From NCBI GenBank assembly GCA_000231825.2, contig JH720316.1, positions 37,644 to 101,643 on the forward strand: DNA of 64,000 nt, written 5' to 3'. The notes beneath the pieces are model-generated. The model was not told the DNA's origin. It did not search any database and was given only the letters and a program-made list of their open reading frames with translations. The DNA is from Tetrahymena elliotti 4EA (lineage: Eukaryota; Ciliophora; Oligohymenophorea; Hymenostomatida; Tetrahymenidae). Positions 1-64,000 of the stretch are shown one piece after another (position 1 is the first letter of the stretch; the number at the start of each line of letters is the position of its first letter). Position numbers and translations under genes: made by a program.

Positions 1-3000
1 TTGATTTAATAATTAAAAAATAGTGTGTAATTAATTACTTAAATTTGCTTTTATTCACTGATGATCAAATAAATCTCAATTTAAAATAGTGGGTAGTTAA
101 TTCATGAATTTATGAAATATTAATTAGAATAGCTAGAGAAATCATAAATACTTCTTGGTATAAATATATTTAATAATTATTAAATAATAAATAGAATGTA
201 ACTAATAATTGATTGTTTTTGATTGAAAATGAGAATAAACTCTGATTAAAAAAGCATGTAAATTTATTATAAACTGAATAAAGCGGAATAATAAATATCT
301 ATTTTAAAAATAGCAAGTAATAAATATAGACATATACATACATCTTTACATTATCAGTTACAAAAAAGAAGTTAAATTAATTGAAAATCAAAATAGGAAG
401 TAATATTTTTAAATAAAGATAGAACACAAATTATTATAAATTAACTAATATTTTATTAGGGAGTAAATACTATTTGGTGAATTAGTTAATTTTAGTAAAA
501 ATACAATGATCAATTTCAAATTAATAGGGATATCAACAAGTAAATTAGTTTGAAAGACATTTACTTGGTATCAAAATAAAATGAATTTTGTTAATATTCA
601 AAGAGGAGGAGAGTAAGAAAGAATTCAGAATCAAAATGAACTTAAGTTGACAAATAAATAAATTAATTAAATTGTTAAAAACAAACAGTCAGTAAAATTA
701 GAATAAACACTCTTTTGATTAAGCAAATTTAATTTATTTGAAATATCTAATTTAATAGTTAGTAAAGTTTTAATTCAACATAATTTAACTACTTATAAAA
801 CTTTAAATTACAAAAACCGAATAACAACAACAAAAATAAAAGGAAGTAAATTAATTAATAAACATAATTATTTATTTGCTTTTAATCAGTTTAAAATGTT
901 TTTTATTTAAAAATTTGTCTAATTTGAATAAATAGCATGTAAGATAAATTAAACTTAGCACAGAAATTAAAGTGTAACCATATTTCTTTATAGGCCGTAA
1001 TAAATAAATAAATTAATTAATTAGTTAGTTACTTACTTATTTACTTTTTTATTTGCTGATTGATTAATTTTGAAATAATAATATTATAGATTCTGACTAC
1101 AAATACATTTTTAAACATATTTTTTAATTAGATTGTAAGAATACTCAACATCATTTTTATGATTTTACTTGAACACTTCATTTTAATCTTTAAAAAAAGA
1201 TGGTAAATTTATTTTTATTTTTTAATTTTGTTGTAAAATTTAACTTTATATTTAATATAGGGAGAGGTAATTCTTAACATTTAGTTTCTAATAAGAAATG
1301 TAAAACTTCTTGAATATCTAAAATAGCAGGTAATTCTTCACTCTGCTTAATTCTAATAAATATGAACCAAATCACTATTAAAATAGTGAGTATAAAACTT
1401 TCAAGGACTCAAATTGATTTTAAGAAATAAATTTGTATTTAAAATAGTTGGTAATAATATCTTCAATTATTTAATTATAAAAATATAAATACAATTCTAC
1501 TTATTAAAATAGGAAGTAACAAGAAATATTTTGGGTTATAATTAATAGATTTTAATAAAGGAAACTGTAAATAAATAAACAAAATAACTAATAAGACTAT
1601 GACTAAATAAATTTTTAATAATAATTAGGATGTAATCAAATTATCTATTAACATTTTAATTAAACAAAAATCTATTCAAAAAAGAGGGTAGAACTTGAAA
1701 TACTTTTAACTTTAATATTTTTACTATTATTTTAATAATAAATAGGAAGTAAAATTTAACAATAAAATCATAAAGAGCATGAAGAATACAATACAATTTA
1801 ACTTGTATTTAAATAGAGTGTATCCATTCTTATTATTCAAATTCTAATATTTTAATTACAAAATTATTTTTTTTAATAGTTCGTAATATTTTCAATTAAT
1901 CAGAAAACAATTTTATTGATCAACTAAACCTTATTCCTGAATAAAAAGATTGTAAATATATTTAATCAATAAATCTATTTTATAACTCTTTAAATATTTT
2001 TTGCTTAATCTAAAGGATGTAAGCTAGCTTTACTGATTCACTTGAAGAAAAATAGTTTAAATTCTCTTATTTTAATTCAAAATAAGCAAGTATTTTTTTT
2101 AAGATTGTTTGAAATAAAATTGCTTGAATACCTTTAAAATAAATAAATAAGTGGGTAATCTATCTCTTAAATTAAATTTGGAAAGAAACAAATTAATCAA
2201 GGAATTGACTAAGTTAATTTTTTAACAGAAAGTAAGAATTATTTTAAATTAGAAAGCAAAGTTAATTAATTAATAAATATAATAAATCTAAAAGAAAGTA
2301 ATTGAAATCATTGAATGGACTTAATAGATTTAGATTTAATTATTTACTCTCTCTTATTTTTCAAAATAGAATGTAAATAATCCTTTTGATCTAATTATTA
2401 TCAATTAATTCATTAATATTCTTGAATAAACTTATTTATGCAAAATAGCTAGTAATTTTAGAATTTTATTTATGATTAAAAAGTTAATTAATTATTCATT
2501 TTTAAAATAAAATAATAGTGAGTAATAATTTTTGATGATTTTAGTTGGATTGATAAATAATAATTAAAAATATAAACTTCAAAACAAAACAGTTGGAAGT
2601 AATATTATTCATTTATCACAAATTTTTTTATTTAAATAAATAATTCAAAATAGCGATGAGTAATATCTTTAATAATTCAAAATTGAAAGAAAAATAAATT
2701 TAATTTTCAAATTAAAATAGTTTAAGGTAACAAACATTTTGATAAACATTAATTGAAAAATATTAAAATAAATTTAAAATAAAACAAAAATAGTGATGGG
2801 TAATATTATTAAATGATTTATTATCTGAAAGAGACTGATCTATTTTCTGAATTGAAAATAGTGAGAAGTAATATTATTAATTAAATTCCTTTATTCTTTT
2901 CCATTTTTAACCAAATTTAAAAATAAAAACAGCTACAAGTAATATTGAAACAATCAAATATTATTCATAAATAAATACAATAATTTTTTAAAAATAGAAG

Positions 3001-3979
3001 GTATGATTAGATTATTAAAAGTTTAAAATAATAAATTTAACTTTATTTTTCAAATGTAATAAATAGCTGCAAGTAATACTTAAATTAAATTTTAAAAACA
3101 GAAATAATTGCTTCTGATTAATATTTAAATTAGACTGTAAAATTAATTTATTTTAATGAAAAATAAATAATTGAATCAATTTAAAATAAAATTTAGGAAG
3201 TAACTTGATTGTGAAATACTAAATAGCTGGTAATAAATAATTCTTCAATTAAATAAAAATTCAATTTAGCTGGTAACAATTCCTATTAAATTGAGAAATT
3301 AATAAATAACTTTCTTAAATAATTCAAAAAGCTAGTAAGATTTTCTTGATTTTTAGATGAAGTATTGATGATTTGAATTTAAAAGATAGTAAAATTTTTA
3401 AGGAAGAACTGAGTATCATTCATATTTTATTTTAAAATAATAAATTAATTCATTCAATTAGTGAGTAAATTGTTATTTTGCTTAAGGTTTTATTTAATTA
3501 ATTTTAATATAAAAGGCTGTAAAATTAATCAATTTAAAAAGCTTTTATTAATCAAGTAAGTTAACCAAAAACATAGTTTGTAATAGACTTAATATATTTT
3601 CATCAAGGCTAGTTCATTAATCATTTAACTTTTTAATTAAGCTGGTAAAATTCATATCAAAAACGAATCATCTTTTATTTGTTGATTTAAAATAAATAGA
3701 AAGTAAAAATTTGGAATAAGAAGAATTTTGATAAGTAAATACAAAAATTAATTTTCTTTTGAATTAATATTAGGTAAAATTATACTTTGAAAGATACTGT
3801 TTAAGACAATTCATTATCTTTAAAAACATTCTCATGATAACAGAGAGTAAATGCATTTAATAACCATGCTATTTTTTTACAAAATTAAAAATGGATAAAT
3901 ATACAAAAGTTTGAAGATCTATCATGGAGTGTCATTAGATTCAAGAAATACTAAAATAGAATCAATAGAAAATATTTGA
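1..3979 (+). CDS. Microexon-array gene, copy C (5' end outside window)
   Basis: Product unrecognised. About 55 candidate exons, mostly 3 nt, lie between short GTA...AG introns. Examples: 24-26, 90-92, 195-197, 255-257, 314-316, 397-399, 460-462, 528-539 (12 nt), 604-612 (9 nt), 689-691, 759-761, 843-845, 936-938, 994-996, 1132-1134, 1200-1202, 1261-1266, then about every 60 bases to 3844-3846. Six-base exons cluster at 2593-3072. Joined and read with introns in phase 2, they stay open for about 65 codons and include peptides such as GDHQNMPLWESSDW and GKVSLINGKKIYDW. The other two phases hit TGA. The terminal exon 3910-3979 continues in the same phase (LKIYHGVSLDS, stop TGA 3977-3979). One in-frame TGA arises across exons 3642-3644 and 3700-3702 unless 3642-3644 is skipped. 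Splicing is inferred from motifs only. Confidence 0.6.
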
Positions 3980-4225
3980 GACACACCTAAACCATAAAAT
4001 AAAATCGAATCTGAAATGAATAAATAAATAAGTTATAATATGTAAAATATGTAATTAATTTATGTAGTTGCTTGTTTTATTATATGTTGTAAACTTAATT
4101 TATTAATTTAATTTTTTTTTTTTTAACAAACAAAATAAAAATTAAAGATTCTTTTATTTAAATTATTTATTTTTTATTACTGTATTTCTAATATTATTTT
4201 TCTTTTCTTTTTTTATTTAAAAAAT
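1..4225. repeat. Large duplicated segment, copy 1 (partner 28167-32395)
   Basis: This block matches 28167-32395 almost base for base, at an offset of 28166 until small indels accumulate. Differences are scattered substitutions and a few short indels (for example around 3560-3580 and 3970). Similarity fades after about 4225. The left edge of the window truncates the copy. The duplication carries most of a microexon array gene and its terminal exon. A third, more diverged copy of the first 500 bases lies at 7430-7940. Confidence 0.95.
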
Positions 4226-4555
4226 AATAACAAAATTATAAACTTTTAAATAGAAAAACAATCTTTCATAATTGTTAAAAATATTTGTATTAAGCAATAA
4301 AAAAAGAGATATCAATACACATTAATATTTAATATTTTTAATAAAAGACATATTTACACTGTTAACATAAAAAATAGTTCAATTATGAAAATATATTTGA
4401 TTTCTTTTAATTATTATTTTAGAAAAATAATTTTATCCATTAAAAAAAAGTCAAAAAAGTTTGGGCAACTAAATTTTTGAATGGAATTTCAAGAATCCAA
4501 AATTGATTGGCCAATATAATTTGAAACTGAATATCATATAATAAATAAAGCAAGC
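3980..4555. other. Non-coding gap with poly(A)/poly(T) runs
   Basis: This stretch is AT-rich with homopolymer tracts. Up to about 4225 it matches the duplicated partner downstream of 32195, so it probably holds the 3' untranslated and flanking sequence of the upstream microexon gene. I see no gene beyond that. Confidence 0.6.
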
Positions 4556-4559
4556 AATA

Positions 4560-5060
4560 TCTTTAGTCAAAAATCTAATGGTTTTAATTATTAAATATTT
4601 TTTAATCATAACAAGTTAATTTTTTTAATTAAATGTTAGGTGTATTATACAAATTAAATTATCAATATATTAATTCAAAAAAGGAAACATTAATTGAAAG
4701 ATTTTACTAATAAATAAAGAATCTAAATGAAACAAAAAAAACTATTTAGAAAATCAAATCAAACAATCATAAAATTGATTACAGAATAATTCATCTTTTG
4801 TTTAAAAAAATTAAGATTATTCTTAATTATTCTATTAGCAAGCATCAACTTTGTCAAGTTAAAGCCAAAAAGATAATTCGTTGAAGCAAGAATCTTTGAA
4901 AAAAAAATAAATTTCAATTTTTTAGCAAAATCAGAATTTGAAATAGAATATTTAGCAAGAAGAAATTATGTCTAACAAGTAATTAACTTTTATTTAACAA
5001 ATTAAAAAATAGCTAATTAGCTGATTACTTCTTAAATACTCTTTTACTTCTTGAGATTTA
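4560..5060 (+). pseudogene. Decayed tail of the protein kinase at 24536-26409
   Basis: The sequence aligns with the coiled-coil, glutamine/asparagine-rich C-terminal exon of the kinase gene at 25970-26400, including the QMLDELSKLN-like region, the IKNLIETK-like region and the intron beginning GTAATTA near 4980. Several single-base indels break the frame (for example around 4670-4750) and the whole catalytic domain is missing, so this is a relic. It sits immediately 5' of microexon array copy A, just as the intact kinase sits 5' of copy B. The two probably duplicated as one block. Confidence 0.8.
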
Positions 5061-5689
5061 CATTCAAAAATTACAAAAATAAATTTCAGAAAATCAAAAA
5101 ATTGTCTTTTAAAAGAAAAATAAATAGGAAGCTTTCTCTATTGACTGGTTTTACAATATTGAATTTATTCATTGATTGAAAAAAGACTTTAGCTATAAAA
5201 TAGAAGATTATTTAAGAATTTTTATAGAAATAATATTCATAAATAATTATTTGAGATAATTTTAGAAAAATTAACAATCTCTATTAATTATCAAAACAGG
5301 AAGTAATTGTTCATTCATTTTGTATTTAAATATTGTCAAATACATGATTTAACCACTAATTAGAAAGTATCCTTTTTAATTGCTTAATTAAATTAATTGA
5401 TCTTCTTGAACATTAAAAACAGAGGGTACATACACACGCTTAAAAAATAAGTTTATTTCTATTTAATTTTCTTTAATTAAAAGCTAGTAAAATTATCAAT
5501 TTTAAACAGCCTTCTCTCAAAATAATTCATTAATTTTAATTCTATAAAGCCTGTAAAATTTTAACTGCATCTAATATCTCTTAACATATTTAGAAAAAGA
5601 TAATCATTATTTTTATACAAAAGATAGTAATTATTTTAGTCATATTAAACAAACTCATTTAATTATTATTTTCATATTAAAAATAGCAT

Positions 5690-6790
5690 GTAATTAATTA
5701 ATATTCTTGAAGGATTTTAGATTGAAAGATGATAATGATGCAGTTATTTATTTTGATATTAAATATAGGTTGTAATTAATTAATATTCTTGAAGGATTTT
5801 AGATTGAAAGATGGTGATGATACAGCATGCAGAATTTATTTATTTATTTTCATATTAAAATTAGCACGTAATTCATTAATATTGTTGAAGGATTTTAGAT
5901 TGAAAGATGATAATTGCACAATGATGATACAGAATACTGAATAGATTATAAACCTTCATATTAAAAATAGTGGGTAATTAATTAATATTATTGAAGATTT
6001 TAGATTGAAAGATGAGATAATTTTTATGATGATGTATCATGCTGAATATATTGATTTATTTTCATTTTAAAAATAGGTTGTAATTAATTATTTTTCTTGA
6101 AACATTTTAAATTGAATTAAAATGATGATGATGCAGCATGCTGAATTTAGTGATTTATTTTCAAACTAAAAATAGGTTGTAATTAATTAATATTCTTGAA
6201 GGAGTTTAGATTTAAATGATGATAATCATGATGATTTACCATGCAGAATTTTTTTATTTTCATGTTAAAAATAGTGGGTAATGAATTGATATCCTTAAAG
6301 GACTATAGAATGAAAGAAGATGATGCAAAATGCTGAATTTATAGATTTATTTTCTTATTAAAAATAGCGGGTAATTAATTAATATTATTGAAAGATGATG
6401 ACAATTATAATGATGATGCAGCATGCTAGGTTTATTGATTTATTTTCATATTAAAAATAGATCGTAATTGATTATTATTTTAGAAGGATTTTTAGTTGAA
6501 AGAAAACAATAATTAAAATGATTATTATGAAGCATGCTGAATTTATTGATTTTTTCATATTAAAAATAGGTTGTAATTTATTAGTGTTCTTGAAGGATTT
6601 TAGATTGAAAGATGATGGTGATGCAGCTTGCTGAATTTATTTATTTATTTTCATATTAAAAATAGTCTGTAATTAATTAATATTCTTGAAGGATTTTAGA
6701 TTGAAAGATGGTGATGCAGTATCTGAAATTATTTATTTATTTATTTTCATATTAAAAATAGCGAGTAATTAATTAATATTCTTGAAGGAT
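5690..6790 (+). repeat. Tandem array of near-identical introns
   Basis: Eleven to twelve units of about 75-105 bases, each starting GTAATTAATTAATATTCTTG and carrying a TTTTAGATTGAAAGATGATG-like core, a GCAGCATGCTGAATTTATT-like segment and an ATATTAAAAATAG end. Units are separated by 3-base segments that differ from each other (CAT, GTT, CAC, TGG, GTT, GTT, TGG, CGG, ATC, GTT, TCT, CGA). The same unit recurs at 27074-27560 around the assembly gap. Confidence 0.9.
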
Positions 6791-7049
6791 TTTAGATGAA
6801 TTTATTGATTTATTTTTATAAGAGTGTAAAATAAAAAGAACATAGATTAAAAATAAAATGTGTTTCTTAAATAAAAATAGCCTGTAATTTTTTGGAGATT
6901 CAATAAAAATTATTCTTAATTGGTTATTAAGCTAGCTAATAAAATAAATTTATAAAATATAAAATAAGTGAGTACATTTTAAGATTGATTTTTATGATTG
7001 AAAGACAGAATAAACTTTGATAAATTGTAGTGAGTAACGAAACATTTAA

Positions 7050-7135
7050 AAATACATAATTAATCAACTAACTATCTATGAATTGTATTTGCTTGAAAAT
7101 TAAATATAAAGATAATTAGATAGTTAGTTAGTTTA
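7050..7135 (+). other. Hairpin inside a long intron of copy A
   Basis: Bases 7066-7078 and 7117-7129 are perfect 13-bp inverted complements within the putative intron 7034-7183. The corresponding intron of copy B has a 17-bp stem (27801-27817 with 27860-27876). The stem would loop out the middle of an unusually long intron for this array. Confidence 0.7.
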
Positions 7136-8159
7136 TAATAATAAGTAAGTAATCAATTTATAAATTCATTTAAAATTAAATAGGCAGTAAAATATCTAGA
7201 AAATACTTGATTACCTTTATTTAAATCTAAAACTATGTAATGACAAATAGAAAGAAGTAAAAAATACATGAAAATAAAATAAGTTGGATTTATTAACCTA
7301 TTTTTAATTTAAAATAAAATCTAGGAAGTAATTTTTCAATGATATTACATAATTAGAATATGAATTAATTTAAATATTCAATAAAGCATGTAATTTTTTT
7401 TTAAAAACTTAAATTAAAATATTTATTTAATAATTAAAAAATAGTGTGTAATCATTTAAATTTGCTTTTATTCACTGATGATAAAATAAATCTCAATTGA
7501 AAATAGAGGGTAGTTAATTAATTAATTAATTGAATGATGAAATATTTATTAGAACAGCTAGAAATCATAAATATTCTTATAATAAATATATTTTAACAAC
7601 CATAAAATAATAAATAGAAAGTAATAAATAATTGATTGCTTTTGATTGAAAATGAGAATAAACTCTGATTAAAAAAGGATGTAAATATAATATGTAGAAT
7701 AATAAATATTTATTTTCAAAATAGCAAGTAATAAATATAAAGACGCGTACATTTTACATTTTCAGTTAAAAAAAAGAAGTTAAATTAATTAAAAATCAAA
7801 ATAGGCAGTAATATTTTTGAATTTACTTAGAATACTATATAATTATTATAAATTAACTAATAATTTATTAGGCAGTAAATACTATTTGATGATTTAATGA
7901 AGTTTTAGTAAAAATTCAATTATCAATTTCGAATAAGTAGAAATTTAAAATGAATCAGATGAATAGGTTTAAAAGTAAAAAAATAATTAAATGATTAAAG
8001 TGAGAAAATTGATAAAATATTTTGAAAAAGAATAGTGTATCATCATATAATAGGCCAAAGTGATTATTAATAAAGACAATTTTGTGAAAATTTATACAAA
8101 AAAGATTTGAATTATATGGTATTCTGGCTTTTTGGCCTTGTATCTTGAATCTGGGCCAG

Positions 8160-8900
8160 TCCCCCCTTTTTTTTATATATTGATGAGAATTCAGATTCAA
8201 AATTAAAAGAAATCATTAAAGACAAATATCTCAATATTAAATAAAATATCCAAAAGTTGTCGAAACTCATTTAAAAATGTTAAGATATGACAAAAAAAAT
8301 TTAATTAAAATAACCAACTGAAATACAATAAAAAATATTAGGTAGGTCTCCTTGATGAAATTAATTTTTTAGGAAATGAACAAATAAACTCTATAAAATT
8401 TAGAATTTGAAAAAGCAAAATCATATTATAAATCATAATAACTGGACATACAGAGGTTGTATAATAGCCAAATCTAAATTTAATAAACTACAGATAGTTG
8501 GGATGTTGCATATTCAAATATAGTGTTAGATCCTCGGAATAAGTATATATTTAGAGTTAGATTATAGACTAGTTCTACTGTTAATAGTTTTTATTAGTAG
8601 GCATAATAAAAGAATAATACAAAGATAATAGTTAATTACATGATGGAATATGCTATAATGAGAGAGGAGATAAGATGAAAATTAACAAAATAATAAAAGA
8701 AAATAATGTATATGAAGGCTCAAAAGAAAATAATAAAGAAATAGAAGTGAGAATCCATTTGAGTAAAAAGATGATAAAACCTGGAAATTATCAAAATTAT
8801 GACAATGTAGCTGAATTATCAACAATAATTTTATTGAAAATAATGCATAGTACAGGTTTACTGTTGAAATGTCTCATAAAGTTCATAAAATGATTTTTAC
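8160..8900 (+). pseudogene. Possible relic of an unrecognised ciliate gene
   Basis: Read with TAA/TAG as glutamine, stretches here look protein-like: DEINFLGNEQINSIKF near 8355-8405, and WDVAYSNIVLDPRNKYIFRV near 8498-8557. A separate frame runs from an ATG at 8675 to 8893 (contains GNYQNYDNVAEL). The pieces are in different frames and I cannot join them with convincing introns, so this may be one decayed gene, or chance. The W...YS..LDP..KYIF pattern recalls C-terminal domains I associate with ciliate zinc-finger proteins, but I would not assign a family. Confidence 0.25.
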
Positions 8901-9726
8901 TCATTTTTCTATTGTCAATAAATTTGATGATAAAATGTGATTGATAAATATGAACTGAATTAGAAAACAAACAAATTTTTAAATAAAATCTTGCTGATAA
9001 AATTTTTTATTTTATTTTTTGAAATTATGCTATTTGATCTTTAAAAACATTAAATTGTTAGAGTTTATTTTAGTAAATTAATCTTTAAAAAATTGAGAAA
9101 TTGCAAAAATAAAATATTCAATTTTTGTTTGATCAGGAAAATAAAAATGCCTTGGATTCTTAATATTCGTTTTAAAACATTAAGAAGGATTGACAGACAC
9201 AATACAATTCTTTTTTAGAAAGATGAATAGATAGATGAATTATCTAAAAGAATTAAATAAATCAAGAGCTTTTTATTCAAAACAAATGTTTTTTCCAATT
9301 TTATCTTAAATAATTAATTTGTTTGTTATTTATATTGCTTTCATTTTTTTATGTTTAAAAGTCAGTTATTCTATTAAGAATTCAAAATACCTAAAAAACA
9401 AATAAAAATGATAGGCTATTTATAGATTTATTTCTTTCTTTCATTCTTTGGATAGTTTTAGGCTCATAATAAAAAGTAATATTAATAGAAAACTAGCATT
9501 TTTAGAAAAAATAAGAAATTTGCAGCAACAAAAAACAAAAATAAAACAAAATAAAATCTGATAAATAAATAAATGTTCGTTAAGAAAATAAAATAATTTT
9601 AAGAATGAATGAATGCTTTAAAGTTAGAGAATACACTTTACGAATATAATATCAATTTTTTTTGACCAACTGAAAATGTTTATATATATATATTCAATTA
9701 TTTTGTTTAGTTTACCCTTTATTGTT
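8901..9726. other. No gene seen
   Basis: AT-rich sequence with no open frame of note and no recognisable RNA gene. It lies just downstream (3') of the minus-strand secreted-protein gene. Confidence 0.6.
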
Positions 9727-10002
9727 TCACCATATGCAATAATAGAAGGATTGTAATTCTCCATTTATAAAGTAGTACCACCAACAAGTACAATCTGACC
9801 AAGTACAACATTCACCTTATTGATTAACATAACCATAACTACATATAAACTAATCAGGATCACAGGTACTATTTTTATAACAGCAAGGAAGGTCCTCAAG
9901 CCAAGGAACACATCTTGTTTCAGCATTACCATCTCCATAATATTAAGCATTGGATAGACCAATTAGAGCCAACATTAAAAGACAGAATAATTTTTTGTTC
10001 AT
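9727..10002 (-). CDS. Small secreted cysteine- and tryptophan-rich protein
   Basis: A 91-residue protein read with the ciliate code (internal TAA/TAG as Gln, stop TGA at 9727-9729). The start MNKKLFCLLMLALIGLSNA is a textbook signal peptide, with cleavage likely after residue 19. The mature part is about 72 residues with about ten cysteines, including CC pairs near residues 40-41 and 65-66 and a C-T-C-W-W motif near 71-75, and several tyrosines. That points to a disulphide-stabilised extracellular or secretory-granule peptide. Standard-code reading would miss it because of the TAA codon at residue 20. It is a single exon with an AT-rich 5' flank. No family recognised; a second small secreted gene lies 1.8 kb away on the same strand. 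Confidence 0.8.
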
Positions 10003-11819
10003 TTTATTTGATGTTTTTTTTTAATATGTTTATTTATTTATTGATTTAATTATTATTCTCAAAACTTATTTCCATTTAAGTTTTTATAGTTAGAAATATC
10101 CTCAGAGAAAATATATACTCCCCATACTTTTATATATACTTTAAAATAAATTAATATTGAAATTTTATTTTTGCAAAGGTGAGTGTTTATCAATCTATTT
10201 ATGTTTCAATTCTTCCCCCCAGCAGTTTGATATTTATTTACTCGCATATTTCAAAAAATAGCATAAAATATTTAGATAGACACAAGCTTTATTTAGTATT
10301 TTAAAATATTTTTACCTATTAAAAATCTTAAAAATAGATATAACAATATTATAAATAAATTAATGAAAAAAAATACGGAATTATTTCATGTTTGGTAGTA
10401 AGTACACTTACTCACTTCACTCAATCTAGCATTTTAATTATTTTATGGGTGAATTTTATAAATTCAAAAATTATGTAATTTCATCGAATATTTTTATTCA
10501 AATTCAAGCTTTTTCAACAGGTTACAATAGGTAAATTACTAATTTGGTGGAATCTAAGTTTTAGATTAATTATATTTTTTAAGGCATCATAGCCAACCTG
10601 TTCTATTATTAAAACATAAAATATACATTTTGTGATTATAAAATCAATTTTATTTGTAAATAATGATCATCAGAATCAGATAATAGTTATCATATATTAG
10701 TGTTGCTTTAAATATTTTATATTTTTAAAATAAAAATTAGTTCATTAAATTAATAATTTAGGTATTTTAATGGTATTAATTTATGTAAATTTTAACCTAG
10801 ATCAGCCAAAAAATTATAACAATTGCTTGCTAATTAATCATTTATTGAAGAGCGTTAGTGATAAGTTTAAAACCACAAATTTATCAATTCAAATTGTAGT
10901 AACATTTTTCTAAAATCGATAATTACTTGAAAAAGTATTTTTATCAGATTAATTAATTTCGAACCCGTAGGGTATTTTGAAAAATGTAATTAAATTAAAA
11001 TCTTACTTCAATTTGATTTATGATCGATAGATTAATATTGATTTATGCAAAGCAATTAAGAAAAATCGAATTTTATCAAGCAGAAGATTTGTGATCCAAA
11101 GATTGTTTCATGATTTTTTCAATTTATATAGGCTATTAACTAGTTTATAATGGAGAAGGAAGTTGATTTTTGTGATATTTTAGGGGTAAACATGAAAAAA
11201 TAAATATGAGTCATCTATAAAGTTCATGTAAATATTTTAAACTGTTTAACTATTCTATAAAAAATATTTTTTTTTCAACTTAAAACCAACCAACCTACAT
11301 ACCTACCTATCTAAAATAAAATTTTGAATGATAGTTGCAAACGAATTTCTTATTAATTAATTTACAGTAAGGTTTGAAAATATTAAGTATTATTTTTATT
11401 TTAAGCATGATATTTTAATGTATATGATCTAATATTTAATACAAAGACAAATATTTTATGATATAATACTTTATTTTAAATTTTTCAGCTGAGGCTTTTT
11501 TATATAAAAATTTCATAAATAGATTGAAGGCCTTTATTTAATCTTTGATTTAATTGTTTTGGTTTGGTTTGAACGATTATTTTGAGATCACTCCCTTAAT
11601 TGAATTAAATAAAAAGAATAGTAAAATTTTATAATATAGATAGATAATAATAGCAATAAAAGGCATTTAAAAATAATAATATCAATTTAAAAAATATTTT
11701 TGTATATAAAATGATGAGGAATTTAAAAAATGATTTAATCTTGTAATGATTTGCATACTTAGAAATATATATTACGAATATGAAAAACTTATTATATTAT
11801 TATAATAGTTTATTTGTGC
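10003..11819. other. Intergenic, no gene seen
   Basis: Very AT-rich spacer between two minus-strand secreted-protein genes. It probably contains the promoter of the 9727-10002 gene, but I see no defined element. There is a short pyrimidine-rich CCAACC/CTACC repeat at 11286-11312. The 15-base Tetrahymena chromosome breakage sequence is not present. Confidence 0.5.
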
Positions 11820-12017
11820 TCAGTCACAAATATATTTATATTTATGAGTTTCAAATTCCTCCCAGCATTCACAACCTTCATCAGCAACATAGCATTTTAC
11901 TTGAAGTTTATACTTACCAAAGATTTTAATAATTTTATGAGAATCTTCAGCTTTTGCAACAGGAGCTAAAACACTCAAAACAACAAGGAGAAGAAGAGCA
12001 ATGATAGAAACTTTCAT
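11820..12017 (-). CDS. Small secreted protein, 65 aa
   Basis: A single-exon frame with ATG at 12015-12017 and stop TGA at 11820-11822, and no internal TAA or TAG. Residues 1-23 (MKVSIIALLLLVVLSVLAPV then AKA) form a strong signal peptide with an A-K-A cleavage site. The mature peptide is about 42 residues, rich in lysine and glutamate, with four cysteines (C-Y-V-A-D-E-G-C-E-C-W and a C just before the end), consistent with two disulphides. It could be a secretory-granule, antimicrobial or pheromone-like peptide; the sequence does not decide. No family recognised. It shares strand, size and design with the 9727-10002 gene, but no clear sequence identity. Confidence 0.75.
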   Translation of the reverse strand: MKVSIIALLLLVVLSVLAPVAKAEDSHKIIKIFGKYKLQVKCYVADEGCECWEEFETHKYKYICD

Positions 12018-12607
12018 TTATGGATCTTATTTTTAATTGAATTATTTTTTTATTTTTGTTTTTTCTGAAATTAAATTATATTTTTCTTATTTAAGTTGCT
12101 CTCTTAGATAATTTATAGCAATTAAAACATTGATAAAAAAATAAAATTATTAAATTCTAAATATGATTCTACTTTTTTTTGTAGAATTGTAAGGAAAATT
12201 TCAAAATTGAAATATTTTTCATCTTCATAAAAAATAAGCAGACATTCTAAATGGGAAGTGATGCTTAAAAAATATCCACTTTAAGCATTTTACTTTACAT
12301 TTGTAAATATGTGATGAATATCAAATGATTTTCTTGAGTATATTAACCTCACCCCCTTTTTAATATTTTGTCCTAATAAAATCTATTGGAGTGAATGTAA
12401 GAATACTGTTTAAAGGATGTCAAAATTATCTTCAAAAATCTGTAAGAAATTTGCTTAAAAATAATGCTCTTCAAAATTAGAAAAAAATTCCACAAGATAC
12501 AATGTTATCAAGATAATCCAAATTAAGAAAATCATAAATTGATTTTAATAGAATCAAATTCATAAGTATTTTTATGCTATTTATGTTAAACGATATTTTT
12601 AAAGAGA

Positions 12608-13770
12608 TTAATTATTTGAGAATTCTACTTTGCGCTCTTAAAGTAAGCAAAAAAAATAAGATGATAAAAAGTAAATAAAAATTACTATATATATCCATAT
12701 TTTAAAATAAAAAGATATCTTAATATTTTAGTTTTAGAAGACCACTTTCTAGCTTTAGATAATTTAATGGACATAAAAATTAGAAATCCTTTTTAGAATT
12801 TGAAAGATAGTAAGTATTCAGAAAGGGGAATCAATATTTAAGAAATTGAAATAAATTAAGTTTGTAAGACTGAATTATTAATTTTTATTGAATTTTATTT
12901 GTTTACATTTATCAATCTCTAGCATAAAGTATTGGAAAGATAGAAAATATTCAAACAGACACAATATTCATGAAATTAAAATAAATTAAATTAAAAAGAC
13001 CCAATTGTTTTTTTTTTTTGCATTTTATCTGTCTGTTTACATTGATTGATCTGTATTATCAAACAAAAGTATTTAGCATAATTACAGATTACATCATGCA
13101 TTTTCTAAAGATTGAATTTTCTCAATGGAAAACAGTCATTTGACAAATCTCCTTTGTTTTGTTAAAGAAAGCATATAAAATTAGATGATAAAAAGTTAGT
13201 AAAAATTACTGAGTCCATGTTTTTAAATAAAAAGAAATCTTAACATTTTATATAAAAGACACATTCAAGTTTTAATATATTTAATGGACGAATAAATTAG
13301 AAATCCTTTTTCATTAATAAATTAGACATCCTTTTTAGTATAGGGAAGATATGTAATGTCCACACAATATTCAAAAAATTCAAATAAATTAAGATTATAA
13401 TAACAAATTATTATTTTTGTTGTTTTTAATTGGTTTACATTTATCAATATCAAACATAAATATTTAGCATAATTACAGATTACATCATGCATTTCCTCTA
13501 GATTGACTTTTTTCAATTGAAAAAAGTAATTTGAGAATTCTACTTTGCACAGCTATACAAAGCAAATATAATTATATGATAAAAAGTAAGTAAAAATTAG
13601 TTCATATTTTTATATAAATTAACATTTTATAAGGGAGACACATTCAATTTTAACAAGTTTATTTGAAAATTTAATAAAAATCCTAATTAGCATCAGAAAG
13701 AAATAAAGTATTCAGAAAACAAAATCAATATTCAAGAAATTGAAATAAATTAAAATTATAAGACCCAATA
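12608..13770. repeat. Three diverged tandem copies of a ~430-bp unit
   Basis: Units begin near 12608, 13075 and 13485. Shared landmarks in order: GAGAATTCTACTTTGC, GATGATAAAAAGTAA, an AAAAATTA(C/G)T tract, ATCTTAACATTTTA, TTTAATGGAC, AAATTAGAAATCC, AATATTCAAGAAATTGAAAT, and a TTTACATTTATCAAT tail with GCATAATTACAGATTACATC. Copies differ by many indels. The open frame at 13322-13516 (minus) falls inside the repeat and is not conserved between copies, so I do not call it a gene. Confidence 0.75.
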
Positions 13771-16700
13771 ACAAACAAGGCTTTGGTTGAAGAGAAGAAA
13801 TTAGATTAATTCAATTGATTCAAAACCACATATAGAAACCTATCAATAAAATTAAAGTAATACCATGTTTGTAAAAGTTGATATTTTTCGAAAATTTAGT
13901 TTTTATTTGTATCGAAAAATAGGTCAGAATTAAATTTGGATAAAACTATTTTTTATTAAATATTAACAAGAGTAAAAAAATGATTGAAGAAGATATATTT
14001 TTTATGTTATAAAAACAAGATTATCAATTGTATTTGTTTACTAAAAATAGTATTAAAAATTCTAATAATATTCAATTCTTGTGAATAGTTAGTTAGTTAG
14101 TTTTATTGTGTTGTAGAAACTTTTTTGATTTTACCATTCTATAAACAAATTGCATCAGTAAATCAAATTCTATTTTATATTGATAGATTCTTTTTTTACT
14201 TGAGAGCAATTATAAATTGTCTAATTGTAATATTATAGTTTTACTTAAATTTATGTAAAAGAATTTATTAAAATATTCTATTCAAGCCAATCTTAAAATA
14301 ATAATAATAATAATATGATTGCTGTGAACAAATCTTCGTATTCTACCAACTAATTTACTCTTTTAAAACTTAAATAAATTTGAATGAAAAAAAATTATTT
14401 TTTTCTGACATAAAATACATCAAGAAATAGATTTAATATTAAGAATATTTAAAGCTAAAGAAAAATAGCTTAACTGTTGTTTTTCTTGATGAAAAACATT
14501 TTGAAAGTTAATTTATAATAAAAATCAAATCAATATCTTATTGCAATCTTTTTTAACTAGCTCTATCATAAATAAAATAAATATCTTTACAGTTTTAAGT
14601 AAAGTAAGTAAATTCACTTTTCAGTAAAATAAAAAAATCCTTTTAATTTAAAAAGAAAATTTTAATTTTGTTGAAAAATCTATGGTTTTTCTTATTATTT
14701 AGAAGATGAATGTAGAAAAATAACAAACAAACACTTTTAATTAGAAAATTAATAATTTTTATTAAAGTTATGGCTGGCTATTTATTTAATATTAATTTGA
14801 TTCCTTTTTTTAATTTGCTGGATTTGAAAATAAGCAATCAAAATTAATTTTCTGAATTTCTTAAAATATTTTTATAAGTGATGTAATCCATCTATCTATT
14901 CATAGTAAGCCTTGAAAATAAATAGGTTTTTGTTTTTATTCTTTTTTTTATTTAAAATTTTTTATTTGAGATTTCAATTAAATTTTTAAAAATAAGATTT
15001 TTATTACTTACCATAATTATTCTTTGATAAACCCCACCTAAAAAATAAACCATTTTATAAAAAAATCCCTGAAAAAAAAGTACCATTATTATAGGAACCT
15101 CTCAGTTAACAGCTCAGTGGTTATCGAAGTTTTATGGTATTTGAAATTTTTACACTTAAAATTAAACTAGATAATTTCTGAAATAATATAAAAAAGATAT
15201 TTAATTTAATGATTTATCTTAGAAAGAAGAAGTTGGTTGCAAAGTTCTCAAAAATTCTAATAAGATAATATGAAGGAAAAGAAATAAATAAATATAAAAA
15301 AAGATGTTAAATTGTTTAGTATGTTTATTTGATAATCTAGTTTGCATTAAGTAGATTTCTCTAAATTAAAAAATTTGTATTTCTAGAGATTTCAAATTAA
15401 CACATCAAAAATTATCTTTTAAATGTATTTTATTTGGTAATTATTAGAAAATAGTCAATATTCCTACAATAAAAGATATGTTATTTTTGTCTTTTTCCAA
15501 AAAGTTCTTCTTATTTTTTCAGTTTTTTATTTTTGTAATTTGATTTCTTACAAACTTTAAATGGAATAAAAAGTTTAAACCGTTTATTTAAAATCAATTT
15601 CTTTTTTTGATTTTACAGAGAGAGCATAAATTAGATTAATTAAGAAGGATATTATAATTAATATCTACATTTTTAATTATTATTTATATGAATTAGATAC
15701 ACTTTGTTTTTAAAATTAAATTAGTAAAATTTAGATTGAGTTGAATTAATTCCTTTTTATTTTCCATTTTGATTTGATGATCAAAGCTATTTTTAAGTTT
15801 AAATTCAGAAGAAAAGTAATTTAAAATAATTAAAATCATAATTTTTTATGAAAAATTAACCTTTTGATAAAAAAATGATTTTCAATTTAGTGAAATTAGT
15901 TTATATATTATTTCTCAGCAGATTTTAGAACGATTAAAAAAAACTAAAAATAATACTTAATTGAATAACAATATCTTTTTAATGACTTCTTTTTAAGTTT
16001 ACTTATTAAATAATAGTTATTATTTCATAAAAAGCAAAATAAAATTAAAAAAATAAAGATATTTAAGTAATGAAAATTTTATGTTAAATATTAATTTTTG
16101 AGTTTAAAATTGCTTGTAGCAGATCATTACATTAGATTTTTTTTAATGAATTTTGTAATTTATTATCTATCTTATTCTCAAGTTTACAATAATATTTTTT
16201 TAATTTAAATGTTATTTTTATTTTAAAAATTTTTAAACTTTTTAATCATCTTAATCTTTCTTTCTATTTCAAATCAAAATATTTCTATTTTCAATCATTT
16301 AAAAATTGGTTCATTTTAATTATTTTTAAATCTATTACAATATTCCCTCCATCCTCACCCCTCGGTAACCAGCAAAATTGTACAAGGATTTGAAGGTTTT
16401 TGTTAAAATATTGAATCGATGCCAAAGTGAGGTATTCATTCATTTCGAAATAAAATATTTTTTTTTTTAATTTTTTACTAAATTTAAATATAGAATTTAA
16501 AATTCAGAACTATTTTAATTAATAATATATAATTTTATTCAAAATTGTTAATTTTAATAAATATATTAAAGTAAAGTTTATTGTCCTTTGTATTAATGTT
16601 TTGGACCCTCTTTTCTTTTAGTTTTTAAGGTTTGAAGTTTAGTAATCTCATTTTATTTTCCATAATATTATATACTTATTTGCTTTTTAATAAGATTTAT

Positions 16701-16829
16701 CATAAAAATTATCTATCTTTATAATATTTTCATTTTCTAATAGAATAATAAAGTTAATATAGAATAATAGGTATTAGAATTTACTTAATGATACCGAATT
16801 TAATTGTTTGTTAAGAGTAATTATGTTCA
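13771..16829. other. Intergenic, no gene seen
   Basis: AT-rich sequence with homopolymer runs and no sustained open frame on either strand under the ciliate code. A slightly GC-richer patch at 15095-15135 resembles a tRNA A box but has no matching B box (see rejected items). Confidence 0.55.
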
Positions 16830-18446
16830 ATTTAATTGAATTTTAATCTGTTTCATATTTTTCCTTATCAGTGCATTAATTTTCTTCATCCTTTTCTTCT
16901 CCAATTTAAATTTCTTTGGAATAGACTTCATCCATTATCAATTCTTACTAATAAATATCTAATTCTTTGACTTCTTCTTTAAAATTGTTATCCATGAACT
17001 AAACTATTTATTCACTTGCTTCATATGTACTATTAGTTTCAAGTTCAGATATTTTATTTTAAAGTATTTATGCTCACTATAAGGCCATATTTTGATAATT
17101 AATTTAGTTTTCTAGATTAATTTAAATATTCTCTATTGATATAAGTTTGGGGTTTATCTAATCAATTAGAGGCTTATCTAAAGAAAAATTGAGTGCATTG
17201 AGTTAAAATCCGCTCTAAATATAATTCGAAGAGAAGCTATTCAAACTCTTTAAACACATTCAACAATTTCAGAAAAATGAGGTTCTCTTATGAGTTATTC
17301 TTTATTTTAAGAATCAACATTAGTTTAATACCAATCCTACTATAGTTTTCTAATGTTATCTTTTAACTTCTTTCCTAGGTGAGTGTCGATAACCTAGATT
17401 AAGTATGTTGAACCTTCAGGGATATTAACAATTTTTATACCTTTTTTTCAGGTCCACTCTGTTATTACTTCACCTTAATGTCCTGAAAATTTATCATGGA
17501 CAAAAATCAGTTATTATTTCTTTTAATTTAAGATTTGAAACGACATTTTTCATTTTACTTATATATATACTCCTTGTGCACCAACCATTTTGATTAAGTA
17601 TAACAATACATTCATCATTATGCATACTATTGATTTGTGTTTTTTGATTTGAAGATAAAGATAGGAGGAAAGATGAATCCTTAGAAACTCCAATGATCAT
17701 AGTGAATCTTTTTCTATAGCCTTTAAATTTAAAATATCTATTTATTTAGTATCTTTGATTTCATATGTTTTATCATCAGAAGAGTCAAAAAAAATTGGTA
17801 CTCCATCAAAATTTATCAATATGGGTTCACTTACAAGTATAATTATTTCAATCCTCTAATCAAATAAATTAAAGAGAAATGAATTAATTTTATCAATTAT
17901 TCCTTTTGAAAGATTTTACAATACATGGGTAGATTTGCTGTTTGATAAAGACTGTCTTCTTATGAAATTTTTCTATCCATCCATTACTTACTGAAAAAAT
18001 GGATGTAGAATATGGATTAATGAAAGACTTAGAATATTAAAAATATCTTTTGCACTCTTTTTTATAAACTCATTGGTTACTTAGAGTTTTTTTTCTCTTT
18101 ATTATAAAATTAATTACATTACTTTCACTTAAAGCAATATAAATTTAGGGTTTGATTATCTTTTTTTCATTTGTTATTGAGGTTCTTATATATCTGTAAA
18201 CTTTTTGCTCCATCTCCTTACTGTAGATTCATTTACATTGCATGATTTAGCTGCAAGGCTATTGTTATTTTATGCTATTGCTTTTTCCACTACTTTTTTC
18301 TATTCTGAAATAGTTAGCATGTTTGTTATAGTTTAATTTTTACTTGAAATTTGTGATATCTACTCTTCAAACTATTTGAGTAATTATTTTTGCTTAGAAG
18401 AAGATAAGCTCTTGATTTATTCAGATATCTTTTGTATTTGACTCAT
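16830..18446 (-). pseudogene. pogo/Tigger-like (DDE_1) transposase relic
   Basis: Read on the minus strand from an ATG at 18444-18446. The N-terminal part has a helix-turn-helix of CENP-B/pogo type (contains AAKSCNVNESTVRRWSKKF, about 18220-18280). A W-I-E-K-F-H segment lies near 17970. The catalytic core follows: INFDGVPIFFD (about 17780-17815), supplying the first aspartate, then IVILNQNGW (about 17575) and D-K-F-S-G-H (about 17490), a second-aspartate-like motif, followed by IPEGSTYLIQVIDTHLGKKL (about 17370-17430). The order matches DDE_1 transposases. In-frame TGA codons and frame changes (about 17890, 17710 and 17450) show it is broken. No flanking inverted repeats could be fixed by eye. 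Confidence 0.7.
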
Positions 18447-18649
18447 AGCAGTAAATTTATTAATTTTTTATCAAATATTTATTTATCTTATTTGAATTTA
18501 AATTTAAGTTAATACTGTATATTTTCTCAAATATAATTCCTTTTATCCTTTTAATAATGCAATTACTTTAGCTCAAAAATTAAATATTTAAATTCTAATT
18601 TTAGTAAAATTTTTGTAACCTTTGATTAGATGATATAATTTGGTATACA

Positions 18650-18740
18650 GACCTCAGAGGTTGAGCGATTTTTTTGAGAAAATCTCAAATTTAGACTTAC
18701 CTCCACGTATCGGTAGGCTAACCTTATTGAGGGAATTCAG
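18650..18740. other. Boundary zone between two transposon relics
   Basis: A GC-richer patch with short palindromes: GACCTCAGAGGTT around 18651, AGAAAATCTCAAATTT, and GGTAGGCTAACC around 18710. It lies between the pogo-like and the minus-strand hAT-like relics and may hold the end of one of them. I found no matching opposite terminus, so no element boundary is claimed. Confidence 0.3.
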
Positions 18741-19089
18741 TATTTAAATTTTCTATTTTGCAATTTAGTTATGAAATTTTTCTATTGATATTTTTCATAT
18801 TTATGTTTTTTATTTTTTCAGAATTTTTCTATAAGGAATATATTTAACATATTATCATATCTTCATTTATTATTGTAATTGATTACCTCCTACGAAGGAT
18901 ATTAAATCCAAATAATAACAAAATTGATTATTTTATATTTTTAAATCCTATAGAAAATATTCTAAAATTCTTGTAAAATTATTCAAATATTCTTATCATC
19001 TAATTTAAAAAAAAATTATCAGAATTATATTTTTATAATAATCAGAATAATATTCTAAGGATATATTCTAAAAGTATTCTCTAGTCTGA

Positions 19090-20430
19090 TATTCTGAAAG
19101 CAATCGTATCCAAATATCACAGCCCAATCTTTTTCACCAGTAAATACTTCATCTTAGTCAATCATTTGCTTTTTTCAAAAGATTACATTTCTTATTTTAT
19201 TTCATTTAAAGATATTTATTTAATACTGGAGTTCTAGTAAAACTCGAAATTTTAAAATCTAGGATCAAAAATACAACTTTTGATTAACATAACTTTATTT
19301 GATTTATAATTTTTTCACATCTTTCAACTGAATCATTTTTCAAAATTTTTGAAAACTAGCTTTCAGATTCCTCTGAATTTAATATGTTATTTATAAAGTT
19401 ATTCTCGATTGGAAGTAACCAAGAAACAGTTAATCTATTTGATGAACTTAAATTTTTATAATTCTCAACAGTTTATGCATTATTAATGTTGAGTTAAGCC
19501 TTGTAACTACATTAATTTTAATTTTCATATTATGAAGAGAATGAGATTGGATGTAGCTAGTTTTAAAGCTTCTCTGAATTAGTGATAGATTATATTTTAT
19601 TTAGCATTATCACCATTTACCTAACATTTTAAACCAAATCATTTTCTTTTGTTATTATTTTTATACTATTATTTAGGGTATCTGCGAAACATATTAAATG
19701 AGATTACTCTTACATTTTTGCAACTGAAAGCATATTTCTTGTAGCACCAGATACAAAAGTATTTTGGCGTTTAAGCTAATCTTAGAATTAGAATCTTTAA
19801 TAGCAGATTCAATTAACTCTTTAGTATTTAAGGATCTCTATTCATTTAAATTGTTTTCAAAGTGTATTTTTCCTTATATAGGCTTGATCTATACCATGTA
19901 AAGTTATTCCAAAATATGAATCTTGCTCAGAGGAGGACCAATAGTCATAAGTGAGATAGCATTTCCAATTTTTTTAATCCACAAATTCCTTCATTGAATA
20001 GTAAAGTTTAGTAATGTAACCTTTGATAAACATATCATAAGAATGAAATTAATAGGAAGGTTTGAGAGTAGACCAATTTCCTAAAGTGAGGAGATTTGAA
20101 TGTATCTAGAGGTTTTAAATCAAAACATATCTACTTAGCTAAAAATAATGCTAAGTTATTATTTTAAATACAAGACATTTATTTTAGTTTAATATATTAA
20201 ACTATATTGATTCATTATAATTAATTTTCTTTATAGTTTCAAATTCTTATTTTTAATCAACATGCTCTAAATCAATAGGTATATAAGGGAACTTGTGGAT
20301 GATCCTGATTTTTCATAAGTATATTCTTTCTTGATATTTTTTTCTTAGCATTTAAGACAAATAGTAATGTATTTCCCCTCTTTTTCATTTTTTAAAGAGT
20401 GAAGAAAATTTCCAAAAAAGAAACCTTTTC
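19090..20430 (-). pseudogene. hAT-family transposase relic (minus strand)
   Basis: Minus-strand fragments appear in the order expected for hAT transposases. A BED-like zinc-finger start comes first (ITICLKCQEKNIKKEYTY, about 20315-20375). Next is TYDYWSSSEQDSYFGITLHG (about 19900-19965). Then TRNMLSVAK followed by CFADTLNNSIKI and NVRQMVIMLNKI (about 19595-19750), which correspond to the hAT D-N-A-x-N-M, C-x-A-H-x-L-N and V-R-x-I segments. Further C-terminal pieces continue to about 19100. Frameshifts separate the blocks and I found no intact reading. The family assignment rests on motif order. Confidence 0.6.
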
Positions 20431-20959
20431 TTTTCAGAATCAGATTTTTAATTAATTTACTCTCATTTAAGTATTTTCTGATTTAGTAGTGATTTATATA
20501 TACTTTTTTGTTACTTAATGGGATCCTTGGAATTCAAGAATTTAAACAAATTAATAGTGTTGCAGGATTATTCTTTTGTTTGTAAATTCAGTGTGTAATT
20601 CATTCATAATTTAAGAAATTTTATTACTTATGAAAATTCATATTTCCTTTCATATCTTTAGAAATTTCATATTTCCTTTCATATCTTAAGAAATTTCATT
20701 TAATAATTTGTTAAAGGCTGAAGAAAATCTTAAGAATCAAAATAGAAATTAGAAAAACACATTTTATTTCAAACTAAAGAAATTAGAAATTCTACATATA
20801 CTTGAATGAAAAATTAAGCTGCTCATATTTTGCTAATAGTTTAGCTGTCTCTGTAAATTATTCTAGTTTTTCAGTATTTTTAACAAAGGATTTAAAATTT
20901 GCAAAGAGAGAAGAAGAATAATCTTGACTGAATCCCAAAGAGAGTAGCACATTTCATTA

Positions 20960-21560
20960 GCGAAAGTAGTCTAAAGATGGACTCAACACTAGAAATAAAT
21001 TATTTATAGTAACAAATACTTCCCTTAAAAGCAGTAAGATTGGAAATAAATATGTGTGGATAGAGAATAGAGAAGAAATCTAAGATACCAACAGTTATAA
21101 AATATATGTAAGTATCCTCACTCTTTTATTGGAGTCATTAGTAATGATAGAACAAAAGAATTATTATAATTAAACGGGAATCTCAATTAGAGTCATTAAT
21201 TACATTAAATTAATGCTTTTAAAATTTAGGTTTATAAAAGATGAGAGAAAAAATCTTTATACAAAATAGAGTGTCTTGCAATTTTGGGAAGTAAAATATG
21301 AATGGGCTATAAAGCAATAAGATCAAAGTCATTGAAAACTGGCCCCCAAAAGAGGTAAATCTAAATATTATTGGGGCATTTTAAAGGATGAGCTGACAAG
21401 TACATAAACCATTTAAAGATCTTGATGAAATGTTTTCATTCGCAAAGAAAATATTTTAGAGCAACCCAAATTAATGAAACTATTTAAAACATTATCTCTT
21501 CACTTCCCAAAAGAATCTAAGAGATTATCAAAACTAAGCTAGTGATATAAATGAATAAAT
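20960..21560 (+). pseudogene. Tc1/mariner transposase C-terminal relic
   Basis: Plus-strand reading gives KIKVIENWPPKEVNLNIIGA (about 21325-21385), equivalent to the Tc1/mariner N-W-P-x-x-S-P-D-L-N-P-I-E block that carries the third catalytic residue. It is followed by a helix-rich tail (FKDLDEMFSFAKKIF, about 21412-21460) ending near 21550. An upstream segment (VSSLFYW, about 21110) may be part of the second-aspartate region. The aspartate and glutamate of D-L-N-P-I-E are replaced, and the frame changes, so it is dead. It is distinct from the relic at 33170-34174. Confidence 0.55.
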
Positions 21561-21659
21561 ATTTATTTTGTTATTCTTTGTTTTTATTTGTTGTGATTTT
21601 TAATGATAAATTCTATTTATTAAAATGAATGGCGCCATTAATGATAATGTATTTCTGTA

Positions 21660-22755
21660 GTCTTGGATTATGTTCATATGAGCTATTCCCAAACTAGCGA
21701 AGAATTATCAGAGAAAATCTTTGAAATATTAGCATTTTATTCTATTTAAAATAAAATTATTGCAATAACAACTTATTCTCATACTAATTTTATAAAAGCT
21801 CAAGAAATTCTAAAAGAAAAGCACTTCTAAAACCAATTGTTTCCTTTCTTTAGCATAAAATTCTTAGCTCACTAACTTAATAACGTATAAAGATGAGGTG
21901 GAATTTGACATTCTCAATGCTTAAAAGGGCTAAATAATTAAAACAGTAATTAACATATCTCATTAAATAAAATCTTATAAAAAGTAAGTTTTAATTGAGT
22001 GAAAACAATTGGGAAATAATTGATAGTGTGAGTAAAATTCTAAAACCTTTAGACAAAGCTACTAAAACCCTTTTTATGAGAGATATCCAAGTATATTTTA
22101 ATCATATTTAACCTAGCAAACTTTGCTTATGGAACTGAAGGAGATGAAATAATAAGAATAGTAATAATAGATTACTGAGAGGTATGATTGAGTATCTATA
22201 ATAAAATACCATAGATTAAAGTGGAATTTTCATAGTTACTACTATGTTTGATCCACGAATTATTTGATACTAGAACTAAAAGAGAAGTCATGATCTACTT
22301 AGAATAGATTTATGAGGCATTTTGAGAATTTTCCAGCCAACAAAAGAAGACAAAATTTTACTCAATTCTGATGAAGATTGGATTGAATAATCCTTAATCA
22401 AACTTTAACAAAAGAAATGAAAGGAAAATATTTTAAAACTTAGTGAAATTAACATGTATTTAAGTTTACCAATTAATAAAGAAAAATAATTGAACATATT
22501 TGAATTTTGGAAATTGAAAAGCAAAGAAATTTCATATTTAAGTAGGATCACAAAAGATTTTTATCCATTTCTTCAACGAGTATACCTTGTGGATAATTAA
22601 AATTAAATTTATCAATACAATATTTAATAATATTTTTTCTTATATGTTTTCAAAAATTGGACAAATTTTATCAGAGAAGAGATAAAGAATGAAACCAAGC
22701 ACATTAAGAGAGCTTACTTGTTTAGGAAGCAGGATATAGCTCTTTGATTGAAAAT
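21660..22755 (+). pseudogene. hAT-family transposase relic (plus strand)
   Basis: Plus-strand pieces resemble the middle and C-terminal parts of a hAT transposase: ILAFYSIQNKIIAITTYSHT (about 21700-21790), an LFPFFS segment near 21840, and a dimerisation-domain-like region near 22480-22740 with FEFWKLKSKEISYLS, DFYPFLQRVYLV and a final MKPSTLRELTCLGS. The last corresponds to the usual hAT ending after the L-F-S-x-A-G-x-I region. Frames shift repeatedly, so no product is expected. It may represent a second hAT insertion, or the other half of a disrupted one in inverted arrangement with the minus-strand relic. Confidence 0.55.
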
Positions 22756-23504
22756 ACTGTTTATATTAATATATATTGAATTGTTATTGCTATCACATAC
22801 AAAAAAAAATTATATATAAAAGCTTTAAGTTTTTTGGTTAAGTTAGTTAACCACTCACTTGAAAATGATTAAACTAAAATTTTTAGTCACTAAATTAAAC
22901 TTCACTAAACTTTTGGTTCTTAAATTTAATATAGATTTATTTTTTAACCACTATTAGTCTGTTATTTAACATCTCTAATTGACACCCTTATAAATCTTAT
23001 TATTATATAGAAGTTCATAATTAACATTAAGTTCTTTAAATAAATAGCACTGCAAACCTTTTTTGCACATACAATCTATATAAGTTTTGTTTTCAGCTCA
23101 TTTAATTTTTGATTAATTGTTTTTTTTGTGTATTAATATTAATAAGGAACAAAACTTTTCCATTTTTTTATTTTTAACTTTAAATTTTAGTAATAAAAAA
23201 TTGGAATCAGATTCTACGTTTTGTTTTAATTTATTTTATTCAATCTTTAAATTAGAAATAAATAATAAAAAAATATGTTTTTCTAAATGAAAAAGTTACT
23301 ACTTAGTTGATGACTATGTTATAAAATTATTTATATGAAAATAACTATCATGAAATGATTAGTTCCATTAAATTTTTATATTGACAGTCTTAAATAACAT
23401 TTGTATTAATTAACTTTAAATTGTTAAAGACTCTTTATTTTTTAAATAAGTTAATGGACAAAAAAACAAAGAAAAAATAAACAATAAATTTGATTTCTAA
23501 AAGA
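22756..23504. other. No gene seen
   Basis: AT-rich spacer. A partly palindromic stretch of TTTAGTCACTAAA-like words lies at 22840-22925 and could be a degenerate transposon terminus. Nothing else is recognisable. Confidence 0.45.
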
Positions 23505-24165
23505 AATAAATAGCTAAGCAAATTAAAAAGTTAAGTAAAATATCTTTAGATTAATAATATCTAGATTGGTCAATTAAATTAAATTAATAAGGTAGTAAAT
23601 AGGCTTGCATTTCTCATGAGTCTTAATAATGAACAAGCAATATTTGAATTCATCAAAAATATTAATAGTAAATTTTTTATTGCACACCTTTACTCAATTT
23701 TTTAAAGAAAATTTTATCTCCTAATATCAACACCATATTAATTACAAATCTAAATATTTGATTTCATAAATAATTCATTAATTAATTCAATCAATTAAAA
23801 TAAAATAAAAGAAATGAATTAAGATGTTACAAATTAATTAAATTAAGTAAATAATGATTAATTAATCTAAAGATTAATTGGTCAACTAAATTAAATGGAT
23901 AAAACAATCAGTAAATAGACTTATGCTTCTAATATGTATAAGAATCTTAATAAGTAAGAAGAAATTTTTTAATTTATCCAATATATTAATTGTATGTATT
24001 TTTATAAATGCCTTCCATTCAATTTTCATAATAAAAGCTTTTTTGATTAAATATACTAACATCTAATTCATATAAATTACAAGGCAAAGCATTTAATTTC
24101 ATAAATAATTCATTCATCATTAAATCAATTAAAATTGGTAAATAAGAATATAGGTTAAGCTAAAA
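23505..24165. repeat. Two imperfect tandem copies of a ~330-bp unit
   Basis: Unit 1 runs about 23505-23822 and unit 2 about 23823-24165. Shared landmarks in order: AATTAAGTAAA, GATTAATTGGTCAA(T/C)TAAATTAAA, CAGTAAATAG(G/A)CTT, AGTCTTAATAA versus AATCTTAATAA, a C-CTT-CAATTTT word, CATATTAATTAC or similar, and ATTTCATAAATAATTCATT followed by AATCAATTAAAAT. No coding potential seen. Confidence 0.7.
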
Positions 24166-24535
24166 AAAGTTGGTAAAATGGACTCATAAAGCTAAATTTC
24201 ATAGCAATAGGAAATGATCTAACAAAAGCTAGTTAGGCACATAGAAAATAGGTAGAAGATCAGGCAAATTTATGCAGATAAGGGTATTTAAATGCTTGAC
24301 AAGCAAGATTTATTGCGTATTTACTCTTTTTATACATTAACATTATAATTATGGTTGCTATTTAATAATTTCGCAATTCTTTTTTGGTTTTAAAAATTAC
24401 TCATTCTCTTTGATCTAATTTTTACTATTATTGCAATGATGAGTTTCTTCAACCAGTATTTATATAAAAATATCATCAGTCGAAGACATTTAAGATCCAA
24501 ATTTGAATGCCAGTTAAATTGATGTCTACTTGGCA
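24166..24535. other. Upstream region of the kinase gene
   Basis: A short open stretch (IAIGNDLTKASQAHRKQVED, about 24197-24256) may be chance. In the kinase frame the sequence from 24450 to the chosen ATG is open but has no start codon, and TGA codons close it at about 24437, so an upstream first exon cannot be excluded. Confidence 0.4.
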
Positions 24536-26409
24536 ATGTAGTAAGAATTATCTCAAAAGGGATATCGCAATTTTAGGTTTTTAGGATAAGGAGCATAAGG
24601 ATTAGTTCTTCTAGCTAAAGAATAGTTCTCTAATAAGAGATTTGCTATCAAAGGAATACTTGTCAAGGATTCCAAAGGAAATGTTGATCAGCTAGCCATG
24701 AAATAGGCTAACCAAGAAATTGATATGCTCAATAAATGCAAAGGATCACCCTATGTTGTGAATTTCATAGGAAAAATAGAAGGAAAACAGCACATATATC
24801 TTGTACTCACAGAGTGCTTAGGTAAAATATTGAGAAGAAGATTACAATCATTTAGAAAATAATATAAGAGGTGAGTGAGATAACCATTCAAAATGTTTAA
24901 AAAAAGGTACTCTCAATCAAATCATATTAAAGAATCCAGATAAAAAGTTGAATGAACTATCAGCTATTAAGTATGCCAAGGATATTACAGAGGGACTTTA
25001 CTTTATTCACTCAAAGAAGTGTTTAGTCAATGACCTAAAAATGGATAATATCCTCATAGATTACAATGGAAATGCTATTGTCTGTAAAAGATCTTTTATT
25101 CAATAAAATTTAGTTGAAAAATCACTAATATTTATTTATTTCTAGCTGATTTTGGATTGGCTGATGATCTACCAAAATAATCAGGATATGCCTTGAATTA
25201 ATATGTATTTTTATATGCTCCTCTTATCAAATAAAATACATTTATTTATGAATTAAGATGGGTAATGTTGCATTCTAGGCACCTGAGTGCTATGATCCAC
25301 AACACTATGACACTTACTCTTTAGAGTATTAAAACTTAGGAATCGCTGTTAAAAGAGAGCCAAGTCAAAGAGTAATTTTTTTTTATTAAAGAAGATATTG
25401 AATAATAAAACCTCACTAACTTAATAAAGAGTGAAGCATGCTCATTAGGTAAAGCAGAAGAAATGATAAGCAAGACAACTTAATTTCTTTATAAATTTGA
25501 TAAAAGGCTACCTTATTTACACTATGATCTCAGGTTTCAGTAGCAGCATGATGTTCAACAAGCACAATCCTTTGCCATATAAGCCTGAATTCTAAAATTT
25601 TACTTACAAGAGGCAACTTCAATGCATTATTGATGGATTGACTTAATTTATACCAAGAAATAGGTTTGACATCAAAGATGTTTTAATTATATTAAAAGGA
25701 ATTATTTCATTTGAATTTTCTTTAGATAGTAAGTTTAATGATCTAGTAGAAGCTGAAGAAGAAGTAGTGTAGTAAATAATTAAACCATTACAGAATGAAA
25801 TTGAATTGGTTCAACACTTTAAAAATAAGTTTTATCCAATCATGTATGCATGCAGCTTTTTAAGTTTTCTGATAACTAACTAAATATTTTTTATAGTAAA
25901 AGTGAATAGAAGTTACTTTAGAAGCTTAAATCAATAGCTATTGATTCAAAATAATCTTAACAAGTTGATTTTGTTAATTAAATGTTAGATGAATTATCCA
26001 AATTAAATTGTCAATTTATTAACTCAAAATAGGAAATATTAATTGAAGGACTTTATTCATAAATAAAGAATCTGATTGAAACAAAAAGTTATTTAGAAAA
26101 TCAAATCAAGCAATTATAGAATTGTTAACAGAATAATTCATCTTTTGTTTAAAAAAATTAAGATTATTCTAATTAGGTATTCAATTCGCAAGTTTAGCCA
26201 AATTCAAGTCAAAAAGATAATTTGTTCAATCAAGTATCTTAGAAGAAAACAGATGAAATTTTAAATTTTTAGCATATTCAGAATTTAAAACAGAAAATTT
26301 AGCAACAATAAATTAAATCTAACAAGTAATTAGACTTTTGTTTGATATTTTTATAAAAAATAGCTAGCTAATCCAAAGATTACTTCTAAAATTTTCTTTT
26401 ACTTCTTGA
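24536..26409 (+). CDS. Protein kinase with coiled-coil Gln/Asn-rich tail
   Basis: Exons: 24536-24821, 24907-25083, 25146-25204, 25258-25371, 25430-25448, 25534-25843, 25897-26325, 26364-26409; 479 codons, phases consistent throughout. Ordered kinase motifs: glycine loop GQGAQG (residue ~22), FAIK with the ATP lysine (~44), a helix-C glutamate in QANQEIDML, catalytic loop LVNDLKMDNIL (aspartate, lysine and asparagine kept, but the usual H-R is V-N), DFG, then FQAPE and SLGIAV-like subdomain pieces. The C-terminal third is a Gln/Asn/Lys-rich coiled coil. The start is the first in-frame ATG after upstream TGA codons. The last exon is less certain: without intron 26326-26363 the frame stays open to about 26630. 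A decayed copy of the tail lies at 4560-5060. Substrate unknown. Confidence 0.8.
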
Positions 26410-26679
26410 GGTTTCTATTGAGCAAATTACAAATATAAATTTAAGAAAATCAAATATTTGCCTTTTTAAAATAAAATTAAATAGCAAGCCTTCTATATTG
26501 ACTAGCTTTATGATATTGGATTTATTTGTTGATTAATTTATTGATTTAGCTATTATATCAAATATTAATTTATAAATTTAAATCAATACTTTTCTTAAAT
26601 AATCACAATTCTTAAAATTTGTCATTCAAATTTGAGATAATTTAGAAAAAGTAACATTCTCTATTAATTATCAAAACAG

Positions 26680-29600
26680 GAAGTAATTGTCATTCTTATT
26701 TGAATTTCAATTGCCAAATACATGATTTAACTATTAATTAGAAAGTATCCTTTTTCAATTGCTTCCAATTAAATTAATTAATTGATCTTCTTGCACATTA
26801 AAAACAGAGGGTATATACATACTTAGAAAATAACTCTATTTCTATTTAATTTACATTAATTAACAGCTAGTAAAATTATTAAAGTTAAATAGTCCTCTCA
26901 AAATAATTCATTAATTCTATAAAGCCTGTAAAATGTTAATTGCTTCTTATATCTCTTAACATATTTAGAAAAGATAATCATATATTCACTTATTTTTTAT
27001 ATAAAAGATTGTAATTATTTTAATCATTTTAAACTAACTCATTTAATTATTATTTTCATATTAAAAATAGCGAGTAATTAATTAATATCCTTGAAGGATT
27101 TTAGATTGAAAGATGATGGTGATGAGCATGCTGAATTTATTTATTTATTTTCATATTAAAAATAGNNNNNNNNNNNNNNNNNNNNNNNNNNNNNNNNNNN
27201 NNNNNNNNNNNNNNNNNNNNNNNNNNNNNNNNNNNNNNNNNNNNNNNNNNNNNNNNNNNNNNNNNNNNNNNNNNNNNNNNNNNNNNNNNNNNNNNNNNNN
27301 NNNNNNNNNNNNNNNNNNNNNNNNNNNNNNNNNNNNNNNNNNNNNNNNNNNNNNNNNNNNNNNNNNNNNNNNNNNNNNNNNNNNNNNNNGTAATTAATTA
27401 ATAGATTGAAAGATGATTTGATGGTGATGCAGCATGCTGAATTTATTTATTTGTTTTCATATTAAAAATAGTGTGTAATTAATTAATATTCTTGAAGGAT
27501 TTTAGATTGAAAGATGATGGTGATACAGCATGCTGAATTTATTTATTTATTTTTATTTTAAAAATAGAGTGTAAATAAAAAGAACATAAATTAATATTAA
27601 AATGTGTTTCTTAAATAAAAATAGTCAGTAATTTTTTGGAAACTAAATAAAAATTAGTCAAAATGGATAATAAAGTAGCTAACAAAATAAATTTATAAAA
27701 TAAAGGGAGTAAATTTTAAGATTGATTTTTATGATTGAAAGGTAGAATAAACTTTGATAAATTGTAGTGAGTAACGAAATACTTAAAATTATATAAAATA
27801 AACTAACTAACTATCTATCTATCAATTGTATTGACTTTGCAAGTTAAATAAAAAATAATTAGATAGTTAGTTAGTTAATTTAAAATATGCAGAAATGAAT
27901 TGATAAATTCCTTTAAAATTAAAATAGGCAGTAAAATTTCTAGAAAATAGTAGATTAGTTGTGTTTAAATCTAAAAATTATGTAATATCAAATAGAAAGT
28001 AAAAAAAATACATGAAAATAAAATAATTTGGATTAATTGACCTATTTATAATTTAAAATATAATATAGGGAGTAATTTTTAATTGATCTTAATTAAGTAG
28101 AATTCGAAAAAACTTAAATATTCAATAAAGATTGTAATTTTTTTTAAAAAAACTGAAATTAAAATATTGATTTAATAATTAAAAAATAGTGTGTAATTAA
28201 TTACTTAAATTTGCTTTTATTCACTGATGATCAAATAAATCTCAATTTAAAATAGTGGGTAGTTAATTCATGAATTTATGAAATATTAATTAGAATAGCT
28301 AGAGAAATCATAAATACTTCTTGGTATAAATATATTTAATAATTATTAAATAATAAATAGAATGTAACTAATAATTGATTGTTTTTGATTGAAAATGAGA
28401 ATAAACTCTGATTAAAAAAGCATGTAAATATAATATAAGCTAAATAAAGTAGAATAATAAATATTTATTTTAAAAATAGCAAGTAATAAATATATAGAAA
28501 TATACATACATCTTTATATTTGCAGTTACAAAAAAGAAGTTAAATTAATTGAAAATCAAAATAGGGAGTACTATTTGAATAAAGATAGAATACAAATTAT
28601 TATAAATTAACTAATATTTTATTAGGCAGTAAATACTATTTGGTGATTTAGTTAAATTTTAGTAAAAATACAATGATCAATTTCAAATTAATAGTGATAT
28701 CTACAAGTAAATTAGTTTGAAAGACATTTACTTGGTATCAAAATAAAATGAATTTTGTTAATATTCAAAGAGGAGGAGAGTAAGAAAGAATTCAGAATCA
28801 AAATGAACTTAAGTTGACAAATAAATAAATTAATTAAATTGTTAAAAACAAACAGTCAGTAAAATTAGAATAAACACTCTTTTGATTAAGCAAATTTAAT
28901 TTATTTGAAATATCTAATTTAATAGTTAGTAAAGTTTTAATTCAACATAATTTAACTACTTATAAAACTTTAAATTACAAAAACCGAATAACAACAACAA
29001 AAATAAAAGGAAGTAAATTAATTAATAAACATAATTATTTATTTGCTTTTAATCAGTTTAAAATGTTTTTTATTTAAAAATTTGTCTAATTTGAATAAAT
29101 AGCATGTAAGATAAATTAAACTTAGCACAGAAATTAAAGTGTAACCATATTTCTTTATAGGCCGTAATAAATAAATAAATTAATTAATTAGTTAGTTACT
29201 TACTTATTTACTTTTTTATTTGCTGATTGATTAATTTTGAAATAATAATATTATAGATTCTGACTACAAATACATTTTTAAACATATTTTTTAATTAGAT
29301 TGTAAGAATACTCAACATCATTTTTATGATTTTACTTGAACACTTCATTTTAATCTTTAAAAAAAGATGGTAAATTTATTTTTATTTTTTAATTTTGTTG
29401 TAAAATTTAACTTTATATTTAATATAGGGAGAGGTAATTCTTAACATTTAGTTTCTAATAAGAAATGTAAAACTTCTTGAATATCTAAAATAGCAGGTAA
29501 TTCTTCACTCTGCTTAATTCTAATAAATATGAACCAAATCACTATTAAAATAGTGAGTATAAAACTTTCAAGGACTCAAATTGATTTTAAGAAATAAATT

Positions 29601-32195
29601 TGTATTTAAAATAGTTGGTAATAATATCTTCAATTATTTAATTATAAAAATATAAATACAATTCTACTTATTAAAATAGGAAGTAACAAGAAATATTTTG
29701 GATTATAATTGATAGATTTTAATAAAGGAAACAGTAAATAAATAAACAAAATAACTAATAAGACTAGGACTAAATAGATTTTTAATAATAATTAGGATGT
29801 AATCAAATAGTCTATCAACATTTTAATTAAACAAAAATCTATTCAAAAAAGAGGGTAGAACTTGAAATACTTTTAACTTTAATATTTTTACTATTATTTT
29901 AATAATAAATAGGAAGTAAAATTTAACAATAAAATCATAAAGAGCATGAAGAATACAATACAATTTAACTTGTATTTAAATAGAGTGTATCCATTCTTAT
30001 TATTCAAATTCTAATATTTTAATTACAAAATTATTTTTTTTAATAGTTCGTAATATTTTCAATTAATCAGAAAACAATTTTATTGATCAACTAAACCTTA
30101 TTCCTGAATAAAAAGATTGTAAAATATATTTAATCAATAAATCTATTTTATAACTCTTTAAATATTTTTTGCTTAATCTAAAGGATGTAAGCTAGCTTTA
30201 CTGACTCACTTGAAGAAAAATAGTTTAAATTCTCTAATTTTAATTAAAAATAAGCAAGTATTTTTTTTAAGATTGTTTGAAATAAAATTGCTTGAATAAC
30301 TTTAAAATAAATAAATAAGTGGGTAATCTATCTCTTAAATTAAATTTGGAAAGAAAGAAATTAATCAAGGTATTGACTAAGTTAATTTTTTTAACAGAAA
30401 GTAAGAATTATTTTAAATTAGAAAGCAAAATTAATTAATTAATAAATATAATAAATCTAAAAGAAAGTAATTAAAATCATTGAATGGACTTAATAGATTT
30501 AGATTTAATTAATTACTCTCTCTCATTTTTCAAAATAGAATGTAAATAATGTTTTTGATCTAATTATTATCAATTAATTCATTAATAATCTTGAATTAAC
30601 TTATTTATGCAAAATACTAGCTAGTAATTTTAGAATTTTATTTATGATTAAAAAGTTAATTAATTATTCATTTTTAAAATAAAATAATAGTGAGTAATAA
30701 TTTTTGATGATTTTAGTTGGATTGATAAATAATAATTAAAAATATAAACTTCAAAACAAAACAGTTGGAAGTAATATTATTCATTTATCACAAATTTTTT
30801 TATTTAAATAAATAATTCAAAATAGCGATGAGTAATATCTTTAATAATTCAAAATTGAAAGAAAAATAAATTTAATTTTCAAATTAAAATAGTTTAAGGT
30901 AACAAACATTTTGATAAACATTAATTGAAAAATATTAAAATAAATTTAAAATAAAACAAAAATAGTGATGGGTAATATTATTAAATGATTTATTATCTGA
31001 AAGAGACTGATCTATTTTCTGAATTGAAAATAGTGAGAAGTAATATTATTAATTAAATTCCTTTATTCTTTTCCATTTTTAACCAAATTTAAAAATAAAA
31101 ACAGCTACAAGTAATATTGAAACAATCAAATATTATTCATAAATAAATACAATAATTTTTTAAAAATAGAAGGTATGATTAGATTATTAAAAGTTTAAAA
31201 TAATAAATTTAACTTTATTTTTCAAATGTAATAAATAGCTGCAAGTAATACTTAAATTAAATTTTAAAAACAGAAATAATTGCTTCTGATTAATATTTAA
31301 ATTAGACTGTAAAATTAATTTATTTTAATGAAAAATAAATAATTGAATCAATTTAAAATAAAATTTAGGAAGTAACTTGATTGTGAAATACTAAATAGCT
31401 GGTAATAAATAATTCTTCAATTAAATAAAAATTCAATTTAGCTGGTAACAATTCCTATTAAATTGAGAAATTAATAAATAACTTTCTTAAATAATTCAAA
31501 AAGCGAGTAAGATTTTCTTGATTTTTAGATGAAGTATTGATGATTTGAATTTAAAAGATAGTAAAATTTTTAAGGAAGAACTCAGTATCATTCAGATTTT
31601 ATTTTAAAATAATAAATTAATTCATTCATATAGTGAGTAAATTGTTATTTTGCTTAAGGTTTTATTTAATTCATTTTAATATAAAAGGCTGTAAAATTAA
31701 TCAATTTAAAAAGCTTTTATTAATCAAATATTAACAAAAAACATAGCTTGTAATAGACTTAATATATTTTCATCAAGGCTAGTTCATTAATCATTTAACT
31801 TTTTAATTAAGCTGGTAAAATTCATATCAAAAACGAATCATCTTTTATTTTTTATTTGTTGATTTAAAATAAATAGAAAGTAAAAATTTGGAATAAGAAG
31901 AATTTTGATAAATAAATACAAAAATTAATTTTCTTTTGAATTAATATTAGGTAAAATTATACTTTGAAAGATACTGTTTAAGGCAATTCATTATCTTTAA
32001 AAACATTCTCATGACAACAGAAAGTAAATGCATTTAATAACCATGCTATTTTTTTACAAAATTAAAAATGGATAAATATACAAAAGTTTGAAGATCTATC
32101 ATGGAGTGTCATTAGATTCAAGAAATACTAAAATAGAATCAATAGAAAATATTTGGACACACCTAAACCATAAAATAAAATGGAATATGAAATGA
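26680..32195 (+). CDS. Microexon-array gene, copy B (gap-interrupted)
   Basis: The most complete copy, with about 70 candidate exons, nearly all 3 nt. First: 26680-26682, 26742-26744, 26808-26810, 26867-26869, 26925-26927, 27008-27010, 27071-27073. Then the N gap, then 27472-27474, 27568-27570, 27625-27627, 27706-27708, 27768-27770, 27928-27930, 27996-27998, 28069-28071, 28131-28133 and 28190-28192. From there it follows copy C at +28166, including exons of 6, 9 and 12 nt. Phase-2 joining gives KKGYLF before the gap and DEQKEFVGIIKEHDIYKGG after it, then the copy C peptide with a few replacements (for example L to Q near 29735). The terminal exon 32087-32195 continues in phase (LKIYHGVSLDS) to TGA. 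As in copy C, an in-frame TGA arises just upstream unless one triplet is skipped. No first exon with ATG was identified. Function unknown. Confidence 0.6.
27166..27389. other. Assembly gap (224 N)
   Basis: A run of Ns falls between an AAATAG intron end and a GTAATTAATT intron start, inside the near-identical intron tandem array. Copy A has about twelve microexons over the corresponding interval, so the gap probably hides several exons and its length may be arbitrary. Confidence 0.98.
27801..27876 (+). other. Intronic hairpin of copy B
   Basis: Bases 27801-27817 pair perfectly with 27860-27876 (17 bp), with a loop of 42 bases. It lies inside the putative intron 27771-27927 and is the counterpart of the 13-bp hairpin at 7066-7129 in copy A. 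Confidence 0.7.
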
Positions 32196-32395
32196 ATAAA
32201 TAAATAAGTTATAATATGTAAAATATGTATTAATTTATGTAGTTACTTGTTTTTTTATATGTTGTAAACTTAATTTATTAATTTAATTTTTTTTGAACAA
32301 ACAATATAAAAATAAAAGATTCTTTTATTTAAATTATTTATTTTTTTATGACTGTTTTTCTAAAATTATTTTTCTTTTCTTTTTTTATTTAAAAA
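28167..32395. repeat. Large duplicated segment, copy 2 (partner 1-4225)
   Basis: Near-identical partner of the left window edge. It contains the 3' four-fifths of microexon gene copy B plus its terminal exon and 3' flank. Among the tiny exons the differences are few: one triplet is CGA instead of CTA near 31504, one is CTT instead of TTT near 31747, and the last triplet is AAA instead of AGA near 32022. Divergence becomes complete after about 32395. Confidence 0.95.
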
Positions 32396-33165
32396 TTAAT
32401 AAAAATTAATTTTTCTAAATCAAGGTTGAGAAATTTCTATCTAACCTACCTACATACATACAATAAATTTCTGATCTAAATTTTGTAAATTTCATTTAAA
32501 TTTTATTTTTAAAAAATTGTTTCAAAGAGTTGAAATAAATTAAAAAAAAAATAGTGAACTCAGATAGAGGCATTAGATTTGGGACCAGACTGTATTGATG
32601 GACTCACGAGAGATTGCGCTAATAGTTCAGTCAAAGTTAATTTTTTCACTAAAAAACTTTAACTACTAATTTAAGAGTTCAAAAAAAATTGTTGATAACT
32701 GTTAAATACTTAGTTAACATAAAATTTTTAATGTTAAAAATAGTTATTAAAATAAAATGGGGGAAAAGTATATAATTAAAAATACAAAAACTTATGTTTT
32801 TTTGAATAATTGGATTGATAATATATTTTGAGTAGTTATTTATTTTTAATGTATTTGTAATAAATAAATTTAACAAATATTTCACTTATAAAATCTAACC
32901 ATAAAATTGTTAATAGTTCTTTAAATGTTTCACTATTAAAATTAACTGCGCTGTTTAAATTCTTATGTTCTCTGATCTTTAAAAAAATATTTAGGCTCAA
33001 AAGGCTGAACTGTTAGGACCAATTAATACCTTTGATCTCAAATCACTAGATTTTGAATGTGCTATAATAGAATAAAAGATAACTGAAATTTAGATGTACA
33101 AGAGCTCACTTGAAATTTGAAACATTTTTAAATTATTTAAAAATATAAAAATAATATTTTGTCAA
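32396..33165. other. No gene seen
   Basis: AT-rich spacer with one GC-richer island at 32565-32635. The island has no recognisable coding or RNA structure. Downstream is the 3' side of a minus-strand transposase relic. Confidence 0.5.
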
Positions 33166-33169
33166 CAGA

Positions 33170-34174
33170 TACATATTTATAGAATTCAATAAGGTATTTA
33201 TTCTCCTTTATTGTATATGACCTGTTTACATTGAGATGACAAGCTATCTAGCAAATTTCTGCATTCCTTTTAATTTAATATTTCAACTTTGTTAATGTTA
33301 AGGTATTTCTCTATTCAGATTGATGTTTATTTATTGCGGCCCAAATATCCTCCATAGGGTTTAAATCAGTAGAATATGAGGGCCAATTCTTTCTATATTC
33401 AATGAGTTTTCCTTCAATATAATTTTTAACAAAATTAGATGCTTAGGATCGTTATGTTGATATTTTATCCATTTCCTATCACTGAACATCCTTTTCAGAG
33501 AAAGTAATAATTTTTATTTTAAAATTTTACAAAACAAATTAGAATCCATTGTTTCTGCAAACAATTTAATGTCAGGAAAGTCTTACCAAGTAACACCACC
33601 CAACAATGCATGAATCTTTGCTGATGTTTTTTTTATCTTTTTGCTGCTTTTTAGTTTTTATGTCTTTTAACTAGATGTGAGTTGAAAGTGAAGATTAATA
33701 AATAAAGTGAGCTAGTATGATATTATGATTAACATGAGATTTACAAAATTTTATTCTAACATCTTTCTAATTCCAAGCTTAGAGGTAATCGTGAATTTAA
33801 TGAATTATTTTGATATACTTTAGAATTTAATACTCTCCTGGTAGTTTCAAGACACTGTGCCTTTTTAAATTTCTTTTTGATGAGATTTACTGTAGCTTTT
33901 TAATGTTTATTGGCATGTTTTATGATTCTTCCTCTTAATGGTTTTGATGTACTTTTAAAAAGCATAAAAATCATACCTTTTCTTATTTTCTAAAGGTAAT
34001 TCTTTATTTACTTTATCTATTATTTTCCTTAAATTAGATTCTGAGATCTAAATTTTTCTTTTTAGCAATCTAGCTAGACTTTGAACTGATTGATCGCCTG
34101 TTTGTTTCATAGAGAGTTTTTACTCTCTCTTCTTTTGTCAAATGATTTGAATTTTATTTCTCCTTATTTTTCAT
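33170..34174 (-). pseudogene. Tc1/mariner transposase relic
   Basis: Read on the minus strand from a possible ATG at 34172-34174. The N-terminus has a helix-turn-helix-like segment (SVQSLARLLKRKI, about 34050-34095). The core contains IHALLGGVTW (about 33583-33614), then DFPDIKLFAETMDSNLF, then QHNDPKH (about 33437-33460), matching the Tc1 Q-D-N-A-P-x-H aspartate block, and NWPSYSTDLNPMEDIWAAI (about 33335-33390), the D-L-N-P-x-E block. The last two are separated by a one-base frameshift, and another frameshift lies near the N-terminal helix-turn-helix, so it is inactive. It lies between the microexon gene and the plus-strand LRR gene. Confidence 0.75.
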
Positions 34175-34618
34175 AAAAATTGAAAAAATTGATAAGTGTT
34201 TTAATTTTATATTTTTAATTTCTCGACATACAAATTTACATTTAATTTTAATCGTTTTAAAGGAAAAAAAATTAAATAAAATCCAGAATCAATTTAATTT
34301 ATAATAACCTACAATTTAAAAAAAATAAAAAATATTTCTTTCAAGTAACTAGTGATCTCCTGTAAATTCATTTTCTCTAATTTATTGATTTATTGAACAT
34401 AATTATTTTTTTAATTAATTTATCTCTTTGTTTTGTTATCAAAATTATTAAAGACCAAAACCTCTTCATATATCAATAGTAAAAAGAAATTGAATTAAAT
34501 TACTTACAGTGTGATAAGTTTTGCAGAATTTATTGATAATTGAATTATTTTGAGAAGTAATAAAACATACATACATTGATTGGCTAATATAATTTTGATT
34601 ATCAAAGTAAAAAATATA

Positions 34619-37600
34619 ATGCGATAGAATAAAAGATAATTTAAAATTCTTAAAGATGTAATTTGATTTTCTCTGACTTGTTGATAAAAATTATTTTTTT
34701 AATAAAAGTTTCTAAATTCTGATTTATCTTCTCACATAAATCTTGAGGTTGATTTAAGGTAATTGCCTCTATTCATTTTGTTAGTAAATACATCAAACAA
34801 TCCGACTCTTTTCTCTTTGATTTTTTCTGTTGTAAAATACTAAAAGCAAACAAAAAAATTCTGAGTTAATCAATCACTCAAATACATTTTTAAGCTTAAA
34901 TCTTAATTCAAAATTCTATTTCTCTTTTCAAAATTTTGTTAATTTGAGATAAATTTTGTTTAATGTTAAAAGTTATAATTTAAATGGTGATTATAGTTTG
35001 TTAGAATTAATTTCTGGTTTTTCTAAATGCATCAATCTCTAAGCTTTGGTACTTGGCCTTCAGTATAAATCTTTTAATTTTTATTTATAACCTATTTATT
35101 ATGAGTCAAAGCAATTAAACTAAAAATTTATCTATGTTTTAAAATAATATTTTTAATATTAAAAGTGGTAATTAAATTAGTGATACAGGCTCTTAAAACT
35201 TGGCTTATGGTTTAGCAAAATGCACTAATCTCTCTACTTTGACAATTAGTCTATGGTAAAATGAGTTTTATGATTTGATTTATCTTCAACATTATTTTTT
35301 TGAAAAATAAATATTAAATATTATCTGAGAAAATATTCCATGCATATTTTTTTTGTTGTATTTTCATTTTCTTTTAACTTTAATGTAGTCAGTCTTTTCT
35401 CTGATTCTAACTTTTTCTTTTTTGTTATTCTTTTTCATTTTCTTCTAAATTTTCTTATTTTTTAACAAATTTATTTTAAAATATGAACAGTTCAAATAGA
35501 ATTGGAGAATATAACTAAGCAGGTTTCAGTTATGGTTTATCTTAATGTGCTAACCTTTAAAATTTAACACTTAATCTATAGTAAAAAAATTTAATTAATA
35601 TTTGAATTAAGAAAAATACTTTTGTAATAAAAATATCCAAAAATTCATTAGTTTCATTTAGATCAATAAGAAGATTCTTTATTTTTTTTAATTGATCTAC
35701 TATTAAAATTTAACTTTTTATTCATGATTTCATTTTTTTATAATTTTATTTAAATTTTTTGATGATTTTTTTCATTTTTAATGTTAATAATGTCATTTTC
35801 GTCTTCATATTTTTTAATTTAAAATTAAAAAACAAAATAAGAAATAATAGAATTGGTAATCAAGTAGTTTCATACTTGGGTTCTGATTTAGCTCTGTGTC
35901 CTAATCTTTCAACTTTGGAACTTTTTCTAAAGTAAAAAATTATTTGTCTTATTAAAATATTTAAAAATATCTTCTCAAAAAATTAAATAAATAATTAAGA
36001 AAAGAAGAAATATTTTATTTTTCTGTTAAAAATGAATTTAAATAAAATTTAATAATTTTTTATTCTAGTCATTCACAACTTCTTCAAAAATATTTTTTTA
36101 ATTTAAATTTCTGCATCTTTTGCAAGTTTTACTTTTGTTTTTATGATAAACCTTTTTGTTCTTCATTGAGGTATTTTTCTTAAATTAGTTTCTATTTGCT
36201 TAATCAGCTAGTCTTTAAAATCTGACACTTAGCCGTTTGTAAAAATATTTTTTATTAGTTTAAATCAATCTGTTAATCAAAAAAACTTTTAAAGAATCTA
36301 AATATATATTCAGCAAAATAAATAAATAATTTTAATTCAATTTGTTTATTTTTTTTAATTTTGCCTTGAAATTCAACAATAAAATTTATTTAAAATGTAA
36401 AAAGTGGAAATTAAATCAGTGATTAAGGTGTATCTGACTTAGCCCTAAATTTAACCAAATGCAGTAATCTCTCAAATTTGACATTAAACTTATGGTAAAA
36501 ATAATTAATCAGATACTTACATATTTTAGAATTAACATAAATAAGGATCAATTTAAAATAAATATGCTTACTTTATTTGATTATGCCAAAAAATATTAAA
36601 AATATCTTTAAAGTTTGCTTGATTTATTATGATCAATTTTTATTTCTTATGACAATTTATTTCAATATTCCCAAATACAAATAGTGCTTCAGTAAGAAAG
36701 AATAGAATTCTAGATCATCTGCAAAATATTTTATTGCTTATTTTTTAATGGTTCTTGAAACAAGAAAATTATTTATTTATTTTCAAGAATACTTAAAAAT
36801 ATCAATTTAAAGGTTTTTAAACTTTCAAAATATCCTTTTTAACTATTTTCATGATTAATTTTAACACCCTAATTTATTCAACTACTATTTTATCTAATTA
36901 TAAGTGGAAATTAGGTAAGTGTCCATGTTTTATCAGTTTTAGGTGCTGGCTTATCTCAGCTGACTAATCTCAGAAGTTTGAAAATTAATCTTGGGTAGAT
37001 ATCTATTTAATTTCTACTTTTTTAAATTTTCAAATTCTTCTTTTTAATATTGATCATTATTAATCTTAACACCCTAATTAATTAACTAACCCAATGATTA
37101 TCCCTTATAAAAATAAAAGTGAGTATTGGAAAAGTTTCCAAGCTTTGTAAGATTTGGGTAATGGCTTATCAAAGTTAACTAATCTCAAAAGTTTGGCAAT
37201 TAATCTTAGGTAGAAATTTAACTTTTTTAATTTGACATTACTTAATTTTTAAAATATCAAAAGCTATAATTCTATTGGTTCTGAAAATAAATCAATGTCA
37301 GGATTCACTTTTGGATTAGGTAAGTGCTCTAATCTTTCAGATTTGACCCTGAACTTAGAGTAATTTAATTAATTTTTCTATTTTTGATTTTAAACACTTA
37401 ATAAAAATCACTTAAAGGACTAATAATATTAGTGATCAACAGTTAAAAGGATTAGTTTTTAATTTGGCTGAATGTAAAAACCTCACAAGTTTAACTATTT
37501 ACTTAATGTATAAATTATTTAAAATATCTACTTAAAAAACTATTATTTATTATTGAAGCAATCAAAAGTTGAAATAACAAATTCTTTTTAATAATTTGAG

Positions 37601-39328
37601 CATTTTTATGAATTAATTTTCAAATTATTTAAATCTTTTTCTTTTTTATTTAAATTTTTTTATCTTTAAAATTTTTTCTGGATATGAATAGGTACAATTC
37701 TATTGGGAATCAAGGATTATTAGACTTGGCAACTGAAATGAGTAAACTGACAAATCTTTAAACTTTGAAACTTTACCTAGAGTAAATAATATAATGGATT
37801 AAATTTAAAATTTAATTAAATAAATGATTTAGCATTTCAACAATTACTAAATAATAATCAAAATTTTTAGATTTATCATTTATTTTATTCTTGACCAATT
37901 TCTGTATCTCAAATTACTGAGTTTGCAGTTTGCTAAAAATTTATTATTTCATTTTAAGTGGCATTACTTTTCATCAAAATCAAATTTGCCATTTTTTAAT
38001 TATCTATCTTCTTTTTACTTTCCTTTCTAAAAGAGCTTTTTGATTTTAATTAATAATATCTAAAGATAAAACTCAATAGGGATATCAGGTTCTTAAGGCT
38101 TTGGTTCTGGATTAGCTCTATGCACTAATCTTTCAGATTTAACTATAGAGTTAAGGTAAATTTAATTGATCTATTTTTTGTTATTGAAGAAAATTACTAA
38201 AATTTTTAAATAATATTTTGTTTGAAAATAATAACAAAGCTTTCCATTTTTTGAATTAATATTGTCTGTCATAATTATTAATATTTTATTTATTTCTAAA
38301 TATTTTGTTTGCATTTTAATCGAAAAAAAATATTTTTCCTCATCATTAAATATTTTGATGTACTTAATTTTAATTTAGCTAAAATATTTTATCAAATTTC
38401 AAAAGAGAGAATTAAATTTGTGATCAAGGCATATTAGATTTAGTAAGAGGTTTATCTAAGTGCTCACATCTTTAAAAGTTAGCTCTTTTACTAGGGTAAA
38501 TTTATTTAATTTTTTTAGATAAATTTAGTGTTTCTGTCAATAAAAATGAAATTTAAATAATAATTTATTTATAAACTATTGAAAAAATTGCTTTGTTTTT
38601 TAATTTGATTGTTTGAATGAACGAATCGTGATAGCTGGCTCAGCCATTATTACTCAATATATCTTTATATAATTTAACAAATTATTTGATAAGATAATTT
38701 TAGTTTTTATTTTCAAAATTTAGTGAAAATGGAAAGATTGAAAATGAATTTAGATGTGTTATTTTGAAGAAAAAATATATCTTAAATCTTAAATCGTAAT
38801 TCTTATTTTTAACAAATAAAATAAATACTAAGCAAATAATTAAACAAATCTAAATTTATTTCTTATCAATTTTATAATTTTGAATTACATATTAAAAAAC
38901 ATATGTAACAACGTTATAATTGTTTTATTTAAAGTAACAACTTAATTGGAAACAAAGGTTTATTAGATTTAGGTCTTGGTTTAGCTTAGTGTAGTAATCT
39001 TTTAGTGTTAACGCTTGGCATTGAGTAAAATATATTTATTTTTATAATTAATACTTTATGATATCTTTAATACTTAAATGAGTAATAAAAATAATTTATA
39101 ATTTAATTTTGAAATTGCTAAATTATTTTAATATCTAACTGCTTACTTGTTTTCTTGTTTATTATTTGACTTATTTTTTATTTTATTCCATTTTAAACTA
39201 TATATTTTTTCTGTACTATTAATATTCTTATTTTGATTTAAAAGAGAATATTAGGGTTTGAATATATCTAATTTCATACTTGGTTTACTTTAATGTACTA
39301 ATCTAATCGTCTTGAAGCTTCTTATCTT
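34619..39328 (+). CDS. 90-bp-exon leucine-rich-repeat gene (3' end unresolved)
   Basis: Exons: 34619-34657 (start, MRQNKRQFKILKD), 34709-34758 (FLNSDLSSHINLEVDL), then repeat exons at 34973-35062, 35166-35255, 35491-35580, 35842-35931, 36405-36494, 36905-36994, 37120-37209, 37264-37359 (96 nt), 37418-37507, 37692-37781, 38066-38155, 38406-38495, 38935-39024 and 39245-39328 (84 nt). Others are exactly 90 nt and all introns among the repeats are phase 2. Each exon encodes one ~30-residue LRR of the form N-x-I-x-x-x-x-x-x-x-L-x-x-x-L-x-x-C-x-N-L-x-x-L-x-L-x-L. No signal peptide or membrane segment. A decayed, spliceless repeat exon remains at 36149-36238. The final exon was not found. LRR arrays typically bind proteins; the partner is unknown. 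Confidence 0.85.
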
Positions 39329-40821
39329 GTAAAAATTATTTAATTTGCTTGGTTATATTTCATTATTATTACTTTTTAAAAATGCAATGAAAGGAAATAA
39401 CTCATTATTTAAGAATTAATTTATCTATTTTTTTGTATTAAATAAACTATTTTTATTACCACATTTTAACAACAAACAATAGAAATTGAATGAATTCAGA
39501 TTCTACTTTATGTTTGAATTTTATTTAAAAAATCTTGAAATTCGAAATCAAATTTATTTTTCTAAATAATAAAAGTTATAACGTAATTGATGAATAGACA
39601 ATTTAATTATGTTATAGAAAAACACTCAGTATGAAAAGATTAGTGCTACATCATTTGAATTGAAAGATTAAAAAAATTTTTTCATTTTGTATTCAGTTTA
39701 AATTGTTAAAAACTTTTTTTATTTTTGTGTTTTTTTTAATAACTTGCTTTCTCTTTCTTTTTTGACTTCATTAAACAAAAAATAAATCAAAAAAAAGAAA
39801 TATTTTTGTTAATTTTTTTACACACAATTCAAACAAATTTTATTATTATTTTAATAATTAATTTTAGTTAATATTGAAATATTTTAAATACTATTTATCT
39901 AAACATGTTAATTATTTTAATTTCTATATCATCTATTTTCAAAATAAATACAATTTTTTTCATTTTTTTAAGCAAAAAAAAATACTTTGGAAAAAAAAAA
40001 AATAAATAATTAAGCTTTTAATACAATTACATAGTATATATATCTCATAAATTCTGATAAAAAAAGTAAAAAAAGGAAGAATGCTACTAAACATTGTATT
40101 TTTAAATTAAATCTAATTGAAATTTCACTTAGATAATGAATGAATCCAATCAATTGAATTTTAATTGCTAGAACAGCAATAAATAAAAAATAATTGCTAT
40201 TTTGAAGCAAGAAATAAAAAAACATTGAATTTTGCATTAAAATGATGTTAAATCTGTCTAATTATCTAAATTAAATAAGCCTTTTCACATGTAATTAGTA
40301 TATGTATTTAAAAATGTTCTAATTTTCATGTAAATAACAAATAGAATATAGCACAAAATGACCACTCTACCCTATTAAAAATATATCTAAATGTATCCCA
40401 ATTATTGATCTATTAACACAATATCTTACATATTTAATATGATAATTATTCCTTATATCAGCTTTGCATACCATTCAAATGAGTTAAAATAATTAATTAA
40501 TAAATAATTTATTTCACTGTTTCTTAATAAAAAATAGTAATATAAAATTTAACTGTTGAAGAATGAGATATTAATCCTTTAAATTGCTTAGAAATATACA
40601 ATTATGTTGACTTAATATATTTGTTGAGTTTGATGTTATGAATATTAATATTTTAAATAATTTAAAGTTTTTGATAATTAAAGCATCAATTATTTATTAG
40701 TTAAATTCAAACAAATATTAAAGAAAGTAATTGTTTGATTAACTTGAATATTTTCTTTACAAAAAAGTTAGGATAATTAACAATTAAAGAGAGAGATCTA
40801 TCTAATTTAGTCAAACAAAGA
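39329..40821. other. No clear gene
   Basis: This should contain the missing last exon of the LRR gene and the promoter of the histidine kinase, but neither could be placed. A hydrophobic minus-strand frame at 40010-40237 (75 aa) is built from AT-rich codons, has no neighbour or motif support, and is probably chance. Confidence 0.5.
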
Positions 40822-43800
40822 ATGAAAGTAGAATTAAATTAAGTCAAAAATGGATAGCTAAAACCAATAAAAAAATTTATTTTAAGCAAATCTAAAAAAT
40901 ATTATCTGATAAACTAATTAATAATTCATTTATTTTTGGTTGTTTTAGCTCTTTATTGTCTGGCACAGCTTGATTAAAAACTACTAGGATCTTTTATCAT
41001 TATAGTATTAGCAGTGTTTTCATTTTTAAAATACTTAAATGTTCATTCTTTAAGGAAAAAAACAATTCAGAGGTCAGAAGTATCTTAAAAATAAGAAGCC
41101 TTGAAAGTAAAATAGGAAAATGCTGATTCTATTTAAAAAGTAGAGCTTTTAGAGTTTTTTTTTGGTTTAATTGTGTCGGCTATTTTTATTTCTACTTTTG
41201 AAGTGATAATGATCATAAAATTAAATAATCATCTTGTTGTGGTATTATCGATGTTTATTTAGTTCTTTTTCAGGATTGAAACACAATATGTTAAAAATAC
41301 TAGATTAATCTTATTCTTTATAGTTATTATTTAGAGTTATTCTCTTATTCGCCTTTAATTCTTAAGTGAATTTGATAATTTTACTATATTTATTAACATC
41401 TTGTTGTTCTTTCAATAGGTTTTAAACTATAAAATATTTAATTCAGAAAGCTAAAAAGTTGTATTTCAAAAAAACAATAATTCCAATTAAAGAAATATAG
41501 CTAATTATCTTCAATAAAGTATTCTATAAACAATCCCAGAAGGTTTAGCTGTATTAAATGCTGATAAATAAATATTGTATTCTAATATCTCTCTAAAAAA
41601 AATACTTAACTGTAGAACTAATAAAGATTTATTAAACAATTTATTGAAATTAGGTTAAAAAACGAATAATAATAATAATAGCTATAAATAAGAGCAGCAA
41701 TCATAGCTTGAATAAAGCATGCTATAATTAAATAATTTAATCTAAAACTGTTAAATAAAGGAAACGGAAGTTATTAAAAACAACTCACCTGTTAACCAGA
41801 TTGCCTTCAATAATATTTAAGATAAATATTTCTAGAAAAATAAAAATGATATTAAAAATTAAAATTTTGATAAAACAAAAAACAGTTTTAGTAACTAAAA
41901 GAAAGAATAATTTTAATCAGATCCATCAAAATAAAATCAAACTAAAACTAAAAAAATTGAAGATTAAAAATATTTGCACTGCCTTTCCTAGGAAATTAAG
42001 TTTTCAGAATCTAAACAAATGCAAAATTCAATGACTTAACAAAAAATATTTAAAGAAAGGAAATTCTAAACCTTAAATCTAAATTTATCCAAATTTTCTA
42101 AAATGGGCACAAATGTAATTTTATTCTTTCATATCATTTCTAAAATATGTTTTAATCACTTAGAGATACTTATTTAGCATTTAAACAAATGCACAGAGGG
42201 AATTTATTTTCTTAAATACCAAAATTATCATTAAACTTTTTTGATAATGAAAATTCATTTTGATGATGTCTTACTTTTTAATTATATTTTTGAATCCCTC
42301 TCAATTATTGAAATCTGAAATGCTTTTTGAAGAAAGTGTTTCAGTTTTATAATAAAAATTATTGACTTGATAAATTATTTTTTTAATGCTTTTTAAAATT
42401 AAATTTTTAATGATTAAAAGAATGAATAGGAAATAGGACAAAATTTAATGAAATAAAAGTAAAATGAAGAAATAATTAGCTAAGATTTAGAAGATTAGTA
42501 AAGTTAAAAATATGAAAAAAGTAATCAATCTCCAGCGAATTTTCCAGAAAACATATCTTAAGATTTAAATAAAAGAGAGCTATCAGACTAAGGTATTTAT
42601 TATTGTTAAGACGAAGTTAAATAAGAAGATAAAAGTAATAATGCAAAATTGCCTAAATTAATTGAAATTTATTCATATTTAAAATAGGTCGAATTTCAAA
42701 TGTAGAATTTAATTCATTTGACAAAAGCAGTATTAGTAGAGCTTAGCAAAATTAGGATGATTTTACAATTAAAGGTATGAGTTCTTTACTGAATTAAAAC
42801 ATAAATATGTAGGGCTTTGAAGTATTAATTAATAATATGCAAGCTGATATCAGTGAAGCTTAAGCTTAAAAAGATAATTAGATTATTTTTACAGAAAATA
42901 TGAAAACAAATGAGCCATTATAAAATGAACGCAATCTAGATTTTGCAAACGAAATAAAATTAAAATTCAAGATAAGAGAATGTAATATTAAATCATGATA
43001 AATTTAACTTTAAACATTTTTTAATAGAATAAAAAGAAAAATAATAAATTGGTTTAAAAAGAATTGATTTCTCGGAGTTAGTAAGCAATTTATTGGAGGA
43101 TACCTAGTAGGAGTTAAAAATACAAAAATAAAAGGAAATTCAAATAGAAAATCAAACCAGAAAAAAACAGTATTTATTTTTATATAATTTTATTGAATAG
43201 TGTCTTAGTTATTCTAAAATAAAGGAAATCTGAACAAATTAATAATGATGTAAATTATGATTTGAATTATTTCTAGTAGACCAAAAACATTACCAAATTT
43301 TAGGTTAAATTAAATTTGATTTTATATTTTAATAATTATTTATTTTGATAAAGGTAAGACATAAAAACAAAGATTTGTATGTGTAGCTCATTCCCATAGA
43401 TTTAATGCTAAAAGATTAAAAAAGCAAAGAGCCTTTAGTATTTATTGTAGTTTAGGAATTGTGGTAAGATCTCTATCAAAAAAAAGTAGAGGAGTTGTTA
43501 TAGGAGAAGATGAAGACATTTGCAACCCTCTCACATGAGCTAAGAACTCCATTAAATTGCTCTATTTCTATGCTGGAAGTTCTAAAAGATGAGCTTTAAT
43601 AGGAATAAACAAATAAATATTGCATTGAAGAATACATAGTTCCGGCTCTTTTTTCAAATAAATTACTTTTAAATTAAATAAATGATATCCTTGATTATGT
43701 TTAAATGGATTGTGGAAAATTTAAATATTCTTTTATAGATTTTAATTTGGCAAGTCTTCTTAAAGATTGCTGCAAGCTTGTCAGTATTCAAGCAAAAATG

Positions 43801-45810
43801 AAAAATCTACAGCTTATGGTTGTTTATGATTAAAAAATCAACTAAGAAATATGTTCAGATCAAAATAGAATTCGTTAAATTTTACTTAATTTTTTGTCAA
43901 ATGCTTTAAAATTCACTAAATCTGGATACATTGAGTTGGGATTTAATTAAATATGCCAGAATATTTATCAACTTTATGTAAAAGATAGTGGAATAGGAAT
44001 CACTAAAGAGAATTAAAGAAAAATATTTGGTTTTTGTAACAAAGTAAATGCATGCATTCATTCATTTTAACAACTTTTTTCAATTTAAAATTAAAATAAT
44101 TTTTTTAATAAAAAGATAAATTATTAAAATAAAGAAGAAGAGTAGTTAAATAATCAAGGTTGTGGTTTAGGCTTAATTATTTCTAATTCAATAGCAAAAG
44201 GTTTAGTTAATGATGAATAGTATAATGGAGGAATATCTGTTGAGTCAGAGTATGGCTAAGGCTCAAAATTTAGCATTTTAGTAGAAGATTTAAACTATAA
44301 TATGCAGAGATTGAATGACTAATAGAGTGGCTAAAGTTAAACAATAAAATCTGATAAAAAATCAATTGAGAGCTTAGCTCATTTAGTTAAGGGTTCATAA
44401 ATAGAATAAAAATAGAATGTGAAGAATTCATCATTTTAACATGAGAAATAAAATTTAGATTAAACTGTGAATTCTTCATTCGACTTAAATGAAAATAATT
44501 AAAGCTATTTCTAAAAATAAAATAATTCACTTTATGCTTTTTTTAAAGAAAGCAGTTGTATTAATTGTGATAAATTTAGCAATTATTCTAAAAATACAGA
44601 AACTAATTCAAAACAAAGCAAAATTAGAAGATAAAATAGCAATTCCAATTTAAGTTCAACCTAAGTCATTGAAGATTCTTAGAATTAAGACATTTAAAAT
44701 AATTTGAGCAAAATCTTTTAGATTTAAATTCATAAAAATTTCTAAGAAGATGATAGTGTTTTTTTTCCGAAGAATTAACAAGAAAATTCTTCTTTAAAGC
44801 ATTAAAACCCATAAATAACTTATTAAAGTCCAGTTATTTCAAAAAGACAATTAAATATAGACTAGAATCATCTTAATAAACTTGAATTGTAAAAGTATTA
44901 ACAACAAAATTCTAACTCAAATATCTTCTTAGACAATCAAAATTAAATATATCGAAAAACATTAGGAATTAATTTATAAGAAAATAGTTAAAGTTATTAA
45001 GAAAATACAAGTCAAACAGATTTAGGAAGAAAAATGAAATTTAAACAAATAAATTATCTGACAAATTAAATTAAATCTTTGTAAAGCCCTAAAATATTAT
45101 TTGATGGTAGAGAAGATGCATTTTAAGAATAAGAAGGATTTACTTCTTATCTGAACAATTCTAAAATTTTTAAAGGCTAATATTTATCCAGTTAAAAGTT
45201 AACTACATCTTCCTTTACTAATTTTACAAATGAAAAATTTGAAAAAACAATCAGTTTTAAATCACAAATCAGCAACAATAAAAATTTAGAAATAGAAAGC
45301 TATACTGATTTAAATAAAAATGAAAAACCCATTTCCTTTTCATAGAAAATAGAGTAAATTATTGCTTTTAATTTAGACAAAAAACTTAAATGTAAATGTC
45401 CTTAAATCATGCTTGTCGATGATAATTAATTCAACTTATATGCACTCTCTAAAATTATTCAACAATTCCAATTTGATTTGATCACTTTCTCTGATGGTGA
45501 CTAAGCAATTTAATTCATTAAATCTTAATTCTTTTCTAATTGTTGCAGGTCACCTCAATTGATCTTAATGGATATAGAAATGCCTGTTAAAAACGGCTAT
45601 GAAACTGTCAAAGAAATTATTTAATTTTACAAAAACTTGCAGTACAACAATATTCCTATTATTGTTGCTTGTACTGCCTATGTAGGATAAGAAGACTATT
45701 AAAAATCCATTGAATCTGGCATGAGCGACTTTATTAATAAACCAATCTTAAAAGTAGCTTTCTAAAATTTAATTATCAACTATATTAATGCTATTTGTAA
45801 TAAATATTGA
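40822..45810 (+). CDS. Membrane hybrid histidine kinase with receiver domain
   Basis: Exons: 40822-42114, 42421-42592, 42688-42981, 43028-43169, 43201-43303, 43354-44043, 44116-45810; 1462 aa, all phases consistent. Residues ~28-200 contain about six hydrophobic segments (for example LLGSFIIIVLAVFSFLKYL), so it is a membrane sensor. A PAS-like stretch follows (SILQTIPEGLAVLNADKQIL, ~235). The HisKA box TLSHELRTPLN (phospho-histidine ~728) starts the kinase core, followed by the N box NFLSNALKFTKSGY, DSGIGI and GCGLGLIIS of the ATPase lid. A long Ser/Asn/Gln-rich linker leads to a C-terminal receiver from ~1328: VDDN acidic pair, LMDIEMP phospho-aspartate (~1382), ACTAY and NKP with the invariant lysine. 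It should autophosphorylate and relay to its own receiver. The ATG is the first in frame. The 27-nt segment 43277-43303 could alternatively be an intron. Confidence 0.92.
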
Positions 45811-46750
45811 AGCTCTGTTTTGCCATATTTTAAGAAAAATCAAATTCTTGTTGATTACAACATACATACCTTCATTATAAATAATTTTATATTTTTCTCC
45901 TATACGTGATTAGAAGTAACGAAATGAAATTACAAACTCAAGAAAATGATATGAAGATTAAAGTTCTCATTTGAAGCTTTCATTTTATAAGAAAAGAATT
46001 TCATTTTTTTGTAATAAGATAATGAGAATTTATGGTTTGTATTAGTTAGTTATTTACCAAGCATATTAGATACTGGAATTAAAAAAATAATACGACATTA
46101 CTTCATCATGATTTTATATGAAGATGAGTGAAACTTAGGTTTTAGCAAAACATAAATGTGATTTCAGAGGAATAATTGCATTAAAAATAGAATCTAAAAA
46201 TTTATAAAATAAATTAAATGCCGAATATAATTTTGAGGAATAATAAATATTATTCAATAATTTCAATTATCATTTTTTTTATCTTAAAATTTTTAATAAA
46301 TTTATATTTAATTAATTTCTAATGAATACTAAAATTAATCTTTTGTATGTTAAAACTAAACTATTTAGCTTTTTCATTTACTTAAAATTATATTTATGAA
46401 ATTGCTTTCTTTAATTTAACAAAAATATTTATTCAGTTTAAATGTTTTGAAATGGTGTATTAAATAATTATTTCTAATTCAGCACTCATACATAACAAAA
46501 TAATTATTTTTAAATGTATGATCATTAGACTATAAAATATCAAATTGAATGTTCAATCATAATACTATAAATCGACTAATCTATTAAGTTTGAGCAATTT
46601 TGTTTTTAGGAACTTTTACTCTTTTTCACCAATTTTCTCACCTCTTATAATATATAAAAAAAAAAAATTTTTCCATAAAAAAACGAAAAACTTAGAAATT
46701 AAAATAAAAGCAAAAGGGAAAATAGGAAGTATCATTTAAATAAGAAATTA
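45811..46750. other. Intergenic between convergent genes, no gene seen
   Basis: AT-rich spacer between the 3' ends of the histidine kinase (plus) and the second LRR gene (minus). No terminator-like or RNA structure is recognisable. Confidence 0.55.
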
Positions 46751-49700
46751 TCAAATCAATTAAGCAACTATTCTTTGTGTTCAATAAAAAAGAAAATCAA
46801 ATATTACAAAAAATAAATTAAATTGTATTTATTCATTTGTCTCTATTTTTATGATGACTTTTTTTGCGAAAATTATACCTCAAAAGAATTATCAGGTTTG
46901 AAAGGTGAATACAACAAGCTAAACCAGAACTTAAATCAGATACTCCCTAGGAACTTATTTGATTCAATCTTTTAATTTTAGAAACAAGTTTTTTAAGTGA
47001 TGAAATATAAAAACAAAAATGAAAGGAAAATGATAAGAAATTTAGAAAAAGTTTGAATTGAATAAAAATAAATAAAAAAGTAGTAATATAATAATTTTTA
47101 AGTTAATGACTGATTAGATGAATAAGCTAGAATTTTCATTAAATCATTAATAGATTTTATAAATGGAATAAATAATTAGTAAATGAGTTATTAATATATG
47201 CTTATTTGCTTAGTGAATTCTATAACAAAAAAAATTTTTACTTTAGGTCAATTACTAAAGTGGAAAGCTTACTGAGTTTAGTTAAAGCTTAACCTATGAG
47301 TAAAACTCCATAGTCACAAATTTCATTTGAGCTTATTTCATTTAGGAAAATATCATTTGAATAAGAATTTAATAAAAAGTTAAAGGTGAAACAATTAAAA
47401 AAATGTTGAGTTAAAGTATAAAAAGAAAAACATTTTTTTTGTGATTGATTGGATTATTGAGTGAGATAAAACCACTAAGCAATAAATCAATTAATAAATA
47501 AATAATTATTAGCTTAAAAACTTATTAACTTTGTCTGACTAGTTATATTCAGATCAAAATAAATTTTACATTTTACTTGAATTTGTATTTATATCACATA
47601 AAATGAAAGTATTTTTACTTCAGTTCAAGAATTAAATCTGATAGATTAGAACATTAAACTAAACTAGTAGCTAAGCATGATATGCCATCTCTACCAATTT
47701 TATTTTAGCTTTAAAATTTATAAAAATATGTTTTGAGTAAATCATAAAAGGAGTTTTTTAAAAAATAAAAAAGGTAAAATGAAAACAAGTTTAAAATTAT
47801 ATTCTTCATTTCATTTTCAATTTAAAAATATAGAATAAATAATAGTTAAGCTAAGCATAGATCAATGTACTCATTGATACATAAAAGAAAAATAAAACTA
47901 TATTTACCTAATATCTAAAGCTAAAGTTGAGAGACTTACAAAGCGAGCTAAAGAAGAACTCAGATCTATTACCCCCTTGTCATTAATTCTATTATCTCTT
48001 TTGATTATTTGAAAAAATTTGATAAAATAAAAAATAATTTTTCTTTGAAAATAATAATTTAATTTTTATATAACGAATAAACAAACAGCATCAAATATTT
48101 TAAGATTTTAAACTTATAATAATAAAAAAGCCAGTCAAGGTTTCAATTTTCCAAAAAAATATTTCAAATACCACCTTAACTTTTAGGCAATTAAGTAAGG
48201 TATGTTGGTGATAATTTTTATTTTATAAGTTAATTTAAATTTTTTAGTAAATTTTAAACAGTTTATTTATTGTAAGCTTTTTTAATTTGCTGTTGTAAAA
48301 ATAAAGTACATAAAATTATATTTACTATAATTTAAGAGTCAAATTTGAGAGGTTATTGCAATTAGCTAAAGCAGAACCTAAGTTTGATGTACCTTCGTCA
48401 CCAATTCTATTGAAACTTTAAGATATTTTTAAAATGCTTTTTTCTATTTCAAATTAAAAGAATAAAAAAATGAATAAAAATTAAAGAAAAGTAGAAACAA
48501 GTTTAAAATTAAAATATCAAAACAAATTAAAAAACAATAAGAAGTGGTTGATTTTAGAATAGTTGATTGATCTAATTATTCAGAAATAAAATAATTAAGT
48601 AATTAATTATCATAATTCATTTAAAATACAATTAAAAATGCAACTCTAAATTTTTTAAATCTTTTGTGCATATCAGATTTTTTTACTAAATTAGCATATA
48701 TCTTGGTAATTAATTGATTATTATATATTTATAATAAAATAAAAATAAAATCATTTTACGATAAATCTAATGTCAGAGTTGAGATATTAGTACATTGAGC
48801 TAAAACAGAACTTAAACTTGAAGTCATCTTTTCACCGAGTAAGTTACTCCTTTTAATAATATAAAATATTTTTTAAGTTGAAAGGAATTAATTTATTTGA
48901 GATAAAAATTAAAGTTAATATGAATAGAGAGGTAGGTATAATTTAGCTTTTAAATTATAAAAATAATAATAATATAATTGAATGAATAAATAAATTATTA
49001 TCATTCAAATATCAAATAATAATAAAATAAACTAATCATAATTTATGTAGAAAAAATAAATAAGCTTTCAGTAGTAATAGAACAAGTGAGAATTGAGTAA
49101 AAAATACACTTTCCTAAAAAGCTTATGTTTATCTATTTATTCCGACTTAGATTTGATTGCTATAATTATTTAATTTATCATAGCTAATTAAGTACAAATT
49201 AAACTATTTTTACTATAGATCAAGTGTTAAAGATGAGATATTAATGCAATTTTCTAAGCTCGAGCACAATCCTTAAGCACTAATGTCACTAATTTAATTT
49301 GACCTTTCATTGTTAAGAAAATTTATTTAAATTTGTTTTTTATTATGATTGAACAAATTAAATTTTAAAAATTTAACTATTCTATTACCATAGACTTAGA
49401 GTCAAAGTTTAAAGATTAGTGCAATCAGCTAAACCAAAACTCAAACCTAATAATCCCTAATCACCTATTTCATTCCATCTATTCACATTAAATAAATATT
49501 TTTTAACTAAACAAAAAGTAATCGCATCCATAAAAATAAAGCTTATTTAATCATGCATAAATAAAATAAATATGAAATAAATTTTTTACTTTAAATCAAG
49601 TATAAAAGTTTAGAGATTAGTCAGGTGATTTAAAATAGATCCCAATTCTAAGGCTCCCTGTTGATCAATATTGTTCCACCTTAAGTATTTAGATAATATT

Positions 49701-51277
49701 AACAAATTTAGAATAGTAAATTATTGAGTTGTTTAGCTAGGAGGTCTTAATACTCATTTGTCAACCAATCATAATTGATGTAAAAAATAAATCAGCAGAC
49801 CCTTATCAAAAAATTTTTATTGCCTTTCTTTAGACTACATTTATTTCTTTTAGCTTTTTCTTGGCTTATTTTTATCCAATTTGCTATAAATGATAATTTC
49901 ATAAAATTTTTTTACCTTAGATTCAGTGTTAAACTTTCGAGATTTTTGCACTGAGCTAAACCAGAACTCAATCCTAGCATTCCTTGGTTACCAATTTTAT
50001 TCTCCCTTAATTTTTTATGTAAATTTTGTTTTAATTTACAAATAAGAAATTTTTTTAGATAACATAAGAACTATTTAAAATAGAAAGAAAGGAATTTGTA
50101 AAAGTGTATAAAATTCTGAATTTAAAGTTAAAAATTTAACAAATTTTTAATGAAAAAATCAGCTAATTTTACTTCTAATTTTATATTTAATAACCAAAAA
50201 ATAATGAAAGAATGAATAAATTTCAATAAAGGTGTTGAAAAATATTTGAGAAAATGTTAAAAAATAAATATCACTAGTTTTACTTTTTATATTTTATTTT
50301 TTGCTTTGTGTTTGTGTATAAATAAGTTAATTACTCATACTAGATTTTCTAATTTATTATTAAAAAAATAGATAGAATTAATATTACCTTAAGTCTAATT
50401 TTAAAGTTGAAAGAATTGTGCAGTGAGCTAAAGAAGAACCTAAGTTTGTTGAACCTTTCTCGCCAATTTAGTTTTCCCTTTTGTGTTAATAAATAAGAAA
50501 ATCAGTTAAAGAGAGAATTAGTTAATATAAATTAAGTTTAGATTGACTTTTTAAAGGAAAGTCAATAAAGTTAATTGGTAGTAGAAAATACATTTAAAAA
50601 TAATATGGATTTTACAAAATACAATGACATAAAAAACTAAATTAAATAAAAAAAGCATAAAAAAATAATGATAAATAGAAAATAATTTTTCTGATCAAAT
50701 TAATATTAAATCAATAAACAAAAATTGATTAAAAAGTAATCAATTAATTTATCAATCATACAATATCTCTTTTCATTTTTTTTCAAAACATATTTAAAAT
50801 TAACACTTATTTTACATAAGATCAATCTTCAATGTTTAGAGATTTGTACATTGAGTTAAAGCAGTACAGAGGTCTGAAATTCCACCCTCATCAATATTAT
50901 TTGAGCTTATAATGTTTAGATAATAATTTTTCAAATTTAATATTAAATAACTTAGTTTGGAGAGAATTAAAAAATGTAAAATATTCAAAAGAAGTGTAAA
51001 AATAATTTTCATTATTAATATGAAGTAAATAAATAATACATAGATTTACATTAGTCAGAGAATATAAACTTAAATGTATTAAATTAAATTTGATTAATTT
51101 ATATAAAAATAAAATAAAATAATAATTTTTTACCTGAAATCCAATTCTAGATTGGAATGAGAGGAAAGTTCAGAAATGAAAAACTTTTGAGTTAAAAAAA
51201 AATAATTTAAATGTGTTTTAAAGGATATATCTGAATACATCTTTTAGATTTTAATATTCTTTCTTATTCTATTTCAT
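46751..51277 (-). CDS. 90-bp-exon leucine-rich-repeat gene, minus-strand paralogue
   Basis: Transcribed right to left: 51239-51277 (start MKQNKKEYQNLKD), 51134-51183 (FFISELSSHSNLELDF), then twelve exons of exactly 90 nt at 50816-50905, 50388-50477, 49916-50005, 49590-49679, 49389-49478, 49214-49303, 48760-48849, 48326-48415, 47908-47997, 47619-47708, 47242-47331 and 46879-46968, and a proposed 22-nt last exon 46751-46772 with stop TGA. The sum is 397 codons. Each 90-nt exon is one LRR (for example NKIGNQGMLG then SSGLAQCKNLESLTLNL), always split in phase 2. The first two exons (39 and 50 nt) match those of the plus-strand gene in length and sequence, so the genes are paralogues. The last small exon is the weakest part. 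No signal peptide; probably intracellular protein binding. Confidence 0.87.
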
Positions 51278-51681
51278 TTGTTTTTATTTTTTTCTTGCCT
51301 TTAATATCAATTTCTTTAAGTTTTATTAAAAATCAAATAATGAGATAAACCAAATTAATCAATTTTTCTTTTTTTAAAGAACATTAAAGCTTGACTTTAT
51401 GATTATTTTACATTTAATTTCTTTTATATAAATATTTTTCAAAAATTAACCTTCCAGACATTTTTAAAGATAAATTTTAAGAAATATTTCTAAAAATAGT
51501 AGCATTTCTAATATTTCTGGTATTTTTGAATGAAATATTAATTAATTTACAAAAGTTTTTAAATAATATATAGGCGAAAGTTAATATTAATTAATAGAAA
51601 TAAAATTAATTTGTTTAAATAAGAGGAATACTAATTTAAATTATTTAATTTTTTTGGAAAATTTTTGAATTATGAATGATT

Positions 51682-54600
51682 TCAATATCTATGCAGCTTT
51701 TTTCTTTTATTGTTTTAAGTTTGATACATAGAACTAGTTTATTTCATGAAAGTTTGATATCTTTTGATTACTACAGTGACATTATTATGAGGGAAATATT
51801 TCTTGTAAATTTTCATTTTATCAAATTGTTAATCTGAACCTAAAAAGATTTATCGTTCACTATGACCATTATTACCTTCATAAAGTGTTTTTGTATTTCT
51901 ACTGTTAGTGTGATTAGCATCTATTTTAGAAAAAGTTTTATAGCAATCTAAATCTATTTATGGCATCAGATTATTTGCATTATTATCTTAATTACTCCCA
52001 TTATTATTATTACTACTGCCTTAAAGTTAATGAAAAGGAACCAATTAAATAGAACTTATATTTTAAGAAGGATTTAGTGAGATTCCTTGCTGTTATTATT
52101 TCTAATTTTGCTATGAAAAAAGACTTTAATTAGCATTTTGTGTAGATGGCTGAGGCATGTTTTAAAGAGGGTTATTTTATTATTAAAGATTAGCAGTATT
52201 TATATGAGTCAGTGAATTCAATGTTGGCTATAAATTAAAAGATTAATTTAATCCTGCAGCTAATATATCTATTTATGAGCTATCTAAATTTATTTTTATT
52301 CTCTTCGAAGGAGATAAAACTTCATCATCATATTGCATATTTCCTAATATTATCAATGTATTCTTTTTCTTATCTTTTTTAATAGAAAGCTTCTTTGAAA
52401 ACTTTCTTGAATTGGCTCTCTTAAGAATATCGTTTTCTAAAATGCTTACTGCTTTATTTCTATTAATCACTAAACTTTGTTGCTAATTAATGCTAAAGAT
52501 GAATTAAATAAAATCAAATAAAAAATAATAAAATGTTACTTTGGCAATTAAATGTTCGTATTAGAAAACTATTCCTCGATCAAGCAGTCATCATTTTGAT
52601 TCAAAGTTTGTGCTTATGTAAATTTGTATTAGGGAATATATGTATCTTATTACTTGCTATAAGTCAGAGTTTCATCATTTCTATCATTATTGTTGTTATT
52701 ATTATTAGTGTCATCATTATCATATTCTTCATCCTCATCTGCTTCTCTTAAATACATTTTATTAATATCTACACTGACTTAGCGTTATTCTTTAACTGCA
52801 TTTATCTTACTCTTTTCTTTTCTCTTTACTTCATTAGATCTCTCTTAAAAAACAGATTTGTTGCAATCATAAATCAGCTTGCCCATATTAGGCCAGTACT
52901 ACAATTAAGGGCAATTAACAAATTAATGGTTAAATTTTTTACAACTTAAACATTTTCTATCAAGACCTTCTAAATTATTGTATAATCTGGCTCTATCTTT
53001 AATCATGGAATAGTTTTCCTATTAAAAGAAAAAGATTGAGTAAAACTTAATACATGTTTTGAAAATATCTATTTTAATAAAAGAATAAACCAATAAACGA
53101 AGATAATTTTTTACAAAATCTTAATCGAAATTCTTAATGCATCTGATAAAATCTTTATAATCAATATATAGCAGTGTTACAACATTCAAAGTTTTTGCAC
53201 ATTTTAATCTTTATTATTAGCAAAGAAATTCGATTTCTCCAAACATATCTCCTTTCTTTTTCATTTTTTAAATGAACAATTTCAATGAATTATTAACAAA
53301 AACTAAATTAATTTACCTTCAAAACATAGCATGTTTTTTGTCTATTGCTAAGGTTAATGTATATTTCTACTTAGCCCTTTAAGATAAAATAGCATCTTTC
53401 ATCTGTATCGCTGTTGGTGAATAGATCAACTTCTGGTCCTAATTTTAGTGTTTTCATTTCCAAAGCTAGAAGATTCAAGAATTCCTTTGAAAAATTCAAA
53501 GAAAACGCCTTTTAAGCATAAAGAATTTTATGGTTGATATCAAACAGAATACTTTATTTCATTGAAACAGGTAGATTAGAAATCATTTAATTTCCTTTAT
53601 CATCATCTATTTGGTCTTCTTTATGGAGATACTCAAAGTATTTTCTAACTTTGTGTTGTAATTTACTGTTTAGATTTCTTTGACTCATTTATTTATTAAG
53701 AATCTAATTATTCAAAATGTTAAAAGAATAAATTTATTTTGTTAATTTTTAATTATACTTGCATTTCTCTGTTAAACTCCTCAGATTTCTTTTCAAATGA
53801 GTCTACAATTTATCCAATTTGATTGAGAGCATAACCAAAAATACCACTTGAAATAAGCGATACTATAGAAACATAAATCATCTCAACTGTTTATTTAAAA
53901 TATCTTAACTAATTAACATAATTTTATCAAGAAATATATCTTACTGTCAGTGACAGGATGCATATCTCCATATCCTATTGTAGCCATTGTAATTATTGAC
54001 CAATAAATACTAGCAATATATATTTGGGTATCGGTTTGATTCTATTGAAGCAGGTCTATCCAAGATTTTTAATCAGAATCCCTTTCATATAAACCAATTC
54101 TGACAAATATGGTTGCTTGTGTATGAGAGAATGTTAATATAATTAGTATCAATGTAATTATTTTGGCTAGCACAGAATACTTCATTTCTCTGTCAAATTT
54201 ATGAATTAAATTTTTAAATGAAGCTATAACTTAGATGATTTTGATTGTGATTACATATTCTAGGAAGTTAAATTGATTGCCAAATTGAGAAATTATGTAA
54301 ATGAAAAGTGTCGTTAGGTCAAATCTGTTTTTGAATAAAGTACCAATTAATGTTAAAATATTGTGAAATATTTGTCTTAATTTTTTTGGTGTATGAAGAA
54401 TCGTCAAATTAATTAATTTAAAAGTCATCTCTACAAAAGAATTTCATATTATCTAAATTAATTTCTAAAAAAATTCAAAAAATTGAAAAATTTACTTTGC
54501 ATCATTTTTAAAGAATTTCTTAAAAATCTATCTTCTGTTTTCCATAATCATTCCTCTTTTATAAACTGCCTATTTAGATATGTTAGAAAGATTGTTTAGA

Positions 54601-56377
54601 ATAATAATCAACATGGCGAAGAGAGAGATAGTATAAATAAATCTAGTATATTTGAACATTTGTGAGAAAATATACATACAAATAAATAGATTACATTAAG
54701 AAAGCATCTAAAAAATATTAAATATAAATTAATTATAATAAAAGAACTTACAGTGCTTAATTTGAGCAGAATTTCTATAGGAATTATAATTAAAGGAATC
54801 TAGTGTATGTATTAACTATCTTACAAAACTTTCAAATTGAAGTTATTATCAATTGGCAAAATTATTATCAACAACAAGTACGCAACTATTGCAAAGATCT
54901 CCCAAATAACTGTTATCATCGATTCCTATTTTTTCAATTTAATATTAACGTTATTCGCTTTTATGTTGTTAAAAATCTATCCTTACAGGCTGGATGATAA
55001 AAGAGGATGAGTCTAAGAAGTTATTTATCGCCTCTATTTATTATCATAGTAAATAGTATTAATAGTTTGTAAGATAATAGAACAGGTAAAAATTGAATAT
55101 AATTAATTACTTTAGACAGGAATTAGCATAGACTGATGTAATGTGAGTATCTTTTTTATATATTTCAAAAAAAGTATTCAGCTTAAATAGAATTAAATGG
55201 TAATGAATTTATTTGTTTTTTTGAGGCGCTTTTTAGACGCTGTCGTAGTGTTGTTAATTATTACTTAATAAATATCTACTATTTTGATTTTTATTGGTTA
55301 TTGATTGATTATTGATCCAATGGTTTAAAACGATTAAATTTTTGAGTAATAAAGTAAAGGTGTAAATTTTGAATGTATCTATTAATTTAAAATTTGGTGT
55401 TTTTAGATCAATCGATGATAAACGTTAATGAAATATGATAGATTGATTACAGTTGGAAGAATGAGTCCTTTATTCTCATAATACTGAAAATCAGTGGAGA
55501 GATCTTCTAAAATTTCAAATTATCTTGGTTTGAATCTCCGAAATATATACGATGATGCCTTATTCTTAATATTATTCACAAACTTTTTCACATAATTCGT
55601 TCTCTTGAAAAGCATAAAATACAACATATTTTTTTTTGATTTTCTCCTTTACTCTTGTCTTACCTCCACATTTAATTTTGAATTTGATGTTAAATGCTGC
55701 TTGCTACCAACAACTCTAATCATATTAGACTTCCTCTCTTCACTTTTTAAGTCTAAATGATTCATTGTGTTTGGAATTTCCATCATTTTTGATGATCTCA
55801 TGTTTTGTCTTTCTGCTTCTAAAGCATCAGATCTTGAATGAGGTAAAAATGTATCCATTGATTTAAGTCTTGTATCAGCATTCATACTAGCTCCTGATTT
55901 TAAACCAATAAATTGCTATACTTCTTCCACTTTTTAGTTAGCTGGTTATAAAAATTGTAATTGCTAGCAATTATTGTCTAATGGCGACTTCATTAAAGAA
56001 GTAAACATTAATTTTGATGGGTCATGATGACCAGCAAATTCGTTTTATATGGTTTTAAATTGGTCTAAATTAATATTGTTGTTTGATTTTATGTTGATAT
56101 TAGAGTTATTATTTAAGTTATTGTTCCCATTTATAAAGCTTGCTGCTAAAACATTCTCTATCGTTTAAGACCTATTTATTTCACTAAAATCATCACATCT
56201 ATGATTTAACTCCTCCATAGGATTCAAGTCCAGTAAATGTCGACGCTTAAGCCCCCCTTCTCGTATAGAATTATTTATTTAGCTATTTCCTTCATTAAAA
56301 TTCTAATTTGTTGAAAATGAATTGCTATCTAAATTCCTTCTTTCACTTAGCTAATCTTAAAGATAATAGATACTCAT
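51682..56377 (-). CDS. Cyclic-nucleotide-gated-type K+ channel with zinc knuckle
   Basis: Exons right to left: 55451-56377, 54752-54976, 54496-54707, 53945-54324, 53759-53886, 53317-53703, 53255-52540, 52492-51682; 1261 aa with consistent phases. A long polar N-terminus ends in a basic MLYFMLFKRTNYVKKF segment. S1 is TVIWEIFAIVAYLLLIIILP; S2-S3 follow with KRGMIMENRRQIFKKFF. S4 is poor in arginine, so voltage sensing may be weak. The pore is TMATIGYGD (53964-53975) with the K+ selectivity signature, then S6 MIYVSIVSLISSGIFGYAL. A C-linker leads to a cyclic-nucleotide-binding fold (LKLGPEVDLF, CYFILKG, KKGDMFGEIEFL), but the usual ligand-contact arginine is not obvious, so nucleotide binding is uncertain. 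A CCHC zinc knuckle (C-L-S-C-K-K-F-N-H, about 52935-52965) and an Asn/Gln-rich tail with YKKYFPHNN follow. Acts in a membrane. Confidence 0.9.
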
Positions 56378-57475
56378 TAAAAACTCTTTGTTTTTCTAAT
56401 TCAAACTATTTTTGCTATAAAATAAGTGTAATATATTTAATGAATTTACTAAAAAATTTGATTTCAATCTAGAAAAGCATAAAAAAGCATGACATTCTCA
56501 GCAATAATTGAATTATTTAATTATATCTACAATCTATGCTAATTCTACTGTTACTTAAGCAAATTTTATATTTGCTGATCTTCTTATTAAAATAGGTAAA
56601 TCTCATTCTGAAAAATACATATTTTATGCATTTCATGCTTTCTTAAATCCAAAATTTAACAACCTAAATCTCCAAAAGAATCACAGATATATTAATTAAT
56701 TTTCAATTTTTGAATTGTTTGAGCAATATTAATTTAAATTCTATTTTAAACATTTCCATCTTAAATTCATTATTTTCAAAACAGTTCTTTAAATTTTAAA
56801 ATAGATTTTAATAGGATATTCATTCTGCTTTCTTTTTAAAAACTCTAAACAAAAATCTCATCTAAACCATAATTTATTACATTTAAAAATACTTCAAAAT
56901 TAGAATGATAAAAGAATAGTGGTTGTAATAATTTAATAAAAATAATTTTAAATTAAAACATGAATTGAAGTTATTCAGATATTAATTTCATCATAAGAAT
57001 TATTTTCAATCATTATCTGATTTTTTTTCTTTTCTTTTTTAGTTATTTTCCAAATTATTGTTCTTAGACAACGCTTAATTTATAAAATTTTTTTACTTAC
57101 TTCTTTTCATTGTAATGACAATAGGTAAATTTAAAAAATACACCTTACAATATTCATAATTAGTCCATTTTTTCAATCTGTTAGATGAAAAATTTATTTT
57201 TATATTATGAAAAAAGTAATATAAATATATAAAATCTACTCATAAAAAAAAAATAACTTACAATAGATATTAATGATTTTCCTTAATTAAAGATAGTGGC
57301 ATTTTTTTGGGGGAATACTATGATTACATAAATACTTTACTACCAAAATTAACAAGACTTAAAATTATATGATTTTTGAATTAGCTTTAAAAAGTTATTG
57401 TGCGCGTTTGTTTGTTTGATATCTAAAAAGAGTGAAAGTTTTCATACCATGAAGATATGAAAGCTGTTTTACTTA
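56378..57475. other. Intergenic between tandem channel genes
   Basis: AT-rich spacer that should hold the promoter of the channel gene at 51682-56377 and the 3' end of the next one. No further gene or defined regulatory element seen. Confidence 0.55.
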
Positions 57476-60400
57476 TCATTTGTTAATGCATTTATCAAGA
57501 GAGGATTTCTTTTTCAAAGGACTTTTTGATTTATATCTTTTTTTCTTAAGTTTGTTCTTGTTTTTAATTTTAAGTTAGAATTTTTTATATCCTTACAAAA
57601 CTTTATCTTGATTGTTGTGAGGGAAATATATCGCATAAGTCTTTGATCTTTCAAACTCATTATCCCAATAGCTATTATGACTTTTGAAATATGCATTTTA
57701 TTCAGAATTAATCTAGTGGGTTTTTTCTATACCAAGTGGAGTTGCAGTTTCATTTAGAGTGTGCTATTACTGTAATTTGATTCTCTGTACTGATGGATTG
57801 CGACTCCTATACATTAAATCAGGGGAATAGTTACTATCTGTTACTGTCTTACCTTTTTCTATTTCATTACTCAACAATTTACTGCTTTCCATTGATTTAG
57901 ATTCTATCTTTTGCTAAATATATTGATCTATAGACCCTTTATTAATAGAAATTTTCAAACTCTATTTTTATCTTTTAGCTAATGAATGCATGGATTTCTA
58001 TTTTTCTCTGACCCCCTCTTAAGAATCTCTTTTAATTCAAAATAAAAAATATTTTTTTTTACAACCTAGCTATTAAATTATTTTTTTTATTAAGCTAATT
58101 TTGAATGGCATTAGAATTAAATCAATGCAAATAAGCTAAAAATTACAAAATAGTTTGATTTTTAATTGATGGAGAGACAACTTAATCGTTTTCAATATTT
58201 AAGTTAGATTATGTTTAAGAATTATAGCTATTAAGCATTTTGTCATCATTAAAACAATCTGTATTAGCGAATTGATCATCTATAAAATATATTCCACACA
58301 TGTTGATATTAAATAGAGCTTTTGAAGATTTTTTATCAACTCGTTTAAATTATTTATTTCTTTCCTAAACAACATTTAAATTATGTCTGATACTGATAAC
58401 ATTAGGAAGATATTTCAATGAAAAACAATCAAAAAACAAATGATTAAATTTCCCACAACTCTCACATTCCCTACTTAAAGATTTCAAACTCCCTTCTAAA
58501 TTTAACTAATCTTTCATTTAATTATAGCTTTCCTGTTTTTTTCATGAAATAAATTGATTTAAATTTTAAATAATTTGAACCAAAAGAAATTTTACAAAAT
58601 CCTTTTCAAATGATTGGAGCGTTTAATAAAAATCATCAAATTCAATGAATAAAAGTTAAACTTCAGAGTGAGATTTGACTGCAAATTTTCTTGAAATTTA
58701 ACCAAAAAACTCAATTTCTCCAACCATATCTCCTTTCTATAAATATTATTTAAATAATTAGATCATTTTTAAAATAATATTTTTACAGTTATGACTTTAC
58801 ATTATCTCTCAACTTAATTTTGCTAAAAATAAAGTGTCATAGAACCCTTACTTATAAAATAAATTCTTTGGTCTAGCTCTCCTTGCTTATAAAGATCAGT
58901 TTCAGGTCCTAACTTCATAGATTTTATTTTTATTGATAATTTATCCAAAAATGCTTTTGAAAAATTTAAAGAGAAAACTTTGTGCGAATTAATTAGCTTG
59001 CTATACATCTCTTAAGCAATTTTTTCTCTCATTGATTTTGGTAGCTTTTCAATCATTTATAAACCTTAATCTTCAAAATTATTCTCTTCTGATTTGTGCA
59101 AATACTCATAATATCTAATCACTTATTGCATTATATTCTTATTCATCTACCTTGACACCATCAATTTATTTAAAGCCTTATATTTTTTATTAAAATTATA
59201 TTTTTTTTGTTTTGAATAATAAATTTAATTTTTAATTGTAAGCAACTTTTACTTTCATTTTTTTATTGAAAAGATCTGATTTGTTTTAAATTTCCATGAC
59301 TATACCACCTATTTAACTGATAGAATAACCAAAAATTCCACATGAAATTAAGCTAACAATAGAAACATATATTCTTTCTGTTGTTGAATTTGGAATAATA
59401 TCACCATACCCAATTGTAGTCATTGTAATAGTAGACCAATAGAGGCCAGCAACATATCTCTAATAACTTGTATCAAGACCTAGCTGATAAGTAATAGGAT
59501 CAATATCTTCTTAAATCCCCAGCAATACAAATATTGATCCTTATAAGTTAATAAAACAGAGAATTATTAAAAACAACTAGGAAATTCTATAAAAAATGAT
59601 GTGTTTAGCTTCTTAATCAAGCTTTTAAAAAAGTTCCTTATAGGTCTTCAGTACACTCAATAGTCTAAGTTCAAGCACATACTAAAAATACCTCAATCGG
59701 AAATTCTATATTGACACAATAAAGCAAACAAAAATGAAAAAGTCAAATCTATATTTAAAAATATTAACTTTTTAAAGATAAAAAAGCTAAATCAAATGAT
59801 TACACAAACTCTGTTTTAAAGTATTTCCTAATAATAAATTCCCTAGATATAATAATTCTCCCTCTCTTAAATGCTGCCTTTTTGTTAAATTTATAAATTA
59901 TTTTATTCTCAATTAATAAGATATTAAAAAGAAGTTAAATAAATTTAGTTATCTTTGATTAAGAAAATTTACTCTATTAAATTTGATCAATGTTTCAATG
60001 ATGAGTAATATAATTATGCAAAACTAAAATGTTGTCTCTTTTATAATTTAATGTCCAAAGTTCACTCTGAATGGAACATAAAATATGATCAAAATCCATG
60101 ATAAAACATTTATGATATCCCAAGCTAAACAAAACATTGAGTCCTAAATGATTATAAATATTTCAGTTAATATTCAATTTATTTTAAAATGGAATTATTT
60201 TTATTCAGATTCTCCATTTTTTATCTTTCAACTTTAATCTGATTTATTTAAGCACTCTTTATTTCAATAAAAAGTTTAAGATTCATAGAAATGTTTGAAA
60301 TAAGCTTTTAGAAAAAGAATAAAATATACAAATTATATCCATAGATTGTGTTATAAATTATAATCTTATAATTTTTTTACTAGTTAAATTAGGTTTTGAT

Positions 60401-61476
60401 AAATAAGACAAGCTTTTAATTTTATGATTAGAGTATATGGTGGAAATCTTCAATAAATTAAATGTAATATAAAAAAAATATGAATGATTGTTATTAATTA
60501 CTGGTGATATTACAAGCTTTTCAGACTTTGCTAAATATGCTTTTAATACTTATTTTGATAGAAAAATATATTTCGTTTATTTAGCATGATTCTGAATAGA
60601 AATTACATATTTTAAGAATGTCTAATTTTTCCATCTTCTTTTATTCCTATTTAAGAATAATCAATTTTTTTCTAGATTTATTTTGTTTGAATTAACTAAT
60701 TTAATTCTTACCTGCTTGAAAATGTGGTTTGTTTCTTGGAAGGAGTTATAGTCAGAACTCTTATCCCCTATTAGATTAAATTGATGTTGAGACAACCTTT
60801 TAAAGATAAAAGATCTTGCTTTGGATTATAAATTAGTTATAAATCTTTTGATCATATTGGTCTTTTTAAAGAAAAAAAATTGCATTGGTTTTTGCTATTA
60901 TTTGTTACTTTAACTCTACTCTACTTTTAAGCATTATTAATCAGGGCCAAGAGAATTTTCAATGAAAGATTTACTTTAAACTTGTAGCTTCTTTTTTTTA
61001 AACTCGTTAATTGTATTTGCTAAATTATTTATCTTAGTTTGCTATGACTAAATGTTTTCTTTTGAAGGAATAAACTTATTCTTAAGAGAAGTAGAAGTTC
61101 CTACTTTAATGCTTACAATTGAATTGTTTTGCTTATGAAAAGCTGTAGAATTTGATTCTTATTTGTCTCCCCCTAATTCTATCACTTTTATTGAATTACT
61201 TTTAAAAATAGCTTGCTTTTTCACTGCAAGAGACCTATTTGAAGGATTATCTAAACAATTTTGGCTAACATCTATCGGAAAAAATACATTCTTGCTTGCA
61301 TCAAGTTCATTATCAATTTATTTAAATTCATTATCATCAACTTAAAAATTGGTTGCTTTTACTTCTGAAAATGAAATGTTATTATCGTTTTCTGCAAGTT
61401 TCTGTTCACTAAAATTTTTCATATCATTCTACTTTAAAAGATCTCTCCGTAATTGAACTCCATTTTATGCACTCAT
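57476..61476 (-). CDS. Second cyclic-nucleotide-gated-type K+ channel, paralogue
   Basis: Starts at ATG 61474-61476 (MSAQNGVQLRRDLLK) and ends at TGA 57476-57478; introns only partly resolved. The polar N-terminal exon runs to about 60716 and ends in a basic FFFFKKTNMIKRFITNLQSK region matching the first channel gene. S2-S3 linker KAAFKRGRIIISREFIIRKYF lies at about 59825-59890. The pore is TMTTIGYGD with GYGD at about 59400-59411, followed by IYVSIVSLISCGIFGYSISQ. The CNBD contains MKLGPETDLYKQGELDQRIYF (58823-59008 region) and GDMVGEIEFF-like sequence near 58715. The zinc knuckle is C-E-S-C-G-K-F-N-H-L-F-F-D-C (about 58432-58473). The lysine-rich end contains YFPHNN (about 57610-57630). Same layout as its neighbour, so probably a K+ channel of the cell or ciliary membrane. 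S1 could not be placed confidently. Confidence 0.8.
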
Positions 61477-61957
61477 TTTTATAGTTTAATTTATGGTTAA
61501 TAATTATTCTTAATCAAAAAACTATTAATTATTAACAATTACATGTAATTTATTTCTTAATTACTATTATATTACACAGTATTTCTGTGATTATCAAAAT
61601 CTTAATTTCATTAAATAGAAACTATAAATTAGATGTAATATTATCAATCAATAAAGGCAACTAAATTTTTAAACATATAAATATTGCATATAATAAGTAG
61701 TGTCAATCAAATTAATAGTAAACTCAACATTAAAAAAAATTAACCTCATAAAAATACAAAATGAAAAATGAAAAATCTTTAATCATACATTCAAAAAAGC
61801 AGCCAGGTTTTTTTTTGCATTAATATATTTTTTTTAAAATTTTTAAATATTAAATAAAAAATTAATAAATTAAATAGAAATATTTAGATGCAGTTTTATT
61901 GTTTATGAATCAAACAAAACAAAAATTAATTAGATGACTTACATTAATTATAATATT
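61477..61957. other. Intergenic between tandem channel genes
   Basis: AT-rich spacer with no gene. It should contain the promoter of the second channel gene. Confidence 0.5.
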
Positions 61958-64000
61958 TCATTAAATCTCTTTTTCAAATATTTAAATTTATTAAAGGTGA
62001 TAAGAGATTTAATGATTGAAGAGATTATTCATATTATGAATTAGGAATATTTTTAGATTTATCTTTTTTTATTATTGACTGAGAGATCTTATTTGATTTA
62101 CTAGTTTTAAAGAGTTTTTTTTTTAATTTTCTTCGATTAAAGTTATCTGTAATCTAGTATCTAGTATTACATTACTCAGATTGTTATGAGGGAAGTAAAT
62201 TTAATAATTATTGAATCTGTCAAAATGCTAAAACCACAAATTAGATGAAATAAAATTCTACTTATCAAAGCTTAAAGCCTATAATTCTGATAATTATATT
62301 TAGAGTTCTGTTTGAAACGATTACAGTTTATTATTTCTGCCACTTTAATTTTCCTAATTAAGAGAGTCTTATCTATAGCTATTAAGAGTGTTTTATTACT
62401 TAAACTAAATTTACTAATTCTCAATCTTATCTATTTAACTTAAAGCTGACTATTTCTAATAATTATTAACAGAACTTTCTTTTGGATAAATATTTATTTT
62501 ATTCTAACTTGTTGTTTTCAATTCTTCTTAGTTTTAATTCTGATTCAAATTTTGTTAATATTCAAAATTTTTATTTGTTTTTGAAAAGTCTTTTTGGAAA
62601 GAACTTCTTCTTTGATATTTGTTATTAGATTGTATTGCATAATAATTATTTTCAAGCTAAAATTATTTTTAGTTATCTTTTTGAATTGAGCAATGACTAC
62701 TTGGTTCATCTATTCTTTTTTAATTAAAAAATAAATAAATATTATATATTAAAATTAACTTACTCTTTCTCTCGATTTTTATCCTATTAATTATCTGGAT
62801 TAAAAATATACTCATCCTCAATTCCTATTTATTCTATTTAATTTTTCTTATTTTAAATTTCTTACAACACTAATTCTGAACAAATGTATGAACAAAAAGC
62901 ATTTAAACCTCTTGGTTTCTTCCTTTGAAAAGTTTCATCTCTTTATTATTTTTCTGAATGATTTTATTTACACAGTATTTTTTAAGTATTTGGTTAATAT
63001 TGTAGTAAATTGCAATTGAGAATCCGATGATTAAATTTGCCACAACTTTCACATTTCTTATTTAGGAATTTATAGTTTTAATTTTGTCTTAGTTCATTTT
63101 TAATAAAATTATAGCTTTCGTAATTTAATAAAAATAAATTTTAATCTTGTGAAAAGGGAAAAATAATTTTTAATTATCAATTTACTAAGTCCTTTTCATG
63201 TTGCTAAAGTATTTGATAGAAATCTTCAAATTCCAAAAACAAAAGAGAAACTACTTTATGACTTTGCTTAGAACATTCTTCCACTTTGAGTGAAAAATTC
63301 TACTTAACCGAGCATGCTTCCTTTCTAATAAAAAAATATTTTTACTTTGTGAATGAATGAATTTTTTTTAATTTAGGCAGATATTTTTGAAGTCATATAA
63401 ATCAGATGAATTTTTTTTGGATTAATTCAATCTATTCCTTTATTTTTCCAATTTTATTGATTAAATTTAACCATAAGATATCACTGTAAAATAAACTGAA
63501 TTTAATGAATATCAAAAACTTATCAGTAAATATGATAAAGTTAAATTTTATTTGTTTGTTTCTTTACAATTAATATTAAAGTAAATTAAAATTTTTAGTA
63601 AGCTAAAAACAAAACAAGTTAAAAGAAAAATTAATTAGTTTTTGACTGAAAATGGTTGTTTTAAAATCTACTCAAAAATGAAAAATTCAAAAATTAGCCA
63701 TACTTTTTCAAGCAAATTTATATTTTTTTTTTATTCGCTAATATTTTTCGTGTTTTTTAATACTTATAAATACTAAAACCTAGTATTAATTTTATTATTT
63801 AACTAATATTTATAAAAACTTTTATTTTCAAAATATGGTCTCTTAAAAAAACAGTAGAGAAATCTATTTAGAAGTTTTACAGTATCTAAAAAATACCAAA
63901 TTATCAATAAAAAATTAGGTGAACGATTAGATAAGAAAATCATATTTGTAATATTTGAAGTATTCAAATTAAAACAAATTGTGCTAATGAACAATTTCTA
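61958..64000 (-). CDS. Third K+ channel paralogue, 3' part (runs off window)
   Basis: Only the C-terminal half lies in the window. Recognisable pieces, right to left: a hydrophobic segment at 63803-63994 that may be membrane-spanning; a CNBD end (SLLFLEFEDFYQILQQHEKD, about 63185-63255) aligning with LLYIDYKDF in the first paralogue; the zinc knuckle C-E-S-C-G-K-F-N-H-R-I-L-N-C (about 63010-63055); a polar linker with ETFQRKKPRGLNAFC (about 62900-62945); and NYQIYFPHNNLSNVIL (about 62155-62205), the same terminal motif as in the other two genes. A TGA at 61958-61960 closes that frame. The GEIEF strand of the CNBD seems altered (KEACSVKQNFSL). Intron positions and the pore lie unresolved or outside, so I cannot say whether it is intact. 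Confidence 0.65.

Follow-up and report, generated by a model that had tools for sequence, protein, structure and literature searches.

A predicted array of about 70 frame-preserving microexons, mostly of three nucleotides, in the 3' part of a protein-kinase gene of Tetrahymena elliotti

The leucine-rich repeat (LRR) genes of Tetrahymena, which have recently expanded and evolve fast, have been described as tandem arrays of 90-bp exons with an extreme phase-2 intron bias, the introns of the young T. thermophila genes peaking near 257 bp with a subset near 122 bp (PMC6564038). In the micro-exon genes (MEGs) of Schistosoma, which code for gland and secreted proteins, the coding region consists mostly of very small symmetrical exons; these are fast-evolving genes, some of which show a dN/dS exceeding 1 for the mature part, and alternative splicing has been reported (PMC4350168). 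The bicycle genes of aphids, putative plant-gall effectors that diverge rapidly, possess about 17 exons on average including many small internal exons nearly all in one phase (termed exon phase 2), while megacycle exceeds 100 microexons (PMC9168663). Single exons of the 1- or 3-nt class have been reported in Arabidopsis APC11, indicating that spliceosomes can include exons so small (PMC4674806), and in Drosophila homothorax (PMC7392893). Rows of 3-nt exons were not found in the parts of these descriptions that were consulted, and rows of microexons in ciliates were the subject of no paper among the matches listed in a search with bioRxiv and most subscription journals outside its scope.

Here, a window of 64,000 nucleotides of Tetrahymena elliotti 4EA (assembly GCA_000231825.2, contig JH720316.1, positions 37,644 to 101,643 of the forward strand) was analysed, in which a kinase gene and a microexon array, together called copy C, are located at 24178-31877 (+). 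With the LRR genes copy C shares the Tetrahymena host, tandem exon-intron units of fixed exon length and phase-2 introns, whereas LRR exons measure 90 bp, are repeats of each other and encode leucine-rich repeats, compared with a kinase tail in copy C with 59 of 70 exons of 3 nt and a longest exon of 12 nt (PMC6564038). Fast evolution is in common with the MEGs, and small symmetrical exons make up the tail of copy C (252 nt) but not the whole gene (1616 nt of larger exons); MEGs, on the other hand, belong to an animal parasite, and consecutive rows of 3-nt exons are absent from their description as far as consulted (PMC4350168). That its many small internal exons all keep to one phase likens copy C in structure, not in kinship, to the bicycle genes, which are insect genes with about 17 exons on average and putative plant-gall effectors (PMC9168663). 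APC11 and homothorax have one such exon per gene in the parts of the reports consulted, compared with a row of about 70 in copy C. The exons of bicycle genes are larger than 3 nt and their products are secreted proteins with CYC motifs; the N terminus of copy C leads into a kinase domain.

The array extends from 26680 to 31814 (+) and was delineated by a splice-chaining program that is blind to frame and accepts exons of 1 to 45 nt. All 70 AG-exon-GT units obtained have lengths divisible by three (59 of 3 nt, nine of 6 nt and one each of 9 and 12 nt) between GT-AG introns in phase 2, which range from 27 to 398 nt with a median of 62 nt. The longest intron contains an N run (27166..27389, +) that starts directly after an AG and ends directly before gtaatt and, judged from the spacing, conceals two or three further units. 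The splice-site matrices had been trained on 3-nt units from copy C and other arrays; matrices built solely from L018, L034 and L039, three arrays other than that of copy C, again gave 70/70 multiples of three. In 100 shuffles the chains averaged 2.6 units and never exceeded 8. The reverse strand gave 1, and eight control stretches of 5.3 kb elsewhere in the window gave 1-4 units with both strands tried, or 1-5 with the three-array matrices. Equally, between 26600 and 32100, with the N run excluded, [ACT]AG is followed by GTA at a spacing of 3 nt 61 times and of 6 nt 11 times, at 9, 12 and 15 nt twice each and at 0 nt seven times, with 0-4 occurrences at each of the off-frame spacings 1, 2, 4, 5, 7, 8, 10, 11, 13 and 14. 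Dinucleotide shuffles (n=1000) averaged 2.75 occurrences at spacing 3, with maxima of 9 there and 10 at spacing 6; on the reverse strand spacing 3 occurs 3 times. Two claims of an earlier note on this DNA, about 70 frame-preserving microexons mostly of 3 nt and an AG-GT spacing in multiples of three unlike that of a random repeat, hold in these sequence tests.

Upstream, a first coding exon (24178..24316, +; ATG at 24178), by eye like the N-terminal region of the T. thermophila kinase P0001, is followed by kinase-domain exons at 24480-24821, 24907-25083, 25146-25204, 25258-25371, 25430-25448 and 25507-25843 (+; Pfam Pkinase, E 3.9e-34). With 118.7 bits to PF00069 compared with a curated cut-off of 31.7, the gene is a protein kinase gene; it belongs to a Tetrahymena family, and the lysine of AIK, the D and N of NDLKMDN and DFG are all there by eye. 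A coiled-coil-like exon (25897..26325, +) ends in phase 2 with AAC AA before the donor gtaatta, and an intron of 354 nt (26326..26679, +) leads to the first microexon. The array very probably constitutes the predicted 3' part of this gene and, if spliced, would add a tail of about 84 residues up to a TGA split by the last intron, with the finishing A at 31877 (+) as the predicted start of the terminal exon. Kinase exons and microexons together form a single open frame of 622 codons from the ATG to this TGA, with 12 and 36 stops in the other two frames of the predicted message; inner stops are absent also from L013, the second of the two copies that were computationally spliced from kinase to tail. 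As the introns are in phase 2, a 3-nt exon completes one codon with its first base and opens the following codon with its other two. Whereas the frame-preserving reading proposed in the earlier note is upheld by the open frame and by the recurrence of the tail in paralogues, some with dissimilar introns, its stand-alone gene of one-codon exons, ending at 32195 and coding for about 100 residues, gives way to the continuation of a kinase/coiled-coil gene with the shorter tail and the end described above.

The ordinary introns of the kinase gene show the same kind of splice signals as the array, as scored with matrices trained on array sites. In ciliates the development of the macronucleus involves the deletion of many DNA segments, and the intervening segments might accordingly be internal eliminated sequences removed from DNA and not from RNA. 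Such an origin has hardly any probability, as the borders are GT and AG with signals like those of the ordinary introns and not TA repeats; furthermore, among eight contig ends, two of them reading N, that of C40 bears 8 TTGGGG telomere repeats, which points to a likely macronuclear genome, from which eliminated segments would already be absent.

Copy C does not stand alone. The window contains array A (24..3644, +), the 54 microexons of a second copy with the tail VGIIKKEDINKGG...CQYELF* and its kinase outside the window (L009, G000:C24 from about 34.3 kb), and array B (5300..7874, +), 34 microexons with similar intron units of about 100 bp and differing triplets, preceded by a coiled-coil remnant (4603-4979) without a kinase-exon match upstream. 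Blind chaining within chosen limits gave exons in multiples of three for 54/54 in array A, 66/66 in L013, 64/64 in L011, 71/71 in L034 and 75/75 in L039, and for 56/59 in L014, 70/71 in L015, 65/66 in L018 and 69/73 in L035; chaining of the whole locus gave 75/85 for L035 and 77/79 for L039. Chaining was poor in L017 (6 of 58 exons off frame) and L019 (8 of 25), and L020, a locus with much N, has only 11 exons. A strict two-unit pattern occurs 56+18 times genome-wide and 3+0 times in the backward control. Seventeen of 37 kinase matches are followed on the same strand, within 8 kb, by a cluster of this pattern, and two have one within 8 kb upstream on either strand. Twenty of the 37 are without a cluster and 12 of 29 clusters have no listed kinase in the 8 kb before them, although the pattern is a strict one and masking affects some copies. 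No match to the kinase was obtained in L017, L019, L021, L022, L031, L032, L033, L036, L037, L038 and L040.

The existence of array B without a kinase match and of L041, a close kinase copy without an array behind it, would fit a relic that once was coding and now decays in the present copies, with the kinase ending through read-through at the 26326 donor or through omission of the array. Beyond this donor copy C has an open frame of 103 codons; past the equivalent donor the frame ends, however, after 15 codons in B, 12 in L012 and 25 in both L013 and L011, so that a read-through frame is not kept, and divergent copies retain splice signals, frame and tail sequence. Such decay is thus considered improbable.

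A related tail pattern, ...IG.VSLINGK.IY...CEYELF*, is predicted for arrays elsewhere in the genome, even for those with introns that have diverged to background. The predicted frame gave the best tail resemblance in 13 of 13 pairs tried (45 possible), with z from 4.7 to 21.7 compared with permuted exon order. For the pairs of copy C with L039 and L034 scores of 54 and 50 compare with permutation maxima of 56 and 54, at least one of 1000 permutations exceeding the observed score. In each of ten arrays the phase-2 frame contains no inner stop and the other two frames 1-7 each, an absence that is not significant for any single array against permuted exon order (P 0.17-0.68). A non-coding tandem repeat or bank of decoy splice sites, with in-frame triplets as a by-product of AG-NNN-GT units, would account for those units that are tandem copies of a repeat of about 100 bp. 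Yet none of 1178 unit pairs in copy C has flanks at least 85% alike, while the ordered triplets match other copies best in one frame, and the GC content of the exons is about twice that of the introns (0.28-0.38 compared with 0.16-0.18 in seven arrays), which leaves a non-coding repeat very improbable.

Searches of Pfam, PDB sequences and a large protein collection revealed no tail homologue outside this genome; a profile search with the tail returned no protein at E up to 10, and the profile matched none of the 33 Tetrahymena kinases retrieved. With the whole L013 protein as query, the large collection yielded nothing but kinases. No uninterrupted genomic copy of the L013 tail was found in a search of which an empty answer shows little. 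Weak matches to PsaE, SARA_C, DUF7446, Formyl_trans_C_2 and GW (E 0.02-0.32), to endonuclease III-like sequences (0.96 and 0.99) and to CBS proteins (0.09-0.28) were dropped.

In the closest pair with two full arrays, 19.7% of sites differ in the microexons compared with 3.5% in the introns between, an excess that is diversifying selection or exon-focused change. In the distant pair L014/L015 intron identity is 0.78 compared with a background of 0.77, and between copy C and L015 intron positions by codon are common to both in 59 cases, present in one only in 4 and in neither in 12. Protein alignment of seven copies gives a dN/dS below 1 for 19 of the 21 pairs. Between close copies the tail, with pN/pS of 0.83-1.23, looks relaxed or diversifying, so that its conservation rests on distant pairs, where dS is near saturation; a ratio near 1 would equally suit a decaying relic. 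For L013/L011, dN/dS from protein alignment is 0.51, while intron-anchored codons give a pN of 0.190 and a pS of 0.224 (ratio 0.85), with 29 replacements and 5 silent changes among 80 codons. As this pS exceeds the intron rate of 0.035 (P 2.6e-6) and also the kinase pS of 0.074, pure amino-acid selection is no full account.

For the array as part of the kinase gene, the spliceosome would presumably take out about 70 consecutive short introns. At intron lengths near 62 nt, recognition would be of each intron and not of its exon, and with an acceptor and the next donor 3 nt apart, simultaneous occupation is hardly possible. Removal would likely proceed stepwise, every splice extending the end of the upstream exon by three bases and thereby presenting the next donor, a scheme much like recursive splicing. 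The arrays may grow by tandem duplication of intron-plus-triplet units, and units with similar introns are present in array B and L016; subsequently, the triplets would diversify much faster than the introns, giving rise to a fast-evolving tail on the kinase, which is probably of a recognition type. Whether the array serves as a codon-by-codon generator of diversity is a more doubtful, though possible, extension: a tail domain encoded nearly codon by codon, most codons being split by an intron of their own, in which single-triplet exons form a hypervariable layer between conserved introns, triplets from duplicated units are randomised far faster than introns and the spliceosome reads them out in the stepwise, recursive-like manner.

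Exon definition models would not foresee even one 3-nt exon flanked by two of the same size. The excess of exon change over introns calls for a separate explanation. Annotation may equally have missed a domain, as the tail is not matched in the fetched Tetrahymena kinases, many of which are named 'kinase domain protein' and some 'partial'. Rows of about 70 such exons, if confirmed by transcripts, would mean that splicing handles exons well below the size generally assumed, and would open the lower limit of exon size to direct tests in a close relative of a laboratory model. They would also show, for a whole family of genes, that a spliceosome can proceed step by step through introns separated by hardly any exon.

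The main microexon array of the window, here called copy C (26680-31814, forward strand), consists of units in which an AG is followed by 3, 6, 9 or 12 nt and then by GTA, and its observation in the sequence is secure. Acceptor and donor are exactly 3 nt apart in 61 pairs, against a mean of 2.75 and a maximum of 9 in 1000 shuffles, with the array signal confined to one strand. Chaining of splice sites by a program blind to the reading frame gives 70 exons (59 of 3 nt, nine of 6 nt, one of 9 nt and one of 12 nt), every one a multiple of three, whereas the longest chain from 100 shuffles has 8 exons and eight other stretches of the window yield chains of 1-4. The splice matrices of this program were trained on 3-nt units from copy C and other arrays; with matrices retrained on L018, L034 and L039 alone, three loci elsewhere in the genome, 70/70 exons of copy C are again multiples of three. 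In-frame rows of about 70 microexons, mostly 3 nt long, as proposed in the earlier note, are thus borne out by spacing counts, shuffles and frame-blind chaining, and there is strong support for the prediction that they are spliced into a coding tail.

The kinase gene that the array is predicted to continue, read with the ciliate code on the forward strand, has large coding exons at 24178-24316, 24480-24821, 24907-25083, 25146-25204, 25258-25371, 25430-25448, 25507-25843 and 25897-26325, which together code for a kinase domain (Pkinase, E 3.9e-34) and a coiled-coil-like stretch and are open throughout with in-frame TAA and TAG. The last large exon ends at the donor AAC AA|gtaatta; the G that completes the split codon comes from the first microexon, GAA at 26680, and phase-2 introns separate the microexons. 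The microexons carry the frame to ..GAA TAT GAG CTC TTC TG|A, such that the predicted message, once joined, is 622 codons long with its only stop at the end, as compared to 12 and 36 stops in the other two frames. A run of N at 27166-27389, which starts directly after AG, stops directly before gtaatt and sits amid similar intron units, presumably conceals two or three units, so that the full tail would somewhat exceed the 84 residues read. Past the donor at the end of the 25897-26325 exon, the reading frame of copy C runs on for 103 codons without a stop; this extension is not conserved, because it spans only 12-25 codons in other copies (25 in L013, 25 in L011, 12 in L012 and 15 in array B, 5300-7874).

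The window (C24:37644-101643) belongs to a genome of 90 Mb in 134 contigs with TTGGGG repeats on one of the eight contig ends examined (two of the eight being N), taken to be the macronuclear genome of a Tetrahymena-like ciliate. Its kinase groups with those of Tetrahymena thermophila SB210, among which P0001 is 66% identical to the L013 copy. Also located in the window are a hybrid histidine kinase (43261-45807, forward; HisKA, HATPase_c, Response_reg), without relation to the array, and a Tc1/mariner-like transposase remnant (32950-34260, reverse; NWPSYSTDLNPMEDIWAAI..) with its reading frame in broken pieces and a DDE_3 match (E 2.2e-4) under the curated cut-off.

The order of kinase followed by array recurs at other genomic loci. 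Kinase or coiled-coil pieces were identified by tblastn in L009 (array A, 24-3644), L011, L012, L013, L014, L015, L016, L018, L020, L034, L035 and L039, with L012 and L016 mostly masked and chaining giving only 11 exons in L020; none were found in L017, L019, L021, L022, L031, L032, L033, L036, L037, L038 and L040. Within chosen limits, frame-blind chaining yields exclusively multiples of three in C, A, L013, L011, L034 and L039, and 65/66 in L018, 70/71 in L015, 56/59 in L014 and 69/73 in L035; chaining of whole loci gives 75/85 for L035 and 77/79 for L039, and in the poorly chained L017 and L019 6/58 and 8/25 exons are off frame. Genome-wide, a strict pattern of two successive units occurs 56 times forward and 18 times reverse (backward control 3 and 0), and a looser pattern 291 and 97 times (control 61 and 65). 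For 17 of 37 kinase matches, drawn from 51 matches listed, a strict-pattern cluster follows downstream at no more than 8 kb and on the same strand; for 2, one lies upstream within that distance, counting both strands. No listed kinase is present upstream of 12 of the 29 clusters. Behind L041 (C40:367000-374999), a close kinase copy whose exons diverge from those of L013 by 3.7%, no array was found in the stretch examined, and upstream of array B no kinase-exon match was found, only a coiled-coil remnant at 4603-4979. In T. thermophila, the kinases P0003, P0005, P0007 and P0022 continue with K-Q past the coiled coil, matching AA|GTAA read-through, and further annotated kinase proteins carry the name 'partial'; these protein letters hint at the same donor, and perhaps at arrays, in this species. 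Rows of a different character are seen in L031 (C1) and L038 (C16), which appear to be open in phase 0 rather than phase 2 (YTSYEEIKIRDSG.., WEKYEDIEIKRMN..), each begin with a 12-nt and then a 9-nt exon, and are perhaps a second gene family with microexon rows. Furthermore, rows of mostly 3-18 nt exons stand behind a TRAF-zinc-finger-like reading frame (weak Pfam match) in L036 and a glutamine/aspartate-rich frame in L037 (both C5).

In the pair L013/L011, 48/244 microexon sites differ (19.7%), against 157/4435 sites of the intervening introns (3.5%; odds ratio 6.7, P 5e-20); the corresponding values are 3.3% for kinase and coiled-coil exons, 8.3% for kinase introns and 1.5-5.9% for control 3-nt blocks 10-30 nt either side of the exons. 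Microexons exceed introns also in C/A (3.6% vs 1.4%, P 0.019), C/L013 (28.8% vs 19.8%, P 0.001), C/L011 (25.9% vs 20.1%, P 0.032) and L034/L035 (22.6% vs 15.9%, P 0.0044). Within arrays, unit pairs with flanks at least 85% alike, of which C, L039, L018 and L017 have none, mostly hold unrelated triplets (identical in 1/12 for B, 1/7 for L016, 0/2 for L015 and 0/1 for L020), where equal exon and intron rates would predict 68-89% identity. In array B, consecutive intron units of about 100 bp are alike and the triplets differ (CAT GTT CAC TGG GTT GTT TGG CGG ATC GTT TCT CGA), contributing a Gly/Phe-rich stretch. Counted by codon, L013 and L011 are separated by 29 replacements and 5 silent changes. 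The simplest reading of the excess is selection for change; a process that targets the exons for change is a possible alternative, because silent sites are also raised in L013/L011 (tail pS 0.224 vs kinase 0.074). Divergence between A and C is 1.4% in the array introns and 13.8% in the kinase and coiled-coil exons, which would fit different histories of array and kinase through exchange or conversion.

Across distant copies the predicted tail is, judged by sequence comparison, under constraint. Eight aligned copies give the consensus KKGYLYxVxDEQKxxIGxIKKxDxxKGDxQNMxLWDxxxxxKxIGxVSLINGKxIYxxNxxLSxxxNxKxxxxxNCEYELF. In 13/13 pairs tried the tails score best in the predicted frame, exceeding permuted exon order by 4.7 to 21.7 standard deviations; in C/L039 and C/L034 the best of 1000 permutations lies above the observed score. 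Intron identity of distant pairs is at the level of unrelated introns (0.78 vs 0.77 in both L014/L015 and L015/L018), and mostly the same codons are interrupted. By protein alignment, dN/dS is below 1 in 19/21 pairs, with many dS near saturation and small counts; the absence of inner stops within any single array is not significant (P 0.17-0.68).

Array introns of about 62 nt would be recognisable as units, and stepwise splicing from one end is likely, because simultaneous binding of an acceptor and a donor with only 3 nt between them would hardly be possible. Each splice would add three bases to the upstream exon, with the next donor arriving at its end. Recursive splicing uses AG|GT sites; the stepwise route would resemble it, with a three-base exon instead of none. 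Single 1-nt and 3-nt exons have already been reported (PMC4674806, PMC7392893), and the literature on microexons and very short exons in ciliates describes no such arrays among the matches listed. The two best structural analogues found are schistosome MEGs (PMC4350168) and aphid bicycle genes (PMC9168663). Tetrahymena LRR genes possess rows of 90-bp exons, nearly all of their introns are in phase 2, and they have expanded recently (PMC6564038). The present arrays share the phase-2 introns with the LRR genes as portrayed there, but sit in another gene family and have exons a thirtieth the size; they look like the same evolutionary habit. The fast-changing tail, with a coiled coil as its link to a kinase from a lineage-expanded family, is probably, at a guess, a recognition or regulatory part.
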